Below are positions 1 to 64,000 of a DNA stretch of 64,000 bases, one piece after another. The position numbers and the translations under genes are program-made. Position 1 is the first letter of the stretch. Each line of letters begins with the position of its first letter. The notes below the pieces were generated by a model that worked only from the letters and a program-made list of their open reading frames with translations, was not told the origin of the DNA and ran no database searches. Source of the DNA: an uncultured Bacillota bacterium. Its GTDB lineage: Bacteria; Bacillota; Clostridia; Peptostreptococcales; Anaerovoracaceae. The DNA lies in contig CASEFA010000002.1 of NCBI GenBank assembly GCA_949287095.1, forward strand, positions 1 through 64,000. The letters run 5' to 3'.

Positions 1-74
1 CTCCAGTTGATGTTTTTGTGGTGATTAATATTATACCTGAGGTTGGAGCTATGTGCTCTTTTTATTTTTTGATT

Positions 75-572
75 TTACACCATTATATGGACATGACCAT
101 GTATCCTGTTTTTTACTGTGCTCTTGCTTACCTTATCCGTAATGCTTACCGCTTCTCCGCCTCGGCGATATGAGGTTTCCACTGCTTCTTCCAGTATCTT
201 TGCTTCGGCGTCCTCTGTCATTCTGCTTTTTTCCTCAATTCCAAGGTATCTATCAAGAAGGTATGTCCTTTCACCGGTCCTTTTATCTTTATACAGAGTT
301 TTTTCAAAGCTGATTTCGCCTAGGGACGTAAGCATACTCTTGCAGTCCTTGCGTACAACTTCCCATTTTTTCTTCCGCAATCCATTCTGTCTTATGGCTT
401 CATCCATCTGCCCGAAAACTTCACCTATGAAATCACAGCCAAGTTTTATTACAACATCCGTAACCCCATAAACGAACTCTGCGATTTGTGTCGGATTCTC
501 GAAAAAAATTCCACTGAGATTATCAAGTTTTTCTGTTCCCTTTTCGCAAAACTGTAGTATACTCTTAAACAT
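75..572 (-). pseudogene. ISLre2 (UPF0236) family transposase, N-terminal fragment
   Basis: The 165 codons match the N-terminal part of ISLre2-type transposases: a helical head, a conserved stretch around GEVFGQMDEAIRQ (about residues 50-62), and the segment ending STVKNRIHG. Family members are normally about 450-480 residues, so roughly two thirds, including the catalytic region, is missing. After IHG the reading frame runs into unrelated AT-rich sequence and stops. A good ribosome binding site (AGGAGG) precedes the ATG. The element is a dead remnant; homology beyond the left edge of the window cannot be excluded. Confidence 0.75.
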
Positions 573-724
573 AGAGACCTCCTATTAATGGTTTGTTGTG
601 GTAACTTCTATTTTACCATATTAGGAACGGTCTCTTTTTTCTTTTTGCTTTATTTCCCTACAATCATTTTACGCTAACATTCTCTTATCTCATTTTATCA
701 TTATTCACCTGACTCAATTGTCCT
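573..724 (-). mobile_element. Left-end flank of the ISLre2 remnant
   Basis: Short AT-rich stretch between the transposase fragment and the anti-sigma gene. On the minus strand the segment around 620-640 (GAGACCGTTCCTAATATGG) precedes the transposase ribosome site and is a plausible terminal inverted repeat of the insertion sequence, but the other end is not in view. The rest (640-724) holds nothing recognisable. Confidence 0.35.
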
Positions 725-1951
725 TTAATTTATATGTCCGTCATATACGGATACGTCGTCCAGGTACTCGTCGGGAATTGCCGGTATGAAGTACTGGACG
801 TATGAGTGCAGTCCGAAGTCCCATTCACCGTCGTCTACGTAGAAAACGTAGTAAGGCAGATAATATTCTTCGGTAACGGTGTAAATATACTTAAGATACA
901 CGCCTCTTATGTCGTCCGGAACGATTTTCTCAGCTTCGCCTGCAGGATCATACTGGCAGATATATTCCCCTTTCTCCAGCTTACCGCGGGCATCGTCCGG
1001 AGAGATAAGAGGGTAGTCTCCCAGTTTTTCGGCGGTGGAAAGGCCATCGTAGATTCGTATGTACTGTAATTTACCGTTTTCGTCAGGAATGAAATCCGTG
1101 TACCGGAAATCGTGGCTGAGGATTTTATCTTCCATAGTGCCGCTGTCGTCGTACACATGATAGTTACGTATAGAGACAGGGTACGAATTCGTGACAGTGT
1201 CATCTTCGTCTGCGTAATCGTGGCCTATTCCGTATTCTTTTGTGGAATAGTATACAGGGTTTTCGTATCCGAGCAGGTCTGAATATTCGTCGTAAAGATA
1301 CTTCAAAGCCTCCACAGCTTCCTCATCTGATGTGCTGCCACAGGTAAAGTCGTATTTTTCCGGCAGGTAAAGAGGTTCGGTGTACTCGATTTCCGTAAGT
1401 CCATTCGCATAGACGGTGAGAGTTGTATCGCCGGTGGTGCCTGTGATTGTAGTAACGCCTTCAGTTTCTTTCATATCGTTAAGGTAATCTGGGCATGTTT
1501 TGGTAATGGCTTCCCTGGACTGAAAATCCAAGCCAAGAGCCTTTGCTGCCGATGCGAATCTTTTTTCCAGTTCATCCTCACTCAGGCCAATCGGTGTACC
1601 TGCCCTGTGGTATGAGAGGTTTCTGTACACGGGCAGAGTCTCAAGGTCTGCATTCGAGTTCCAAGGGCTACCATTTTCAAACTCCTCAAAGCTGTAAAGC
1701 CATATGCCGGGCAGGAGTGACTTGTCTGAAGTGCTGCCTGGTTCTGTTGCGCCGGCTTTAGGAAGAACAGGAGCCTCCTGCTCCGGAGTCAGGAATCTGT
1801 CTCCCGCTGCGACTACCAGCAGGATACAGGCTGCCGCCGCAAAGGTAAATATATATTTCCTACCCCTTTTGCTCTTTTTGTAGGAAAGGGCTTCGGTGAC
1901 GTATTTGTCGTCGACTTCGCCGAGAGCATCGGTGAATTTCTCTATGTTCAT
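725..1951 (-). CDS. Membrane-anchored putative anti-sigma factor
   Basis: A 408-residue protein with a short cytoplasmic N-terminus (about residues 1-33, ending in a basic KKSKRGRK patch), one membrane segment (about 34-50) and a long acidic extracytoplasmic domain without recognised motifs. The start ATG overlaps the stop of the upstream ECF sigma gene (ATGA), so the two are translationally coupled. This arrangement is that of an ECF sigma / anti-sigma pair, with the short cytoplasmic tail expected to hold the sigma factor and the outer domain to sense a signal. The anti-sigma role is inferred from position and topology; no zinc-binding anti-sigma motif is visible. Confidence 0.7.
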   Translation of the reverse strand: MNIEKFTDALGEVDDKYVTEALSYKKSKRGRKYIFTFAAAACILLVVAAGDRFLTPEQEAPVLPKAGATEPGSTSDKSLLPGIWLYSFEEFENGSPWNSNADLETLPVYRNLSYHRAGTPIGLSEDELEKRFASAAKALGLDFQSREAITKTCPDYLNDMKETEGVTTITGTTGDTTLTVYANGLTEIEYTEPLYLPEKYDFTCGSTSDEEAVEALKYLYDEYSDLLGYENPVYYSTKEYGIGHDYADEDDTVTNSYPVSIRNYHVYDDSGTMEDKILSHDFRYTDFIPDENGKLQYIRIYDGLSTAEKLGDYPLISPDDARGKLEKGEYICQYDPAGEAEKIVPDDIRGVYLKYIYTVTEEYYLPYYVFYVDDGEWDFGLHSYVQYFIPAIPDEYLDDVSVYDGHIN

Positions 1952-2505
1952 ACTGACACCTCCCTTGAATTAAGATAATCGCGCATTTTGGCGCGGGTGC
2001 GCGTTAAGCGGACGGACACGTTATTTTCGGAGAGCCCCGTAAGAGCCGAGATGTCCCTGATGCTGTTCGAAAAGTAATACCTTCGCATAAAGATGACCCG
2101 GTTTTCCAGGGACAAAGTCTTCAGAAACTCTTCGATAATCCGCGCAAGCTCCGCCGATTCCATTTCATCGTCTACGGTGCGCGCGTCCGCAAGGCAGTTT
2201 TCCAGCTCCTCAAGGGCCACCGTGCACGAGCTGCTGCGCTTTGCCGCGGAGTTGCGCCGGTAACGGTTTATGGAGACGTTTCGCACGATCTTTGCGACAA
2301 AGGTTAAAAGGGGATTCGGTCTTGCCGGGGGTATGGCGTTCCACGCGCCCAGATACGCGTCGTTGACGCACTCGTCGGCGTCGTCAAGGTTACCGACTAT
2401 GTTAAATGAAATGCTGCGGCACGTCCTGCCGTACTTTTCGTCCAGCGACGATATGGCGTCCTCGGACCGGGCGAAAAACAGCTCGATTATGTACTCGTCA
2501 GTCAT
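1948..2505 (-). CDS. ECF-type sigma-70 family RNA polymerase sigma factor
   Basis: A 185-residue protein with region 2 (about residues 20-90, including the GNLDDADECVNDAYLGAW stretch typical of region 2.2-2.4) and region 4 (about 120-175, with the helix-turn-helix ISALTGLSENNVSVRLTRTR). Length and two-domain layout are those of ECF sigma factors. It forms a two-gene operon with the downstream membrane protein. A minus-strand TGTAACA element at 2555-2561 followed about 16 nt later by GTAG resembles ECF-type -35/-10 elements, suggesting autoregulation; this is inference. Start ATG at 2505 follows a GGAGG at good spacing. Confidence 0.9.
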   Translation of the reverse strand: MTDEYIIELFFARSEDAISSLDEKYGRTCRSISFNIVGNLDDADECVNDAYLGAWNAIPPARPNPLLTFVAKIVRNVSINRYRRNSAAKRSSSCTVALEELENCLADARTVDDEMESAELARIIEEFLKTLSLENRVIFMRRYYFSNSIRDISALTGLSENNVSVRLTRTRAKMRDYLNSREVSV

Positions 2506-3061
2506 GCAATCGCCTCCTCTCTCTTACTATATATACTACAGATTTATCGGGGAATGTTACATCAAAATGCGCTGGCGCGCGTATATTTTTCGATTTGGTC
2601 AAATCAAAATATGGACAGATAAAAGCCAAATTTTCTTGGTTTTTTCGGGGTATCGACCGTAAAAAGCCAATATCTGTACCATAATTTATGCCATTAATGG
2701 TTATAAATGTAAATTATTTGCGTTACCTCGGCTGCTTTTCTTGGTTTTTTTCTTCAAATTTTCGCTTTAAGCCAAGATTTTTTGGTTTTTATCACTTGTA
2801 TTTAGGATTTAGCCAAACTATTGTTGGTCTCCTCACGACAAAGCCGTGCAGCTCTTGCCCCAGAATCAGGGAATTGGGGAGACGGACCTGCGGAATTCTC
2901 CGTTAGAACTTTTATCGAGGAAATGTTGTCAATCCCGGATAATTAGTGTTATACTTAAGTGTCAAAGTTATTTTAGAGTGTACCCGGAAAGGCGGGCCGG
3001 ACCCGGTATAAACCGAGGCCGCCGCAGTTTTAAAGACGGGACGCTACTGAAGGAGGAAAAA
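2506..3061. other. AT-rich intergenic region with repeated CCAA-N6-TTGG palindromes and yhdT leader
   Basis: No gene is supported here. Three inverted repeats CCAA-N6/7-TTGG occur at 2626-2639, 2772-2785 and 2813-2827, each followed by T or by GGTTTTT, with a decayed fourth unit at 2731-2744. The right part is the promoter and leader of the yhdT-panF operon: TTGTCA (2926-2931), 18-nt spacer, TATACT (2950-2955), then about 105 nt of leader containing a GC-rich nested hairpin (GGCGGGCC near 2990 pairing with GGCCGCC near 3020, with CGGT-ATAA-ACCG inside). No known riboswitch class was recognised. Confidence 0.5.
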
Positions 3062-3487
3062 ATGAATACTACTGGACAGAATATGTCTGAGAAGGAGAAG
3101 AACCGTCAGATCCGGAAAGAGGCTATTGTTTCGGTTATACTGTATGCAGCCTTTTTCATCTGGTGGTACTTTACGGGCTACGGCATTGCGGAAAAGGGTA
3201 CGACAGAGACGTACACCTACGTGTTCGGACTGCCGATGTGGTTTTTCTTAAGCTGCGTTGTGGGATACGCCCTTTTTGTGGCGGCGACCATAATAGTGGT
3301 GAAGTGCTTCTTTAAGAATTTTGAGCTGGGGCCGGAGAGGGGCGAAGAGCCTGCAGCAACCGAATCGGCGCAGCCAGCCACGGAGACGGCGCCGGCAGCC
3401 ACGGAGCTGAAGCAGGCAGTCGAGACGGCGCAGGCAGTAACCGACGCGGCGCAGCCTTTCGTGAAGGGCGGTGAGCAGAATGACTAA
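3062..3487 (+). CDS. yhdT: YhdT family small membrane protein (DUF997)
   Basis: A 141-residue protein with two membrane helices (about residues 22-42 and 60-85) separated by a short acidic loop, the layout of YhdT/DUF997 proteins that accompany the sodium/pantothenate symporter PanF in many bacteria. The C-terminal 45 residues are a low-complexity Ala/Glu/Thr tail (repeated ATE/AQ units), which is unusual and probably cytoplasmic. The chosen ATG has a strong GGAGGAAAAA ribosome site; upstream in-frame codons lack one. Its last codons overlap the panF start by 8 nt, indicating coupling. Function of the family is not well established beyond association with PanF. Confidence 0.8.
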   Translation: MNTTGQNMSEKEKNRQIRKEAIVSVILYAAFFIWWYFTGYGIAEKGTTETYTYVFGLPMWFFLSCVVGYALFVAATIIVVKCFFKNFELGPERGEEPAATESAQPATETAPAATELKQAVETAQAVTDAAQPFVKGGEQND

Positions 3488-4970
3488 ATACACCGCCATA
3501 CTCATAGGAGTCCTTCTCGTATATTTGATCGTCAACCTGGTTGCGGGCCTTGTGGTGAGCCGCGCACAGGCAAGAAGGGACGCTAAAAAGAGCTTTCTGA
3601 ACAACTACTTCATGGGCGGAAGGTCCATGGGAGGACTGGTTCTCGCCATGACTCTTGTCGCTACGTTCACCAGCGCGTCCAGCTTTATAGGGGGGCCGGG
3701 AGTGGCATATGAGAAGGGACTTGTCTGGGTTTACCTTTCCATGGTACAGGTTCCGACGGCGTTTATAATTCTGTCCATACTTGGAAAGAAATTTGCGATC
3801 ATAGCCAGAAAGACCAACGCCGTAACGGTGACGGATTTCCTCAGGGAGAGGTACGGCTCTAAAGCTGTCGTCTGGTTTTCGTCTATCTGCCTGGTGCTGT
3901 TTTTCATAGCCCAGATGATGAGCCAGTTTATCGGCGGCGCGGTGCTGTTTCAGTCCATAACAGGACTTCCGTATATATACGGACTTGCGCTCTTTGGCAT
4001 AGTCGTAATAGTATACACTTCGGTGGGCGGCTTTAAGGCCGTGACCACCACCGACACCATACAGGGATTAATCATGGTGCTGGGAGGATTTATAATCCTG
4101 TTTACCATAATCTCCGCGGCAGGCGGTTTTGACAGCCTGGTGGAGAAGCTGAACGTGGAAAACCCCGACTGGGCCGACATAACGGCGGGGGGCACCACGA
4201 CGAAGGCATACGTCATGTCATTCTGGGTGCTGGTCGGAGTGGGAACCCTGGGACTTCCGCAGACAGCCGTAAGAGGCATGGGCTTTAAGGACACAAAGGC
4301 CCTTCACAGCGCAATGATCTACGGAACCATAGTAATCGGCTTCCTCATGCTGGTGATGCATATTTCCGGAGTTTTTGCCCCGGCGGTTTTAAGTCCCGAC
4401 GAGTTTGAAACCACCGATTATGTGGTACCTGCAATAGTGTTGAAGTATATGAACCCTGTGGTTGCGGGACTGTTTATCGCGGCGCCTCTCGCTGCGGTTA
4501 TGTCAACGGTGTCGTCCCTTCTGATTCTGGCTTCGGCGGCCATCGTGAAGGATCTCTACCTTAACTACATAGCCAGGGAGGAGACAAAGGCGGCTGCAGG
4601 CTTTGACAGAAAGATCAAGCACATGTCCCTGTGGGCGACCCTCATAGTGGGAGCCATAGTGTTCGTATTCACCATATATCCGCCGGATCTTATCGTGTGG
4701 ATAAACCTGTTTGCCATGGGAGGGCTGGAGTGCGCCTTCTTCTGTCCGATAATCTTCGGGCTCTACTGGAAGCGCGCCAATACGGCAGCCTGCCTGCTCT
4801 CCGGAGTCAGCGGCGTTTTGGCCTTCATAATCATGACGAGCTACAACGTGACGTGGCTGGGTTTATCGCCGATAGTACCGTCGATCCTGATTTCAATAGG
4901 AGCCTTCGTCATCGGGGCTTTTGCGGGAAAGCGGACTGCTCCCGAGAGGCTGGAGGTATTTTTCGAATAG
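3480..4970 (+). CDS. panF: Sodium/pantothenate symporter PanF (SSS family)
   Basis: About 496 residues, 12-13 predicted membrane helices, solute:sodium symporter fold. Recognisable family segments are NNYFMGGRSMGG after helix 1, the FTSASSFIGGPG motif of helix 2, and YTSVGGFKAVTTTDTIQG in the middle, which together fit PanF better than proline or glucose symporters. It would import pantothenate, the precursor of CoA and of the ACP prosthetic group, with Na+. The preceding yhdT gene supports this assignment. A GTG nine bases upstream (3471) is an alternative start; the ATG at 3480 has the better-spaced GGTGAG site. Confidence 0.85.
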   Translation: MTKYTAILIGVLLVYLIVNLVAGLVVSRAQARRDAKKSFLNNYFMGGRSMGGLVLAMTLVATFTSASSFIGGPGVAYEKGLVWVYLSMVQVPTAFIILSILGKKFAIIARKTNAVTVTDFLRERYGSKAVVWFSSICLVLFFIAQMMSQFIGGAVLFQSITGLPYIYGLALFGIVVIVYTSVGGFKAVTTTDTIQGLIMVLGGFIILFTIISAAGGFDSLVEKLNVENPDWADITAGGTTTKAYVMSFWVLVGVGTLGLPQTAVRGMGFKDTKALHSAMIYGTIVIGFLMLVMHISGVFAPAVLSPDEFETTDYVVPAIVLKYMNPVVAGLFIAAPLAAVMSTVSSLLILASAAIVKDLYLNYIAREETKAAAGFDRKIKHMSLWATLIVGAIVFVFTIYPPDLIVWINLFAMGGLECAFFCPIIFGLYWKRANTAACLLSGVSGVLAFIIMTSYNVTWLGLSPIVPSILISIGAFVIGAFAGKRTAPERLEVFFE

Positions 4971-4992
4971 AGCAGAGGAGGAGTGAATTGAA

Positions 4993-6192
4993 ATGTGTTG
5001 CGTGAGAAAAGTTACAGAAGATTTGTACTGGGTGGGAGCCAACGACAGACGACTTGCGCTCTTTGAGAACATACACCCTATACCCGAGGGAACGTCATAC
5101 AACTCATACGTTCTCACGGACGAAAAGACCGTTCTCATAGACACGGCGGACTGGGACGTTACGAGACAGTTCAGAGAAAACGTGGAGCACGTTTTGAACG
5201 GCAGAACCCTTGACTACATAATCATAAATCACATGGAGCCCGACCACAGCGCATCTCTTGCTCTCATGAGGGAGAAGTATCCTGATGCCGTTGTGATTAC
5301 TACCGCAAAGGCTGTAACCATGATGAAGCAGTACAGCCTGACTGACGAAAACGTTCAGGTTGTAAAGGAGGGAGATTCGATTTCCTTCGGAAAGCACGAG
5401 TTCACCTTCTACACCGCTCCGATGGTTCACTGGCCTGAGGTAATGGTCTCCTACGACAAAACAGACAAAGTGCTTTTCTCCGCAGACGCATTCGGTGCCT
5501 TCGGAAGCCTTGACGGCAGACTTTTCTCCGACGAGGTGGATTACCAGAGAGACTGGGCCGAGCCTGCAAGAAGGTACTACACCAACATCGTGGGAAAATA
5601 CGGCATGCAGGTTCAGAAGCTTCTTCAGAAGGCGTATACCCTCGACATAGAGTACATCTGCCCGCTCCACGGTCTCGTGTTCAGAGCGGCCAAGGACATA
5701 GCCTACATGGTGGAGAAGTACGACAAATGGAGCAAGTACGAGCCTGAGGAGAAGGGCGTTCTCATCTGTTACGCCTCCATGTACGGAAATACGGAGGAAG
5801 CCGCCTACCTGCTGGCCAGCAGGCTTTGTGAGAAGGGAATGACCAACGTGGAAGTAAGAGACGTTTCAAACACCCACGTTTCCTACCTCATTTCCTCGGC
5901 GTTCAAGCTGAGCAATCTGGCGCTCCTTTCCGTAACCTACAACAACAACCTGTTCCCGGTAATGGCCGAGTTCGTGGACGACATGGCAAGGCTGGGGCTG
6001 AAGAACAGAAAGGTTGCAGTGGTTGAAAACGGCACTTGGGCGCCTCAGGCGGGATCCATTCTCGTAAAGGACCTCGAGGCCATGGGAATGGAGATTCTGG
6101 GAGAAAAGACCACGATGATGTCATCTCTTAACGCCGATACGGCAGAGGTCGTTGAAAAGCTGGCGGACGAGATTGCGGCATCCATGAGATAA
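4993..6192 (+). CDS. A-type flavoprotein / flavodiiron protein (FprA)
   Basis: A 399-residue two-domain protein. The N-terminal metallo-beta-lactamase-like domain carries diiron ligands in HMEPDH (about residues 79-84), a further His in MVHWPE and Asp in SADAFG, and a His in PLHGLV. The C-terminal flavodoxin domain (from about residue 253) begins with the FMN phosphate-binding loop ASMYGNTEE. Family members reduce O2 to water or NO to N2O in the cytoplasm of anaerobes, fed by rubredoxin or coenzyme F420; no electron donor gene is adjacent. Start chosen at ATG after GGAGGAGTGA; the N-terminus CVRKVTEDLYWVG aligns with clostridial FprA starts. Confidence 0.92.
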   Translation: MCCVRKVTEDLYWVGANDRRLALFENIHPIPEGTSYNSYVLTDEKTVLIDTADWDVTRQFRENVEHVLNGRTLDYIIINHMEPDHSASLALMREKYPDAVVITTAKAVTMMKQYSLTDENVQVVKEGDSISFGKHEFTFYTAPMVHWPEVMVSYDKTDKVLFSADAFGAFGSLDGRLFSDEVDYQRDWAEPARRYYTNIVGKYGMQVQKLLQKAYTLDIEYICPLHGLVFRAAKDIAYMVEKYDKWSKYEPEEKGVLICYASMYGNTEEAAYLLASRLCEKGMTNVEVRDVSNTHVSYLISSAFKLSNLALLSVTYNNNLFPVMAEFVDDMARLGLKNRKVAVVENGTWAPQAGSILVKDLEAMGMEILGEKTTMMSSLNADTAEVVEKLADEIAASMR

Positions 6193-6250
6193 AACGTAAA
6201 ATGTAAGGGGGCGGCAGGGGCTGCCCTCTTTTTGATATGAGGAGGACAAA

Positions 6251-7438
6251 ATGATTTCGGACAGAATGAAGCCGCTGGTTGCGGGAAACTCGGTTATTAG
6301 GGCGATGTTTGAAGAGGGAAAGAAGATGGCTGAGGAGAGGGGCGCGGAAAACGTCTTTGACTTCAGCATAGGAAACCCCAACGTGCCTGCGCCGGAGGCT
6401 ATAAACAGGGCTATGAAGGAAATCCTGGACGGCGAGGATCCGGTAAAGGTACACGGTTACATGAGCAACGCCGGTTTCCCGGAGACGAGAAAGGCAGTCG
6501 CGGATAATCTGAACGAGCGCTTCGGCACGGCGTTCACCGAGAAGAACGTCATAATGACGGTGGGAGCGGGAAGCGCCCTTAACGTCCTCCTTAAAACCAT
6601 TTTAGACCCGGGAAGTGAGGTCATCGTATTCGCGCCTTACTTCGTGGAATACGACGCTTATATCGGAAATTACGGCGGCGTAAGGGTAATGGTGCAGACC
6701 TCCGAGGAAAACGGCTTCCTGCCTGACGGAAAGGCTCTGGCCGCCGCGGTGACGGAAAAGACAAGAGCGGTTATAATAAACAATCCGAACAATCCTACGG
6801 GAGTCATCTATCCGGAGGAGACCGTCAGGGAAATCGCTTCGGTTCTCCGGGAAAAGGAAGCGGAGTTCGGACATCCAATCTATCTGGTATCCGACGAGCC
6901 GTACAGGGAGCTGGCCTACGGCGGCAGACAGGTTCCTTTCCTGACAAAATACTACGACAACACGGTCATAGGCTATTCCTACAGCAAATCACTTTCCCTT
7001 CCGGGAGAGCGCATCGGCTACGTGCTCATTCCCGACGAGTCCGACGGAGCGGACGAGTTCATCGACGCCGCCACCATTGCAAACAGGGTCAGCGGATGTG
7101 TCAACGCTCCGTCTCTCATTCAGCTGGCCATCGGAAGGTGCGCCGATATCACCTGCGACATATCTTACTACGAGACTAACGGACGGCTTCTTTACGACGG
7201 GCTTACGGCTTTAGGCTTCAGCTGCGTAAAGCCTCAGGGCGCATTCTACCTCTGGGTTAAGGCTCCAGGTGGAGACGACAAAGCCTTCTCACAGGCGGCA
7301 AAGAAGTACGGCATCCTGATGGTTCCGGGAACGTCTTTTGCGGGACCGGGCTACGTCCGCATTTCCTACTGCGTGGCAAAGGAGACCATCGAAAGAGCCC
7401 TGCCGGCGTTTAAGAAGCTGGCGGAAGAAGTGCTGTAG
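6251..7438 (+). CDS. Pyridoxal phosphate-dependent aminotransferase, class I/II
   Basis: 395 residues with fold type I aminotransferase motifs: NNPNNPTG (about residue 177-184), the Asp of SDEPY, and the Schiff-base lysine in YSYSKSLSLPGERIGY (about 242-257). The C-terminal part ends with the substrate-carboxylate Arg in GYVRISYC. Close in type to aspartate/aromatic aminotransferases of Clostridia; the amino acid substrate cannot be read from sequence. A GAGGAGGACAAA ribosome site supports the ATG. It is the last gene before repeat copy A and is followed by no clear terminator of its own other than hairpins within that repeat. Confidence 0.88.
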   Translation: MISDRMKPLVAGNSVIRAMFEEGKKMAEERGAENVFDFSIGNPNVPAPEAINRAMKEILDGEDPVKVHGYMSNAGFPETRKAVADNLNERFGTAFTEKNVIMTVGAGSALNVLLKTILDPGSEVIVFAPYFVEYDAYIGNYGGVRVMVQTSEENGFLPDGKALAAAVTEKTRAVIINNPNNPTGVIYPEETVREIASVLREKEAEFGHPIYLVSDEPYRELAYGGRQVPFLTKYYDNTVIGYSYSKSLSLPGERIGYVLIPDESDGADEFIDAATIANRVSGCVNAPSLIQLAIGRCADITCDISYYETNGRLLYDGLTALGFSCVKPQGAFYLWVKAPGGDDKAFSQAAKKYGILMVPGTSFAGPGYVRISYCVAKETIERALPAFKKLAEEVL

Positions 7439-7526
7439 TGGGACGGTTTGGGGGGGTGGAGCGGAGGAGAAATCTTCCGCTCTGTTTTATTGCGGTTATG
7501 GAAATGACCTTTCAGGAATTGCCTTG

Positions 7527-7720
7527 TGGGCCGCAGAAGCTGAAAACAGCCGTTGCGGCCGACGCAATCTGTGCCACTCGGAGGGATTACGGTCAATGTG
7601 GCCGAGAAATCGGCTTTGAAAACCTGATGGAGAAGCGAAAATCTCGGCCACTTGCCGGGATTTTGCGCGTTTTACAGTAAAATCCGTGGGCCGTGAACAG
7701 GAAATCAAGGGCTCGCGGCC
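7527..7720 (+). repeat. Structured dispersed repeat, copy A
   Basis: About 194 nt, aligned without gaps to copies at 17463, 36060 and 37224. Visible inverted repeats: outer GGCCGC/GCGGCC enclosing GCTG-AAAA-CAGC (7529-7560); GTGGCCGAGA pairing with TCTCGGCCAC 30-40 nt later, with the alternative small hairpin GCCGA-GAAA-TCGGC; GGATTTT/AAAATCC around 7661-7685; GGCCGTGA/TCGCGGCC at the 3' end. Copy A is closest to copy B. It lies 88 nt after the aminotransferase stop and before the convergent frameshifted membrane gene. Confidence 0.85.
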
Positions 7721-7787
7721 GAGACCCTCGCTTTGACACGTCTGTGAGAACGCCGCTCCGCGAACAGCAATGCCGCCTGCGTAAAAA

Positions 7788-7818
7788 ACACCCCCGTGAG
7801 CAACATCAGCGGGGGTGT
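7788..7818 (-). terminator. Rho-independent terminator of the mscL unit
   Basis: Perfect 9-bp stem ACACCCCCG/CGGGGGTGT with a 13-nt loop, followed on the minus strand by TTTTTT. It lies just past the end of the frameshifted membrane gene downstream of mscL. Confidence 0.85.
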
Positions 7819-7832
7819 ATATCGTGAATAAA

Positions 7833-8215
7833 TTATTCCTTATAGTTTCTGTAAGCGTTGTGCAGGTAGTAGTAAGGGATTACCAGAAGCACGATGTTCA
7901 CGATGATGGTCGCCGTGCCGTTTCCGCTCTGGAGGAACGGTACCAGCTGGCAAAGGAACAGGATTATTCCCAGAATGACCGTGAGAATGGACTTTTTGTT
8001 GGAAAGAGCAAGTCCGATAAGTCCTGCCAGAATTTTGAATCCGTTAAACGCGTAAAGTCCTACAAGTCCGCCGAGGGCCCTTCGAGCTGGGTGCCGGTCA
8101 GGTCGCCTGCGGTAACATCCGAGCCCAGAATCATTCTGATGCCGATGATGGATATAACTCCGAGAGCTATAACCAGAATGCTGGCTATTCTTAAGTGTTT
8201 ACAACCTTTTCTCAT
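7833..8215 (-). pseudogene. Frameshifted small membrane protein gene
   Basis: Reading from an ATG at 8215 gives a start MRKGCKHLRIASILVIALG with one membrane helix, then a premature stop after about 50 codons. From about 8080 onward the next frame continues uninterrupted (ALGGLVGLYAFNGFKILAG and two more hydrophobic helices, ending HNAYRNYKE) to a stop at 7833. The total span, 383 nt, is one base short of 128 codons, so a single-base deletion near GAAGGGCCC (about 8075-8090) restores a 127-residue protein with about four helices. Family not recognised. It could be a real mutation or a sequencing error in a GC run. It is downstream of mscL and shares its terminator. Confidence 0.7.
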
Positions 8216-8243
8216 TGCAGTTATCTCCTTAATTAACTACATC

Positions 8244-8642
8244 CTATTTATTCTTCATAAGGTCTCTGATTTCGGTGAGCAGCTGAATGTCTTCAGGTAC
8301 AGGTGCAGGTTCTGCTGCCGCCGCATCTTCCTCGGCTTTCTTAACCTTTGCAGACATCTTGTTGAACGCCTTGAGGACGAGGAAAAGTGTGAATGCGGTA
8401 ATCAGGAACGTGATTATTGCCTGAATGAAGTTTCCGTACATTACGGAAGCACCGCCTACGGTGATGGAAAGGGAAGTGAAGTCGATCTGACCGAGGATAA
8501 GTCCGAGTATCGGAGTGATGATATCCTGGTTCAGGGAAGTCACTATAGCGGTGAACGCAGTACCGACGATAATGCCGACTGCCATGCTCATTACATCGCC
8601 CTTCGAAATAAACTCTTTAAATTCACGAATGAAAGCTTTCAA
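8244..8642 (-). CDS. mscL: Large-conductance mechanosensitive channel MscL
   Basis: 132 residues with the canonical MscL architecture: amphipathic N-terminal helix (FIREFKEFISKGDVMSMAVG), TM1 with the glycine-rich gate segment VGIIVGTAFTAIV, periplasmic loop, TM2 from about residue 68, and a charged C-terminal bundle after an Ala/Glu/Pro-rich linker. It opens under membrane tension to release solutes on osmotic downshock. The start is TTG at 8642 preceded by AGGAGGT at 7 nt. A promoter on the minus strand is visible: TTGATA (8705-8710), 17-nt spacer, TATAAT (8682-8687). Confidence 0.96.
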   Translation of the reverse strand: MKAFIREFKEFISKGDVMSMAVGIIVGTAFTAIVTSLNQDIITPILGLILGQIDFTSLSITVGGASVMYGNFIQAIITFLITAFTLFLVLKAFNKMSAKVKKAEEDAAAAEPAPVPEDIQLLTEIRDLMKNK

Positions 8643-8681
8643 TATTATTACCTCCTAAATTATAATCACACGAACTGAGCA

Positions 8682-8782
8682 ATTATATCAAAAAAAGTGT
8701 ATCTTATCAATGCTTTTAAAATACAAAAGGTGGATGATATATATAGATTCTATTGGATAGATGGGGATATAGTGTATATAAT
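8682..8782. promoter_or_regulatory. Divergent promoters for mscL (-) and TRIC channel (+)
   Basis: Minus strand: TTGATA at 8705-8710 and TATAAT at 8682-8687 with a 17-nt spacer. Plus strand: TTGGAT at 8753-8758, 18-nt spacer, TATAAT at 8777-8782. Confidence 0.65.
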
Positions 8783-8835
8783 TTTAGACGGAGATTAAAA
8801 GCTGACAGCGACATGCAGGAGAAGGAAGACAGAAT

Positions 8836-9492
8836 ATGAGCGGGACGATTTTAATGATTCTTGAAATAGCGGGCACGGCGGCATTTGCGGTTTCAGGGGC
8901 GATGATGGGAATAAGAAAGCAAATGGATCTTCTGGGCGTGCTGATACTCGGAATAATAACTGCCGTAGGCGGGGGAATAGTGAGAGATATAATTCTGGGT
9001 ATAACGCCGCCTTTGGCCTTCAGAGAACCGCTCTACACGGGAATTGCAGCCTTTGTCGCGGCAGCGGTGTTCTTCGCTGTAAAAAATCAGGCGTCAATGA
9101 AAGGCCCTGTATACGAGGCTGTGATGCTGGTAATGGATTCGGTGGGACTGGGAGTGTTCACTGTAATTGGAATAAATACAGCGATGGGAAATGACAGAGA
9201 TTACGGAGCGTTTCTGCTCGTTTTCGTAGGTGTGATCACCGGCGTGGGAGGAGGTCTTGTCAGGGATATGATGGCAGGCGAAAAGCCTTACATATTCGTA
9301 AAGCATTTCTATGCTTGTTCATCCATAATAGGGGCGGCGGTTTGTGTGGAAGTCTGGAAATTATTCGGTTCTGCGCCTGCCATGATAGCCGGAACGGCGG
9401 CGGTAATAATCCTCAGAGTCTGCGCTGCGGCTTTCCGGTGGAGCCTTCCCAAAATAGAAAATCTCCCGTCCGATATGAAAGACGGGAGATGA
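8836..9492 (+). CDS. Trimeric intracellular cation channel family protein (TRIC, UPF0126)
   Basis: 218 residues, seven predicted helices, in two repeats each holding the family signature: GIITAVGGGIVRDIILG (about residues 35-51) and GVITGVGGGLVRDMMAG (about 135-151). These GGG(I/L)(V)RD motifs line the pore in prokaryotic TRIC channels. Likely a monovalent cation channel in the cytoplasmic membrane. Neighbouring mscL suggests a shared osmotic theme, though the genes are divergently transcribed. Its last codons contain a hairpin that appears to terminate the convergent stomatin operon. Confidence 0.9.
   Translation: MSGTILMILEIAGTAAFAVSGAMMGIRKQMDLLGVLILGIITAVGGGIVRDIILGITPPLAFREPLYTGIAAFVAAAVFFAVKNQASMKGPVYEAVMLVMDSVGLGVFTVIGINTAMGNDRDYGAFLLVFVGVITGVGGGLVRDMMAGEKPYIFVKHFYACSSIIGAAVCVEVWKLFGSAPAMIAGTAAVIILRVCAAAFRWSLPKIENLPSDMKDGR
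9461..9490 (-). terminator. Terminator of the NfeD-stomatin operon, inside the 3' end of the TRIC gene
   Basis: Perfect 10-bp stem ATCTCCCGTC/GACGGGAGAT, loop 10 nt, followed on the minus strand by TTTTCTATTTT. The stem is encoded by the last codons of the convergent gene. Confidence 0.75.
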
Positions 9493-9506
9493 AGAGACGC
9501 CTGATA

Positions 9507-10397
9507 TTACTCCTTTATCAGTTCTTTTACTGAGGCAGCAAGACCTGCAAGACCCTGAATCTCGGAAGGAATGATAATCTTTGTGGCCTGACCGTCGGCG
9601 GCTTTCGCGAAAGCTTCCAGGCTTTTCAGCTTGATTACGGATTCATCGGCTTCAGCCTCCCGGATCATTCGCAGACCGTCAGCCGTAGCCTTGTTAATCA
9701 TTAGAATAGCTTCAGACTGACCTTCCGCTTCCTTGATTGCTGTCTGTTTTTTCGCTTCAGCCTCCAGAATTGCGGCTTCTTTCTGGCCCTCGGCAATAAG
9801 AATCTTGGATTTCTTTTCACCTTCGGCGATGAGGATTGCTTCTCTTCTCTCGCGTTCCGCTCTCATCTGCTTTTCCATGGCGACCTGGATGTCTTTCGGA
9901 GGGGTGATGTTTTTAACTTCAACACGGTTTATTTTTATTCCCCAGGCATCGGTAGCCTCATCGAGAACGAGGCGTATCTTTTCGTTGATGTGCTCTCTGC
10001 TGGTCAGAGACTCGTCCAGCTCCAGCTCCCCGATTATGTTTCGGAGGGTGGTAGCCGTCAGATTTTCAATGGCGTCAAGAGGTCTTTCTACACCGTAGGT
10101 ATACAGCTTCGGGTCTGTTATCTGAAAGTACACGACCGTATCGATTTCCATCGTAACGTTATCCTTGGTGATAACTGCCTGAGGAGGAAAATCTATTACC
10201 TTTTCTTTCAGCGATACCTTTCCTGCGACTTTGTCAATGAGAGGGATCTTAAAATGAAGTCCCACCTGCCAGGTTGCGCGGTAAGCGCCCAGCCTTTCCA
10301 CTACGTAGGCCTTCGCCTGAGGTACGATTCGAATATTGGATATGAGAAGCCATATAACAACGATTACAAGAATTAGCAGTATAATGTATTTGAACAT
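9507..10397 (-). CDS. SPFH/Band 7 (stomatin-like) membrane protein
   Basis: 296 residues: one N-terminal membrane helix (about 3-20), the SPFH/Band 7 domain (about 25-190) and a long alanine/glutamate-rich coiled coil (AEGEKKSKILIAEGQKEAA region, about 185-250) ending in a small hydrophobic tail. It resembles QmcA/YbbK. Such proteins form large membrane-microdomain assemblies. The upstream NfeD gene, 24 nt away, is its usual partner: NfeD OB-domain proteins and stomatins are co-transcribed widely. ATG at 10397 is preferred (AAAGGGGAAC site); a TTG seven codons upstream is the alternative. Confidence 0.92.
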   Translation of the reverse strand: MFKYIILLILVIVVIWLLISNIRIVPQAKAYVVERLGAYRATWQVGLHFKIPLIDKVAGKVSLKEKVIDFPPQAVITKDNVTMEIDTVVYFQITDPKLYTYGVERPLDAIENLTATTLRNIIGELELDESLTSREHINEKIRLVLDEATDAWGIKINRVEVKNITPPKDIQVAMEKQMRAERERREAILIAEGEKKSKILIAEGQKEAAILEAEAKKQTAIKEAEGQSEAILMINKATADGLRMIREAEADESVIKLKSLEAFAKAADGQATKIIIPSEIQGLAGLAASVKELIKE

Positions 10398-10441
10398 TTT
10401 GTTCCCCTTTCCTTTCAATCCCTTTTTACAGGAAAATTCGA

Positions 10442-10918
10442 CTAAAGCGTTTCACTTTCTGAAGAGCCTTCCGTTGATTCGACGATAAGCTTTACGCCTT
10501 CGATAGCGATGACTCTTACGGCAGTACCCGCAGAGATGGCTATGTCAGGCTCTCTGCCCACAGCGGTCCAGATCTGGCCGTTCAACCTGACCTGTCCCGG
10601 TGAGAAGTCTCTGATATCGCTGATAACAAGGCCTTCGCACCCGATGAGAGCGTCTACGTTCGTTTTCTCCGATCCGGTTTTCAGTTTGTTTACGAAAATT
10701 TTTCTGGTAAATACCAGAAGACAGATTGAAACCACGAGAAAAACTACAATCTGAACGGGAATGCCCACGTCAAACAGAGACAATATGAGAGATACCACTG
10801 CGCCGGCAGCAAACCAGACGGTGGTAAGCCCTACGGTAATCGCCTCGATGATCAGGCATATTATGGCAATTACAAGCCATATGACAGAAATACTGACGGT
10901 AATTCCGCCTATTGTCAT
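10442..10918 (-). CDS. NfeD family membrane protein
   Basis: 158 residues: three to four membrane helices in the first 80 residues, then a soluble OB-fold domain (about 95-150) with the family-typical LIGCEGLVISDIRDFSPGQVRLNGQIWTA pattern, here split across two strands. Short NfeD of the NfeD1b type, which lacks the serine protease domain. Paired with the downstream stomatin-like gene, suggesting a role in membrane microdomain organisation. ATG with AAAGGGGTGAAA ribosome site. Confidence 0.9.
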   Translation of the reverse strand: MTIGGITVSISVIWLVIAIICLIIEAITVGLTTVWFAAGAVVSLILSLFDVGIPVQIVVFLVVSICLLVFTRKIFVNKLKTGSEKTNVDALIGCEGLVISDIRDFSPGQVRLNGQIWTAVGREPDIAISAGTAVRVIAIEGVKLIVESTEGSSESETL

Positions 10919-11035
10919 AGATTTTCACCCCTTTCGAAAAAACACCTGCACTGTTTTAAAACAGAAAACTTTTCTATATTGTATCATAAGAGCCGGGCAA
11001 AGCCCATATCATTTTTCAGAAATATCAGCGGCATA

Positions 11036-11071
11036 AGAAACGCCCGCCGATGTATACTGCATCAGCGGGCG
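11036..11071 (-). terminator. Terminator downstream of cstA
   Basis: Stem CGCCCGC/GCGGGCG with a 17-nt loop at 11041-11071, followed on the minus strand by TTTCTTATG. Located 50 nt after the cstA stop. Confidence 0.65.
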
Positions 11072-11119
11072 GCTGTATATTTAAGGAGTCATATTGGCAT
11101 CTAAAAGTTTACTTCCGGA

Positions 11120-12577
11120 CTATCTTGCGGAAAGTCTGCTTCCCTTGCGCATTTCCGGAATGTAGATTCTGAACAGGAATATTGCAAGGAACAGAACCGC
11201 AACGGCTATGCCTATACCGTATGCCAGGCTCGTCATACCGTGAGAGCCCATCTGGAAACCTTCAGGTGCGTAGAGTATGTACGTGGCGCTGACAGCCGAC
11301 ATAAACGTTGCCGGTACAGCGCAGATGAGGGAGGCGTTTTTGCCTACGTGTCTGCACAGGTATGCGGCAGCTGCCCAGAGGGTAATCATAGCCAGAGTCT
11401 GATTTGACCAGGAGAAGTATCTCCATACCACGTTGTAGTCCATCAGGGAAATGAGATAACCTATTCCCAGAAGAGGTACAGCCAGAAGGAGACGCTTTTT
11501 CAGGTTGGCCTGGTCGATGTTGAACCAGTCAGCAAGGGTAAGACGTGCGCTTCTGAAGGCCGTGTCGCCTGAAGTTATAGGGCAGACGATTACGCCCAGC
11601 ATGGCTATTACGCTGCCTACAGGGCCGAGCAGGGTCTCGCACATATCGTATACGACTGTGGAATTTCCTCCGCCCAGATCCGAAAGGTCCGAAAGACCGT
11701 GAGTAGGGTTATAGTAGAAAGCTATGGCTGCAGACGCCCAGATAAGAGCTATAACGCCTTCGGCTACCATTGCGCCGTAGAATATTCTGCGGCCCTGCTT
11801 TTCACTGGTCATACACCTTGCCATCATCGGAGCCTGTGTAGAATGGAATCCTGAAATAGCTCCGCAGGCTACGGTTACGAACATGAGAGGCCATATAGGC
11901 TGTCCGTCAGGATTCAGGTTCTCAAGAGTCAGCTCCATCATAGGACGAGATCCGTCGTTCACAACCGTGGCTCCGCCCACCATGAGGCACATCAGAATGA
12001 GGCATACGCCGAAAAGCGGGTAGATCTTTCCGATAATCTTGTCTATAGGAAGCAGTGTTGCAAGGAAATAGTATATGAGAACCACTATAGTCCAGAACTT
12101 CACGCCTGCCCAGCTAGGGGTAAGCAGTGCAAGAAGACCTGCAGGACCTACCATGAATACCGTTCCCGTCATTACGAGAAGTATTACCGAGAATACTCTC
12201 ATAACCTGTTTCATACCGTTACCCAGGTACTTTCCCGTTATCTCGGATATGCTGGCGCCGTCGTTTCTCTCGGAAAGCATACCGGCCATATAGTCGTGAA
12301 CGCCGCCTGCGAAAATGGTACCGACAACTATCCAGATGTATACCGACGGTCCCCACAGAGCTCCCGAGATGGCTCCGAAAATAGGTCCGAGACCTGCAAT
12401 GTTAAGAAGCTCGATCAGGAAAGCTCTCCACGGTTTCATCGGCACATAATCCACGCCGTCGGGATGATCTACAGCCGGAGTTTTTCTGTCGTCCGGCTTA
12501 AACACCTTTTCGACAAAGGTTCCGTAAATCAGATAACCAATAACAAGAGCTGCTAAACAAATGAAAAAAGTCAACAT
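11120..12577 (-). CDS. cstA: Carbon starvation protein CstA family transporter
   Basis: 485 residues with many hydrophobic helices and the CstA/DUF signature segments LLNIAGLGPIFGAISGALWG near residue 55, VGTIFAGGVHDYMAGMLSER, and ACGAISGFHSTQAPMMARCM in the middle. CstA proteins import peptides or pyruvate. The length is that of the shorter Firmicute form. The ATG at 12577 follows AAAGGGGTGA; upstream in-frame codons were rejected because that region holds the promoter: minus-strand TTGACT, 17-nt spacer, TATCGT around 12615-12645. Substrate remains uncertain. Confidence 0.88.
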   Translation of the reverse strand: MLTFFICLAALVIGYLIYGTFVEKVFKPDDRKTPAVDHPDGVDYVPMKPWRAFLIELLNIAGLGPIFGAISGALWGPSVYIWIVVGTIFAGGVHDYMAGMLSERNDGASISEITGKYLGNGMKQVMRVFSVILLVMTGTVFMVGPAGLLALLTPSWAGVKFWTIVVLIYYFLATLLPIDKIIGKIYPLFGVCLILMCLMVGGATVVNDGSRPMMELTLENLNPDGQPIWPLMFVTVACGAISGFHSTQAPMMARCMTSEKQGRRIFYGAMVAEGVIALIWASAAIAFYYNPTHGLSDLSDLGGGNSTVVYDMCETLLGPVGSVIAMLGVIVCPITSGDTAFRSARLTLADWFNIDQANLKKRLLLAVPLLGIGYLISLMDYNVVWRYFSWSNQTLAMITLWAAAAYLCRHVGKNASLICAVPATFMSAVSATYILYAPEGFQMGSHGMTSLAYGIGIAVAVLFLAIFLFRIYIPEMRKGSRLSAR

Positions 12578-12695
12578 TTTGATTTCACCCCTTTGCATCT
12601 TTTTTCCAAACACTACGATAGTCCTGTGAAAACAAAAAGTCAACTTAATTCAAAGTAAAAACTATAAGAAAATATGTGTTAAGTTTATAAAAAGT

Positions 12696-14003
12696 TTATA
12701 TTACATTCATCTGTCCATTTTTCTTCTTTCTCGGCAAGAGTATACTTATTATTCCGCACACGCCCATGAAGTAAGGGTAGAACAGGTACGGCATTATGTC
12801 AAAGGACGTAAGCCCTGTCAGGCTGGCAGCGGAAAGAAGCTGGGCGCCGTAAGGTATGATGCCCTGGAACACTGAAGCGAATATGTCCAGAAGGGACGCG
12901 CTTCTGGTGGATTCTATTCCGTAATCCTCGCTTATCTCCTTTGCGATAGGGCCGGAAATTACGATGGCTATGGTGTTGTTGGCGGTGGCGATATCCACGA
13001 GGGAGATGAGAGCGGTGATTCCGAACTCGGCTCCTTTGTAGGTGTGGATTCTGTTATGTATCTTTTCCAGAATGAACGCAAAGCCGCCGTTTTCCTTTAC
13101 CAGAGCGCTTATGCAGGCTACCAGCATGGAAATGACGGTGATGTCGTACATTCCGGTCACGCCCTCTCCGATGGAGGAGAAGATGGCCGAAGGAGCCAGA
13201 CTTCCCGTGCAGAGCCCCACAAGCACCGACAGAACCGTGCCCGTTATCAGGACTACGAACACGTTGATCCCGACAAGGGCGGCAACGAGAACCAGTATGT
13301 ATGGAATGACCTGAAGAAGATTGTAGCTGAGACCTTCCGCTATCTCAAAATCCCCGCCTCCGGTGATGAAGAACAGCACTATTACGGTGGCTATGGCGGC
13401 GGGAAGGACGATGAAGAAGTTCCTCTTGAACTTGTCCCGCATCTCGCAGCCCTGAGTCTTTACGGCGGCGATGGTGGTGTCTGAGATCATGGACAGGTTG
13501 TCTCCGAACATGGCTCCCGAAACTACCGCGCCGATGCAGATTGCCATGCTGAAATCGGTTTTTTCGCTTATACCTGCCGCGATAGGCGCAAGAGCCGCAA
13601 TGGTACCCATGGAGGTTCCCATGGAAATGGAAATGAAGCAGCCAATGACGAAAAGGCCTATTACGGCTATCTGAGGAGGGAGGAGGGAAAGCCCCAGGTT
13701 TACGGTGCTGTCAACTCCGCCTGCCGCTGAAACCGCTCCGGAAAACGCGCCGGCGGCCAGGAATATGAGGCACATGGTTATGATGTTGTCGTCGCCTACA
13801 CCCTTTGCGACGATGGTAATCTTTTCGTTGAAGGTTTTGCCCTTTGTCTGGAAGAAGGCGACCCCCAGGGCTATGAGAAAGCCCACCACCGCGGGCATGG
13901 CGTAAAAGTCGTTGGTAATTACTCCCGTGCCGATAAAGAGCACCAGGAACACCAGAATAGGCAGCAGGGCAAGGCCGCTTGGCTTAACACACGTTTCTTT
14001 CAT
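12696..14003 (-). CDS. Na+/H+ antiporter NhaC family protein
   Basis: 435 residues, about 11-12 helices. Family signature segments include SMGTSMGTIAALAPIA (about residues 110-125) and GAMFGDNLSMISDTTIAA (about 150-167), with the acidic/polar residues typical of the NhaC/ArsB superfamily exchanger core. It may exchange Na+ for H+ or an organic substrate; several NhaC-like proteins of Clostridia are in fact amino acid or malate/lactate exchangers. ATG at 14003 chosen because GGGGAG lies 7 nt upstream; the ATG at 14024 has no site. Followed 118 nt later by cstA in the same orientation. Confidence 0.85.
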   Translation of the reverse strand: MKETCVKPSGLALLPILVFLVLFIGTGVITNDFYAMPAVVGFLIALGVAFFQTKGKTFNEKITIVAKGVGDDNIITMCLIFLAAGAFSGAVSAAGGVDSTVNLGLSLLPPQIAVIGLFVIGCFISISMGTSMGTIAALAPIAAGISEKTDFSMAICIGAVVSGAMFGDNLSMISDTTIAAVKTQGCEMRDKFKRNFFIVLPAAIATVIVLFFITGGGDFEIAEGLSYNLLQVIPYILVLVAALVGINVFVVLITGTVLSVLVGLCTGSLAPSAIFSSIGEGVTGMYDITVISMLVACISALVKENGGFAFILEKIHNRIHTYKGAEFGITALISLVDIATANNTIAIVISGPIAKEISEDYGIESTRSASLLDIFASVFQGIIPYGAQLLSAASLTGLTSFDIMPYLFYPYFMGVCGIISILLPRKKKNGQMNVI

Positions 14004-14045
14004 TTCGTTCTCCCCGATATTCATCGTAATTTATCATAGATAAAA

Positions 14046-14074
14046 AGACGGCCCTTGACATTCAAAGGCCGGTC
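14046..14074 (-). terminator. Terminator downstream of the PHP gene
   Basis: Imperfect GC-rich hairpin (GACCGGCC against GGGCCGTC with one bulge, loop about 12 nt) followed by TTTTT on the minus strand. Confidence 0.6.
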
Positions 14075-14104
14075 TCTTCTGTCGTACCATTACATTTTAT
14101 CAGA

Positions 14105-14896
14105 TTAAATATGGTGGTGCAAGGCTAATTTCCTTACTCTGTGCTTTCTGACCGGGGTGTATATGAGCCCCAGGCTTCTGTTGTACGCTTTAAAGCCCCA
14201 GGTGATGACGAAGGAATTTCTCTTCTTATGTTTCTTCAGAAATTCTCTCTCCGTTCCGCCAAAGGCTGCAACTCCGTTTTCCTTAAAGGACTTTATCAGG
14301 TCGTCGTTGCACTTTATGTCTCCGGCAAAATCGGTAAACGCCATTCCCACGTACATCTCCTTATGGGAATCGGAACCGCCGAAGCACGGCTTTCCGTATC
14401 TCTCCGCCAAAGCCTGCGCAAGCTGGTTGGCCCGGACGGTCTCGCAGGTGTTGAACCCTTCCAGAAAATCAAAGTCCTCTATGAAGTGGGGGTTCTTACG
14501 CATTTTGTTGAAGAACATGGCGCTGGAGCTTCTGGCACCGAAAGGATGGGCAGGCCCCAGGATTCCGCCTACGCCGTGGACGATCTTTACCAGATTCTCC
14601 ACGGACATGCCGCGTATCTGAAGAACGTGAAGGTGCACGTGGTCGGGGAGGATTACGATAAAGTGGCCTGCGTCCTTGGTGTCGTACTCGACGCCTTTTA
14701 ATACGACAAAGTCTTTAATCTCGTCGGGCATGGAATCACGGGTCGAAAGCCAGTCGTAATATCCCTTGTACGAATCGTGGTCGGTTATGAGCATGCCGTC
14801 GAAGCCCTGTTCTTTAAGCAGCTCAATATATCTTGCCGTTTCCACTTTGGAGTCGATGGAACCGGCTCTGGTGTGGCAGTGCATATCAAACTTCAT
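14105..14896 (-). CDS. PHP domain phosphoesterase-like protein
   Basis: 263 residues. Metal-binding motifs of the PHP superfamily: DMHCHT near the N-terminus, the LITDHDSYKGYYDW segment, AHPFGAR in the middle and GGSDSH near residue 177. PHP enzymes are Mn/Zn/Fe-dependent phosphoesterases such as histidinol phosphatase or nucleotide 3',5'-phosphatases; the particular substrate is unknown. The basic C-terminal tail (KKHKKRNS...KHRVRK) is unusual. The ATG at 14896 has GAGGAAG at 8 nt; a GTG three codons upstream is possible. Confidence 0.85.
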   Translation of the reverse strand: MKFDMHCHTRAGSIDSKVETARYIELLKEQGFDGMLITDHDSYKGYYDWLSTRDSMPDEIKDFVVLKGVEYDTKDAGHFIVILPDHVHLHVLQIRGMSVENLVKIVHGVGGILGPAHPFGARSSSAMFFNKMRKNPHFIEDFDFLEGFNTCETVRANQLAQALAERYGKPCFGGSDSHKEMYVGMAFTDFAGDIKCNDDLIKSFKENGVAAFGGTEREFLKKHKKRNSFVITWGFKAYNRSLGLIYTPVRKHRVRKLALHHHI

Positions 14897-14995
14897 AAAA
14901 ATCACTTCCTCAAGACAAGTTTATACCCGCGGCCCGGCAAATACAAGTTAAGATTTCGTGAAATTTTCCGGCTCGCAGCGCAGGGGTCAGCGGGC

Positions 14996-15805
14996 CTATT
15001 CCACCTTGACCTGGATCAAGGTTACGTATTCCTCTTCGTCCGACGTGTCGTGATTGTCTATGATGTAGATTTCAAGAGGGTCGGCCTGAGGGACGAGATC
15101 GTGCTTTTTTGCGTACTCAAAAAGCTCCTGCCACCTTTGGGACATCTGCCTGTAGGAGCCTTTGACCATGCAGGACACGTACTTTCCGCCGGGCAGAACC
15201 TCGTCAAAATCCTCAGCATCGTCGTCGAGGATCGTGAACACTTTGTTGTAGTGGCCGTAGCTTCCGCCTGCGAGGTAGTCAAGGGGTATGGACGCCCCGA
15301 TGTGGCCGTTTCCTATGAGGTAGAGCATATTCTGGCTCTTTTTCTGGAGCTTCTTAATGGAGAAGTCCACGTCGTCCTCCCGGGTCACGTTGTCGTTCAG
15401 GGCGAATATCTTCCTGTCAGGACAGGTTTTCAGCTGAATGTTCTCGGAGCCTTCGCTGATGGAAAGAGCCTCCTCCATACCGCGGATTCTGTAGGTCAGC
15501 TGCCGCTTAAGCTGGGTCAGTTCGGTCAGCTTAAGGTCGATCCTGTGGATTTCGCTTTTGAAAAGGTCCATGGTGGAGTCCAGGTTGAAGCCGCTCAGGT
15601 GATTCTTTATCTCCTCCATGGAAAAGCCTATGGATCTGAGCTCGCGGAGGACGTTGAGGGTTCTTATGTCGCCGATGCTGTACATTCTGTAGCCGTTGGT
15701 ATCGCGCTTTGGCGAAAGAATGCCTATCTCCTCGTAATACCTGAGGGAGTCGGTTCCTATGTTATACAGAGACGAAATTTCTCCGATTTTGTAGTACTCT
15801 TTCAT
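14996..15805 (-). CDS. MerR family transcriptional regulator with GyrI-like effector domain
   Basis: 269 residues: an N-terminal MerR winged helix (KIGEISSLYNIGTDSLRYYE, then GYRMYSIGDIRTL), a dimerisation coiled coil (about 75-115), and a C-terminal domain of about 150 residues resembling the AraC/GyrI effector-binding fold seen in BmrR/TipA-type multidrug sensors. It is divergent from the MATE exporter; the shared 108-bp spacer holds a MerR-type promoter with a near-perfect operator palindrome. It very likely activates the exporter upon binding a drug-like ligand. Confidence 0.92.
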   Translation of the reverse strand: MKEYYKIGEISSLYNIGTDSLRYYEEIGILSPKRDTNGYRMYSIGDIRTLNVLRELRSIGFSMEEIKNHLSGFNLDSTMDLFKSEIHRIDLKLTELTQLKRQLTYRIRGMEEALSISEGSENIQLKTCPDRKIFALNDNVTREDDVDFSIKKLQKKSQNMLYLIGNGHIGASIPLDYLAGGSYGHYNKVFTILDDDAEDFDEVLPGGKYVSCMVKGSYRQMSQRWQELFEYAKKHDLVPQADPLEIYIIDNHDTSDEEEYVTLIQVKVE

Positions 15806-15834
15806 AATTTTTTCTCCTTTTTTGAAAAAAGCCC

Positions 15835-15865
15835 TTTACCTTGGTATTATACCAAGGTTTATAAT
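15835..15865 (+). promoter_or_regulatory. MerR-type promoter and operator of the MATE gene
   Basis: TTTACC (-35, 15835-15840) and TATAAT (-10, 15860-15865) are 19 nt apart, the overlong spacing characteristic of MerR-activated promoters. The spacer is filled by a palindrome at 15838-15858: arms ACCTTGGTAT and ATACCAAGGT around one central base. Confidence 0.92.
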
Positions 15866-15913
15866 CTATTTAAAGACAGTTTAAGACATTTTTTAGAAGG
15901 AGACTTGATTTAA

Positions 15914-17272
15914 ATGATCGAATTAAGCGGAGACAATTTAACAAAGGGCAATCTGAGGAAGCAGCTTTTGAAATACGTGCTGTCGTCCATCGCGGCCATG
16001 TGGGTGTTCACCCTTTACACCATGGTCGACGGAATGTTTGTGGCGAGAGGCGTGGGACCGGACGCTCTGGCGGCGGTAAACCTTTCCATGCCGTTCATAA
16101 ACTTTTCCTTCGGACTGAGCATACTTTTAGGTATAGGCGCCAGCACCAGGGCTTCCGTCTACAGAGGACAGAGAAAGCATGACGAAGCCGACAAAATCTT
16201 CACTATGAGCGTTATCGGCGTCGCTGCCGTTTCCTTATTCGTAACGGCAGCGGCCCTTCTGAACCTTGAGAGACTGGCGTATTTCCTGGGAGCGACGGAG
16301 GTCACACTCCAGTACGTAAAGCACTACCTGGGAATACTCCTCATATTCATACCTTTCTATATGACGGGATATATCCTGGAGGTTATGGTGAAGGCGGACG
16401 GATTTCCGCACAAGGCGATATTCTACCCGCTGGCAGGAGCCGTCGCAAACATAGGTCTTGACTACGTGTTCATCTTCCACTTCCACTGGGGCATAGCAGG
16501 TGCGGCCTGGGCTACGGGCGCATCTCAGGTTCTTTCCTTCGTGCTCTTCCTGGAGCACTTCCTGGGAAGAAAATCCGGATTCAGCTTCGTGAAAGTGAAG
16601 GTGAAGATCCACGAGCTCTTAAAGACCGCAAAGCTCGGAATCTCCGACTGTGTGACGGAGTTTTCCATAGCCCTTGCAACTTTTATGTTCAATCACGTTC
16701 TAACCAGAACCTCAGGTGAAGAGGGCGTAGTGGTGTTCACCGTAATATCCTACGTTTCCCAGCTCATACTTATGACGATGGTAGGACTGAATCAGGGTAT
16801 GCAGCCGCTGGTAAGCTACTACTTCGGTAGGGGCGAGGAAAGAGCGAAGAAGTACCTTTTCCGCCTTGCCATGAGAGTGGCTGCGGTGTTTGCGGTGCTG
16901 GCCTGCGTAGCCGGTATCATCTATCCGGACCCGGTGGTCGCAGCCTTTATCGACCCGTCAAAGGAGCCTGAAATGTTCGCTCACGGCGTTGCGGCGTTCA
17001 AAATGTACGCACCGGCATTCCTGCCGCTGGGCGCAGTGGTGGTAATAAGCGGATACTTCACAGCCGTCGAGCTGCCAAAGCAGGCAATGACCATTTCCAT
17101 AGCCCGCGGCGCAGTGTTCGTAGTAGTGGCACTCCTCATACTGTCAGCCATCTTCGGCGAAAACGGAGTGTGGATCACAATGACCGTATCGGAGACCTGC
17201 TCCCTCATTCTGGCAGTCGCCATTCTCTTGAGATACAAGAGAGCCGGGGACACCAGAGTAGCGGAGGCGTAA
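15914..17272 (+). CDS. MATE family multidrug efflux transporter
   Basis: 452 residues, 12 predicted helices in two six-helix lobes of the MatE domain. Conserved signs are the N-terminal MVDGMFVARGVGPDALAAVN stretch (helix 1-2, split here: MVDGMFV then GVGPDALAAVNLS) and the corresponding second-lobe segment MTMVGLNQGMQPLVSYYFGRG. Expected to export cationic drugs using Na+ or H+. Start ATG follows GAAGGAG. Regulation by the divergent MerR protein is strongly suggested by the intervening operator. Its transcription unit ends at the hairpin at 17378-17407. Confidence 0.92.
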   Translation: MIELSGDNLTKGNLRKQLLKYVLSSIAAMWVFTLYTMVDGMFVARGVGPDALAAVNLSMPFINFSFGLSILLGIGASTRASVYRGQRKHDEADKIFTMSVIGVAAVSLFVTAAALLNLERLAYFLGATEVTLQYVKHYLGILLIFIPFYMTGYILEVMVKADGFPHKAIFYPLAGAVANIGLDYVFIFHFHWGIAGAAWATGASQVLSFVLFLEHFLGRKSGFSFVKVKVKIHELLKTAKLGISDCVTEFSIALATFMFNHVLTRTSGEEGVVVFTVISYVSQLILMTMVGLNQGMQPLVSYYFGRGEERAKKYLFRLAMRVAAVFAVLACVAGIIYPDPVVAAFIDPSKEPEMFAHGVAAFKMYAPAFLPLGAVVVISGYFTAVELPKQAMTISIARGAVFVVVALLILSAIFGENGVWITMTVSETCSLILAVAILLRYKRAGDTRVAEA

Positions 17273-17377
17273 TAAGCAAAATGCGAAGCGCTTTTGCGGC
17301 AGGCGGCGCGCCGCAAGACACGCACCAAAATAAGCAATCAGCTTTTCATAAATATTATAGTTCCTCAATCGAAAGAG

Positions 17378-17407
17378 CGGCCGGCTTCGGAAGTCAGGCC
17401 GTTTTTT
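17378..17407 (+). terminator. Terminator downstream of the MATE gene
   Basis: CGGCC/GGCCG stem with partly paired interior (CTTC..GAAG) followed by TTTTTT at 17402-17407. Confidence 0.7.
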
Positions 17408-17462
17408 CATGCCTGGGTAGTGGACGACAGCCTGATATGTAATAGTTTACCGCTGTGCCGTA

Positions 17463-17657
17463 TGGGCCGCCGAAGCTGAAAACAGTCATTGCGGCCGACG
17501 AAATCTGTGCCACCCGGAGGGGTTACGGTCAATATGGCCGAGAAAGCGGCTTTGAAAATCTGATGGAGAAGCGAGAATCTCGGCCGCCTGCCGGGATTTT
17601 GGCGATTTTGCAGCAAAATCCGTGGGCCGCGAACCGAAAAATAAGGGCTCGCGGCCC
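17463..17657 (+). repeat. Structured dispersed repeat, copy B
   Basis: About 195 nt, same length and hairpin arms as copy A. Substitutions keep most pairings: the 3' stem is GGGCCGCGA/TCGCGGCCC here versus the wobble-containing GGCCGTGA/TCGCGGCC in copy A, and CAGC in the AAAA hairpin becomes CAGT (G-U). An extra copy of the terminal GGGCTCGCGGCCCAG lies at 17698-17713. It sits downstream of the MATE gene. Confidence 0.85.
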
Positions 17658-17739
17658 AGGCCATAGGCTGAAACCTCGCCTCTTCGTACCCTTTGAAGGG
17701 GCTCGCGGCCCAGACTCACGTGCTGCACCTTGAGTAAGG

Positions 17740-17965
17740 CAAGACGTTTGACCTGACCGCCGTTAAAAGGAGAAGAGGTCAAGGCGAAATTTGACCTTGC
17801 AAAAGTTTTGAAGGTTAAAGGTCAAGGGAATCGGTACAGCAGAGCGTAAAAGTCTTGACCTTTTGGCACGGAAGTGCGTGTTTTGCGAAAAAACGCCTTG
17901 ACAAAGGAGCCGGATTTCAGCGCCAAGGTCAAAGTGGGCGGCACAATCACCAGTTGTCAAAGTTA
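17740..17965. repeat. Cluster of GTCAA/TTGAC inverted repeats
   Basis: Eight GTCAA or TTGAC motifs in about 225 nt, arranged as inverted pairs: GGTCAA/TTGACC at 17777-17797, and AAAGGTCAAG (17817-17826) with CTTGACCTTT (17854-17863), a perfect 10-bp pair. The 20-nt block at 17776-17795 (AGGTCAAGGCGAAATTTGAC) recurs exactly at 55492-55511. No coding potential is apparent. It fills most of the gap between copy B and the P-type ATPase. Confidence 0.7.
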
Positions 17966-18013
17966 AAATCCGTGGCCGCCAGCCCCCACCAAAACCGCGC
18001 ACCCACCGCACAA

Positions 18014-18050
18014 TGAAAACAGCCCGGGCGATTAACGCTCCGGACTGCTT
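18014..18050 (-). terminator. Terminator of the P-type ATPase gene
   Basis: CAGTCCGG/CCGGGCTG stem (one G-U) with a 12-nt loop, followed on the minus strand by TTTTC, 75 nt past the stop. Confidence 0.7.
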
Positions 18051-18123
18051 TCATGACGGGGAGAGCCGTCAAGGAATATGGAAAATATATGTCAGCTTGC
18101 AATTTGATGTGCGTACACCATGC

Positions 18124-20649
18124 TTAGTATTTTATAATCTTTACTATCTGGATTACGACGGTCGGCGCAAGGGCGAGGGCCAGTATCCAGCCGATCTGGG
18201 AAGCCGTAAGGGCTGCGATTCCGAATGCGCCGGCTGCGAAAGGCACCAGCAGTATGCAGAACAGCAGGATTGCTCCCAGAACAAAAGCTCCGATGGTGTA
18301 CACGTTGGTGAGAAGTCCCAGCTTGAAGATGGACTCCTTGCCTCTGGAGTTGAAACCGTGCCACAGTCTTGCAAGACAGAGTGTCGCGAAGGCCATGGTG
18401 GACGCGGTGGTCGGATCCGATTCTAGACCGATCATAAACGCCGCAATGGTTGCAATTCCTATAACCAGCCCCTGAAGTCCTATCTGAACGAGAGTCGGCC
18501 TTGTGAGAACGGATTCGTTTCTCGGACGAGGCTTTTCGCTGAGAAGGTTAGGGTTGGTAGGCTCCATGCTTATGGCCAGGGCAGGCAGGCTGTCCGTTAT
18601 AAGGTTAATGAACAGAAGCTGCACTGCGGTAAACGGCGTAGGCAGAGCCAGAAGCGATGCGTAGAGAACCGTCAGTATTGCCGCCGAGTTTCCCGAAAGG
18701 AGGAACTTGATAGCGTTCTTTATGTTCTCATATATGTTTCTTCCGTTAAGAACGGATTTAATGATAGTTGCAAAGTTGTCGTCGGTGAGAATCATGGAGG
18801 CTGCATCCTTTGCCACCTCTGTTCCCGTGATTCCCATGGCCACGCCTACGTCGGCGCTCTTAAGAGCCGGCGCGTCGTTTACGCCGTCTCCCGTCATGGC
18901 TACGATGTTGCCCATATCCTGCCATGCCTGAACGATGCGGATTTTGTTGTCCGGGCTTACTCTTGCGTATACGCTTATATGAGGAAGCTTTTCGCGGAGA
19001 GTAGCGTCGTCCATATCGTCAAGCTCCGTTCCGGTTACGGCGATGTCGCCGTCCTGGAGGATTCCGATACGCCTTGCTATGGCGGAAGCCGTAATCTTGT
19101 GGTCGCCGGTTATCATAATAGGCTTGATGCCTGCGGCGATACAGTCTGCAACGGCCTGAGCGGATTCAGGTCTCGGAGGATCCATTTCGGCGATGAGTCC
19201 GAGGAACTGGAAGTCCTTTTCATCGTCAAAGTCGAGGTCTCTCGGCTCGTCGAATATTCTTCTCGCAAAGGCCAGCACTCTCAGTCCCTGGTCGGAAAGG
19301 TCGAAGTTGTACTGCCTTATCTCTTCTTTTCTCTCCTCGCTGAGTCCGGAAACCCTGTCGAGGATTACGTCAAGAGCTCCCTTTGTGTACATGGTAACCG
19401 TTCCGTCGATGTCGTGGAGGGTGCTCATCAGCTTTCTGTCAGAGTCGAAAGGAAGCTCCGAAAGGCGCGGGTACTTTGCCTTGACCTGGTCATAGTCGTC
19501 CTTCTTTGACATATAGTAGTCGACAAAGGCTGTTTCCGTAGGGTCGCCCTTTGTCACCCCGTCTGCGATGACCGTATCGTTACAGAGGATAGAGGCCTGC
19601 AGAAGAGGATCTATGAGATCATCGTCGTAATAGAGCTGCTCCACCGTCATCTTGTTCTGGGTCAGGGTACCGGTCTTATCGGAACAGATAACCGATACGC
19701 AGCCCAGACCTTCAACGGCGTTAAGCTGCTTTATTATGGCGTTCTGGTCTGCCATGCGGGAGGTCCCGATGGCAAGGGAAATTGTTATGATGGAGGATAA
19801 AGCCTCCGGTATGGCTGCAACCGCAAGGGCTACAGCGAATAGAAGTGCATCGGTGATTTCCATGTCTCTGTAGACGGAAAGACCGAACACGCCTATACAG
19901 ATGATTATTATCGCCATTGAGAGTTTTTTGGAGAAGCCGTCCATGGTCACCTGAAGCGGCGTCTTTCTCTCGGCGGTGTTGTTCATAAGGTCGGCGATTT
20001 TTCCAAGCTCCGTGTGAACGCCTACGCCCGTTACTACGGCAAGTCCGCGTCCGTAGGTTACAAGGGACCCGGAGAACACCATGTTCTTCTGATCACCAAG
20101 GGCAACCTTTTCTCCTTCAATAGGGTCGGAAAACTTTTCTACGCCTTCGGACTCTCCGGTAAGGGAGCTTTCGTTCACCTTCAGCGAATAGCTGTCGATG
20201 ACGCGGGCGTCTCCCGGAACGATGTCTCCAGCCTCAAGCCTTATTATGTCTCCTGCGGCAAGGTCTTCCGCCTTTATCTCCATGTGCTCGCCGTTTCTGA
20301 TGACTTTGGCGGTAGGAGATGAGAGGCTCTTCAGGCTGTCCAGGGATTTCTCCGCCTTCAGGTACTGGACGGTTCCCAGTATGGCGTTGAGGATGAGGAC
20401 GGCGAGGATAACCACCGTGCTCTCAACGTTTCCCGTAGCCATGGAAATCATGGCCGCTATTATAAGGATTATTACGAGAAGATCCTTGAACTGGCTTAAG
20501 AAGACGACAAATACGCTTTTCTTCTTCTTCTCGTAGAGCTTGTTAGGGCCGTACTTTTCCAGGTTCTCCGCAACCTGGGCTTCGGTGAGACCGTCAGGTC
20601 CCGTGCCGAATTCGGCCATAACCTCGTCGATTCGTCTGTTAAAATACAT
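18124..20649 (-). CDS. Cation-transporting P-type ATPase (P2 type, Ca2+/Mn2+), probable Mn2+ exporter
   Basis: 841 residues. N-terminal cation ATPase domain, actuator loop SLTGESEGVEK, phosphorylation motif SDKTGTLTQNK, and hinge TGDGVNDAPAL, with helix 6 NLITDSLPALAISME. Helix 4 reads PEALSSIITISL where Ca2+ pumps have PEGLP, and helix 5 has SGNSAAI without the site I glutamate, so a single transport site of the PMR1 kind is likely. The upstream manganese riboswitch argues for Mn2+ export. ATG at 20649 has GGAGGAAG; codons upstream overlap the riboswitch and were excluded. Ion choice is inferred from the leader. Confidence 0.88.
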   Translation of the reverse strand: MYFNRRIDEVMAEFGTGPDGLTEAQVAENLEKYGPNKLYEKKKKSVFVVFLSQFKDLLVIILIIAAMISMATGNVESTVVILAVLILNAILGTVQYLKAEKSLDSLKSLSSPTAKVIRNGEHMEIKAEDLAAGDIIRLEAGDIVPGDARVIDSYSLKVNESSLTGESEGVEKFSDPIEGEKVALGDQKNMVFSGSLVTYGRGLAVVTGVGVHTELGKIADLMNNTAERKTPLQVTMDGFSKKLSMAIIIICIGVFGLSVYRDMEITDALLFAVALAVAAIPEALSSIITISLAIGTSRMADQNAIIKQLNAVEGLGCVSVICSDKTGTLTQNKMTVEQLYYDDDLIDPLLQASILCNDTVIADGVTKGDPTETAFVDYYMSKKDDYDQVKAKYPRLSELPFDSDRKLMSTLHDIDGTVTMYTKGALDVILDRVSGLSEERKEEIRQYNFDLSDQGLRVLAFARRIFDEPRDLDFDDEKDFQFLGLIAEMDPPRPESAQAVADCIAAGIKPIMITGDHKITASAIARRIGILQDGDIAVTGTELDDMDDATLREKLPHISVYARVSPDNKIRIVQAWQDMGNIVAMTGDGVNDAPALKSADVGVAMGITGTEVAKDAASMILTDDNFATIIKSVLNGRNIYENIKNAIKFLLSGNSAAILTVLYASLLALPTPFTAVQLLFINLITDSLPALAISMEPTNPNLLSEKPRPRNESVLTRPTLVQIGLQGLVIGIATIAAFMIGLESDPTTASTMAFATLCLARLWHGFNSRGKESIFKLGLLTNVYTIGAFVLGAILLFCILLVPFAAGAFGIAALTASQIGWILALALAPTVVIQIVKIIKY

Positions 20650-20695
20650 GATGCTTCCTCCTTCGTTGAGCTTAAAAGTTAAACTTCGGGGGAAT

Positions 20696-20742
20696 AGAAA
20701 AAGACTTCCAAAATGCCAAAAGAAATAACATTTTAAAAGTCT
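20696..20742 (-). terminator. Riboswitch expression platform: intrinsic terminator
   Basis: On the minus strand AAGACTT..AAAATG pairs with CATTTT..AAGTCTT (13 bp with a TT/GG internal loop) followed by TTTTTC. The 5' arm overlaps the 3' strand of the riboswitch P1 helix, so the two structures exclude each other; ligand binding should favour read-through. Confidence 0.8.
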
Positions 20743-20852
20743 TGCTGTTTCAAGTAAAAGCGGTCTGCATCTACGCCCCTCTCCGGACGCCACGCAAACG
20801 GGTAATTGACGCAAATTACTGCGATTAGTCGCCAGCTACTCCCTTTTAAAGA
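20731..20852 (-). promoter_or_regulatory. yybP-ykoY manganese riboswitch
   Basis: The minus strand shows the class hallmarks: 5' AAAAGGGAGTAGC (20836-20849) and 3' GCAAGACTTTT (20734-20744), closing a P1 helix TTTAAAAG/CTTTTAAA, with GTCAATT and the TCCGGAG loop between. These match Firmicute yybP-ykoY aptamers that bind Mn2+. It lies 80-200 nt upstream of the P-type ATPase start, a common target of this class. Recognition is by motif and geometry; a covariance-model score was not computed. Confidence 0.88.
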
Positions 20853-20884
20853 AAGTGCTTTTTCTATTCTGTTTTGTCTTGACG

Positions 20885-20930
20885 ATACTATAACACTAAT
20901 AAATTGATTTTGCAAGAGAAATTTTGTATG
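20885..20930 (-). promoter_or_regulatory. Promoter of the riboswitch-ATPase unit
   Basis: Minus-strand TTGCAA (20912-20917) and TATAGT (20889-20894) separated by 17 nt, upstream of the aptamer 5' end. Confidence 0.65.
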
Positions 20931-20960
20931 ATATTTTCAGACGTCGAAAGGAGCGGGCAG

Positions 20961-21716
20961 ATGACAAAAGACGACAGATATCTGGAAGGACTCATAGAGG
21001 ATAAAATCGAGCGGTGCCGCAGCCGGTACTCTCCCGAATACACGACTTTTTTAGACGCTCACCAGCAGTCGGTGGCGAGAAAGCTTGTGAGCCGGACGGC
21101 GGCGGGAGACGTTTCTTTCTGCTTCTACGGCGGTTATGACGATGCGGACAGGGTGATTTTTATGGCTCTTCCCGATTACATAACGGCCGAGGAGGCCGCG
21201 CCCTTTGCGCTGATCAGAGCGACTTGCCGGGAAGGCGGACGGCCTCTCACTCACCGGGACTACCTGGGCTCTCTTACGGGTCTGGGAATAAAGCGTGAGC
21301 TTACGGGGGACATACTGGTCCGCGACGACGGGGCGGACATAATCGTCATGGAGGATATTGCGGAGTTCATAATGACCAACTACGCCAAAGCGGGCAGAAC
21401 GGCTCTTTCGCTCGCCCGGGCGCCTCTTTCGGAGCTGATGATTCCTGAGAAGAAGGTCACCGTCGTAAGGGACACTCTGGCTTCTCTTCGTCTCGATAAC
21501 GTGGTGGCTTCGGCTTTCGGGCTTTCCCGGACAAAGGCTGCAGAGGCCGTAAAGCGGGGAATAGTATTCGTGGACAGCATCGAAGCCGTAAAGCCCGACA
21601 TGCAGGTTGAGGAGGGCAGCAAGGTGGTTCTCCGCGGTTCGGGCAAGGTATATTTAAGGGAAATCGGCGGAAAGTCGAGAAAAGACCGGATATACGTTAC
21701 ATTTGAGAAGTATTAA
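20961..21716 (+). CDS. S4-domain RNA-binding protein, YlmH/RqcP2 family
   Basis: 251 residues: N-terminal YlmH-type domain with LTGLGIKRELTGDI (about 105-118), and a C-terminal S4 RNA-binding domain (about 175-240, LRLDNVVASAFGLSRTKAAEAV then GDxV-like turn replaced by MQVEEGSKVVL). B. subtilis YlmH is a ribosome-associated factor implicated in rescue of stalled 50S-nascent chain complexes; in many Firmicutes the gene sits beside divIVA/sepF, which is not the case here. ATG at 20961 has AAAGGAG upstream. A bidirectional terminator follows directly. Confidence 0.85.
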   Translation: MTKDDRYLEGLIEDKIERCRSRYSPEYTTFLDAHQQSVARKLVSRTAAGDVSFCFYGGYDDADRVIFMALPDYITAEEAAPFALIRATCREGGRPLTHRDYLGSLTGLGIKRELTGDILVRDDGADIIVMEDIAEFIMTNYAKAGRTALSLARAPLSELMIPEKKVTVVRDTLASLRLDNVVASAFGLSRTKAAEAVKRGIVFVDSIEAVKPDMQVEEGSKVVLRGSGKVYLREIGGKSRKDRIYVTFEKY

Positions 21717-21746
21717 AAAAAAGAGGCTCTGAGAGCCTCTTTTTCA
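21715..21746. terminator. Bidirectional intrinsic terminator
   Basis: AAGAGGCTC-TGA-GAGCCTCTT flanked by an A-run on the left and T-run on the right, serving the convergent ylmH-like and acyl-CoA synthetase genes. Confidence 0.92.
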
Positions 21747-21752
21747 GTACAT

Positions 21753-23483
21753 CTATATATTCTTAGCTTCCTCGTGTCTCTTAACCTTGCCGGTGGTGGT
21801 CTTGATCATCGGCTCATCGGTGGTTATGACGCGGAGCATCTGCTTGTAGACAGGAAGCTCTTCATTGATTGCGTCGATGTCCTTTTTTATGTGTTCGTGG
21901 ATTGCCTCGGGATCCGTAAGACCGCAGCCTCTTTCCATGTACTCCCTGTCGTATACGATTTTGGCGCAGATGGCAAGATCCTTGTGGTCGCCGTCCTTGT
22001 GTCTCGGCTGGCCGAATACCATGCACTCGGTCACGTAAGGCAGGTTGGTGAGAAGAACTTCCATCTCCTCAGGGTAAACGTTCTTGCCGTTTTTGAGAAC
22101 GATGACGTTCTTCCTGCGGCCGCGGATAAAGATGTAGCCGTCCTCGTCCAGGGAAACCAGGTCGCCGGTGTGAAGCCAGCCGTCAGCCAGAACTTTGGCC
22201 GTTTCCTCCTCATTTTCGTAGTAGCCTTCCATTACGTTAGGACCTTTTGCCACCAGTTCGCCGATGCCTTCCTCGTTCTCGTCTATGATTCTCAGCTGCA
22301 CTCCCGGCATGGCTCTTCCGATGGAGCCGGTCTTTCTTTCGGTCGGTGTTTCGGCGGCGAGAACAGGCGCGGACTCGGTCATTCCGTAACCCTGAACGGC
22401 CTCGATTCCAAAGGCTCTGAAACCTTCAAGGGCCTCCGGGTCTATGGCGGAGGCGCCGCTTATTACATATCTCAGATTTCCGCCCAGCTGATCAAGGACA
22501 GACTTGAAGATTTTGCGGCGGGCGTCGATGCCAACCTTCATGAGGGCCTTGGAGATTTTCATTCCCCGGGCGAGGGTCTTTTCCTTACCCTGTTTTTTCA
22601 CGGTCTGAATTATCTTCTTGTATATGCTCTCGATGAGAAGAGGCACACAGACGAACATGGATACCTTGTATTCAACGATGTTCTTCTGCAGATATTTCAG
22701 GCCGTCGCAGTAGGTGGTGGTGACTCCGGCCGCAAGCATTACGCACTGGCCGGTGGAGCCGAAGGTGTGGTGGTACGGCAGGAACGCCATGGTGACGTCG
22801 CCGTGTCTTATGTCCTCCACCTGGAGCATGGCGTAGATGTTAGCCGTGATGTTGTACTGGGAAAGAAGAACGGCCTTTGCCATAGAGGTGGTTCCCGACG
22901 TGAAGAGGATTATGGACCACTTCTTTCCGTCAAGCGGGATTTCCATGTAGGAGGTTTCACCCTTTGTCAGAGCCTCCCGGCCTTCCCCCGATATGGTCTC
23001 AAGAGCCGTAAACCCGGGAATTTCGTCCATACAGATAAACTCGGTAAGACTGGTCTGACCGTTTTTCCTTATCTCGTTTATCATATCCGTGTGATCTTTG
23101 TCAAAGACAACGACATCGGCGTAGCTTCGCTCAAGGGACGACTCGGCCTCCTCCATAGGAAGCCCCTTATCAAGAGGAACGCATATTCCGCCTCCGCAGA
23201 GCACTGCAAAATACGCCAGAACCCATTCGTATCTGTTCTTTCCTATTATGGCCACTCTCTTATCCAGAAGTCCCCGCTTCATAAGACCCGTTCCAAGAGC
23301 GTTGACATCATCGAGAAACTCCTCGAACTTTATATGCTTATATGTCACCTCTCCGCCGTTTTTCTTCTTCAGAATAAAGGCGTCGTCGCCTCTGTAGGCG
23401 GTCGCGGCGTAGTTTAACATTTCACGGAAATTCTCGTGAAGCTGTGCTTTATACACAGGCGTAAGACATGGTATTTCTCTCAC
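21753..23483 (-). CDS. Long-chain fatty acid--CoA ligase (AMP-forming synthetase)
   Basis: 576 residues of the ANL superfamily. Motif A3 is ILFTSGTTSMAKAV (about 192-205), A5 is QGYGMTESAPV (about 347-357), A7 GWLHTGDL, A8 RGRRKNVIVLKNGKNVYPEE, and the C-terminal catalytic lysine lies in TTGKVKRHE. It activates fatty acids to acyl-CoA via acyl-AMP in the cytoplasm or at the membrane. The P-loop serine/glycine after TTS is MAK rather than the usual TGNPKG, a mild deviation. Monocistronic, with terminator at 21715-21746. Confidence 0.9.
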   Translation of the reverse strand: MREIPCLTPVYKAQLHENFREMLNYAATAYRGDDAFILKKKNGGEVTYKHIKFEEFLDDVNALGTGLMKRGLLDKRVAIIGKNRYEWVLAYFAVLCGGGICVPLDKGLPMEEAESSLERSYADVVVFDKDHTDMINEIRKNGQTSLTEFICMDEIPGFTALETISGEGREALTKGETSYMEIPLDGKKWSIILFTSGTTSMAKAVLLSQYNITANIYAMLQVEDIRHGDVTMAFLPYHHTFGSTGQCVMLAAGVTTTYCDGLKYLQKNIVEYKVSMFVCVPLLIESIYKKIIQTVKKQGKEKTLARGMKISKALMKVGIDARRKIFKSVLDQLGGNLRYVISGASAIDPEALEGFRAFGIEAVQGYGMTESAPVLAAETPTERKTGSIGRAMPGVQLRIIDENEEGIGELVAKGPNVMEGYYENEEETAKVLADGWLHTGDLVSLDEDGYIFIRGRRKNVIVLKNGKNVYPEEMEVLLTNLPYVTECMVFGQPRHKDGDHKDLAICAKIVYDREYMERGCGLTDPEAIHEHIKKDIDAINEELPVYKQMLRVITTDEPMIKTTTGKVKRHEEAKNI

Positions 23484-23572
23484 TTTGTCCAGTCCTCCTT
23501 AAAACAACTCATACACTGACATTATACTATATTTTAAGGCGGTGGACTAATGGAATTTTTTGTAAAAATTTC

Positions 23573-23601
23573 TTGATTGTGGATTGGTAGTGGGGTACAA
23601 T
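23573..23601 (+). promoter_or_regulatory. Promoter of the first PD-(D/E)XK-like gene
   Basis: TTGATT (23573-23578), 17-nt spacer, TACAAT (23596-23601). About 100 nt of GC-rich leader with a CCCGGGC/GCCCGG inverted repeat (23676-23698) follows. Confidence 0.65.
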
Positions 23602-23709
23602 CTTGGAAAAGAAGCACTACGGCGAGAGAAGTGCCGGGCGGCGAAAACCGTGAAGAGCGTATTTTGACGGAAAAGCCCGGGCGGAGGAGCCCGGAGAAAG
23701 GGGAGAAAC

Positions 23710-24492
23710 TTGGATTTAAGAATTTTTGCGGAGGAAGAGATTATGCGCCTGGAGAAACAGCGCACGAAATATGAGAAAATGCTGGAGGGGCTCCCGAAGG
23801 GAAAGCTTAGTCTTGCTGTTGTCAAGGGCAAGAAGTACTACTATCTTAGAGACAAAGGGGGCAAAAAGTACATAGGAGACGGAAATTCGGAGCTGGTCAG
23901 AAAGTTACAACTGAGGAGGTTTTTAGAGGATTATCTGACAAAGACCGGAGAACATATGAAATTTGTGGAGAATTTCATAGACGGATACAGCGTAGTAACG
24001 CCGGACAGTGTTTTAGCAGAACTTCCTAAGACTTATCGTGGAGAGAAAGTACTTGGTGATGTCGGTATGGTATTTGTCGACGGTGGGGAGTGGGCGGCGG
24101 AGCCGTATGAAAAGAGCACGTTTCGGTCACACGAATTGAACAAAAAGACGCTTAAAGGGGATAATGTGCGATCGATGGCGGAACTTGCCATAGCAAATAT
24201 GCTTTATTCCCTCGGAATTCCGTATCGTTATGAAGAAGTACTGTGGTTCGGTGAAACGAGAGTCATTCCGGATTTCCGCATTTATTCACGGAAAACGGGA
24301 AAAATAGTGATTCTCGAGCATTGCGGCATGATGAATAATCGTGACTATTATCAGGCATTTTTCTGGAAGCTCCGTCAATACGTAGATAATGGATATACGC
24401 CGTGGGAGGATGTATTCTTCACATTCAACTCAAGCGACGGCAACATCAACACCCAATCCATAATGAGAATTATAGAGACGTACTTTACCTGA
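23710..24492 (+). CDS. PD-(D/E)XK-like nuclease family protein, paralog 1
   Basis: 260 residues, not a named family to me. The C-terminal half has a PD-(D/E)XK-like pattern: Glu158 in SMAELAIANML, Asp188 in the PDF motif after a YRYEE strand, then Glu203-His204 in ILEHCGMM, and a conserved Tyr-rich helix. His replaces the usual Lys of E-x-K, as in nuclease domains attached to some UvrD-like helicases (WEH motif). The N-terminal half is charged, helical and contains a KKYYYLRDKGGKKYIG beta hairpin. A paralog at 36356 shares the whole layout. The TTG start is favoured over ATG 23743 because it aligns with that paralog and has GGGGAG upstream. Function unknown; possibly nucleic acid processing. 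Confidence 0.6.
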   Translation: MDLRIFAEEEIMRLEKQRTKYEKMLEGLPKGKLSLAVVKGKKYYYLRDKGGKKYIGDGNSELVRKLQLRRFLEDYLTKTGEHMKFVENFIDGYSVVTPDSVLAELPKTYRGEKVLGDVGMVFVDGGEWAAEPYEKSTFRSHELNKKTLKGDNVRSMAELAIANMLYSLGIPYRYEEVLWFGETRVIPDFRIYSRKTGKIVILEHCGMMNNRDYYQAFFWKLRQYVDNGYTPWEDVFFTFNSSDGNINTQSIMRIIETYFT

Positions 24493-24950
24493 TACATAAA
24501 GTAGAGCCATAAACGCAATGATGTCGCATCTGTTTATTGAAATTATCGGTTATGTAAACTATGGTTATAAGCGGCTCCTAACCTTAACAGAGTTATGGTT
24601 TAAACTGAATTTCGGAGGATTTAACCATAACCAGGAGACAAAATTGGCATTGGAATGTCTGTAAATTGATTTAAAATGGGAAATAAAGGAATGAATATTT
24701 TAAAACTACGCGCTTAATAAGCAAAGTAATCACAGATAAAGTGTCATTTTTCTCCGATGCCGCACTTCGGTTATGGTTTATGGACATAATTGAGGTGGCT
24801 TCCATAATTTTGTTAAGGAAAGCCGTACTAAAAATGGTATGTAAGCATAACAGAGGCCCGTATGGTAGTTACGCCGTAGTATGACAGGTGATTTCACTGT
24901 ACCGCCCGCCCGGCCTTGACAGCCACGCCGGATTTTAGTATGCTCGAGGA
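24493..24950. other. Intergenic region with TTATGGTT/AACCATAA repeats
   Basis: No gene supported. A 11-bp inverted repeat with one bulge, TTATGGTT(T)AAA at 24593-24604 and TTTAACCATAA at 24620-24630, is accompanied by further TATGGTT copies near 24560 and 24770. At the right end TTGACA (24916-24921), 17-nt spacer and TATGCT (24939-24944) form a promoter for the next gene. Confidence 0.5.
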
Positions 24951-25712
24951 ATGGAAAAGGATAAGATTTATATTGCCACGTTTTCCGAGGGAGCAAAGGA
25001 GGCGGCGGAGAGGTACGGCTTCGGCCTGGAGCTTGACCATCTGTGCATTTCCGAAAATCTGAACGAGGAAAACCGGGAAAAGATAACTGAAGAGATGACA
25101 AAGGCTGCCGCCGGGCGCAGGATTATCGTTCACGGTCCGTTTACCGAGTTGATTCCATGCGCCATAGACGAGCGGGCGAGGGAACTTGCCATGAAGCGGC
25201 ATATGGAGAGCGTAGAAATCTGCCGTGAGTTGGGCGTGAGGAAGCTGATTCTGCACAGCGGGTGGATTCCGTCCATGTACTTTCCGTCGTGGCAGGTGGA
25301 AAAATCCGTCGAGTACTGGAAAGAACTGGTGGTCAAAGCCGGCAAAGACTTCACCATCTGTGTGGAAAACGTCTTTGAGCCGGAGCCGGACACTCTGATT
25401 GAAATTATAGACGGAGCAGGCGACCCGAGGCTTAAGATATGCCTTGATGTGGGCCACGCCAATGCCGTAAAGGCGACCGGAACTGTTGAAGAGTGGATAG
25501 AGAAGATGGGCGAACGGATAGGCCATTTCCACCTTCACAACAACGACGGCGGAAGCGACAGCCACGGCGAGCTGACGGACGGCGCGCTGGATATGGAAAA
25601 AATCCTGCGGCTTGCGGAGAAGTGCTGCCCTGATGCGACGTATACCATAGAGAGCAGGACGTGCGAAAAAAGCGCGGCGTGGATGGCTGCCCACGCGAAA
25701 CAGAACATATAA
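24951..25712 (+). CDS. Sugar phosphate isomerase/epimerase family TIM-barrel protein
   Basis: 253 residues of the AP endonuclease 2-like TIM barrel fold. Metal-site pattern: Glu in VENVFEPEP, Asp and His in CLDVGHANA, His in HFHLHNNDG and a late Glu in YTIESR. Family members are Mn/Zn-dependent isomerases, epimerases or endonuclease IV relatives; substrate unknown. The -10 element ends 6 nt before the ATG, so transcription could start at or next to the initiator (leaderless mRNA), although CGAGGA sits between. Followed 12 nt later by the ABC-F gene, likely one operon. Confidence 0.8.
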   Translation: MEKDKIYIATFSEGAKEAAERYGFGLELDHLCISENLNEENREKITEEMTKAAAGRRIIVHGPFTELIPCAIDERARELAMKRHMESVEICRELGVRKLILHSGWIPSMYFPSWQVEKSVEYWKELVVKAGKDFTICVENVFEPEPDTLIEIIDGAGDPRLKICLDVGHANAVKATGTVEEWIEKMGERIGHFHLHNNDGGSDSHGELTDGALDMEKILRLAEKCCPDATYTIESRTCEKSAAWMAAHAKQNI

Positions 25713-25724
25713 AGGAGAGAACTT

Positions 25725-27278
<1,554 letters not shown>

Positions 27279-27314
27279 AGATGTATGCCGATTTGTGTAT
27301 AAGTCATAAAAAAT

Positions 27315-27375
27315 CAAATAATTATTTGTTTAGACGCAATTAATGCTTGATTTTGTAATTCTGCTGTGTTATTGT
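27315..27375 (+). promoter_or_regulatory. Promoter of the aromatic amino acid operon, with upstream palindrome
   Basis: TTGATT (27347-27352), 17-nt spacer, TATTGT (27370-27375). Upstream lies a perfect 14-bp palindrome CAAATAATTATTTG (27315-27328), a candidate operator. Confidence 0.7.
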
Positions 27376-27406
27376 AGTTGTATCATTCGGAAAGGAACAC
27401 ATTTTG

Positions 27407-27487
27407 ATGAAGAATTTATTCTTTGCAGCAGAATATTACTTTTACTACTTTTTCTTTACCAACAGAAAAAGTCTTTTTGCTGCATAG
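27407..27487 (+). CDS. Phe/Tyr-rich leader peptide of the aro operon
   Basis: A 26-codon reading frame with a GGAAAGGA ribosome site. Residues 5-6 are FF and 10-17 are YYFYYFFF, with another F at 24: seven Phe and four Tyr in 26. It lies between the promoter and an intrinsic hairpin upstream of aroF. Composition and position match attenuation leader peptides such as those of pheA or pheST, where ribosome stalling at Phe/Tyr codons prevents termination. Its own sequence holds alternative pairings (ACTTTTTCT 27447-27455 with AGAAAAAGT 27464-27472; TGCAGCA 27424-27430 with TGCTGCA 27478-27484). Confidence 0.85.
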   Translation: MKNLFFAAEYYFYYFFFTNRKSLFAA

Positions 27488-27496
27488 AAAACTTTT

Positions 27497-27535
27497 AGCA
27501 ATTTGTGAATAAACCACCGGAATACTGAAATTGCT
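27497..27535 (+). promoter_or_regulatory. Leader hairpin between leader peptide and attenuator
   Basis: AGCAATTT (27497-27504) pairs perfectly with AAATTGCT (27528-27535). Candidate intermediate (2:3 or anti-antiterminator) structure in the aro leader. Confidence 0.55.
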
Positions 27536-27538
27536 TAG

Positions 27539-27573
27539 AAAGGCTCTGCGGCGAAAAGACGCAGGGCCTTTTA
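27539..27573 (+). terminator. Attenuator hairpin upstream of aroF
   Basis: AAAGGCTCTGCG (27539-27550) pairs with CGCAGGGCCTTT (27560-27571), 12 bp with one G-U, followed by a short TTTT run (27569-27572). Directly precedes the aroF ribosome site. Confidence 0.7.
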
Positions 27574-27593
27574 GATTACTTAGGAGGGAAAAC

Positions 27594-28592
27594 ATGATTA
27601 CCGTATTGAAACAGGGAACGACAGTGGAGCAGAGAGACCAGCTTATTAAATGGTTTGAGGATCAGGGACTTAGAGTTCACGTGTCGGTGGGAGAGTATCA
27701 GACGGTTTTGGGTCTCATTGGAGATACTACCAAAGTCGATACCGATATGCTCGAGCTTCTTGATATTGTGGACTTTGTCAAGAGAATCACCGAGCCGTTT
27801 AAAAACGCAAACAGAAAGTTCCACCCTGAGGACACAGTAATCGACGTCGGCGGCGCGAAGATAGGCGGAGGCAATTTTGCGGTAATCGCAGGGCCGTGCT
27901 CCGTGGAGACGGAGGAGCAGATTACCGAGGTTGCAAGGCGCGTAAAGGCGGCGGGAGCCACCATGTTAAGAGGCGGCGCTTTCAAGCCGAGAACATCGCC
28001 ATACGATTTCCAGGGACTGAAGGCCGACGGAATAGAGCTTCTGGTAAAGGCTAAGAAGGAGACGGGCCTTCCTATCGTGACCGAGATAATGAACGCCAAC
28101 CACCTTCCTCTCTTTGAGGACGTGGACGTGATCCAGGTAGGCGCGAGAAACATGCAGAACTTCGAGCTTTTAAAGGAGCTGGGAAAGACAAAGAAGACAA
28201 TCCTCTTAAAGAGAGGCCTTGCCAACACCTTCAAGGAGCTTCTCATGAGCGCCGAATACATCATGAGCGAAGGAAATGAGAACGTAATACTCTGCGAGAG
28301 AGGAATCAGAACCTTTGAGACATACACCAGAAACACTCTGGATCTTTCCGCGGTATGCGCCCTTCACGAGCTCACCCATCTGCCTGTAGTGGTAGACCCG
28401 AGTCACGCCACGGGAAGAGCCGACTACGTAAAGCCGATGGCCATGGCGGCAACGGCCTGCGGTGCGGACGGAATAATGATAGAGGTTCACAACAACCCGG
28501 CAAAGGCTCTCTGCGACGGAGCCCAGTCGGTAACTCCTGACCAGTTCGACGATATAATGAGCAGGATAAAGACCATAAGAGAGGTAATATAG
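27594..28592 (+). CDS. aroF: 3-deoxy-7-phosphoheptulonate synthase, type I-beta (AroF)
   Basis: 332 residues. N-terminal ferredoxin-like regulatory domain (about 1-70) followed by the DAHP synthase barrel, with IAGPCSVE (about 99-106), LRGGAFKPRTSPYDFQG, and DPSHATGR near residue 263. This is the Thermotoga/Bacillus-like I-beta form in which the N-terminal domain mediates feedback inhibition. It condenses PEP and erythrose 4-phosphate as the first step to chorismate. ATG after TAGGAGGG. First structural gene of the operon; the tyrA ATG abuts its stop codon. Confidence 0.95.
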   Translation: MITVLKQGTTVEQRDQLIKWFEDQGLRVHVSVGEYQTVLGLIGDTTKVDTDMLELLDIVDFVKRITEPFKNANRKFHPEDTVIDVGGAKIGGGNFAVIAGPCSVETEEQITEVARRVKAAGATMLRGGAFKPRTSPYDFQGLKADGIELLVKAKKETGLPIVTEIMNANHLPLFEDVDVIQVGARNMQNFELLKELGKTKKTILLKRGLANTFKELLMSAEYIMSEGNENVILCERGIRTFETYTRNTLDLSAVCALHELTHLPVVVDPSHATGRADYVKPMAMAATACGADGIMIEVHNNPAKALCDGAQSVTPDQFDDIMSRIKTIREVI

Positions 28593-29438
28593 ATGAACAT
28601 AGGGGTTGTGGGACTCGGCCTTATAGGCGGGTCGCTGGCAAAAGCGTATAAGAAAAAGGGCTTTACGGTTCTGGCATGGAACCGGAACAGGGTCATAACC
28701 GACTTTGCGAAGATGTCGGGGGACATCGACGGCGAACTGACGGCGGAAAATCTGGGAGAGTGCGACTGCATATTCCTCTCCATAACCACAGGCGGCGCCA
28801 TAGACTGGCTTGTTGAAAACGCCGGGAAGATACCTGCGGGAGTCATCGTCATGGACTGCTGCGGTATAAAGCGCAAAGTCTGCGAAACGGGATTTCGCCT
28901 CGCCGGCGAAAACGGGTTTACCTTCGTCGGAGGCCATCCCATGGCGGGAAAGCAGGTGGGAGGCTTCAAAAACAGCAGCGGCGATATCTTCGAGGGCTCG
29001 GTCTTTGCCATAGTGCCGGAGGACATGAACGACATAGGCCTTCTGACAAGGATAAAGGAAATCCTTAAGCCGGCAGGATTTACACGCTTTGCGGTAATGA
29101 CGGCCGAAGAGCACGACGAGATAATAGCCTACACGTCCCAGATGACTCACCTGGTGTCCAACGCCTTCATTAAGAGCAGAACGGCCATGAGCCGCAACGC
29201 AAAGGTTACGGGAGGCAGCTTCCGGGACTTTACAAGAGTGGCGTACCTTGACGAGAACATGTGGACGGAGCTTTTCCTTGAGAACAGGGATAACCTTATC
29301 TACGAGCTTGAGACCCTGATGGGAGAGCTTGAGAGGTACCTTAAGGCTCTTAAGGACGGCGACGAAGGGGAACTTAAAGACCTTCTCGCCGAGGGAAAGA
29401 AAAGGAAGGAAGAGGTGGAGTGCAATGCATCTTCTTGA
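28593..29438 (+). CDS. tyrA: Prephenate dehydrogenase
   Basis: 281 residues. Rossmann NAD(P)-binding motif GVVGLGLIGGSLAKAY at the start, then the GGHPMAGKQ substrate-binding segment (about 112-120) and the all-helical dimerisation domain. It oxidatively decarboxylates prephenate to 4-hydroxyphenylpyruvate for tyrosine. No ACT domain, so feedback regulation may be weak, consistent with control through the operon leader. It overlaps aroB by 14 nt. Confidence 0.93.
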   Translation: MNIGVVGLGLIGGSLAKAYKKKGFTVLAWNRNRVITDFAKMSGDIDGELTAENLGECDCIFLSITTGGAIDWLVENAGKIPAGVIVMDCCGIKRKVCETGFRLAGENGFTFVGGHPMAGKQVGGFKNSSGDIFEGSVFAIVPEDMNDIGLLTRIKEILKPAGFTRFAVMTAEEHDEIIAYTSQMTHLVSNAFIKSRTAMSRNAKVTGGSFRDFTRVAYLDENMWTELFLENRDNLIYELETLMGELERYLKALKDGDEGELKDLLAEGKKRKEEVECNASS

Positions 29439-30414
29439 GGCTGAAAATAGAATCCGTGAGATTATAAAAGGTGATTCCATGGCCGTAATAACGGACTCTA
29501 ACGTAGGACCTTTGTATTTAAAGAAGGTCAGCGAATTTGTAAACCGAATTGGTTTTAAAGTTTACAGCATGGAAATACCTGCGGGAGAGGAGTCGAAGAA
29601 CGGAGAGACCTATCTTTCTATCCTTGAATTTCTCGCCGGAATTCCCCTTACGAGAACGGACGGAGTTATAGCTCTCGGAGGCGGAGTGGTCGGCGACATT
29701 GCAGGCTTTGCGGCGGCGACCTTCTTAAGGGGCATCAAAGTCATTCAGATTCCCACCAGCCTTCTTGCGGCGGTGGACTCCTCGGTGGGAGGAAAGACGG
29801 CCATAAACCTGAAGGCGGGAAAGAACCTTGCCGGAGCCTTTCACCAGCCGGCCCTCGTGATTCAGGACCCGGAGTTTTTAAAGACCATGCCTGATGACAT
29901 CTTCACCGACGGAATGGCCGAAGTCATAAAGTACGGCGTTCTGGCGGATCCGGAGCTTTTTGCCATGCTGAAGGACGTAAGGGCCGTAAGGGAAAATCCC
30001 GAGCCTGTCGTTACAAGGTGCGTCGAAATAAAGAAGAGATACGTTGAAGAGGACGAGTTTGACACAGGAGTGCGCCAGATGCTGAACCTGGGACACACCA
30101 TAGGCCACGCCGTAGAGAAGCTGAGCGATTTCAAGGTGTCCCACGGAAGAGCCGTTGCAATCGGTATGGATATGATGGCCGAGATCGCCGAAAGGCAGGG
30201 GTGGTGCGAACACGTCGCCAGAGAGGAAATCAGAGAGATGCTGGAGCTATGGGGCTTCGACCTTACGAGAAGATATACTAAAGAAGAAATTTACGGTATA
30301 ATGCAGACGGACAAAAAGCGCAAAGGTTCGTCCATAGACATAGTCGTTCCCGAAAGGATTGGCAGGTGCGCCCTTAAGAGGATTTCGATGGAAGAGCTTA
30401 AGGAGATACTATGA
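29425..30414 (+). CDS. aroB: 3-dehydroquinate synthase
   Basis: 329 residues. NAD-binding glycine motif GGGVVGDIAGFAAATFLRG (about 75-93), zinc-ligand segments around EVIKYG and LNLGHTIGHAVE, and HGRAVAIGM. It cyclises DAHP to 3-dehydroquinate. Slightly shorter than the E. coli type (362), mainly through a compact N-terminus. The ATG at 29425 sits inside the end of tyrA with GAGGTGGAG upstream; a longer in-frame extension lacks such a site. Ends in an ATGA overlap with aroA. Confidence 0.94.
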   Translation: MHLLEAENRIREIIKGDSMAVITDSNVGPLYLKKVSEFVNRIGFKVYSMEIPAGEESKNGETYLSILEFLAGIPLTRTDGVIALGGGVVGDIAGFAAATFLRGIKVIQIPTSLLAAVDSSVGGKTAINLKAGKNLAGAFHQPALVIQDPEFLKTMPDDIFTDGMAEVIKYGVLADPELFAMLKDVRAVRENPEPVVTRCVEIKKRYVEEDEFDTGVRQMLNLGHTIGHAVEKLSDFKVSHGRAVAIGMDMMAEIAERQGWCEHVAREEIREMLELWGFDLTRRYTKEEIYGIMQTDKKRKGSSIDIVVPERIGRCALKRISMEELKEIL

Positions 30415-31700
30415 GAGAGGTAAAGGTTATTCCGTCAAAATCCGACGCCCACAGAGCCATGATATGCGCAGCCCTTGCGGAGATTCAGTCGGGGCTTAAC
30501 GGAGACGGAGCGTGCAAAATAATATGCGATGAGACGTCAAAGGACATGGACGCTACGTCAAAGTGCCTTGAAGCTCTTAAAGAAGCTTTATCCGGCGGGC
30601 CGGGCGCGTCAGAACAGGACTCTTGCGGCGAAAAGCCCGGAGAGGCAGAGCAGGCAAAGCCTGCGGTTCTCATGTGCGGCGAAAGCGGCTCCACCCTGAG
30701 ATTTCTCCTTCCCGTAACGGCGGCCCTGGGAGTAAGCGGGGATTTTATGCCGGAGGGTAGACTTCCCCAAAGGCCTCTTTCACCGCTGTATGAGGAAATG
30801 ACGGCTCACGGATGCGAAATGAGCCCTCAGGGCAGCGTTCCCTTCAAAGTCAGAGGAAAGCTCATGCCGGGGAAGTACACTTTGCCCGGTAACGTATCGT
30901 CCCAGTACATAACGGGACTTCTGCTGGCTCTTCCTCTTCTGGAAGGAGACAGCGCCATAGAGGTTACGACGACTCTGGAGTCTGCGGCCTATGTGGACAT
31001 GACTCTTAAGGTGATGAGAGACTTCGGTATGGATATCGGCGTGTCCGGAGAGAAATGTCCGAAGTACATGATAAAGGGAGGGCGGAGATACTCGGCTCCT
31101 CCTGTATACGAGGTGGAGGGCGACTGGTCAAACGCCGCATTCTGGCTGGCGGCAGGGGCTCTCACCGAAGAAGGGGTAAAGTGCCGAGGACTCAGAGGAG
31201 ATTCTGTTCAGGGCGATAAAGCCGTAGCGGACATTCTGAAAGCCATGGGCGCAAATGTTGAAACCGGCGAGGATTTTGTCGCCGTGAAAAGAGGAAGGCT
31301 TCACGGAATAACCGTGGACGCGGGGCCCATTCCCGATATGATTCCGGCCCTGTCGCTGGTCGCCTGTGCCGCCGAAGGGGAAACACACATAGTCAACGCC
31401 GGACGGCTGAGGATAAAGGAAAGCGACAGACTGTCCTCCATAACGGACGTTCTCACGGGGCTTGGAGCAGACGTGACCGAGCTTGAGGACGGACTGGTGA
31501 TAAGAGGAAAGGGAAGCCTTGAGGGCAGAAAAGCGGACGGACATAACGATCACAGGATAGTGATGATGGCCTCGGTTGCGTCCCTTATCAGTATGAAGCC
31601 CGTAACCATAGAGGGGGCGGAAGCCGTCGGAAAATCCTATCCTGCGTTTTTTGACAGAATGAGAGAGATGGGCCTTGACGGCAATCTGATTTTGAAGTAG
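30411..31700 (+). CDS. aroA: 3-phosphoshikimate 1-carboxyvinyltransferase (EPSP synthase)
   Basis: 429 residues. Substrate motifs: PSKSDAHRAMI at the N-terminus, GESGSTLRFLLP (about 92-103), VSSQYITGLLLALPL, DWSNAAFWLAAG, and RIKESDRLSS with HNDHRIVMM near the C-terminus. It joins PEP to shikimate 3-phosphate. The glycine motif carries Ser in GESGSTLR where glyphosate-sensitive class I enzymes have NAGT. A low-complexity insertion (about residues 62-86, rich in Gly, Glu, Ala) precedes that motif and the N-terminal strand is short. Confidence 0.93.
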   Translation: MREVKVIPSKSDAHRAMICAALAEIQSGLNGDGACKIICDETSKDMDATSKCLEALKEALSGGPGASEQDSCGEKPGEAEQAKPAVLMCGESGSTLRFLLPVTAALGVSGDFMPEGRLPQRPLSPLYEEMTAHGCEMSPQGSVPFKVRGKLMPGKYTLPGNVSSQYITGLLLALPLLEGDSAIEVTTTLESAAYVDMTLKVMRDFGMDIGVSGEKCPKYMIKGGRRYSAPPVYEVEGDWSNAAFWLAAGALTEEGVKCRGLRGDSVQGDKAVADILKAMGANVETGEDFVAVKRGRLHGITVDAGPIPDMIPALSLVACAAEGETHIVNAGRLRIKESDRLSSITDVLTGLGADVTELEDGLVIRGKGSLEGRKADGHNDHRIVMMASVASLISMKPVTIEGAEAVGKSYPAFFDRMREMGLDGNLILK

Positions 31701-31709
31701 GAGAGAAAC

Positions 31710-32708
31710 ATGTCATCTACATACGGAGAAAACCTGAAAATATCCATATTCGGCCAGTCCCACTCGGAGGCCATAGGCGTGGTGATAGACGGCCTGCCTG
31801 CAGGCTTTGAGGTGGATATGGACGAGCTTGGCGAATTTTTAGCGCGAAGAGCCCCGGGACAGGGAAAGCACACCACCAGCAGGAAGGAGCCGGACAGACC
31901 GGAATTTCTTTCGGGCCTTGCGGGGGGCAAAACCTGCGGAGCGCCTCTGGCGGCGTTGATACGAAACACCAATACCAGAAGCTCGGACTACGATAATATA
32001 AGAGATATTCCGCGGCCGGGACATGCGGACTTTGCGGCGAGGATAAAGTACGGCGGAGCGGAGGACGTAAGCGGCGGCGGACATTTTTCGGGCCGTCTGA
32101 CGGCGCCTCTTTGCATAGCCGGAGGCATAGCCCTTCAGATTTTGAAGGAGAAGGGAATCACCGTGAAGGCCGAAATAAAGGAAATCGGAGGAAAGAAGGA
32201 CGGCTTCCTTGAGACCGTTGAAGAGGCGAGGCTTGACGCCGATTCAGTAGGCGGAGTCATAGAATGTGTCATCGAGGGGGTCTCGGCAGGGTACGGAAAC
32301 CCCATGTTCGGCGGCGTGGAGAACAAAATTGCCTCCTGCGTTTTCGGAATCCCCGCGGTCAAGGGCGTGGAGTTCGGCGCAGGCTTTGAGGCGGCGAGAA
32401 TGCGCGGAAGCGAAAACAACGACGAATTCTACTATGAGGAGGACGGAAGGGTGAGAACCAGGACCAACAACCATGGAGGAATCCTGGGGGGAATCACCAC
32501 CGGAATGCCCATAGTTTTCAGGGCAGCATTTAAACCGACGCCGTCCATAGGAAAGCCTCAGAAGAGCATAAGCTTTTCGGAGAAAAAGGACGCGGTACTT
32601 GAGATAAAGGGAAGACACGACCCGTGCGTGGTCATGAGAGCAGTACCATGCGTTGAGGCCGCTGCGGCAATAACAGTTTTAGACATTATTTTAGGAGGAA
32701 AGAACTGA
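31710..32708 (+). CDS. aroC: Chorismate synthase
   Basis: 332 residues. Signature motifs are GQSHSEAIGVVIDGLPAG near the N-terminus, RPGHADFAARIKYG (about 104-117), the SGRLTA turn, and TRTNNHGGILGGITTGMPI near residue 252. It converts EPSP to chorismate using reduced FMN. Shorter than many (350-390) but all cofactor segments are present. Overlaps pheA by one base (TGATG). Confidence 0.95.
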   Translation: MSSTYGENLKISIFGQSHSEAIGVVIDGLPAGFEVDMDELGEFLARRAPGQGKHTTSRKEPDRPEFLSGLAGGKTCGAPLAALIRNTNTRSSDYDNIRDIPRPGHADFAARIKYGGAEDVSGGGHFSGRLTAPLCIAGGIALQILKEKGITVKAEIKEIGGKKDGFLETVEEARLDADSVGGVIECVIEGVSAGYGNPMFGGVENKIASCVFGIPAVKGVEFGAGFEAARMRGSENNDEFYYEEDGRVRTRTNNHGGILGGITTGMPIVFRAAFKPTPSIGKPQKSISFSEKKDAVLEIKGRHDPCVVMRAVPCVEAAAAITVLDIILGGKN

Positions 32709-33847
32709 TGAACTTAGACGACTACAGAGCTGACATTGACAGGATTGACAGAGAACTGGTGGAAAAGCTTGAGGAGAGAATGCACGTGGCGGAAAAAATC
32801 GCCGTGTACAAGAAGGAGCACGATCTTCCTATCACCGACGAGCTGAGAGAAAGAGCCCTTCTGGATAAGATTACGGATATGTCTTCTCCCGATATGGCCC
32901 TTTACAACAGGATGCTCTGGGGAACGCTGATGGATATGAGCAAGGATCACCAGAGAAAGGCCACCCAGGGGGACAGCAAGCTTGTAAAGACAATAAAGGA
33001 GACTCTGGAGACGACGCCGAAGGTATTTCCGGCTCAGGCCGTAGTTGCGTGTCAGGGCGTGGAGGGAGCATACTCTCAGGCGGCCTGCGACAAGCTGTTC
33101 AAAATGCCTAAAATCATGTATGTGAAGAACTTCAAAGGCGTTTTTGCCGCAATAAATCAGGGCCTGTGCCAGTACGGAATCCTGCCCGTTGAAAACAGCA
33201 GCGCCGGCTCAGTAAATCAGGTCTACGACCTGATGATGGAATACAACTTCCACATCGTAAGGAGCATACGCCTTAGAATCGACCACAACCTTCTGGCAAA
33301 GAAAGGCGTTAAGAAAGAAAACATCAGGGAAATAGTGTCCCACGAGCAGGCAATCGCCCAGTGCGAGGACTATCTGAAGCAGTTCCCGATGGCAAAGATA
33401 ACGGTTCTGGAGAATACCGCCGAGGCTGCGAAGATGGTGGCGGAGTCGGGCAGAGACGACATCGCGGCCATATCCTCCTATTCCTGCGGAAAGCTCTACG
33501 GCCTTGAGTTCATCGAGGAAGCCATTCAGGACAACGACAACAACTACACCAGATTCATCTGCATTTCCAAAAATCTGGAGATATATCCGGGCGCAAACAA
33601 GACGAGCCTTATGCTGGTGGTGGACCACAAGCCGGGTTCCCTCTACAACGTGCTTTCAAGGTTCTACGCCCTGGGCATAAACCTTGTAAAGCTGGAGAGC
33701 CGTCCGCTTCCTGAAAGAGAATTCGAGTTTATGTTCTACTTCGACATAGAGGCCGAGGTGTACGCGGAAGAGTTCGCCCGCATGATGAACCAGCTGGAGG
33801 AGATGTCCAGAGAGTTCAGATATCTGGGAAGCTACAGCGAAGTGTAA
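32708..33847 (+). CDS. pheA: Bifunctional chorismate mutase / prephenate dehydratase
   Basis: 379 residues in three domains: AroQ-type chorismate mutase (about 1-85, IDRELVEKLEERMHVAEKIA), prephenate dehydratase (about 108-285, with the catalytic NYTRFICI Thr-Arg-Phe motif) and a C-terminal ACT domain (about 295-375, ESRPLPEREFEFMFYFD). It makes phenylpyruvate from chorismate. The ACT phenylalanine site has HKPGSLYNVL where GALV is usual, so Phe feedback may be altered. Operon position fits the Phe/Tyr leader peptide. Confidence 0.95.
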   Translation: MNLDDYRADIDRIDRELVEKLEERMHVAEKIAVYKKEHDLPITDELRERALLDKITDMSSPDMALYNRMLWGTLMDMSKDHQRKATQGDSKLVKTIKETLETTPKVFPAQAVVACQGVEGAYSQAACDKLFKMPKIMYVKNFKGVFAAINQGLCQYGILPVENSSAGSVNQVYDLMMEYNFHIVRSIRLRIDHNLLAKKGVKKENIREIVSHEQAIAQCEDYLKQFPMAKITVLENTAEAAKMVAESGRDDIAAISSYSCGKLYGLEFIEEAIQDNDNNYTRFICISKNLEIYPGANKTSLMLVVDHKPGSLYNVLSRFYALGINLVKLESRPLPEREFEFMFYFDIEAEVYAEEFARMMNQLEEMSREFRYLGSYSEV

Positions 33848-33867
33848 AGGCGGAAAGGAATTGTATT

Positions 33868-34302
33868 ATGAAGATTTTGGTGATCAACGGGCCGAATCTG
33901 AATATGCTCGGAATCCGCGAGCCCGAAATATACGGCTCGGCGACCTATGACGACCTGCTGGATACGGTCAGAAGGGGCGCAGACGGCCTCGGAATGGAAG
34001 TCGATTTTTTCCAGTCCAATCACGAAGGGGCGGTGGTTGATGAGATCCAGCGAGCATACGGCGTTTACGACGGAATCGTAATAAACCCGGCGGCCTATAC
34101 CCACACCAGCGTGGCTCTTCTCGATGCCATAAAGGCCGTGGGAATTCCGGCAGTGGAGGTTCACATATCGGACGTTAGAGAGCGGGAGGATTTCCGTCAG
34201 GTTTCATACGTCCGCAAAGGCTGCATCGGAACCGTCATGGGCGAAGGCTTTGACGGGTACGTTCACGCTTTGAGAATTTTAAAGGAGCACATGGAAGGAT
34301 AA
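33868..34302 (+). CDS. aroQ: 3-dehydroquinate dehydratase, type II
   Basis: 144 residues, typical length. Active-site features: INGPNLNMLGIREPEIYG with the catalytic Tyr, SNHEGAVVDEIQ, NPAAYTHTSVAL, and the VEVHISDVREREDFR segment. It dehydrates 3-dehydroquinate to 3-dehydroshikimate. Genes for shikimate dehydrogenase and shikimate kinase are not in this cluster. Its stop is immediately followed by the next ATG. Confidence 0.95.
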   Translation: MKILVINGPNLNMLGIREPEIYGSATYDDLLDTVRRGADGLGMEVDFFQSNHEGAVVDEIQRAYGVYDGIVINPAAYTHTSVALLDAIKAVGIPAVEVHISDVREREDFRQVSYVRKGCIGTVMGEGFDGYVHALRILKEHMEG

Positions 34303-35493
34303 ATGAAGAAAAAAATAAAAAACCGCATAGGCGGGATTGCGCTGGTGGGGATCGCCGCCTTTGCCGGAGGCGCGGCCGGATACTTCGGAATGGAAGCCCT
34401 TTCGGAAGAGGGCTTTTCCGGAGCGGGAATGTTCGCTATGCTGGCGGCCCTGGTCGTATCCCTGTACCTTTCGATGTTCATTCACGTGCTTATTCACGAA
34501 GGCGGCCACCTGGTCATGGGGCTTGCCACAGGATATGGTTTTCTGTCCTACAGGGCGGGGAGCCATATTTGGGTTAAGAAGGAAAACAAAATCGTCCACG
34601 GACGTTTTCAGATGCCGGGGACGGGAGGCCAGTGTCTCTTGAGCCCTCCAAAGAACCCGACCGGGAGAGAAAACCCGGCTTTTCTGTACAACCTGGGCGG
34701 CGGCCTGTTCAACCTGATCGGCGCGGCCCTGGCCGCGGCCGCCGCTTTCTGCCTTGACGCAGGAAGTCCGGTTCTGACGGTGGTCAAGGTTTTCTTTATC
34801 TGCTTCGCGCTGGTGGGCGTCTATCTGGGGCTCATAAACCTTATTCCCCTTAAGATAGGCGGAGTTCCCAACGACGGGTACAATATGCGGCACCTTTTGT
34901 CGGCTTCGGATACAAACGACGTTTTCAACCTTGCTCTTTCCATGTACGAAGCCCAGTGCCGGGACGTGAGACTTAAGGACCTTCCGGAGGAGATGTTCGC
35001 CGCGGCCGGATGCTCGGGCGCGGAAGATGCAGCCGGGATTTGCGACCGGGGCAACGTTCTTGAGATAGGGTTCCTGCAGAGCCTGGCCGAAAAGCGCTTC
35101 GACGAGAGAAGGTTTGATGAAGTAGAGAAGATTTGCCGGGATATGACAAAAGCCGCAAAGGTTCCCGAAATCTATAAGACCCAGGCAGCCATGCTTTTGA
35201 TTCTCATCTGTATGGCAGAGGGCCGGCCGGAAGACGCCGAGTCACTTCTTGCGAAGAAGACGGTTAAAAAGACTCTTTCCGCTTCCTCGTTCATGCCCAA
35301 CACCGCGTGCATAGAGTACGGCCGGGCCCTTCTCATCTCGCACGACGGGAAAAAAGTCCGCAGATGGAAGGAGCGGTTCGACAAAATCGGCCGGACTTTC
35401 CCGTTCAAAGCCGACTATCAGTGTTACGCTGAAATCTTCGATATGATAACGGCCGCAGCTTCAGCAGACGGAAAGGAGGCAGCTGATGAATAA
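34303..35493 (+). CDS. M50-like (site-2 protease type) membrane metalloprotease-like protein
   Basis: 396 residues. The N-terminal 200 residues are membrane-embedded with the zinc motif HEGGH in a helix (about residue 65-69) and a later GGVPNDGYN segment (about 185-193) recalling the N-P-x-x-D-G second motif of M50 peptidases. The C-terminal half is soluble and helical, probably TPR-like. Unusually, it is joined to the aromatic operon with no gap after aroQ and overlaps the following GNAT by 8 nt. Peptidase activity is inferred; the second motif is degenerate. Confidence 0.72.
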   Translation: MKKKIKNRIGGIALVGIAAFAGGAAGYFGMEALSEEGFSGAGMFAMLAALVVSLYLSMFIHVLIHEGGHLVMGLATGYGFLSYRAGSHIWVKKENKIVHGRFQMPGTGGQCLLSPPKNPTGRENPAFLYNLGGGLFNLIGAALAAAAAFCLDAGSPVLTVVKVFFICFALVGVYLGLINLIPLKIGGVPNDGYNMRHLLSASDTNDVFNLALSMYEAQCRDVRLKDLPEEMFAAAGCSGAEDAAGICDRGNVLEIGFLQSLAEKRFDERRFDEVEKICRDMTKAAKVPEIYKTQAAMLLILICMAEGRPEDAESLLAKKTVKKTLSASSFMPNTACIEYGRALLISHDGKKVRRWKERFDKIGRTFPFKADYQCYAEIFDMITAAASADGKEAADE

Positions 35494-36028
35494 TCTTGAA
35501 ACCGAAAGGCTTGTCCTTCGCAACTGGCAGGACGGAGACGCCGAGGAACTGTTTCTCGCCGCAAAAAATCCCAACGTGGGTCCTATGTGCGGCTGGGATC
35601 CCCACAAAGACGCCACCGAAAGTCTTTTTACCATACGCAACATTCTCAACTCCGAAAACTGCTTCGCCCTTGTTCTCAAGGAGACCGGAAAGCCGGTGGG
35701 TTCCATAGAGCTGATGACGGGCGAAAAGTCCAGGCTCAGCAGCAGCGATTCCGAGGCTGAGCTGGGCTACTGGCTGGCCGAAGAATACTGGGGAAGAGGT
35801 CTAATGCCCGAAGCCGCAGACCGTATTATCGAGTACGGATTTTCCGAGCTGAGCCTTTCAAAAATCTGGTGCGCCGCCAGAAGCTACAATTCTAAGTCCC
35901 TGCGGGTTCAGGAAAAGTGCGGCTTCTCCTACGTCCGCACCGACAAAGGCGTCACCTCCGGGCGGACCGGCGACGTCTACGACCGCATCGTCAACTGCCT
36001 GACTAAAGAGCAGTGGCAGGCGCTCTGA
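35486..36028 (+). CDS. GNAT family N-acetyltransferase (RimJ/RimL type)
   Basis: 180 residues. Starts with the ETERLVLRNWQDGDAEELF pattern of RimJ/RimL-like enzymes, continues with GELGYWLAEEYWGRG-like motif (EAELGYWLAEEYWGRGL) that binds acetyl-CoA, and ends with the KSLRVQEKCGFSYV segment. Acceptor could be a ribosomal protein N-terminus or a small molecule; unknown. Last gene of the aro transcription unit, with repeat copy C beginning within its stop codon. Confidence 0.85.
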   Translation: MNNLETERLVLRNWQDGDAEELFLAAKNPNVGPMCGWDPHKDATESLFTIRNILNSENCFALVLKETGKPVGSIELMTGEKSRLSSSDSEAELGYWLAEEYWGRGLMPEAADRIIEYGFSELSLSKIWCAARSYNSKSLRVQEKCGFSYVRTDKGVTSGRTGDVYDRIVNCLTKEQWQAL

Positions 36029-36255
36029 TTAGACGTGTGATCGCTCTGCCATGGCCGTGTGGGCCGGATAGGTCAAAAACTGCTGCCGCGGCCGACGAAA
36101 TCTGGGCCGCCGCGGGTATCAACCGGAAATCTGGCCGAGAAATCGGCTTGAATACAGTAACGATGAAGAGAAAATCTCGGCCGCTTGCCGGGATTTTGCC
36201 GTTTTTGCAGTAAAATCCGTGGGCCGCGAACCGTTAATTCGAGGCTCGCGGCCCA
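36024..36255 (+). repeat. Structured dispersed repeat, copy C (extended form)
   Basis: Core at 36060-36255 aligns ungapped with the other copies; a further 36 nt at the 5' side (TCTGATTAGACGTGTGATCG and on) is shared only with copy D. Hairpins: GCCGA-GAAA-TCGGC, GGCCGAGA/TCTCGGCC, GGATTTT/AAAATCC, and a 9-bp GGGCCGCGA/TCGCGGCCC end stem. It overlaps the stop codon of the GNAT gene. Confidence 0.85.
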
Positions 36256-36305
36256 GCCCCCGGATTACAGCATGAAAAGAAAAGATAATAACAAGCAAAA
36301 AATAG

Positions 36306-36334
36306 TTGATTTTACCAATAAATGTAAGTATAAT
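36306..36334 (+). promoter_or_regulatory. Promoter of the second PD-(D/E)XK-like gene
   Basis: TTGATT (36306-36311), 17-nt spacer, TATAAT (36329-36334), 22 nt before the ATG. Confidence 0.75.
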
Positions 36335-36355
36335 ACTGAAAAAGAGGGTGTAAAA

Positions 36356-37147
36356 ATGAAAATCAAGCCTTTAATAGAGAAAGAGCTGATAAGGAACCTG
36401 AATGCCAGAGAAGAATTTAAGGTAAAACTGGCAAATCTGCCCGAGGGATCGCTCAGAGCGGATATACGAGGCGATAAGGTGTACTATTCCAGACGAATTA
36501 ACGGGAAGAGCCACTATATAAAAATCGGAAGCACCAGACTCGTTGAACAGCTTAAGGAGCGTAAATTTGCAGAGACAGGTCTTGAAATTGTGGAAAGGAA
36601 TATAGTGCACTTGCAGGCTTTGCTGGATAATTATCAGACGTTTTTGACCGGTGATATACTGGCGAAGATGCCGAAATCCTATCGGAGCGAAGCGGAAATG
36701 AACGGTGTTTTTAACGGACGGTACATAAACGCCATGGACTGGGAAAAGGCCGACTATCCGAAGCGGGACTGGAACCCCGAATATAAAAAGCCGGGACACG
36801 TAACGCTTAAAGGTGAAGCCGTACGGAGCAAGTCGGAACTTAGCATTGCCAACATTCTCCACGCGAAAGGAATCCGCTACCGTTACGAGGAAGAAATCGA
36901 GATAGGAGGGATACTGTTTTGTCCGGATTTTATCGTATATGTGGAAAGTGAGGACAGATACCTGCTGCTGGAGCATTGCGGACTGATGCTTGACGAAAGT
37001 TATCAGCGGAGATATGCGAGGAAGGTAGCAAGGTATATTATGGGTGGACTGATGCCCGGGCGGGACGTTTTCTTTACGTACGACGACAAAGACGGCAATC
37101 TGGACACCAGGCTGATAAATGAGATATTAGAACTGTATTTTATGTAA
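36356..37147 (+). CDS. PD-(D/E)XK-like nuclease family protein, paralog 2
   Basis: 263 residues, paralog of the protein at 23710. Shared segments: LPEGSLRADIRGDKVYYSRR near the N-terminus, KMPKSYR, then the nuclease-like core with Glu161 in SKSELSIANIL, a RYRYEEE strand, Asp191 in CPDF, Glu206-His207 in LLLEHCGLM and the terminal FFTYDDKDGNLDTRLINEI. His replaces Lys in the E-x-K element. No helicase, methylase or toxin partner is adjacent. It has its own promoter and lies between repeat copies C and D, which are direct repeats 1,164 nt apart. Function unknown. Confidence 0.62.
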   Translation: MKIKPLIEKELIRNLNAREEFKVKLANLPEGSLRADIRGDKVYYSRRINGKSHYIKIGSTRLVEQLKERKFAETGLEIVERNIVHLQALLDNYQTFLTGDILAKMPKSYRSEAEMNGVFNGRYINAMDWEKADYPKRDWNPEYKKPGHVTLKGEAVRSKSELSIANILHAKGIRYRYEEEIEIGGILFCPDFIVYVESEDRYLLLEHCGLMLDESYQRRYARKVARYIMGGLMPGRDVFFTYDDKDGNLDTRLINEILELYFM

Positions 37148-37187
37148 TGCAGGCATTGGGGTGTGTTCTTATCAGTCAGGTCGGCGG

Positions 37188-37419
37188 TCTGATTAGACGT
37201 GTGATCGCTCTGCCGTGGGCGTGTGGGCCGGACAGGCCAAAAACTGCTGCCGCGGCCGACGGAATCTGGGCCACCGCGGGCAGCAATCAGAAACGTGGCC
37301 GAGAAATCGGCTTGAATAACATGGTGATGAAGAGAAAATCTCGGCCGCTTGCCGGGATTTTGCCGTTTTTGCAGCAAAATCCGTGGGCCGCGAACCGGTA
37401 ATTCGGGGCTCGCGGCCCA
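37188..37419 (+). repeat. Structured dispersed repeat, copy D (extended form)
   Basis: Same 232-nt extent as copy C, including the 36-nt 5' extension; core 37224-37418. Differences from copy C are substitutions only. It begins 41 nt after the nuclease-like gene and precedes the heat-shock operon promoter. Confidence 0.85.
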
Positions 37420-37512
37420 GATGCCCGAGCGTACCTAACCCAGCCCCAAGGCACCGATTATGTATATCCTGTGAAAACGGGGCGAAAACTGAAAAAATCT
37501 ATGAAATAACGG

Positions 37513-37541
37513 TTGACATTAGGCAGGCGGGGTAGTATCTT
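37513..37541 (+). promoter_or_regulatory. Heat-shock operon promoter
   Basis: TTGACA (37513-37518), 17-nt spacer, TATCTT (37536-37541), followed at once by the CIRCE operator. Confidence 0.85.
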
Positions 37542-37552
37542 ATTATATAGAG

Positions 37553-37579
37553 TTAGCACTCGATATAAATGAGTGCTAA
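37553..37579 (+). promoter_or_regulatory. CIRCE operator (HrcA binding site)
   Basis: Perfect TTAGCACTC-N9-GAGTGCTAA, the canonical HrcA operator. It overlaps the expected transcript start and the 5' UTR, so HrcA should repress the whole hrcA-grpE-dnaK operon. Confidence 0.98.
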
Positions 37580-37676
37580 TAACGAGCCGGACGGGCGTCG
37601 GTCAGAGGAGACCGAGTCGCCGGAAGGGCGACAGACAGAAAGGCGCGCGCCGGCACATTTAAGGAAGGAGGATATT

Positions 37677-38723
37677 ATGGAGCTCTCTGAAAGAAAACTT
37701 AAGATACTGCAGGCTATCATAAGCGATTATGTGAGATCGGCCGAACCGGTAGGCTCCAGAACCCTTTCCAGAAAGTTTGACCTTGGAATCAGTCCTGCCA
37801 CCATCAGAAACGAGATGAGCGATCTGGAGGAGATGGGGTATCTGACCCACCCTCACACGTCGGCGGGAAGAGTTCCTTCCGATAAGGCCTACAGACTTTA
37901 CGTGAACAGCCTTATGCCGAAGCAGGAGCTTACGCCCCAGGAGAAGAGAACCATAGCGGACAGACTGCAGGCTGATATAAACGAGTTTGACAGGACCATA
38001 CAGCATGCTGCGCAGATTTTGTCGGAGATAACCAACCTGACGTCCTTTGCCATGACGCCGACTAAGACAGAAGAAACGCTGAAGTTCGTGAACCTGCTTC
38101 CGGTGGACAAGAACACAGTTGTGCTGATGATAGTATCGGACAGCGGCGAGATTTCCAACACCGCCATGAGGATAAAGGTTCCATACACGGAAGAAAACCT
38201 TCAGCTTCTGGCCAAGAGCATGACTTACACGTACAGAGGCAAGAAGCTGACGGACGTGCTGAAGAGCCGCATACAGAAGAATTTTGAGACGGATATAGAG
38301 GCCATGAGCAGGCTGGCGGACAACATTCTGCCGGACTTCATGAAGACTCTTGAGGAAATGCTCAACGTCCAGCTTTACATGGACGGCCTTACCAATATAT
38401 TTGACCTGCCGGAGTACAGCGACATCGACAAAGCGAGAAAGTTCCTGGCCCTTCTGGATAAGAAGGAGGACTTCACCAAGAAACTCATCGAGCGCGACGA
38501 CGGCATGATAGTAACCATAGGAGGGGAAAATGCGGACGACATGATGAACGACTGCTCCCTCATAACGGCCACCTACTGCGTGGACGGAAAGATGGTAGGA
38601 AAGATCGGGGTAATAGGGCCTACGAGAATGAGATACGGAGAGATAACTTCTATCATGGAATATCTCACCGAAAACCTTAACAACACATTTAAGTTAGAAA
38701 GCGGTGAAAAGGACAGTGAGTGA
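37677..38723 (+). CDS. hrcA: Heat-inducible transcription repressor HrcA
   Basis: 348 residues. N-terminal winged helix (RKLKILQAIISDYVRSAEPVGSR, split over two helices, then SPATIRNEMSDLEEMGYL) and the GAF-like C-terminal domain ending GEITSIMEYLTENLN-like sequence. It binds the CIRCE site just upstream and is stabilised by GroEL in the family. ATG at 37677 with AAGGAGGATATT; an in-frame extension upstream overlaps the CIRCE site and is unlikely to be translated. Confidence 0.97.
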   Translation: MELSERKLKILQAIISDYVRSAEPVGSRTLSRKFDLGISPATIRNEMSDLEEMGYLTHPHTSAGRVPSDKAYRLYVNSLMPKQELTPQEKRTIADRLQADINEFDRTIQHAAQILSEITNLTSFAMTPTKTEETLKFVNLLPVDKNTVVLMIVSDSGEISNTAMRIKVPYTEENLQLLAKSMTYTYRGKKLTDVLKSRIQKNFETDIEAMSRLADNILPDFMKTLEEMLNVQLYMDGLTNIFDLPEYSDIDKARKFLALLDKKEDFTKKLIERDDGMIVTIGGENADDMMNDCSLITATYCVDGKMVGKIGVIGPTRMRYGEITSIMEYLTENLNNTFKLESGEKDSE

Positions 38724-38727
38724 AGAG

Positions 38728-39387
38728 ATGAAAAAGACAAAAGGCGCAGGGACAAAGCCTGCAAAGGATGAAAAGCCCGAAGCCTTTGAGGAGGAAACGG
38801 TAAAGGCCGACGGAACAAAGACCGGCGAAGCCAAAGAAAACGCAGAAAAAGCGGAAGCCGAATCCGGAGCGGAGAATACCGAAGCCGATGCGGAAGCCGG
38901 GAAAGCCGGTTCCGGGACAGCCGAAGAAACAGGTGAAACCGAAAAGGCCGATGAAACCGGAGAATCCGGGGCTGAAGACGAAGCGCTTATGGCCAAGTAC
39001 CAGAGACTGATGGCCGACTTCCAGAACTACAAGCGCAGAACCGAAAAAGAGAAAAACGATATTTACGCGTATGCTAACGAGAAGCTCATACTGGGGCTCC
39101 TCGAAGTAATAGATAATTTTGAGAGAGCGGTGCTTTCCGAGACTGCGGACGAAAAGTACGCCGAAGGCATGGAGATGATCTTCAAACAGCTTAAGGGTGT
39201 GCTGGAAAAGTCCGGACTTGAGGAGATAAAGGCCCTGGGAGAGGGATTTGATCCTAACTTCCATAACGCAGTGATGACCGAGGATAACGACCAGTTTGAA
39301 AGCGGCAGCGTGACGGAGGTTCTCCAGAAGGGGTACACCCTGAACGGAAAGGTAATCCGCCCGTCAATGGTAAAGGTTAATAACTAA
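38728..39387 (+). CDS. grpE: Nucleotide exchange factor GrpE
   Basis: About 219 residues. The first 85 or so are a low-complexity, acidic, Ala/Glu/Thr-rich tail, longer than usual. The GrpE core follows: coiled coil with MADFQNYKRRTEKEK, then the beta domain with GEGFDPNFHNAV and the ending GYTLNGKVIRPSMVKV. It releases ADP from DnaK. Start is uncertain: ATG at 38728 has a weak GAAGAG site, and GTG codons at 38704 and 38716 are possible. Confidence 0.95.
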   Translation: MKKTKGAGTKPAKDEKPEAFEEETVKADGTKTGEAKENAEKAEAESGAENTEADAEAGKAGSGTAEETGETEKADETGESGAEDEALMAKYQRLMADFQNYKRRTEKEKNDIYAYANEKLILGLLEVIDNFERAVLSETADEKYAEGMEMIFKQLKGVLEKSGLEEIKALGEGFDPNFHNAVMTEDNDQFESGSVTEVLQKGYTLNGKVIRPSMVKVNN

Positions 39388-39414
39388 GGGATATATAAAA
39401 GGAGGAAATTTAAA

Positions 39415-41301
39415 ATGGCAAAAGTAATAGGAATAGATTTGGGAACAACCAACAGCTGCGTAGCGGTGCTTGAAGGCGGCGAGCCTGTAGTAATACCTAA
39501 CGCAGAAGGAAACAGAACCACACCGTCCGTTGTAGGCTTTGCGAAGAACGGAGAGAGACTGGTGGGAGAGACCGCCAAGAGACAGGCGGTAACCAATCCT
39601 GAGAGAACCATCTCGTCCATAAAGAGACACATGGGAGAGGATTACACCGTTGAAATCGACGGAAAGAAATACACTCCGCAGGACATTTCCGCAATGATTC
39701 TGTCCAAGCTTAAGACTGATGCGGAAAGCTATCTGGGCGAGAAGGTAACGGAAGCGGTAATCACCGTTCCTGCATACTTCTCCGACTCTCAGAAGCAGGC
39801 GACAAAGGACGCCGGAAAGATTGCGGGTCTCGACGTAAAGAGAATCATCAACGAGCCTACGGCAGCGTCTCTTGCATACGGACTTGATAAGGAAGAGGGA
39901 TCCCACAAGGTTCTCGTATACGACCTGGGCGGCGGTACATTCGATGTATCCATTCTTGAGCTGGGCGACGGAGTATTCGAGGTACTGGCTACCAACGGAG
40001 ACACCCACCTGGGCGGCGACGACTTTGATAACGCCGTAATGAACTACCTGGCAGACACATTCTCCCAGGAGCACGGCGTAGATTTGAGACAGGACAAGAT
40101 GGCTCTTCAGAGACTGAAGGAAGCCGCAGAGAAGGCAAAGAAGGAGCTGTCATCTGCACAGACCACTAACATCAACCTGCCGTTCATTACGGTAACTTCA
40201 GACGGTCCGCTTCACATGAACGTGGATCTTACCAGAGCCAAGTTCGATCAGCTGACGGGGCACCTTGTTGAAAAGTCCATCGAGCCGATGAAGAAGGCAA
40301 TGGCTGACGCAGGCGTTACCAACAGCGACATCGCAAAGGTAATCCTGGTAGGCGGATCCACCAGAATTCCGGCAGTTCAGGAAGCCGTTAAGAGAGTTAC
40401 CGGAAAAGAGCCGTTTAAGGGAATCAACCCTGATGAGTGCGTAGCGGTAGGTGCTGCAATTCAGGCAGGCGTACTTACCGGCGAGGTAAACGACGTACTG
40501 CTTCTGGATGTAACTCCGCTTTCACTTTCCATCGAAACTCTGGGCGGCGTAGCTACAAAGCTCATCGAGAGAAACACCACCATACCTACGAAGAAGAGCC
40601 AGATATTCTCCACTGCAGCGGACAATCAGACTGCTGTAGACATTCACGTAATGCAGGGCGAGAGAGAATTTGCGGCAGACAACATCACTCTGGGAAGATT
40701 CCAGCTCACCGGCATCGCACCGGCTCCGAGAGGAATTCCGCAGATTGAGGTTACATTCGACATAGACGCCAACGGTATCGTAAACGTAAGCGCTAAGGAC
40801 CTTGGAACAGGCAAGAGCCAGGCTATCACCATCACTTCTTCCACCAACCTTTCCGAAGAGGAAATCGAGAGAAAGGTTAAAGAGGCTGAGCAGTATGCGG
40901 CCGAGGACAAGAAGCGTAAAGAATCCGTTGAAGAGAGAAACAAGGCAGAGAGCATGATTTACGAGACCGAAAAGGCTCTCAAGGAGCTTGAGGGCAAGAT
41001 TTCCGATGAGGAAAAGAAGACCGTAGAAGATGCAAAGGAAGACCTGAGAAAGGCTCTCGAGGCTAACAATCCTGACGAGATAAAGGCAAAGACCGAGGCT
41101 CTCACCGAGAAGTTCCACACCATCTCCACAAAGCTGTATCAGCAGGCTCAGAGCCAGCAGGGAGCAGGCCCAGACATGGGCGCAGGCACCGGAGCAGGCC
41201 CTGATATGAACGCAGGAAATGCAGGAAACACCGGAAACGCAGGTCCTGATGGAGACAACGTAGTAGATGCTGACTACGAAGTGGTTGACGACGACAAATA
41301 G
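39415..41301 (+). CDS. dnaK: Molecular chaperone DnaK (Hsp70)
   Basis: 628 residues. ATPase domain with [14 protein letters not shown], phosphate loop [13 protein letters not shown] and [13 protein letters not shown]; substrate-binding domain from about 380; lid helices; and a Gly/Ala/Asn-rich C-terminal tail ending [13 protein letters not shown]. Lacks the 24-residue insertion of Gram-negative DnaK, as expected for Firmicutes. Preceded by AGGAGGAAATTTAAA. A stable hairpin separates it from dnaJ. Confidence 0.98.
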
Positions 41302-41320
41302 ACTTAAATGCAATAACCCG

Positions 41321-41365
41321 AAGGTTTGCTCACAGAAGGACTTTGTTCCCCGTGAGCAAATCTTT
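41321..41365 (+). terminator. Hairpin between dnaK and dnaJ
   Basis: TTTGCTCAC (41325-41333) pairs with GTGAGCAAA (41352-41360), extendable by AAGG/TCTT, followed by TCTTTGTTT. Probably a partial terminator or mRNA processing/stability element that lowers dnaJ expression relative to dnaK. Confidence 0.6.
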
Positions 41366-41398
41366 GTTTAGAAATATCAATTACGGAAGGTGATAACC

Positions 41399-42577
41399 AT
41401 GGCGGAAAAACGAGATTATTATGAAGTGCTGGGCCTGAAAAAGGGCGCCAGCGACGAAGAAATAAAGAAAGCCTTCCGCAAGATGGCGATGAAATATCAT
41501 CCGGACAGAAATCCGGGGGACAAGAAGGCCGAAGAGAAGTTCAAGGAAGTAAACGAAGCTTACAGCGTCCTTTCGGATCCTGACAAGAAGAGCAAATACG
41601 ACAAATTCGGCTTTGCGGGAGTAGATCCGAACGCAGGCTTTGGCGGAGGAGCAGGAGGCTCAGGCTTTAGCGGCTTCGGAGCAGGCGGATTTGACGACAT
41701 CTTCGACATCTTCGGAAACATGTTCGGCGGAGGCGGAGGCTTCGGCGGCTTCGGCGGAAGCAGAGGTTCCCGCAGAAGGAACGGACCGGCCAAAGGCAGA
41801 GACCTTCAGAAGGGCATAACCATAACCTTCGAGGAAGCGGCTTTTGGCGCGAAAAAAACCATATCCATAACGAAGCTTGTAAAGTGCGATACCTGCCACG
41901 GCGAAGGAAACGCTCCGGGAACGGAGAAGAAGACGTGCCAGAGGTGCGGCGGAACCGGTCAAGTAAGCAGCGTGCAGAGGACGGCCTTCGGACAGTTCCA
42001 GAGCACGGGGCCTTGTCCGGAGTGCGGCGGCACAGGCTATAAGATAGAGACTCCCTGCCCGGACTGCGGCGGCACGGGCAAAGTCAGAAAGACCATTAAG
42101 ATTAACATCGACATTCCGGCAGGCGTGGACAACGACAGCGTGATTCCTATAAGGGGTCAGGGTGAGCCGGGCGAAAACGGCGGGCCTAACGGAGACCTTT
42201 ACATAATCATTGCCGTAGAGCCTCACGACGTGTTCACGAGAGTGGGAAACGACCTGAGACTTGAGATACCTATAACCTTTGAGCAGGCGGCTTTGGGCGA
42301 TGAGATAACCGTTCCGACCCTTGACGGCAAGGTGTCATATAAGATTCCTGCGGGAACTCAGCCGGGCACCGTGTTCAGACTTAAGGGCAAGGGCATTAAG
42401 AGCGTGAAGAACGGCCGCATGGGCGACCTTTACGTCAAGGTTACCCTGGAGATTCCGACCAAGCTCAACGCCAAGCAGAAGAAGGCGATAGAGACCATGG
42501 GCAAAGCCCTGGGGCCTTCGTGCTATCAGAAGAAGAGCAGCTTTGCCGAAAAGATGAAGGATCTCTTTACGAAATAG
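41399..42577 (+). CDS. dnaJ: Molecular chaperone DnaJ (Hsp40)
   Basis: 392 residues. J domain with the HPD motif (KYHPDRNPG), Gly/Phe-rich linker (about 75-125), four CxxCxGxG zinc-finger repeats ([32 protein letters not shown]) and the C-terminal substrate-binding domains. It stimulates DnaK ATP hydrolysis. ATG at 41399 has GGAAGGTGAT upstream. Confidence 0.98.
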
Positions 42578-42681
42578 GAAAACATGGGCGTAATTTCACC
42601 CCGCCGGTGGAATGCGCCCGTTTTTTATGGTAGAATGGTTAGGCGAATTTATTCAGGACAAAGTGTGAAAAGGAGAAAGCC

Positions 42682-43656
42682 TTGAAATACATAGAGATTA
42701 AGATTACGACAAATCACGCGGGCACCGAGGCCGTTGCCGCGGCCCTTTTAGACCTTGGAATCACCGACATAGCCGTGGACGACCCTGCCGATGTGGAAGA
42801 GATAATGGAAAAGAAGGAAGGCTACGAGTGGGACTACATCGAGGACGACGTGATAACGGGACTTGACCGCGCTCCGGTGGTTTCCGTATTTATGGAGGAT
42901 ACCCCTGAATCAAGAGAGCTGGCCCGGGCCGTTGAGACGAAGATAAAAGAACTCAGGGACGATGTGAAAAAGGGCGTATACGGAGACGGCGTCACATTCG
43001 GAGAGCTTTCCGCGGAAGTTAATTTTGAGGACGATAGCCAGTGGAAGGACAGGTGGAAGGAGTACTTCAAGCCGTCCGCCGTTTCGGAGTCCATAGTGGT
43101 GAAGCCGACCTGGGAGGAGTACTATAACCCGGGAGACAAGCTGGTAATCGAGATCGACCCCGGAATGGCCTTCGGTACGGGAACTCACGCCACCACCTCC
43201 ATGTGCATCAGAATGCTTGAAAAGTACATGAAAAAAGGCGGGGCTGAAACGGTTCTCGACGTGGGCTGCGGTTCGGGAATACTTTCCATCGCCGCCGCAA
43301 AGTTGGGCGCAAGGGACGTTCTGGGAATAGACATCGACGAGACCGCCGTGGAGGTTGCCAAAGAGAACATCGCCTTAAACGGCGTTTCGGATATCGCTTC
43401 GGCCGGGGCGGGGGATCTGACAAAGGGCGTAGACTACCGGGCGGACATAGTGGTTGCAAACCTTATGGCGGATCTGGTGATGATGCTCTCAAAGGACGCC
43501 GCAAAGCACATGACCTGCGGCGGATACTTCATTTCATCGGGCATTCTCGTTGAAAAGGAGGAAACGGTGAAGGAAAAGCTGGAAGAGGAAGGCTTTAACA
43601 TAATCGAGACAGCGGAGGAGGACGAGTGGTGCTGCATAGTGGCTCAGGTGAAGTAG
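42682..43656 (+). CDS. prmA: Ribosomal protein L11 methyltransferase
   Basis: 324 residues. N-terminal L11-recognition domain, then a Rossmann methyltransferase with FGTGTHATTSMC (about 168-179), the SAM motif VLDVGCGSGILSIAAAKLGA, DIDETAVEVA, and VVANLMADL as the substrate motif. It trimethylates L11. The heat-shock operon context (hrcA-grpE-dnaK-dnaJ-prmA) is standard for Firmicutes. TTG start after AAGGAGAAAG. The next gene starts 31 nt before its stop. Confidence 0.95.
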   Translation: MKYIEIKITTNHAGTEAVAAALLDLGITDIAVDDPADVEEIMEKKEGYEWDYIEDDVITGLDRAPVVSVFMEDTPESRELARAVETKIKELRDDVKKGVYGDGVTFGELSAEVNFEDDSQWKDRWKEYFKPSAVSESIVVKPTWEEYYNPGDKLVIEIDPGMAFGTGTHATTSMCIRMLEKYMKKGGAETVLDVGCGSGILSIAAAKLGARDVLGIDIDETAVEVAKENIALNGVSDIASAGAGDLTKGVDYRADIVVANLMADLVMMLSKDAAKHMTCGGYFISSGILVEKEETVKEKLEEEGFNIIETAEEDEWCCIVAQVK

Positions 43657-44972
43657 GAAAGCAGTCGAGAGACCTTTTTAAGAGTCGGATGGGCTTTATC
43701 ATAGCGTGCATAGGTTCCGCCGTCGGAATGGGAAACATATGGATGTTCCCATACAGGGCGGGAGCTTTTGGCGGTGCGGCTTTTCTCATACCCTACTTCA
43801 TATTCGTAATACTTCTGGGGTTTACGGGAGTAATTGGAGAGATGTCGTTCGGAAGAGCCATGAGAAGCGGCCCTATGGGCGCTTTTGACAGGGCCATGAA
43901 GATGAGGGGGCTGAAAGGCGGAAAGATTATAGGAGCGATTCCCGTAGCAGGTTCCCTTGGAATTGCCATAGGATATTCAGTAGTCGTGGGATGGTTTTTA
44001 AAGTATCTTGCCGCATGTTTTACGGGGGAACTTTCGGCTGCCGCAGATACCGGAGCGTACTTCGGTGAACTGGCAGTAGACTTCGGAAGTATTCCGTGGC
44101 ACATGGCGGGTCTGGTTCTTACATTCGCCATAATGCTTATGGGAGTCAGCAGGGGAATAGAGAAGATGAACAAGGTAATGATGCCCCTGTTCTTTGTGCT
44201 CTTCATTCTTCTCATGATAAGAGTAGCAACTCTTCCGGGCGCCGGAAACGGGTATAAATATCTTCTGACTCCGGACTGGAGCGCTCTGGGAGATGTGAGA
44301 ACATGGGTATATGCACTGGGACAGGCGTTCTTCTCCCTTTCTCTTGCGGGATCGGGCACGATAGTTTACGGAAGCTATCTGAAGGATGACGTGGATGTGG
44401 TATACAGCGCCAGAAACGTTGCATTCTTCGATACGTGTGCGGCCCTCCTTGCGGCCATAGTGGTCATTCCTGCAGTCTTTGCATTCGGTATGGATGTAAC
44501 CAGCGGTCCGCCGCTCATGTTCATAAGCCTTCCTGCGGTATTTCAGCAGATGCCTGTGGGAATGGTGTTCGCGGTGATTTTTTTCATAGCGGTAATCTTT
44601 GCAGCGGTGACAAGCCTTCTCAATCTGTTCGAGACTCCGGTGGAGGCGGTGCAGAGCCAGCTGGGACTTTCAAGAACGGTTTCAGTGCTTATAATCGGAG
44701 TCATTGCCGCTGCCGTGGGAATCTTCATTGAAAGCGGCGACGCAGTGGGAGTATGGATGGACGCCGTGTCCATTTACGTTATTCCGCTGGGAGCAGTCAT
44801 TGCCGCCGTAATGTACTTCTGGGTCTGCCCTGCAGGGTTTGCCAGAAAGCAGGTTGAAAAAGGCAGGTTGAAGCCTGTGGGCAGATGGTTCGAGCCTATG
44901 ACAAAGTACGTATTCGCAGGCGTCACTCTGGTAGTGTATGTACTCGGAATTTTATACGGGGGAATAGGATAG
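43626..44972 (+). CDS. Neurotransmitter:sodium symporter (NSS/SNF) family transporter
   Basis: 448 residues, about 11-12 helices as in short bacterial NSS proteins. Helix 1 carries the Na+/substrate-binding stretch IGSAVGMGNIWMFPYRAGAFGGAAF, here with GMGNIWMFP unwinding in place of the usual GLGNxWRFP. It imports amino acids (often Trp, Tyr or branched chain) with Na+. GTG at 43626 has GGAGGA upstream inside prmA; no closer start with a ribosome site is evident. Overlap with prmA implies coupling. Confidence 0.85.
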   Translation: MVLHSGSGEVGKQSRDLFKSRMGFIIACIGSAVGMGNIWMFPYRAGAFGGAAFLIPYFIFVILLGFTGVIGEMSFGRAMRSGPMGAFDRAMKMRGLKGGKIIGAIPVAGSLGIAIGYSVVVGWFLKYLAACFTGELSAAADTGAYFGELAVDFGSIPWHMAGLVLTFAIMLMGVSRGIEKMNKVMMPLFFVLFILLMIRVATLPGAGNGYKYLLTPDWSALGDVRTWVYALGQAFFSLSLAGSGTIVYGSYLKDDVDVVYSARNVAFFDTCAALLAAIVVIPAVFAFGMDVTSGPPLMFISLPAVFQQMPVGMVFAVIFFIAVIFAAVTSLLNLFETPVEAVQSQLGLSRTVSVLIIGVIAAAVGIFIESGDAVGVWMDAVSIYVIPLGAVIAAVMYFWVCPAGFARKQVEKGRLKPVGRWFEPMTKYVFAGVTLVVYVLGILYGGIG

Positions 44973-45811
44973 TGGAATTTTCCGTTTTGTTTACGGCGCT
45001 GCAGGGTCTGGTGGTGGGAGTCACCATGATGGTTCCCGGTGTTTCCGGAGGCTCCATGGCCATGATTTTGGGAGTCTACGACGACCTTATATCCGCAGTC
45101 AGCTCTTTTTTCAAAAATCCGAAGGGGAACTTCATCTTTCTCGGAGCGTTTACAGCGCCGGCACTCTTAGGCATGGTGCTCTTTGCCGAGCCTCTTCTGA
45201 ATATTATTGAAAGCTACCGGCTCATAGCCATGTACTTCTTCATGGGCGCGGTGGCGGGAAGCATACCTATGATATACGACAAGGCCAGAGTCCACAGGAT
45301 TGACCTGAAGTTCTTCGTCTGCATAATCATTGGTGTGGTTCTCGTCAGCAGTATAAGGCTGCTTCCCGACGAAGTGTTTTCAGGCAGCGGGCTCACTGGC
45401 TTTTTTTCCGTGGTTATGCAGTTTATCGGCGGAGTTATAGTTGCCGTATCGCTTATCCTGCCGGGAATAAGCGTGTCCTATATGCTCATGGTGCTGGGAC
45501 TATATGAGAGAACTATAAGCGCGATCGGAAACATGGACATAATCTCAATACTGCCTCTGGCGGCCGGCTGCATTGCCGGAATAATTCTCACCACCAGAAT
45601 TCTGGAAATGTGTATGAAGAGGTATCCCTTCGCCACATATCTGGTCATTCTGGGATTCATTCTCGGGTCTGTGGCAGAAGTCTATCCGGGCCTTCCGAAG
45701 ACGGGAGTCGAGTGGGCTCTGGCGGTTCTGCTGTTTATAACAGGGTTTATATGTATATACCTTATTTCCAGGAAGGAAGAAGAGCTGGAGGAGGACAAAG
45801 AGAGCAACTGA
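44972..45811 (+). CDS. DUF368 family protein, putative undecaprenyl phosphate translocase (PopT-like)
   Basis: 279 residues, about eight helices. Two family repeats are visible: GVTMMVPGVSGGSMAMILGVYDDL-type sequence near the start (MVPGVSGGSMAMILG) and AVSLILPGISVSYMLMVLGLYE in the second half. DUF368 proteins have been reported to recycle undecaprenyl phosphate across the membrane for cell wall synthesis. GTG start at 44972 overlaps the previous stop (TAGTG) and has GGGGGAATAGGA upstream. Followed by a very strong hairpin. Confidence 0.8.
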   Translation: MEFSVLFTALQGLVVGVTMMVPGVSGGSMAMILGVYDDLISAVSSFFKNPKGNFIFLGAFTAPALLGMVLFAEPLLNIIESYRLIAMYFFMGAVAGSIPMIYDKARVHRIDLKFFVCIIIGVVLVSSIRLLPDEVFSGSGLTGFFSVVMQFIGGVIVAVSLILPGISVSYMLMVLGLYERTISAIGNMDIISILPLAAGCIAGIILTTRILEMCMKRYPFATYLVILGFILGSVAEVYPGLPKTGVEWALAVLLFITGFICIYLISRKEEELEEDKESN

Positions 45812-45822
45812 GAAACAGCAAA

Positions 45823-45867
45823 GGCCGCTTTCGAAACCTGAAATTTCTTCAGGTTTCGAAAGCGGCC
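45823..45867. terminator. Strong terminator after the prmA-NSS-DUF368 genes
   Basis: Perfect 20-bp stem: GGCCGCTTTCGAAACCTGAA (45823-45842) with its complement at 45848-45867, 5-nt loop, then CTGTTTAC. It marks the boundary between the core operon and the accessory island. Confidence 0.85.
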
Positions 45868-45955
45868 CTGTTTACATAGCGAGCCGAATACGGTATAATA
45901 CGGGTAAAGCGATTTCAAAAAATGAAAAAAATTAAAGTTTCGAAAGTGTGATTAG

Positions 45956-47155
45956 ATGAAAACCATAAAACGCGAAAAATATCTCAGCAGAATAATAGAA
46001 CTTAGAGGAACCCCCGATATCAAGATAATCACGGGAATAAGACGGTCCGGAAAATCCCGGCTGATGCAGGACTACATTTCATATCTCAAGGAGAACGATG
46101 ATAACATAAATATCATTTTCATAGACTACATGGATTTGAGATATGAGGAACTTAGGGAATACCATGCGCTTTACAGTTACGTGGAGAGCAGGTTCGAGGA
46201 AGATAAAACAAACTTTCTCTTTATCGATGAAGTGCAGATGTGTCCGGATTTCGAGCTGACTGTAAACAGTCTGTACGGAAGCGGAAAATATGACATTTAC
46301 ATAACAGGATCCAACGCCTTTCAGCCTAGTGCGAATCTGGCCACCCTGTTTACGGGAAGGTATATACAGATTCACGTGTTTCCTTTCAGCTTCAGCGAAT
46401 ACTGCGAATACTTCGCAGATGAAACGGACAGAAACAGGCTGTTCGACGAATACGTTATCAAAGGAGGACTTGCGGGATCATACCCGTACAGAACCGAACG
46501 GGACAGAGTCGGATACATAAAGGAAGTGTATGAGACCATTGTCACCCGTGATCTGGTTCAGAAGTACGGTCTCCATGCGGATACGTCTCTGTACAACCTG
46601 AGTGAGTTTCTGATGGACAATATCGGAAATCTGACATCGCCGAACAAGGTCAGCACCATTTTGAATTCGAAGAACGTTCCCACAAATCACGTTTCCGCAG
46701 GCAGGTACATAAGGTATCTGTGCGATGCCTTTGTTTTCTATGACGTGAAGCGATACGATATAAAAGGGAAAAAATACCTTGAAACGTCGGACAAATTTTA
46801 TGTCTGTGATACGGGAATGAGATATGCGGTTTTGGGAAGCAGAAATATGGATTATGGGCGGGCCTATGAGAATATAGTAGCCATCGAGCTTCTCAGAAGG
46901 GGATACAATCTGTATGTGGGCAAGCTGTATCAAAAAGAGATAGATTTCGTTGCAGTCAAAGGCAGTGAAAAGATATACATTCAGGTAAGCGACGATATTT
47001 CAAATCCTGATACGTTCAGGCGTGAATACGAGCCGCTTCTTAAAACCGGTGACGCGTATCCTAAAACAATCATCGCAAGAACCCGTCACGACGAGTACAC
47101 TTATGAAGGAATAACCGTAGTGGACATTGCAGACTGGCTGATGAAAAACGAATAA
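45956..47155 (+). CDS. ATP-binding protein, AAA_14/DUF4143 family
   Basis: 399 residues. Walker A GIRRSGKSRLMQ (about 27-38), Walker B FLFIDEVQM (about 82-90), sensor ITGSNAF, then the DUF4143 domain with a PD-(D/E)XK-like ending (NIVAIELLRRGYNLYVGKLYQKEIDFVAVKG region; Glu, then EIDF, then IQV). Such ATPases are abundant in anaerobes, vary in copy number and often occur in genomic islands; role unknown. A promoter-like AATACGGTATAATACGG (near 45886-45901) precedes it. A decayed copy lies at 49219-49826. Confidence 0.85.
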   Translation: MKTIKREKYLSRIIELRGTPDIKIITGIRRSGKSRLMQDYISYLKENDDNINIIFIDYMDLRYEELREYHALYSYVESRFEEDKTNFLFIDEVQMCPDFELTVNSLYGSGKYDIYITGSNAFQPSANLATLFTGRYIQIHVFPFSFSEYCEYFADETDRNRLFDEYVIKGGLAGSYPYRTERDRVGYIKEVYETIVTRDLVQKYGLHADTSLYNLSEFLMDNIGNLTSPNKVSTILNSKNVPTNHVSAGRYIRYLCDAFVFYDVKRYDIKGKKYLETSDKFYVCDTGMRYAVLGSRNMDYGRAYENIVAIELLRRGYNLYVGKLYQKEIDFVAVKGSEKIYIQVSDDISNPDTFRREYEPLLKTGDAYPKTIIARTRHDEYTYEGITVVDIADWLMKNE

Positions 47156-47161
47156 AAAAAT

Positions 47162-47205
47162 ACACGCTTCGGCATTCAGGTCTTCCCGATTCTGCCAAAG
47201 CGTGT
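47162..47205. terminator. Bidirectional terminator between convergent genes
   Basis: ACACGCTT-c-GGCA paired with TGCC-a-AAGCGTGT, loop about 18 nt, with A-run on the left and TTTTGCGTTT on the right. Confidence 0.75.
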
Positions 47206-47216
47206 TTTGCGTTTAA

Positions 47217-47546
47217 TTACAGATCCTGCAGGGATTCACCGGAGCGGGACACTTCGCTTATACCGTTATCCCACATGTAATCTTTGATGCTCATAAAATC
47301 CCCGGCTTCGTAGTACCTCACCGTGGCGTTATAGAAATCGTCCGTGACATCATTTCCGCCGGAGTCCAAAACCGCTCCTTTATCGGGCGCTTCGTAGAAT
47401 CCGGTGAAGAACTCCACAAAATCCTCAGACGGCGCTTCGTTTCTCGCCATTCGGGATTGTATATCCGGCAGATTGTAGAGAATCACTGCTGCCGCGATTA
47501 TAACGACGGCAAGAACTGCGATGGTAATCTTCTTTTTCCCGGTCAT
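47217..47546 (-). CDS. Hypothetical membrane-anchored small protein
   Basis: 109 residues. N-terminal membrane helix (about 6-24) after a KKK motif, then an acidic soluble domain of about 85 residues without recognised motifs. Could be an exported lipid-free anchor protein. GGGGAGG ribosome site precedes the ATG. First (most downstream) of a run of small membrane-protein genes on the minus strand. Confidence 0.65.
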   Translation of the reverse strand: MTGKKKITIAVLAVVIIAAAVILYNLPDIQSRMARNEAPSEDFVEFFTGFYEAPDKGAVLDSGGNDVTDDFYNATVRYYEAGDFMSIKDYMWDNGISEVSRSGESLQDL

Positions 47547-47603
47547 CTTAAAACCTCCCCTCTTTGAACAAAACAGACAGCCCCGGTTATCCGGCAGCTT
47601 CGG

Positions 47604-48008
47604 TTACGACAACGAAACATCGAATCCTGCGTAGCTTTCCATAAACGATTTATACGTCAGAATCTCCCGTACTACGCAGTAGATCACATATATGGCGATG
47701 GAAAGGACGAAACCGTAATCCCAGTTCGTTATCCTCATAGGGGAGACGATGGCTGCATAGCCGATAATGAAAAGCAGAGCGCTGTATTTCCCTGCCTTCA
47801 GACCGGACCATTTCTCATAGAAGTAGGCCATAAGCACCGCGCCTGAGATGACTACACCTGCGACTATGAAGAGCCAGGACTTACCGGTGGCAAATTGAAA
47901 GGTCAAAATCATTGCCAGCACTATAAGCGATGTTGCGGTAACGTATTTGATTCTCTTAGTTCTGTAGTCATTAATTACCGTGTCGGGTATAGAATCTCTC
48001 TTATTCAT
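47604..48008 (-). CDS. Hypothetical four-helix membrane protein
   Basis: 134 residues with about four hydrophobic helices and a short basic N-terminus (MNKRDSIPDTVINDYRTKRIK in part). Family not recognised. Overlaps the upstream gene by 8 nt, so the pair is translationally coupled. AAAGGAGAACG supplies the ribosome site inside that gene. Confidence 0.65.
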   Translation of the reverse strand: MNKRDSIPDTVINDYRTKRIKYVTATSLIVLAMILTFQFATGKSWLFIVAGVVISGAVLMAYFYEKWSGLKAGKYSALLFIIGYAAIVSPMRITNWDYGFVLSIAIYVIYCVVREILTYKSFMESYAGFDVSLS

Positions 48009-48411
48009 TACGTTCTCCTTTCAAACAAATTTCTGCATTTTGCTGTTCTGCAATTTTTGACGTGTAAGTCAGCCGTAGAAATACAAAAACTACAACGTTA
48101 TGGATGATACCTAAGGCGAGGTACACAGCAGACGGCAGATCTGAACAGATTTCAAGAACAAGGGCAATTGCGGTGGCAAGGAGCCCGATGAGAAATACGT
48201 CTTTTAAATACGTATGCGCAATTTCAGACCCGCAAATTCTCTCTATACGATTGTTAAAGGAAACGGTGACAACAGTTACGCAGCCTGTCAGTACGAACCC
48301 AGATAGATGAATAATCTTTGCAGCAATAAAGGCAGTTAGGACTGCCATAACTATGAAACCTGTAATGAGAATTTTAACGGTTTCATATCTGAATTTGGTT
48401 AATGGATTCAT
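48001..48411 (-). CDS. Hypothetical four-helix membrane protein
   Basis: 136 residues, four predicted helices, no recognised family. Layout is similar in size to its partner at 47604 and the two may form a complex. Minus-strand promoter TTGAGA, 18-nt spacer, TATACA is visible about 48430-48460, and a GGATGAA site precedes the ATG. Confidence 0.62.
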   Translation of the reverse strand: MNPLTKFRYETVKILITGFIVMAVLTAFIAAKIIHLSGFVLTGCVTVVTVSFNNRIERICGSEIAHTYLKDVFLIGLLATAIALVLEICSDLPSAVYLALGIIHNVVVFVFLRLTYTSKIAEQQNAEICLKGERNE

Positions 48412-48499
48412 TTCATCCTTTTTCCTTGTATATTGAACTCATAGGGAAGTTCTCAACATTTTCCTTTCTTAGAATTTCTCTATATAATTCTATGTAGAC

Positions 48500-48772
48500 G
48501 CTGTGGATTAGTTTGATCTCCTACAGCAGCACCCTATCGCTGACTGTTCTTTTGAAAGGCTCTAACCACAGCTCTATGTCTAAGTGTTAATGAGTTAGAT
48601 AACGCATGACGTTTTATATACAGCAAGGATACATTCGGCATAGAGTACTGCGGATACACAGCGTCGGAAGCTATTTCCATATCACCAAAGGAGGTTTTCC
48701 ATGCTCTATATCGGTATCGACGTTGCCAAATACAAACACGATTGCTTCATCATTGATTCTGATGGTGTTGTC
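48500..48772 (+). mobile_element. IS110 family element remnant (left end and transposase N-terminus)
   Basis: An ATG at 48701 after AAAGGAGGTTTTCC starts MLYIGIDVAKYKHDCFIIDS, the N-terminus of IS110-type DEDD transposases. The match ends at about codon 24, where the sequence passes into the antisense of a neighbouring gene. The roughly 200 nt upstream is non-coding and corresponds to the left-end region that in IS110 elements encodes the bridge RNA. Left boundary is approximate; about 370 codons and the right end are missing. Confidence 0.75.
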
Positions 48773-49030
48773 TATACGGACAATCTCAGAATCACCAATG
48801 ATCGGGTCGGTTTTATATGTGACGGTTATCTCATACACATCCCTTTTAGCATCGCGCATGATTTCCTTTGTTGCAATGTCATCCTTCGGAACGTTCTGCT
48901 CTGCAATATACCTTTCGAATCTCATTTCCGCCAGTGACTTCTGGATGGGATGAAACCAGAGCCATAGCCAGAGAGGAGAGAGGATGACAATGATAATCAG
49001 CACTTTCTTGAATTTCTTTTTCTTAGTCAT
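48671..49030 (-). CDS. Small membrane-anchored protein with IS110-derived C-terminus
   Basis: 119 residues. N-terminal basic patch and one membrane helix (about 9-24), then a soluble domain (KDDIATKEIMRDAKRDVYEI) recalling DUF3139-type exported proteins. The last 28 or so residues (from about INDEAIVFVFGNV) are encoded by the antisense strand of the IS110 fragment, so the native C-terminus was replaced at about 48770. May be non-functional. Family call is tentative. Confidence 0.55.
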   Translation of the reverse strand: MTKKKKFKKVLIIIVILSPLWLWLWFHPIQKSLAEMRFERYIAEQNVPKDDIATKEIMRDAKRDVYEITVTYKTDPIIGDSEIVRIDNTIRINDEAIVFVFGNVDTDIEHGKPPLVIWK

Positions 49031-49126
49031 ATCTTTAATCTCTTTACCGCTTTATTGATCCCTGTGAATTAAAGTATACAATAAATAATATGCGAAGTCA
49101 ATGCGGAGGGCAAAATATGGTTTTGC

Positions 49127-49164
49127 GCAAAATGGAGTGTCAAATGTATGACAAACCATTTTGC
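49127..49164. other. Isolated hairpin with ATGG-rich arms
   Basis: GCAAAATGG (49127-49135) and CCATTTTGC (49156-49164) form a perfect 9-bp stem, extended internally by TGTCA/TGACA. No gene adjoins closely; could be a terminator-like or operator element or a decayed mobile-element end. Confidence 0.4.
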
Positions 49165-49218
49165 ACCTATTTGTCAATCGTTAAATAAGCTTGTTTCTGC
49201 TATCTCCTTACCAATCCT

Positions 49219-49826
49219 GTTTACGTAACGAGCTGAATTCAGTAAAATACGATTCGGAAAACCCTAGCTAATGCGGGACTGTGTTTTGCACCTATGGCAG
49301 AGCGGTGATAACATAAATATTACTTCCATAACAGAATTCGGTGTCTATCTGAATTCGAAGGATATTCTCATCAATCACGTTTTTACAGGCAGGTATATGA
49401 GGTATTTGTGCAATGCATTTGTTTTCTATGCCATAAAGCGATACGACATTATGGGAAAAACCTGAAAAGCCTGGCAAACTCTATGCCTATGATACGGGAA
49501 TCACATATGCGGTTTTAGAAACAGAAATATGGACTATGGACTATGGACGGGCTTCTGATAACCGAGCTTTCAGAATGGGTTAAGAGTTATATGTGAGCAA
49601 GCTGCATCAGAAAGAGATAGATTTCGTTGCAGTCAAAGGCAGTGAAAGGTTGCATATTCAGGTGAGCGACGACATTTCAAACCACGGTACATTCCGTCGT
49701 AGATACGAGTAACTTCATAAAATCCGGGACGCATATCTAAAAACAATAATCGCAATAACCCGTCACGACGGATACACCTATGAAGGGATTTCCATAGTTG
49801 ATACTGCAAACTGGCTAAAAAACATA
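49219..49826 (+). pseudogene. Decayed duplicate of the AAA_14/DUF4143 ATPase gene
   Basis: Starts with a copy of the intact gene's 5' flank (CTGTTTACGTAACGAGC versus CTGTTTACATAGCGAGC at 45868). The ATPase domain is deleted: homology resumes near 49305 with the sequence matching residues about 220 onward of the intact protein (YLNSKDILINHVFTGRYMRY, FVFYAIKRYDI), then breaks by stop codons and frameshifts, and finally matches the last 70 residues (EIDFVAVKGSE, TRHDGYTYEG). Clearly non-functional. Confidence 0.85.
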
Positions 49827-49832
49827 ACACTT

Positions 49833-49886
49833 ATACTATGTAAAACATATATAATAGTTGACAAATCATAAAATAAAGAATATAAT
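49833..49886 (+). promoter_or_regulatory. Promoter with upstream ATACTATGT box, site 1
   Basis: ATACTATGT (49833-49841), 16 nt, TTGACA (49858-49863), 17-nt spacer, TATAAT (49881-49886). It would drive the small membrane peptide at 50035. Confidence 0.7.
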
Positions 49887-50034
49887 TTAAATAACATATA
49901 AATAGATATTTCGGAAAAATAAGCAATCTTTGCAGTCCTGTGACTGGAATATTTCATACGAAGATTTAACGGTTAAACCTGCCGCATGATTCTGATGATT
50001 TCTATTGAACCGTGTATGAATAGGAGGGGTACCC

Positions 50035-50139
50035 ATGACAACAACAATGGCGCAAGTAATTATTCTAGCAGGATTTATCTTAGCAATTATCATAGCAATA
50101 ATTGTAATAAAGAAAATCCGTAAGGCAAGGAGAAAGTAA
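50035..50139 (+). CDS. 34-residue single-helix membrane microprotein
   Basis: Strong AGGAGGGG ribosome site, ATG, a hydrophobic helix (about residues 6-25, rich in Ile/Ala) and a very basic tail KKIRKARRK. It has its own consensus promoter at 49858-49886. Size, helix and charged tail recall type I toxin peptides and other bacterial membrane microproteins, but no family was recognised and no antisense RNA promoter is evident over it. Confidence 0.6.
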   Translation: MTTTMAQVIILAGFILAIIIAIIVIKKIRKARRK

Positions 50140-50174
50140 ACAATAAATTAGAAGAAATAGAAAGAGGTGAAATT

Positions 50175-50279
50175 ATGGAAACTAAGATAATGTTAAGAAA
50201 AGGATAGATTGCTGTAGAAGATATGACAGTTGATTCACAGAAGACAAAAAAGCATCAATCATGCGACAAAAAATCGTGA
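50175..50279 (+). pseudogene. Small reading frame interrupted by a TAG at codon 11
   Basis: An AAAGAGGTGAAATT site precedes ATG; ten codons (METKIMLRKG) are followed by TAG, then 23 further in-frame codons (IAVEDMTVDSQKTKKHQSC DKKS without the space) to TGA. Without the stop this would be a 34-residue peptide directly after the membrane microprotein. Either a nonsense mutation of a small partner gene or a ten-codon peptide only. Family unknown. Confidence 0.4.
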
Positions 50280-50755
50280 AAGAATAGCGAAAAAGAGGTG
50301 AGTATTGAGGCAGTAAACACAAAGCGCCGACTGTTAGGAACTGCAAAAAGCATTTGAAAATGCAAAAGCCTTCTATGATAAAATAACCTAACCATAGGAG
50401 GCTTTCTTTTACTGGGAAGATTACGTGTTATACATGGAGCCAATTGAGGTTGCGCATTTGAACATTAACTTTCCAACTGCTAAACTATGATTACTGTCTT
50501 GCGGCTGCAATAAAGTTTAACACAGGGAGAACTAAACGAATGTTAACGAAATTAATGGTTTAGCATTTCAAGATTACATAGAAAAAAATAATTTAACTGT
50601 TACCTCTGAGTTATAATCATTATATTCTGTACTTGCAGAGAGGAATTTTCGTGCTATTATAACGTGAATGTTGCAATGCATTGTCAATATATATTTTGTA
50701 AAACATAGTATTTATTTTTCGATTATTACGATATATAATAAACGCGGAGGTAAAT
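50280..50755. other. AT-rich gap with terminator and minus-strand promoter-like site
   Basis: Terminator for the small ORFs at 50365-50410: AAAGCCTTCTATG paired with CATAGGAGGCTTT (one G-U), followed by CTTTT. Between 50411 and 50650 nothing is recognisable. On the minus strand ATACTATGT (50703-50711), 15 nt, TTGACA (50682-50687) and TATAAT (50656-50661, 20-nt spacing) form site 2 of the shared promoter box; the same box lies just upstream of padR and could be its operator. Confidence 0.5.
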
Positions 50756-51109
50756 ATGGCGCGAGAAAGAAGCAGTTTTAAAATGGGAACCGTGGAAATG
50801 ATGGCTCTGTTCATATTAAGCAAAGGGGATTTCTACGGATATCAGATAGCTTCCCTCATAGGTAAACTGACGGACGGTAAGGTGACCGTACCTGAAAGCA
50901 CGCTCTATCCTACTCTGTATAAGCTTCTGGACAGGAAGCTTATTTCCGATAAAACGGTGCCGTTGGGCAAGAATCGGGTGAGGGTGTTTTATCATTTGGA
51001 GGAAGAAGGGTGGCAGCGGCTGAACGATTTACTGGAGGATTACAGGAACATTACCGAAGGAATATCGCAGCTTCTGGCAGTTGAAGAGATTGACGAGGAG
51101 GAACTTTAA
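50756..51109 (+). CDS. PadR family transcriptional regulator
   Basis: 117 residues: winged helix with the PadR pattern (MMALFILSKGDFYGYQIASLIG, split in two helices, then VPESTLYPTLYKLLDRKLI and a YHLEEEGWQRL wing) and a C-terminal dimerisation helix. GGAGG ribosome site. It starts a three-gene operon with a HAAS-type membrane protein (TAATG overlap) and a secreted protein, an association seen often in Firmicutes. PadR proteins typically repress nearby genes and sense small molecules or envelope stress. Confidence 0.92.
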   Translation: MARERSSFKMGTVEMMALFILSKGDFYGYQIASLIGKLTDGKVTVPESTLYPTLYKLLDRKLISDKTVPLGKNRVRVFYHLEEEGWQRLNDLLEDYRNITEGISQLLAVEEIDEEEL

Positions 51110-51489
51110 TGAACAAGGAAAATGCAGCGCGGGATTATATCAGACAGGTTAAGGCAATTTTCCCCTTATATGGACGTGAAAGAAAGAGATTCATTAACGA
51201 TCTGAAGGAAGCTGTTGAAAGTTATATCGAGGATACGAAAGACGGTTCATATGAAGGTATCGTCAAACATTTCGGAAGTCCTGCAGAGGTAGTAAGCGAT
51301 TATATCGAAGGTATGGATTCTGAAGTGCTTTACAGGAAGATTATCTTCAGACGACGAATTCTTACCATAGCTGGCATAGTGCTTATTGCTGTACTAGTCG
51401 GAGTTATATTCAACCTATATTGGAACTATGACGCTTATAGACAGTCTGTAGAATCCATAGTTGTAGAGGGCGAAACGATAATCTATTAG
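51109..51489 (+). CDS. HAAS-domain (DUF1700-like) single-pass membrane protein
   Basis: 126 residues. Soluble N-terminal helical domain (YGRERKRFINDLKEAVESYI...YEGIVKHFGSPAEVVSDYIE), which is the HAAS pattern found beside PadR genes, then one membrane helix (about 86-105) and a short outer tail. Probably the cytoplasmic domain interacts with the PadR regulator, by analogy with other PadR-HAAS pairs; this is inference. Confidence 0.72.
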   Translation: MNKENAARDYIRQVKAIFPLYGRERKRFINDLKEAVESYIEDTKDGSYEGIVKHFGSPAEVVSDYIEGMDSEVLYRKIIFRRRILTIAGIVLIAVLVGVIFNLYWNYDAYRQSVESIVVEGETIIY

Positions 51490-51500
51490 AGGGGGGTCTG

Positions 51501-52016
51501 ATGATGAAAAAAATAATATGTGTGTGGGTACTAGTTTTACTGGTATGTACGACAACGGTATTTGCAGAAGAGGCGGATTTACCGGGAAGAAATGATGACA
51601 ATCAGGTTGTAGTAGGTGTGGAATATGTGGGAAATGGAAATTATATCGAAATCGTTATTTTCGATGATAAATTTGCCGATGCATCGCTGATTCAGGGAAT
51701 AACGCCTCTTGCATCTAAGACGGTTACAAAGACCAAGTTGTATAACTGCAAAAATGCTGAAGGAAAGGTTATGTGGTACGTAAAGGTGACGGGGACTTTT
51801 ACCTACGGAAACGGTTCGGCAAAATGTACGGCTTCCACTCCGTCTGCTGCCTCGAGAAACAACTCATGGAAGGTAAGCAAGGCTACGGGGAGCCGCAGCG
51901 GAAACTGGTGCAGCGCAACTGCTACGGGTAAACATTATGGAAAGAACGGCAAAGTTGATCAAACTTTGACGAGGACCGTTAAACTCACCTGCAGTCCTAC
52001 AGGAGTGTTCTCATAG
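51501..52016 (+). CDS. Secreted protein (DUF6147-like)
   Basis: 171 residues with a clear signal peptide (KKIICVWVLVLLVCTTTVFAEE, cleavage after about residue 22). The mature part has paired cysteines and many Thr/Ser/Gly residues in a beta-rich pattern (YNCKNAEGKVMWYVKVTGTF, WCSATATGKHYGKNG). Third gene of the PadR operon; exported, function unknown. The family number is tentative. Confidence 0.72.
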   Translation: MMKKIICVWVLVLLVCTTTVFAEEADLPGRNDDNQVVVGVEYVGNGNYIEIVIFDDKFADASLIQGITPLASKTVTKTKLYNCKNAEGKVMWYVKVTGTFTYGNGSAKCTASTPSAASRNNSWKVSKATGSRSGNWCSATATGKHYGKNGKVDQTLTRTVKLTCSPTGVFS

Positions 52017-52185
52017 CGGTATTTGACGAAGGAATGTATTCTGCTTTTGCGAAGACTTTGCGAACGCAACCTTAAGATTTCTTAATACTTCTCAAATCCT
52101 GTTTACCATTGCTGAATATTCTGATACAATATACGGAAGTGAGCGGACAGCTGTTTCATTCAGCGGGGATGGAAAGGAGAAAGAG

Positions 52186-52635
52186 ATGAAATCCTTATAT
52201 GACATTACGTTCAATAAAATGAAGTACAGCAGCGTAAGGCTTTTAGCAGCAATATTCCTCCTTGGGCTTACTGTCTTCGTGATTTTCGATTCAGTTACGA
52301 ACTTTACTGCAAATTCACTGCCCGGGAAGTATGTTTCTGTCGGATCATTTGTGATTCTGACAGTTGTAATCATTTTTGCGGCAATAGCCGTGGAGAAGTA
52401 TCCACAATTCGAGAAAGACAGTGAAATGTCCGGCAAAGCGATAGGCTGGTATGCGGCAGGGGCTCTGATTGCTTTCATCCTGGAGATGATAATCATTTTC
52501 GGCTTCAATTCCGGTTTTGATGTTAGCAGGGTAGTCAAACCGATTATGTGTATTGCCATAACTGTTTACGAATTTTACATGTATTTCAGAGCAAGGCGGT
52601 TGTATCCTGACGACCGTGGCAGAGAAGAAATTTAA
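52186..52635 (+). CDS. Hypothetical four-helix membrane protein
   Basis: 149 residues with four hydrophobic helices (about 18-38, 50-68, 84-105, 112-132) and a basic C-terminus. GAAAGGAG precedes the ATG. No family recognised. Followed by a hairpin at 52679-52709. Confidence 0.65.
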   Translation: MKSLYDITFNKMKYSSVRLLAAIFLLGLTVFVIFDSVTNFTANSLPGKYVSVGSFVILTVVIIFAAIAVEKYPQFEKDSEMSGKAIGWYAAGALIAFILEMIIIFGFNSGFDVSRVVKPIMCIAITVYEFYMYFRARRLYPDDRGREEI

Positions 52636-52678
52636 AGACTACAAAAGGCGGTATAGCTATAGATACATGATATGCTTC

Positions 52679-52709
52679 AGGCTGCTGCGCCATGATGGTG
52701 CAGCAGCCT
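52679..52709. terminator. Terminator between convergent membrane-protein genes
   Basis: AGGCTGCTGCGCC paired with GGTGCAGCAGCCT (13 bp, one G-U), 5-nt loop, weak T-run. Confidence 0.65.
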
Positions 52710-52750
52710 TTGCGTATATCCATCAGGATTTATTCGTCTGAAGAAAAGAA

Positions 52751-53035
52751 TTAATAGAGCAGTATGCCCAGAAGTACAACCGGCAGAAACGGTACATTCC
52801 ACGTCAGCAGGCCCTCTCTTACAAAGCCGTATTTCTCGTTCAGTCTGAAGCACAGGAAGATAGCTCCGACGTCGAGGGCAAGGAGCAGAAGCCACAGGAA
52901 CATGTTCCTGTTAAATGCACCGAGCACGTATAGGATGCTGCTTATGAAAAAAAGGAGGCTGTAGACATGCATAAAGAAAACGGCAAAGCCTGCCTGGCGC
53001 TTCTTTCTATGTTCTGCTTCGGGTGAAATCATCAT
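52751..53035 (-). CDS. Hypothetical small membrane protein
   Basis: 94 residues from the ATG at 53035, which has AAAGGAAC upstream (an ATG six codons earlier lacks a site). Three hydrophobic helices. Not recognised. Its promoter carries the shared ATACTATGT box. Confidence 0.6.
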   Translation of the reverse strand: MMISPEAEHRKKRQAGFAVFFMHVYSLLFFISSILYVLGAFNRNMFLWLLLLALDVGAIFLCFRLNEKYGFVREGLLTWNVPFLPVVLLGILLY

Positions 53036-53073
53036 GTCTGCCGTTCCTTTCATTTCGTATTGTCTATATATTC

Positions 53074-53126
53074 ATTGTAAGTTCGCGAGTATATGCTGTC
53101 AATATATATTTTATTTTACATAGTAT
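53074..53126 (-). promoter_or_regulatory. Promoter with upstream ATACTATGT box, site 3
   Basis: Minus strand: ATACTATGT (53118-53126), 15 nt, TTGACA (53097-53102), 17-nt spacer, TACAAT (53074-53079). Confidence 0.7.
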
Positions 53127-53190
53127 GATGGCGGCGGGCGCCGGCGGAGAATGCAGATTTTGTCAGAGCGGAGAAAAGGAAAAGACAGCG

Positions 53191-53219
53191 TTGATTTTCT
53201 GAAACATGTGGTATAAAAT
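53191..53219 (+). promoter_or_regulatory. Promoter of the metY-type operon
   Basis: TTGATT (53191-53196), 17-nt spacer, TAAAAT (53214-53219), 50 nt before the ATG. No SAM riboswitch or S-box motif is seen in this short leader. Confidence 0.6.
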
Positions 53220-53268
53220 TTTATATACAGGCAATAAAGCTAAGTTGATTTTTTAAGGAGATAAGACA

Positions 53269-54558
53269 ATGCCGGACAAGAAATACAGGATTGAGACTCA
53301 GTGCATCCAGGCAGGCTATAAGGCTGAAAGCGGTCAGCCCCAGGTGCCGCCTATCGTGCAGAATACAACCTACAGATACTATAACGCCGCAGACGTTGCG
53401 AAGCTTTTCGACCTTGAAAGCGCAGACTTCATGTACACCCGTCTGGGAAGCCCGACGGTGAATATGCTTGAAGAGAAGATGGCGGCTCTGGAGGGAGGAA
53501 CGGCAGCCATAGCCGCAAGCTCCGGACAGGCGGCCAATATGATAACCATGCTCAACATCTGCGAAGCGGGAGATCACATAATCGCGGCCGCCAACATCTA
53601 CGGCGGAACTTACAACCTCTTCGGAGTAACTTTTAAGAAGATGGGAATAGACGTTACATTTATCGACCAGAACCTTTCCGAGGATGAAATCGTAGCCATG
53701 GCAAGACCGGAGACCAGGGCACTCTTTGGCGAGTCCTTAGGAAATCCGGCCCTCGGAGTTCTGGACATAGAGAAGTTTTCAAGAGCAGCAAAGAGAATAG
53801 GCGTGCCTCTGGTGGTTGATAATACACTGGCTTCACCGGTTCTTTGCAGACCGCTTGAGCACGGCGCAGACTTTGTCGTACATTCCACTACAAAATGGTC
53901 AGACGGACACGCCACCAGCGTCGGCGGTATGGTGGTAGAGGGAGGAAAGTTCGACTGGAACGCCCACGCCGATAAGTTCCCGGGAATGGTGGAGCCTGAC
54001 GAAAGCTACCACGGCCTTAAGTACTACGAGAAGTTCGGCGATCAGGCCTTCTCCGTGAAGCTGAGAGCGCAGATGCTCCGCGACCTGGGCTGCACCATGG
54101 CGCCTATGAATGCGTTCCTCACTATTCAGGGACTCGATACCCTGCACCTGAGGATGGAAAGACACAGCCAAAACGCTCTCGCTCTTGCAAAATTCCTGAA
54201 AGATCATCCTATGACCGACTGGGTGAAGTACCCGGGGCTTGAGGGAGACGAGGATTACGAGAGAGCGCAGAAGTATCTGCCAAACGGCGCAGGCGGAGTT
54301 TTGAGCTTCGGCGTCAAAGGCGGCAGAGCTGCGGGAGAGAAGTTCCTCGAAAACCTTGAGCTTGCAAGCATCGTGGTTCACGTCGGCGACATCAGAACCA
54401 GCGTGCTGCACCCTGCTTCCACCACTCACAGACAGCTTTCCGAGGAGGATCAGCTGAAGGGCGGAATACTTCCTGAGCTCATCAGAGTTTCCGTGGGATG
54501 CGAGAACATCGAGGATATTATTGCAGATTTTGATCAGGCGCTTAAGAAGGTGAAGTAG
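53269..54558 (+). CDS. O-acetylhomoserine aminocarboxypropyltransferase / cysteine synthase type
   Basis: 429 residues of the Cys/Met metabolism PLP family. Features: the QVPPIVQNTTYRY N-terminal loop, SSGQAANM phosphate-binding turn, NTLASPVLCRPLEHGAD, Schiff-base lysine in HSTTKWSDGHATSVGG (about residue 209) and the C-terminal VGDIRTSVLHPASTTHRQL. This last motif is the MetY type. It makes homocysteine from O-acetylhomoserine and sulfide. AAGGAGATAAG precedes the ATG. The next gene starts directly at its stop. Confidence 0.9.
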   Translation: MPDKKYRIETQCIQAGYKAESGQPQVPPIVQNTTYRYYNAADVAKLFDLESADFMYTRLGSPTVNMLEEKMAALEGGTAAIAASSGQAANMITMLNICEAGDHIIAAANIYGGTYNLFGVTFKKMGIDVTFIDQNLSEDEIVAMARPETRALFGESLGNPALGVLDIEKFSRAAKRIGVPLVVDNTLASPVLCRPLEHGADFVVHSTTKWSDGHATSVGGMVVEGGKFDWNAHADKFPGMVEPDESYHGLKYYEKFGDQAFSVKLRAQMLRDLGCTMAPMNAFLTIQGLDTLHLRMERHSQNALALAKFLKDHPMTDWVKYPGLEGDEDYERAQKYLPNGAGGVLSFGVKGGRAAGEKFLENLELASIVVHVGDIRTSVLHPASTTHRQLSEEDQLKGGILPELIRVSVGCENIEDIIADFDQALKKVK

Positions 54559-55365
54559 ATGAAGAAGCCTTTGATAGGAATTTCAACGCTGCTGTTTAAA
54601 GACGTGACCGGCGCGACGCCGGCGAACCCGATGACAGGCAGATTTTTCGCAAATCGCAGTTTCGTAAGGTCGGTTATTGAGGCCGGAGGAGTGCCCGTGC
54701 TTCTTCCGGGTACCTTCGACAAAGACTGTATTGACGAGTACCTCAATACCTGCGACGGATTTATAATGGTAGGAGGCCCCGACGCCAATCCGGTTCTCTT
54801 CGGCGAAGAGCCTTCAGAAAAGGCGAGAACGGGCAACACTACCGTGGATATGCACGACGTAGCGCTTATCCGTGCAGCCATAGATATGGACAAACCTATC
54901 CTTGGCGTGTGTCGCGGAATGCAGATGATGAACCTCGCCATGGGCGGCACAATATATCAGGACCTGAGCGAATACGAGGAAAGACTTAAGGCTGGTCTTG
55001 GCGGAGCAAGCTCAGTGACAGGACCGACAGGCGAGCCGAAGATTCTTCTTCACCGTCAGCCGGGTCCGGAAGGCGATCCTTATCATATCGTTAAGACCGT
55101 ACCGGGAACAAAGACTGCTGAAATCTTCGGCGAAAAGGTTGCAGTAAACAGCCTTCACCATCAGGCGGTCAAAGATCCGGCTCCCGGAGCAGTGATTTCC
55201 GCAGCCGCAATGGATGGAGTTGCGGAGGCCATAGAGTTTCCGGATAAGCGGTTTGCCTTGGGACTTCAGTGGCATCCTGAGATAATGACGAGCTTTCCCG
55301 GCGGTGGTTTTGCCGCAGAGCAGAGAAAGGTATTCGAATCCCTTATAGCTGCTGCAAGTCGGTAG
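54559..55365 (+). CDS. Gamma-glutamyl-gamma-aminobutyrate hydrolase family protein (peptidase C26)
   Basis: 268 residues of class I glutamine amidotransferase-like fold. Nucleophile elbow GVCRGMQMMN (Cys about 119), catalytic His-x-Glu in LQWHPEIM, and the VNSLHHQAVKD segment of PuuD-like enzymes. It would hydrolyse a gamma-glutamyl compound in the cytoplasm; substrate unknown. Co-transcribed with the sulfhydrylase, hinting at a sulfur or gamma-glutamyl peptide recycling step. Confidence 0.85.
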   Translation: MKKPLIGISTLLFKDVTGATPANPMTGRFFANRSFVRSVIEAGGVPVLLPGTFDKDCIDEYLNTCDGFIMVGGPDANPVLFGEEPSEKARTGNTTVDMHDVALIRAAIDMDKPILGVCRGMQMMNLAMGGTIYQDLSEYEERLKAGLGGASSVTGPTGEPKILLHRQPGPEGDPYHIVKTVPGTKTAEIFGEKVAVNSLHHQAVKDPAPGAVISAAAMDGVAEAIEFPDKRFALGLQWHPEIMTSFPGGGFAAEQRKVFESLIAAASR

Positions 55366-55384
55366 GCGGAGACCAGGCCTTCCG

Positions 55385-55665
55385 ACGGCGTTTTGACCGG
55401 GCGGTTCAAGCGGCTTTCCGCAGCGTTTTGACCGGGCGGTTCAAGTGGCCTCCCGGCGGCGTTTTGACAAGAAAGACGAAAATGCGCCTTCAGGTCAAGG
55501 CGAAATTTGACAAAATTCAATACGTGACACCAAGAGGTCAAGGAATTTTCCGGACATAGTGCCGAATTCCTTGACTTTTTTGATTGCGGAGCTACGCAAG
55601 GTCAAGAATTGCATTGACCTTGCATCGCTTAGGGCGGCAAGAGGTCAAAGTGACAGCTGTTCAGG
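55385..55665. repeat. Second cluster of GTCAA/TTGAC inverted repeats with a tandem unit
   Basis: About nine GTCAA/TTGAC motifs. Left part: a unit beginning GCGTTTTGACCGGGCGGTTC at 55388 repeats at 55423 and partly at 55459 (period about 35). Centre: AGGTCAAGGCGAAATTTGAC at 55492-55511, identical to 17776-17795. Right part: GTCAAGGAATT/AATTCCTTGAC (55537-55547, 55565-55575) followed by TTTTTT, which is a good intrinsic terminator, and GCAAGGTCAA/TTGACCTTGC (55596-55605, 55614-55623). Confidence 0.75.
55537..55581 (+). terminator. Terminator of the metY-type operon
   Basis: Perfect 11-bp stem GTCAAGGAATT/AATTCCTTGAC, 17-nt loop, TTTTTT at 55576-55581. It is built from the GTCAA repeat cluster. 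Confidence 0.8.
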
Positions 55666-55781
55666 GCGGGTACCCCTCCGCAGAATCAGACTGGGTGTGG
55701 GCCAGACGGCAGCATGATAAAAGGATGGCTCACAGCGAAAGCCGGCTTTTGTGTAGATATTGTGAAAAATGGATATGGGTG

Positions 55782-55810
55782 TTGACATGCGGCCCGGCAG
55801 ATGGTAATAT
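55782..55810 (+). promoter_or_regulatory. Fatty acid operon promoter
   Basis: TTGACA (55782-55787), 17-nt spacer, TAATAT (55805-55810). Confidence 0.85.
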
Positions 55811-55814
55811 GCTT

Positions 55815-55852
55815 AAAGAATTTTAATTAAAATATTTTAAATAAAATTCTTT
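55815..55852 (+). promoter_or_regulatory. Nested palindromes at the fatty acid operon start
   Basis: An outer 11-bp inverted repeat AAAGAATTTTA (55815-55825) / TAAAATTCTTT (55842-55852) encloses overlapping perfect palindromes TTTTAATTAAAA (55821-55832) and TTAAAATATTTTAA (55827-55840). It begins 5 nt after the -10, where a repressor such as a FabT/FapR-like protein would bind. It matches neither the FapR nor the FabT consensus that I know. Confidence 0.6.
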
Positions 55853-55923
55853 AGTTAAAAAAATAAAAGTAAATTGCGCGTCTACGGAACGCAAAATATG
55901 AAAAAGAAATGGAGATTTTAAAA

Positions 55924-56154
55924 ATGACTTTTGAAATGGTTAAGGAAGCAATGATTAACACTTTAGGATGCGATGAGGAGAAGATTACTCCGGAAGCGCT
56001 TCTGGCAGACGACCTCAACATCGATTCACTGGATGCGGTTGAGCTTGTAATGGCAATCGAAGATGAAATCGGAACGAAGATCCCTGACGAGGAGCTTGGA
56101 AAGCTCAAGAGCGTGAATGACATCTGCGACTGCGTGGACAAATACAGAGGATAG
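55924..56154 (+). CDS. acpP: Acyl carrier protein
   Basis: 76 residues, typical ACP length and acidity. The phosphopantetheine attachment serine is in DLNIDSLDAVELVM (about residue 36). Carries growing acyl chains in type II fatty acid synthesis. ATG at 55924 chosen; an in-frame ATG five codons earlier exists, and GGAG sits about 10 nt upstream of the chosen start. Confidence 0.95.
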   Translation: MTFEMVKEAMINTLGCDEEKITPEALLADDLNIDSLDAVELVMAIEDEIGTKIPDEELGKLKSVNDICDCVDKYRG

Positions 56155-56164
56155 TGATTTAAAG

Positions 56165-56722
56165 ATGAATGTTGAAGAGATAAAGGAACTCATTCAGACA
56201 TTTGCGGAATCCGGCCTTGAGGAGATCGAGGCGGAACTTGACGGGAACAGGCTGTACCTGAAGAGAAGCGCGGATGCGCAGGCGCAGGTCGCACCGGCAA
56301 ATATCCCGGGGTTCTGCCCGAATACTGTATACACCGGATGGGGCGCGCAAATCGGCCAGGGATTACAGACCGGCCAGGGCACCCATGACATCACCAATGG
56401 CTCCGGCGGAACTGACGTGATTGGCGCAGACGCACCCGGCGTGGCAAAGTCCTCCGCGGCAGTCGGAGAAGGCGGGGCAAATACGGAGATGGTGAAAGCG
56501 CCTCTCGTTGGAATCTTTTACGAAGCTCCGGCGCCGGGCGAGGAGCCGTTCGTAAAGGAGGGCCAGAAGGTGAAGAAGGGCGACGTGCTCTGCGTCATCG
56601 AGGCCATGAAGATGATGAATGAGCTTAAGGCAGACGTTGACGGAACGGTGAAAAAGGTGGACGTGAAAAACGGAGACGCCGTAGAGTTCGGTCAGGTGCT
56701 GTTTGAGGTGGAGAGATGTTAA
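56165..56722 (+). CDS. accB: Biotin carboxyl carrier protein of acetyl-CoA carboxylase
   Basis: 185 residues. N-terminal helical segment, a long Gly/Ala/Thr-rich linker (about 40-110) with an odd central stretch (YTGWGAQIGQGLQTGQGTH), and the biotinyl domain with EAMKMMNEL, Lys being biotinylated. The linker is longer and richer in Gly/Gln than the usual Ala/Pro type. Overlaps accC by 7 nt. Confidence 0.94.
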   Translation: MNVEEIKELIQTFAESGLEEIEAELDGNRLYLKRSADAQAQVAPANIPGFCPNTVYTGWGAQIGQGLQTGQGTHDITNGSGGTDVIGADAPGVAKSSAAVGEGGANTEMVKAPLVGIFYEAPAPGEEPFVKEGQKVKKGDVLCVIEAMKMMNELKADVDGTVKKVDVKNGDAVEFGQVLFEVERC

Positions 56723-58095
56723 AGAGAGTGCTGGTGGCAAACCGGGGCGAGATAGCGGTGAGAATAATAAGGGCGTGCATGGAGATGGGAATCGAAACCG
56801 TAGCCGTGTACTCGGAAGCCGACAAAGACGCCCTGCATACGGTTCTTGCGGACAAGGCCGTCTGCATAGGGGCTCCGCCGGCAAAGGACAGCTATCTCAA
56901 CATAGGAAACATAATTGAAGCGGCAAAGGTTACCGGGTGTGACAGCGTCCACCCGGGATTCGGATTTCTGTCCGAGAACAGTAAGTTTGCCGAGATTTGT
57001 GAAGATAACAGCCTTATTTTCATAGGGCCGCCCCCCGCCGCCATCGCCCTCATGGGCGATAAGGCGGCGGCGCGGGAATGCGCGCGCACCGCGCGCGTTC
57101 CCGTGGTGCCGGGCACGGCAGGGACGTGCGCCGGCCCGGCAGAGGCGGCTGCGGCGGCGAAAGCCTGCGGCTTTCCGGTCCTCCTTAAGGCCGCCGCAGG
57201 AGGCGGAGGCAGGGGCCTCCGCCGTGTCAATACGGAAGCTGACATAGAAGCCGCCTTCAGGGCGGCTTCGTCGGAAGCTGAAAGCGCTTTTGGCGACGGA
57301 TCTATGTATGTGGAAAAATTCATAGAAAATCCGCGTCATATCGAAGTTCAGATTCTTGCCGACAAATTTGGAAACGTGGTGCATCTGGGAGAAAGAGACT
57401 GCTCCATGCAGAGAAGGAACCAGAAGCTTATCGAGGAGGCGCCGGCCGCGAAACTGAGCGGCGAGACGGCCAGGGCAATGAGAGAGGCCGCCGTAAGGGC
57501 GGCAAAGGCCTGCGGCTACGTGGGAGCCGGAACCTGCGAGTTTGTGGTGGACAGGGACGAGAACTTCTACTTCATAGAGATGAATACGAGAATCCAGGTG
57601 GAGCATCCGGTAACGGAAGCCGTCACCGGAATCGACATCGTTAAGGAGCAGATAAGGACAGCTTCGGGAGAAAAGCTTTCGTTCACTCAGGACGACGTCG
57701 AGTTCAGAGGACATGCCATAGAGTGCAGAATCACGGCAGAAGACGTTTCGGACGGATTCAGACCGTGTCCGGGGAAGATAGAATTTCTCCATTTTCCGGG
57801 AGGTCCGTCTGTGAGAGTAGACAGCGCCATATACGACGGCTGTGAAATAAGTCCGTACTACGACTCCATGATAGGCAAGATCATAGTTCACGGAGAAAAC
57901 AGGACCGACGCCATAAGGAAGATGAGAAGAGCCCTTTCGGAAACCGTGATAAACGGGGTAAAGACCACACTTCCGCTTTCGCACCTCATCATGTACGATA
58001 CTGAGTTTCTGAGAGGCGGCTTCGATACGGGATTTCTGGAGAGACGGCTGCCTGAGCTTCTGGACATATACAGGAAGGCGGGTGGAGATAATTGA
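56716..58095 (+). CDS. accC: Acetyl-CoA carboxylase, biotin carboxylase subunit
   Basis: 459 residues: N-terminal KRVLVANRGEIAVRIIRAC, ATP-grasp domain with the GGGGRG loop, HIEVQILAD, and the catalytic EMNTRIQVEHPVTE segment, then the C-terminal domain. It carboxylates biotin on AccB using ATP and bicarbonate. A stretch at about 57030-57220 (residues 105-168) is much richer in G+C and uses CGC/CGG arginine codons, unlike the AGA/AGG of the rest. Overlaps accD (TTG start within its last codons). Confidence 0.96.
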   Translation: MLKRVLVANRGEIAVRIIRACMEMGIETVAVYSEADKDALHTVLADKAVCIGAPPAKDSYLNIGNIIEAAKVTGCDSVHPGFGFLSENSKFAEICEDNSLIFIGPPPAAIALMGDKAAARECARTARVPVVPGTAGTCAGPAEAAAAAKACGFPVLLKAAAGGGGRGLRRVNTEADIEAAFRAASSEAESAFGDGSMYVEKFIENPRHIEVQILADKFGNVVHLGERDCSMQRRNQKLIEEAPAAKLSGETARAMREAAVRAAKACGYVGAGTCEFVVDRDENFYFIEMNTRIQVEHPVTEAVTGIDIVKEQIRTASGEKLSFTQDDVEFRGHAIECRITAEDVSDGFRPCPGKIEFLHFPGGPSVRVDSAIYDGCEISPYYDSMIGKIIVHGENRTDAIRKMRRALSETVINGVKTTLPLSHLIMYDTEFLRGGFDTGFLERRLPELLDIYRKAGGDN

Positions 58096-58940
58096 ACCCC
58101 TTTGCGAGAAAAAAGCAGCTTTTGTCGGCGCTTAAGGACATAAAGGATGACAACAACCCTGTAACCTGCAAGGGCTGCGGGGAAAAGTACGGCGAGAGAG
58201 AGCTCAGAGAAAACATGTACGTGTGCCCCGTCTGCGGAAGGCATTACAGAGTGAGCGCGCCGTACAGGATAAAGACCACCGTGGATAAAGGTACCTTTAA
58301 AGAGATATGCAGAAGCATAACCTCCGGGGATCCTCTGGACTTTCCGGGATACGGCGAGAAGCTTTCCGAGGCGAGGAAAAAGACCGGACTTCGGGAGGCC
58401 GTGATATGCGGAACCGGAAGGATAGACGGGATAAAGGCGGTTCTCTGCTTCATGGACAGCAGATTTTTCATGGGAAGCATGGGAAGCGCGGTTGGAGAGA
58501 AAATCACCAGATGCTTTGAGTATGCGGCGAGAAAGAAACTTCCGGCAGTGGTATTTGCTACGTCGGGAGGAGCAAGGATGCAGGAGGGTATTTTGTCTCT
58601 CATGCAGATGGCAAAGACCAGCGCCGCAGTTTCAGCTCACGGGGAGAAGGGACTTCTCTTCATATCCGTCATGACCGATCCCACCACGGGAGGAGTGACC
58701 GCAAGCTTTGCAAGCTTGGGAGACATAATCCTTGCGGAGCCGGGAGCATTAATAGGCTTTGCGGGACCACGGGTCATCGAGCAGACCATAGGTCAGGAAC
58801 TTCCCGAAGGATTTCAGAGAGCCGAGTACCTTCTGGAGCACGGACAGATAGACGCCGTGGTCGACAGAAGGGAGCTTAAAAAGACTCTCGGCGACATACT
58901 GAGGCTTCACGGAAAACCCGAAAGGAGGAAGAGCTCATGA
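58092..58940 (+). CDS. accD: Acetyl-CoA carboxylase carboxyltransferase subunit beta
   Basis: 282 residues. N-terminal zinc ribbon (CKGCG...CPVCG, about residues 19-41) and a crotonase-like carboxyltransferase domain with FATSGGARMQEG and GGVTASFASLGD. Works with AccA to transfer CO2 from biotin to acetyl-CoA. TTG start with GGTGGAG upstream. Confidence 0.95.
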   Translation: MNPFARKKQLLSALKDIKDDNNPVTCKGCGEKYGERELRENMYVCPVCGRHYRVSAPYRIKTTVDKGTFKEICRSITSGDPLDFPGYGEKLSEARKKTGLREAVICGTGRIDGIKAVLCFMDSRFFMGSMGSAVGEKITRCFEYAARKKLPAVVFATSGGARMQEGILSLMQMAKTSAAVSAHGEKGLLFISVMTDPTTGGVTASFASLGDIILAEPGALIGFAGPRVIEQTIGQELPEGFQRAEYLLEHGQIDAVVDRRELKKTLGDILRLHGKPERRKSS

Positions 58941-59761
58941 TAAGCGCGGCAGAAAGAGTGCTCATGGCGAGAGCCCCTGAAAGGCCCGTGGCTTCGGACT
59001 ACATAGAAAACATACTGGACGGGTTCATACCTCTTGCGGGAGACAGGCTTCATGGCGAGGACAAAAGCATACTTGCAGGAATCGGAAGCCTCGACGGGAT
59101 ACCGGTCACCGTGATAGGTCAGCTTAAAGGAAGGACCATAGAGGAAAACATAGAAAGACGGTTCGGAATGGCAAGCCCGGAAGGCTACAGAAAGGCCCAG
59201 AGGCTTATGAAACAGGCGGAAAAATTCCACCGCCCTGTAATAACATTTGTGGATACCCCGGGAGCATACCCCGGAATCGAGGCGGAAGCCGGCGGTCAGG
59301 GCGAAGCCATAGCGAGAAGCATCGCACTCATGTCCAGGCTGAAAACGCCCTGCATATCGGTTTTCATAGGAGAGGGAGGAAGCGGCGGAGCTCTGGCTCT
59401 TGCGGCGGGAGACAGGATTATCATGCTGGAAAACAGCATATTTTCAATACTCTCTCCGGAAGGGTTCGCATCCATACTGTGGAAGGATTCCTCCCGTTGG
59501 GAGGAGGCGGCGGAGACCATGAAGCTCACGGCTTCCGACCTTAAGGAGCTGGGAGTGTGCGACGTAATCGTACCTGAACCTGCGGGCGGGGTAACCCTTG
59601 AAACGCCGAAGGTTTTCGGGAAAGTGAGAGAGGAGCTCATAAAGGCTCTCACGGAGCTTTCGGGAATTTCTCCCGAAAAGCTTGTCGAAAAGCGTTACAG
59701 ACGGCTTCGGATGATAGACAGGGCCGCAAAGAGGCCTTCCGAAGAAAAGAAAGATACGTAA
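58937..59761 (+). CDS. accA: Acetyl-CoA carboxylase carboxyltransferase subunit alpha
   Basis: 274 residues of crotonase fold. Family segments: FGMASPEGYRKAQRLMKQAEKF (split by a helix turn), VDTPGAYPGIEAE and GEGGSGGALALAAGDRI. The N-terminal helical part is short compared with the 319-residue E. coli subunit. ATGA overlap with accD. Confidence 0.95.
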   Translation: MISAAERVLMARAPERPVASDYIENILDGFIPLAGDRLHGEDKSILAGIGSLDGIPVTVIGQLKGRTIEENIERRFGMASPEGYRKAQRLMKQAEKFHRPVITFVDTPGAYPGIEAEAGGQGEAIARSIALMSRLKTPCISVFIGEGGSGGALALAAGDRIIMLENSIFSILSPEGFASILWKDSSRWEEAAETMKLTASDLKELGVCDVIVPEPAGGVTLETPKVFGKVREELIKALTELSGISPEKLVEKRYRRLRMIDRAAKRPSEEKKDT

Positions 59762-59779
59762 AAAATCGGAGGTAGAAAT

Positions 59780-60718
59780 TTGGCAGGAATAAAAATTACG
59801 GGAATCGGCGGGTCAAAGGGTGAAAAATCCGTGACCAACTTCGACCTGGCGAAGACGGTGGATACTTCCGATGAGTGGATAAGATCCAAGACCGGAATAG
59901 TGTCCAGATACTTTGCAGGAGAAAGGACCAACGCCGATATGGCCCTTGAGGCGGGGAAAAAAGCCATGAAGGACGCAGATGCGAAGCCGCAGGAAATAGG
60001 ACTTCTCATAGTCTGCACTTTTACCCCGGACGACAGAACGCCGGGAGTGGCGTGCGAGGTTTCGGGAAGACTGGGGCTTTCGGAAAACGCGCTCTGTCTC
60101 GACGTGAACGGAGCCTGCTCCGGATTCATATACGGATGCATACTGGCAAACGGTTTCCTTTCGTCACTGAAAGGGCAGAGAAAGGCGCTGGTAATAGGAA
60201 GCGAGAAAATCTCTCCGCTACTTAACATGGACGACAGATCGACCTGCGTTCTCTTCGGCGACGGAGCGGGAGCCGCGGTGCTGGAATACGACGAAGACGC
60301 GGACTTCTTCTCAGTTTACGGCTGCACCTCGGACAGAGAGGTTTTAGGATGCGGTTCCGGGAACGCGAGCATTCATATGGCGGGTCAGGAGGTCTACAGG
60401 TTCGCAGTTAACAAGAGCTCGGAGGCCACCAAGACCCTTATGACGGGAAACGATATTTCGGAGAAGGACGTTGACCACTTTGTCTTTCATCAGGCCAACG
60501 AGAGGATAATAGCAAGCAGCATAGCAAGGCTGAGACTTCCGAAGGAGAAGTTCTTCGTAAACGTATCGGAATACGGCAACACCTCCGCTGCCAGCGTGCC
60601 TCTTGCCATGGCGGACATGAGAGATAAGGAGATTTTGAAGGAAGGTCAGAAGCTCATCTGCACAGGCTTTGGCGCAGGGCTGACCTACGGAAGCATGTAT
60701 ATTCATTTTGGAAAATAG
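59780..60718 (+). CDS. fabH: 3-oxoacyl-ACP synthase III (FabH)
   Basis: 312 residues, thiolase fold. Catalytic Cys in DVNGACSGFIYG (about 112), His in FHQANERI (about 240), Asn in EYGNTSAASVP (about 270). It condenses acetyl-CoA (or branched starters) with malonyl-ACP to begin fatty acid synthesis. TTG start after CGGAGGTAGAAA. Confidence 0.95.
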   Translation: MAGIKITGIGGSKGEKSVTNFDLAKTVDTSDEWIRSKTGIVSRYFAGERTNADMALEAGKKAMKDADAKPQEIGLLIVCTFTPDDRTPGVACEVSGRLGLSENALCLDVNGACSGFIYGCILANGFLSSLKGQRKALVIGSEKISPLLNMDDRSTCVLFGDGAGAAVLEYDEDADFFSVYGCTSDREVLGCGSGNASIHMAGQEVYRFAVNKSSEATKTLMTGNDISEKDVDHFVFHQANERIIASSIARLRLPKEKFFVNVSEYGNTSAASVPLAMADMRDKEILKEGQKLICTGFGAGLTYGSMYIHFGK

Positions 60719-60726
60719 TTGAAGTT

Positions 60727-61641
60727 ATGAGGATAAACGAGTTATTAGGAATCAAATACCCTGTATTTCAGGGAGGAATGGCAAACATTTCGGACGGAGC
60801 TTTTGCGGCAGCCATATCGGAAGCCGGAGCTTTGGGCATAATCGGAGCGGGCGGCATGAACGCGGAGGCTCTCGCGGAGCAGATAAAAATCTGCAAGGAT
60901 AGGACGGATAAGCCTTTCGGAGTCAACATCATGCTGATGAATCCCGACGCCGACAGAATGGCTGAAATCGCCGCCGGGGAAGGCGTGGCGGTAATCACAA
61001 CGGGAGCGGGAAATCCGGGCAAATACATGAAGATGTGGAACGATGCGGGAATAAAGGTCTTCCCGGTTGTTTCCGGAGTGGCACTCGCAAGGAGACTGGA
61101 GGATTCGGGAGCATTCGGCATAATCGCAGAGGGCTGTGAAAGCGGAGGCCATATAGGCGAGCTTACTACCATGGCACTGGTGCCTCAGGTGGTCGATGCG
61201 GTAAAGATACCGGTAATCGCCGCAGGAGGAATAGCTTCCGGCAGGCAGATGGCAGCAGCCTTTGCCCTCGGAGCGTGCGGCATTCAGGCGGGAACCATGT
61301 TCCTCGTGAGCAGTGAATGTCCCGTACATGAAAACTACAAGGAAGCGGTAATCGCAGCAAGGGATACGGGAACTGCCGTGACGGGAAGAAGCGCCGGGGC
61401 TCCGGTGAGAGTTCTGAAGAACGCCATGGTAAGGGAGTATCTGAAGCTGGAAAAAGAGGGCGCGGACCTTATGGAGCTTGAAAAGTTCACATTGGGCTCC
61501 CTTCGCCGTGCAGTAAAGGACGGGGACACGAAGACAGGCTCCGTCATGGCCGGTCAGGTATCGGGAATGCTGAAGGAAATCCGTCCTGCGGCGGAGATAC
61601 TTGAGAATCTGATGAAGGAATACGAAAATGTCAGGATCTAA
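60727..61641 (+). CDS. fabK: Enoyl-ACP reductase II (FabK)
   Basis: 304 residues, FMN-dependent TIM barrel of the nitronate monooxygenase superfamily. Starts KYPVFQGGMANISDG; includes the EGCESGGHIGE motif (His as in FabK) and AAGGIASGRQMAAAFALGACGIQAGTMF split over two strands. It reduces the enoyl-ACP double bond with NAD(P)H and is insensitive to FabI inhibitors such as triclosan. Context in the fab operon supports the call. Overlaps the next gene by 14 nt. Confidence 0.93.
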   Translation: MRINELLGIKYPVFQGGMANISDGAFAAAISEAGALGIIGAGGMNAEALAEQIKICKDRTDKPFGVNIMLMNPDADRMAEIAAGEGVAVITTGAGNPGKYMKMWNDAGIKVFPVVSGVALARRLEDSGAFGIIAEGCESGGHIGELTTMALVPQVVDAVKIPVIAAGGIASGRQMAAAFALGACGIQAGTMFLVSSECPVHENYKEAVIAARDTGTAVTGRSAGAPVRVLKNAMVREYLKLEKEGADLMELEKFTLGSLRRAVKDGDTKTGSVMAGQVSGMLKEIRPAAEILENLMKEYENVRI

Positions 61642-62665
61642 ATTCAGCCAACTTACGGTGCCCCTGATTCAGGGCGGCATGGGAGTGGGAATTTCCCTGG
61701 GAGGTCTGGCGGGAGCGGTGGCAAGGGAAGGCGCAATGGGCGTCATCTCCACGGCCTCCATAGGCTTTACCGAAAAGGATTTCTACGAAAACCCGGCGGA
61801 GGCATCGGAAAGAGCGCTGAGGCGGGAGATAAGAAAAGCGAGAGAAATATCGGAAGGAAAGGGCATGGTTGCCGTTAACGCCATGTCCGTCACAACGGAT
61901 TATGCGCGTCTGGTTAAGGCGGCGGCCGATGAAGGAATAGATGCGGTAATATCAGGAGCCGGGCTTCCTACGGAGCTTCCGGAACTGTTAACGGGGAGCG
62001 ACGCTCTGGCGATTCCCATCGTTTCAAGCGCAAAGGCGGCAAAGGTCATAACCGGGCTTTGGAAGAGGCACCACGGATATACTCCCGACGCCATAGTGGT
62101 GGAGGGCCCGAAGGCGGGAGGCCACCTGGGCTTTGACAGAGAGGATCTTGTGGGCGGAACATGTCCGCCTCTTACGGAAACGGTTGCGGAGGTCAGCAGG
62201 CTTTTTCCCGAAATTCCGGTATTTGGCGCCGGAGGTGTGAGATCCCCTGAAGACGTGAAGGCCGTCATGGATGCGGGAGCCTTTGGAGTTCAGGTCGCCA
62301 CGCCTTTCATACTGACTGAGGAGTGCGATGCGTCGGAGGGCTTTAAGAAAGCCATAGCGGAAGCCGGAGAAGACGATATATTCATTCTTAAAAGTCCCGT
62401 GGGAATGCCGGGAAGAGGGTTGAAGACGCCTTTGACGGCGGCCGTTGCCGCAGGAAGAAGGTTTCCCCCGTCAAAGTGCGTAGGATGTATAAGGACGTGC
62501 AATCCGGCGGAAACCCCGTACTGCATAACAGAAGCGCTGAAAAACGCATACCTCGGCAACAGGGAAACGGGACTCTTCTTTTCCGGAGAGTCGGGAGCGT
62601 ATATAAATGAAATAAAAACCGTAAAGCAGGTGGTGAAGAGCCTGTTTGGAAAGGACGGAATATGA
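61628..62665 (+). CDS. Nitronate monooxygenase / FabK-like flavoprotein
   Basis: 345 residues, second TIM-barrel flavoprotein of the same superfamily. N-terminal VPLIQGGMGVGISLGGLAGAVA, EGPKAGGHLGFDRED (the His motif), FGAGGVRSPEDVKAVMDAGAFGVQ, and a C-terminal CVGCIRTCNPAETPYC segment with four cysteines that FabK lacks. Embedded between fabK and fabD, overlapping both, so an accessory role in fatty acid synthesis is suggested. Could be a second enoyl reductase, a nitronate monooxygenase or a quinone reductase; unresolved. Confidence 0.82.
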   Translation: MSGSKFSQLTVPLIQGGMGVGISLGGLAGAVAREGAMGVISTASIGFTEKDFYENPAEASERALRREIRKAREISEGKGMVAVNAMSVTTDYARLVKAAADEGIDAVISGAGLPTELPELLTGSDALAIPIVSSAKAAKVITGLWKRHHGYTPDAIVVEGPKAGGHLGFDREDLVGGTCPPLTETVAEVSRLFPEIPVFGAGGVRSPEDVKAVMDAGAFGVQVATPFILTEECDASEGFKKAIAEAGEDDIFILKSPVGMPGRGLKTPLTAAVAAGRRFPPSKCVGCIRTCNPAETPYCITEALKNAYLGNRETGLFFSGESGAYINEIKTVKQVVKSLFGKDGI

Positions 62666-63597
62666 AGACAGGATTTTTGTTCGCGGGACAGGGAAGCCAG
62701 CACCCGGGAATGGGAACGGATCTCTACGAAAAGTATCCCGAATTCAGAAAGGTTTTCGACCTGCTGACAGAGGAAGAAAGGGAGGCGGCATTTAACGGAA
62801 GCCCCGAGGCCCTTTCCGATACGAGAATCACTCAGCCGGTAATGGTAGCCATGGAGATAGGAATTGCCGAAATCCTTTCGGGCCGCGGAGTCAGGGCAGA
62901 CATGGCGGCGGGACTCAGTCTGGGAGAGTACAGCGCACTTGCCTGCGCGGGAGTTTTCACGGCAGAGGAGGCCGTAAACATCGTCCGTGTAAGAGGAAGA
63001 GCCATGGCCGAATCGTCTAAGGGAATAGACTGCGGAATGGCGGCGGTGCTGGGACTTTCGCCGGATGAAGTGAGAGAATGCTGCGAAAAGGCGACCCGGG
63101 ATACGGGTTCCACGGCTGAAGCCGTAAACTTCAACTGCCCTGGACAGATTGTAATCTCGGGAGAAGCGGCAGCCGTAGCAAAGGCCTGTGATATTGCAAA
63201 GGAAAAGGGAGCTAAGAGAACCATGCCCCTTCCGGTGAGCGGACCTTTCCATACAGTGTTCATGGAGCCTGCGTCCCGGGTTCTTGCGGAGGTCTTTAAC
63301 GAAACGGAATTCGGAAAGCCTGAGATTCCGGTGGTCACCAACGTAACGGGAAGAGCCCTTGGTGAAGATGATGACATTGCCGCAAATCTTGTAAAGCAGG
63401 TCAAGTCGCCTGTTCTCTTTCAGGATTCTCTCAGTTATATGGAGGAAAAGGGCGTGAAGGTGTTCATAGAGATAGGACCGGGCAAGGCCCTTTCAGGCTT
63501 TGTCAGAAAGACATGCTCCAGGGACTCGGTAATCCTGAACGCAGAGACGGCGGATGATATAGAAAACCTATTGGAAAAGCTTAAGGAGATAAGATGA
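62662..63597 (+). CDS. fabD: Malonyl-CoA:ACP transacylase
   Basis: 311 residues. FLFAGQGSQHPGMG at the N-terminus, catalytic Ser in GLSLGEYSALACAG (about 92), the active-site His in SGPFHTVFM (about 196), and the closing VFIEIGPGKALSGF. It loads malonyl groups onto ACP. ATGA overlaps at both ends. Confidence 0.96.
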   Translation: MKTGFLFAGQGSQHPGMGTDLYEKYPEFRKVFDLLTEEEREAAFNGSPEALSDTRITQPVMVAMEIGIAEILSGRGVRADMAAGLSLGEYSALACAGVFTAEEAVNIVRVRGRAMAESSKGIDCGMAAVLGLSPDEVRECCEKATRDTGSTAEAVNFNCPGQIVISGEAAAVAKACDIAKEKGAKRTMPLPVSGPFHTVFMEPASRVLAEVFNETEFGKPEIPVVTNVTGRALGEDDDIAANLVKQVKSPVLFQDSLSYMEEKGVKVFIEIGPGKALSGFVRKTCSRDSVILNAETADDIENLLEKLKEIR

Positions 63598-64000
63598 AGA
63601 CAGCGATAGTGACGGGCGCGGGAAGAGGCATAGGCAGAGCGACGGCCGTAAGGCTTGCCGGGCCTGACGTGACCCTTATCATAAACTACAACAGCAGCAG
63701 CCGGGGAGCAGATGAGACCGCAGAGCTGTGCCGAGAAAAAGGCGCGGAGGTGATAACCGTTCAGGCTGACGTGTCAAAGGCTTCGGACTGTGAAAAGCTG
63801 GTCTCGGCCGCCCTTGAAAAGACAGGGCGCATAGACGTTCTCGTAAACAATGCGGGAATAACGAGAGACGGACTTCTGATGAGAATGAGCGAAGAGGATT
63901 TTGACGACGTAATAGCAGCCAACCTCAGAGGAACGTTTCTCATGATGAAGGCGGTAAGCGGAATCATGCTCAGGCAGAAATACGGCCGCATAGTCAATCT
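63594..64000 (+). CDS. fabG: 3-oxoacyl-ACP reductase FabG (partial, cut by window end)
   Basis: First 135 codons visible. Short-chain dehydrogenase signature TGAGRGIGRATAVRLA (NADPH site) and VNNAGITRDGLLMRM, with NLRGTF. It reduces 3-oxoacyl-ACP. The catalytic Tyr-x-x-x-Lys lies beyond the window. ATGA overlap with fabD. Confidence 0.93.
   Translation, partial: MKTAIVTGAGRGIGRATAVRLAGPDVTLIINYNSSSRGADETAELCREKGAEVITVQADVSKASDCEKLVSAALEKTGRIDVLVNNAGITRDGLLMRMSEEDFDDVIAANLRGTFLMMKAVSGIMLRQKYGRIVN

Follow-up and report, generated by a model that had tools for sequence, protein, structure and literature searches.

A probable leader-peptide attenuator reading Phe and Tyr upstream of an aro operon in a clostridial genome

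One may ask how a clostridium controls an operon that covers the common aromatic pathway together with both branches to phenylalanine and tyrosine. In Clostridia, the T-box is the customary switch named for amino acid genes, and leader-peptide attenuators are known from Proteobacteria, at trp, his, pheA, pheST and ilv. The question is raised by a window of 64,000 nt (the whole stretch of DNA that was analysed) from a genome of the family Anaerovoracaceae, class Clostridia, for which AroF points to Emergencia sp. as the closest named organism (80%). The window holds the following genes and the ribosome-binding site of the first of them:

27582-27587, + strand: aroF ribosome-binding site AGGAGG (sequence)
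27594-28592, + strand: aroF, type I DAHP synthase, the first gene under the proposed control (NCBIfam TIGR01361, 405.7 bits against a cut-off of 267.75)
28593-29438, + strand: tyrA, prephenate dehydrogenase-like (top NCBIfam matches all prephenate dehydrogenase, under the equivalog cut-offs)
29425-30414, + strand: aroB, 3-dehydroquinate synthase (TIGR01357)
30411-31700, + strand: aroA, EPSP synthase (TIGR01356)
31710-32708, + strand: aroC, chorismate synthase (TIGR00033)
32708-33847, + strand: pheA, chorismate mutase-prephenate dehydratase (NF008865 above its cut-off, with chorismate mutase domain matches)
33868-34302, + strand: aroQ, type II dehydroquinate dehydratase (TIGR01088)

An earlier, sequence-only reading of this DNA had called the operon complete, which does not hold, as aroE and shikimate kinase are located elsewhere in the genome: the best aroE match lies at G000:C1:166405-167229, under its cut-off, and shikimate kinase has two good matches, at C2:128560 and C3:75162. 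The gene upstream of the locus (25725-27278) encodes a ribosomal-protection-like ABC-F protein (NF000355 above its cut-off). Between this gene and aroF lie a promoter-like element and a short frame rich in aromatic codons:

27347-27375, + strand: putative promoter, -35 TTGATT (27347-27352), 17-nt spacer, extended -10 TG-n-TATTGT (27367-27375); 8/12 to consensus in a script consensus scan
27389-27396, + strand: leader ribosome-binding site GGAAAGGA (sequence; a GAAAGGA-like stretch stands 5' of the leader ATG in many close relatives)
27407-27487, + strand: leader peptide ORF MKNLFFAAEYYFYYFFFTNRKSLFAA*, 26 codons, ATG at 27407 and stop at 27485-27487 (sequence and ORF translation)
27434-27457, + strand: control codons YYFYYFFF, codons 10-17 (sequence; kept aromatic in relatives)

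The leader agrees exactly with what had been described before, namely a frame of 26 codons with YYFYYFFF at codons 10-17 and FF at codons 5-6, and the ORF, its ribosome-binding site and the conservation of its codons point to a short translated ORF carrying control codons for the end products. By pattern search, an uninterrupted run of eight Tyr/Phe codons (TWYx8) has two matches in the 1.95-Mb genome, the second of which (G000:C5:84928) was considered as another attenuator and rejected, being antisense to a response-regulator gene. The search for eight Y/F codons across the genome family was unspecific, the reversed control pattern matching about equally often in AT-rich genomes. The promoter is not the consensus one that had been claimed: TTGATT-17-TATTGT agrees at 8 of 12 positions, with an extended -10 TG, and a stricter scan called no promoter at the leader locus. 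A promoter upstream of the leader is nonetheless plausible from the sequence; most close relatives have the same extended -10 arrangement about 46-64 nt 5' of their leader start, and the promoter of L015 is a perfect TTGACA-17-TATAAT.

The RNA of this region (27380-27600) folds with -56.9 kcal/mol, z = -4.57 against dinucleotide shuffles, none of 200 shuffles being as good. Its predicted folds contain helices that exclude one another and are built from the following elements:

27424-27433, + strand: region 1 UGCAGCAGAA, around the Ala-Ala-Glu codons, forming the protector (anti-antiterminator) with 27475-27484 (predicted fold)
27471-27488, + strand: region 2 GUCUUUUUGCUGCA..GA, common to the protector hairpin and the antiterminator (stalled-state fold and covariation)
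27497-27535, + strand: inner stem AGCAAUUU / AAAUUGCU, which juxtaposes regions 2 and T (predicted folds; analogous stem in some relatives)
27545-27560, + strand: antiterminator partner UCUGCGGCGAAAAGAC, the terminator 5' arm and loop (stalled-state fold)
27538-27572, + strand: terminator hairpin, 13 bp with a 9-nt loop and a weak U-tract UUUUAGAUU, four of the Us inside the stem (predicted fold)

The protector 1:2 stands beside the control codons, as both the fold and covariation indicate, and its hairpin is predicted to be extended by pairing of 27447-27455 with 27464-27472. When the ribosome is set as stalled on the control codons, the fold shows the antiterminator instead, 27471-27488 against 27545-27560, with 16 bp and one 2-nt bulge. 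Between the leader and the first structural gene a candidate intrinsic terminator is predicted, ending 21 nt 5' of aroF; its U-tract in the window is weak, and a simple pattern scan of the window calls no terminator at 27538-27572. Several claims of the sequence-only reading were thereby confirmed: the alternative pairings at 27447-27472 and 27497-27535 are present in the predicted folds, the GC-rich hairpin 5' of the aroF ribosome site was located at 27538-27572 (13 pairs, 9-nt loop), and the short T-run, which it had named as the weakest part, is indeed weak, with most Us within the stem. The folding for exclusive structures that it had recommended returned mutually exclusive helices, including the antiterminator that it had missed. 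Once the antiterminator has formed, the 3' strand of the terminator, CCUUUUAG, is free in the predicted fold and can also pair with UUAGGAGG and so mask the aroF ribosome-binding site (27565-27587); this pairing is possibly a second, modulating layer, or chance.

A hairpin near the aroF start might also block ribosome loading, and not transcription. Such translational attenuation would fit a hairpin that ends only about 10 nt 5' of AGGAGG, the weak U-tract of the window and the ability of the 3' arm to pair with the ribosome-binding region in the stalled-state fold. It is however unlikely, since the Shine-Dalgarno sequence lies outside the hairpin and is paired in the fold with the antiterminator formed, which is the wrong direction for induction, and since in relatives the hairpin stands a median of 30 nt from aroF and often has a run of U, such as TTTTTT, behind it. 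Across the loci, a hairpin with a T-rich tail comes after each leader, and hairpins of -12 kcal/mol or lower were found in 97% of leader-bearing loci versus 13% of shuffled sequences.

The covariation test used no fitted alignment: for each locus, its region 2 was set against the terminator arms of all the others; such partner permutation was chosen over a covariance model because the alternative helices share region 2, which makes permutation the more direct. For the antiterminator 2:T, cognate pairs of 70 loci had a mean of -14.5 kcal/mol versus -11.4 for permuted ones (z = -9.8, which, like the other z-scores of the test, ignores phylogeny and is to be read as strong, not exact), and the window's own pairing was the best of 70 in its row. 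The repeat gave z = -10.4 (n = 75), -7.5 (n = 45, below 80% AroF identity) and -7.3 (n = 29, below 75%), and the reversed-sequence control reached only about -3. Cognate duplexes of the protector 1:2 likewise beat non-cognate ones (z = -9.8 to -10.2). Both helices therefore covary among orthologs (z about -10), as the sequence-only reading had proposed to check, and the antiterminator is a covariation-supported structure exclusive with the terminator. The same pairing is made with different letters in L015 (AGUGAUUUC/GAAAUCACU), L034 (GCGAUUGAU/AUUAAUCGC) and L026 (AGCGAUUUGUGC/GCACGAAUUGC). In L087 and L089 the UUUUGCUGC element persists even though the leader frame stops 5' of region 2; the element is therefore conserved as RNA, not as peptide.

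The position of the ribosome strongly affects which helix is expected. For transcripts whose polymerase has only just cleared the loop, the mean 2:T pair count expected over 72 loci was 12.4 for a stalled ribosome, 4.3 for a ribosome at the stop codon and 5.3 for none, versus 7.0 with a shuffled arm. In the window the values were 17.9 (stalled), 0.03 (at the stop) and 17.4 (without ribosome), the last of which indicates that region 1 hardly competes in this genus, so that the finishing ribosome would be the main force for termination. At equilibrium most relatives favour the complete terminator even with a stalled ribosome (the terminator's probability is below 0.5 in only 11 of 75), and in the window its probability is 0.48 stalled versus 0.96 at the stop; the switch must therefore act kinetically, while the RNA is being made, which is the accepted view of classical attenuators. 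The distance from the last Y/F codon to the antiterminator start is 15-28 nt in 80% of loci (median 20) and 14 nt in the window, and from what is known of ribosome footprints the antiterminator start would sit just past the leading edge of the stalled ribosome. With the stop codon at 27485 inside region 2, the spacing fits a mechanism in which region 2 is exposed while the ribosome is held at the control codons and covered once it reaches the end of the leader; among 72 relatives, 12 have their stop codon beyond the range of -15 to +35 relative to the helix start.

Very probably, charged tRNA-Phe and tRNA-Tyr are sensed jointly at this locus by a ribosome-mediated transcription attenuator of the classical kind. 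The idea of Phe/Tyr leader-peptide attenuation came from the sequence-only reading, and it gains support from the conserved leader frame and from the covarying alternative stems, the antiterminator among them; leader, control codons, three mutually exclusive helices, their covariation and the spacing are established from the sequence, its predicted folds and the comparison with orthologs. Ribosome stalling, termination in vivo and the response to Phe/Tyr supply we infer as follows. The promoter would give the leader RNA, on which a ribosome would translate the 26-codon peptide. When both amino acids are plentiful, the ribosome would reach the stop at 27485-27487, its footprint would cover region 2 (27471-27488), the terminator at 27538-27572 would fold and transcription would end before aroF. 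When Phe-tRNA or Tyr-tRNA is short, the ribosome would stall within codons 10-17 and cover region 1 (27424-27433), leaving region 2 free because the latter begins 14 nt after the last control codon. Free region 2 would then capture the terminator's 5' arm and loop (27545-27560) as they emerge, leaving the hairpin no time to form, and aroF-tyrA-aroB-aroA-aroC-pheA-aroQ would be transcribed.

How far is the leader kept among aroF orthologs? The gene and its upstream DNA were taken from 80 public genome contigs plus genomes of the same genus and family, which gave 107 distinct 400-nt upstream stretches, and a leader was defined as a short frame, opening with ATG or GTG, in which Tyr or Phe fills 6 or more of 8 codons. 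Such a frame was found in 77 of the 107 clostridial regions, a set biased to close orthologs and thus not a frequency for all Clostridia, versus 0.33% of dinucleotide shuffles and 0 of 107 reverse strands; the sequence-only reading had named orthologous leaders devoid of a Phe/Tyr-rich frame as the outcome that would speak against it. Both Tyr and Phe are used in 75 of the 77 leaders, and Trp sensing was rejected as a general feature, with TGG in only 6 of 77. Within the run the Tyr/Phe fraction is 0.86 in the coding frame and 0.24 and 0.13 in the other two. Close relatives exchange TAT/TAC or TAT/TTT codons and keep the residue aromatic, and the order of Y and F varies. In a wider Bacillota sample, the leader is common in families with AroF more than about 58% identical and mostly absent below (about 57%).

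The remaining 30 loci fail the strict leader criterion. Nine close aroF orthologs (L007, L014, L017, L044, L045, L048, L056, L058 and L062) gave no Tyr/Phe frame in the first scan, and 12 aroF loci, mostly leaderless-looking and including these nine, gave no Rfam match. A second-looking leader type is seen in L004, L006, L134, L146, L147, L152 and L154, with two aromatic clusters split by Gly and ending in motifs such as FYFSAGYFCC or FYFSTGYW; it may be a sub-class of the same attenuator. In the same-genus aroF of L083 (G001:C48:5619-6614, otherwise 99% identical), one in-frame TGA and one TAG were counted in the match, which may reflect an assembly error or an edge effect.

The variation among leaders also bears on TnaC-like nascent-peptide arrest, in which the peptide with free Phe or Tyr as ligand, and not uncharged tRNA, would stall the ribosome. 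The strong conservation of FAAEYYFYYFFF in the closest relatives speaks for such arrest; across Clostridia, however, the Tyr/Phe order and all surrounding residues vary, the conserved Ala-Ala is explained by RNA because its GCAGCA pairs with UGCUGC, and arrest by abundant Phe or Tyr would switch synthesis on at a time of no demand, so that this alternative is very improbable. It is more improbable still that the run merely reflects T-rich DNA and the hairpin serves as an ordinary terminator of the ABC-F gene: that gene does end at 27278 and the leader region is AT-rich, but a chance T-rich frame is rejected by the shuffles, the reverse strands and the frame test, in which the other frames are unenriched, and the helices covary. 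Actual regulation by a T-box, a TRAP site or some other trans-acting control has next to no likelihood, for although the genome contains T-boxes and clostridia usually govern amino acid genes by them, the window has no Rfam family at threshold (only chance-level unrelated matches at E up to 10) and the genome's four T-boxes lie elsewhere.

The earlier remark that no T-box motif is seen was thus correct, the Rfam search giving no RF00230 match, and no T-box sequence, at the aroF locus; ten orthologous leader loci likewise matched no family of Rfam 15 at the gathering threshold. The four T-boxes (L112-L115) lie at G000:C3:71519, C16:40526, C6:13415 and C4:22599, only the first being above the Rfam cut-off, and the genes behind them read, by eye from translations, as trpB, leuA, valS and ileS. 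A single genome appears to assign T-boxes to its Trp, Leu, Val and Ile genes and a leader peptide to the Phe/Tyr operon.

Leader-peptide attenuation in Firmicutes is already known. In the open-access literature searched, no description of a leader-peptide attenuator was found for aro operons of Clostridia. It is rather likely that the loci form an undescribed class, widespread in gut Clostridia, in which one peptide responds to the combined supply of Phe and Tyr, though generally not of Trp, and controls the whole common aromatic pathway through a covarying antiterminator between region 2 and the terminator loop, T-boxes being left to the Trp, Leu, Val and Ile genes. If so, a large block of Clostridia would move from "T-box or unknown" to leader-peptide control of aromatic amino acid synthesis, with Emergencia, Sporobacter termitidis and Angelakisella as named cultured examples in the set, and both tRNA-sensing strategies would stand side by side in one genome. 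The compact dual Phe/Tyr sensor would be directly testable, and the covariation-supported three-state RNA could enter Rfam.

Among known systems, the T-box riboswitch (RF00230) shares transcription antitermination in answer to uncharged tRNA in Clostridia, but needs no leader peptide or ribosome and is absent at the aroF locus. The contrast drawn by the sequence-only reading, attenuation being classical in Proteobacteria and T-box or TRAP control usual in Firmicutes, is too narrow on the Firmicutes side, where his, hisZ/hisS and ilv attenuators are published (PMC2965389, PMC9413887, PMC5794164). Leader-peptide attenuators of the his operon in B. cereus, C. difficile relatives and Erysipelotrichales (PMC9413887) and of hisS/hisZ in Bacilli (PMC2965389) have the same leader peptide with a codon run, terminator and antiterminator, also in Eubacteriales (PMC9413887), but sense His, not Phe/Tyr, and serve other operons. 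The Leu-rich attenuator of Staphylococcus aureus ilv-leu, supported by suppressor mutations, is likewise ribosome-mediated in a Firmicute where other species use a T-box, but senses Leu (probably also Ile) and controls another operon (PMC5794164). The closest in gene context is the uORFC-13-1 motif, a Phe-coding uORF before Acholeplasma aroF for which attenuation was proposed (PMC8632094); in its text description, on which the comparison is based, it shares the uORF 5' of aroF, a promoter, at least one Phe codon and an adjacent terminator, but its 24 representatives come only from Acholeplasma and environmental sequences, only Phe is mentioned there and Clostridia are not reported (PMC8632094). 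With the attenuators of Proteobacteria the locus has in common a short ORF with end-product codon runs, a protector 1:2, an antiterminator, a terminator and a stop codon positioned for the finishing ribosome to mask region 2; it departs from them in that one peptide mixes Phe and Tyr codons and would control the common aromatic pathway with both branches, that the antiterminator joins region 2 to the terminator's 5' arm and loop around an inner stem, and that the host is a clostridium.
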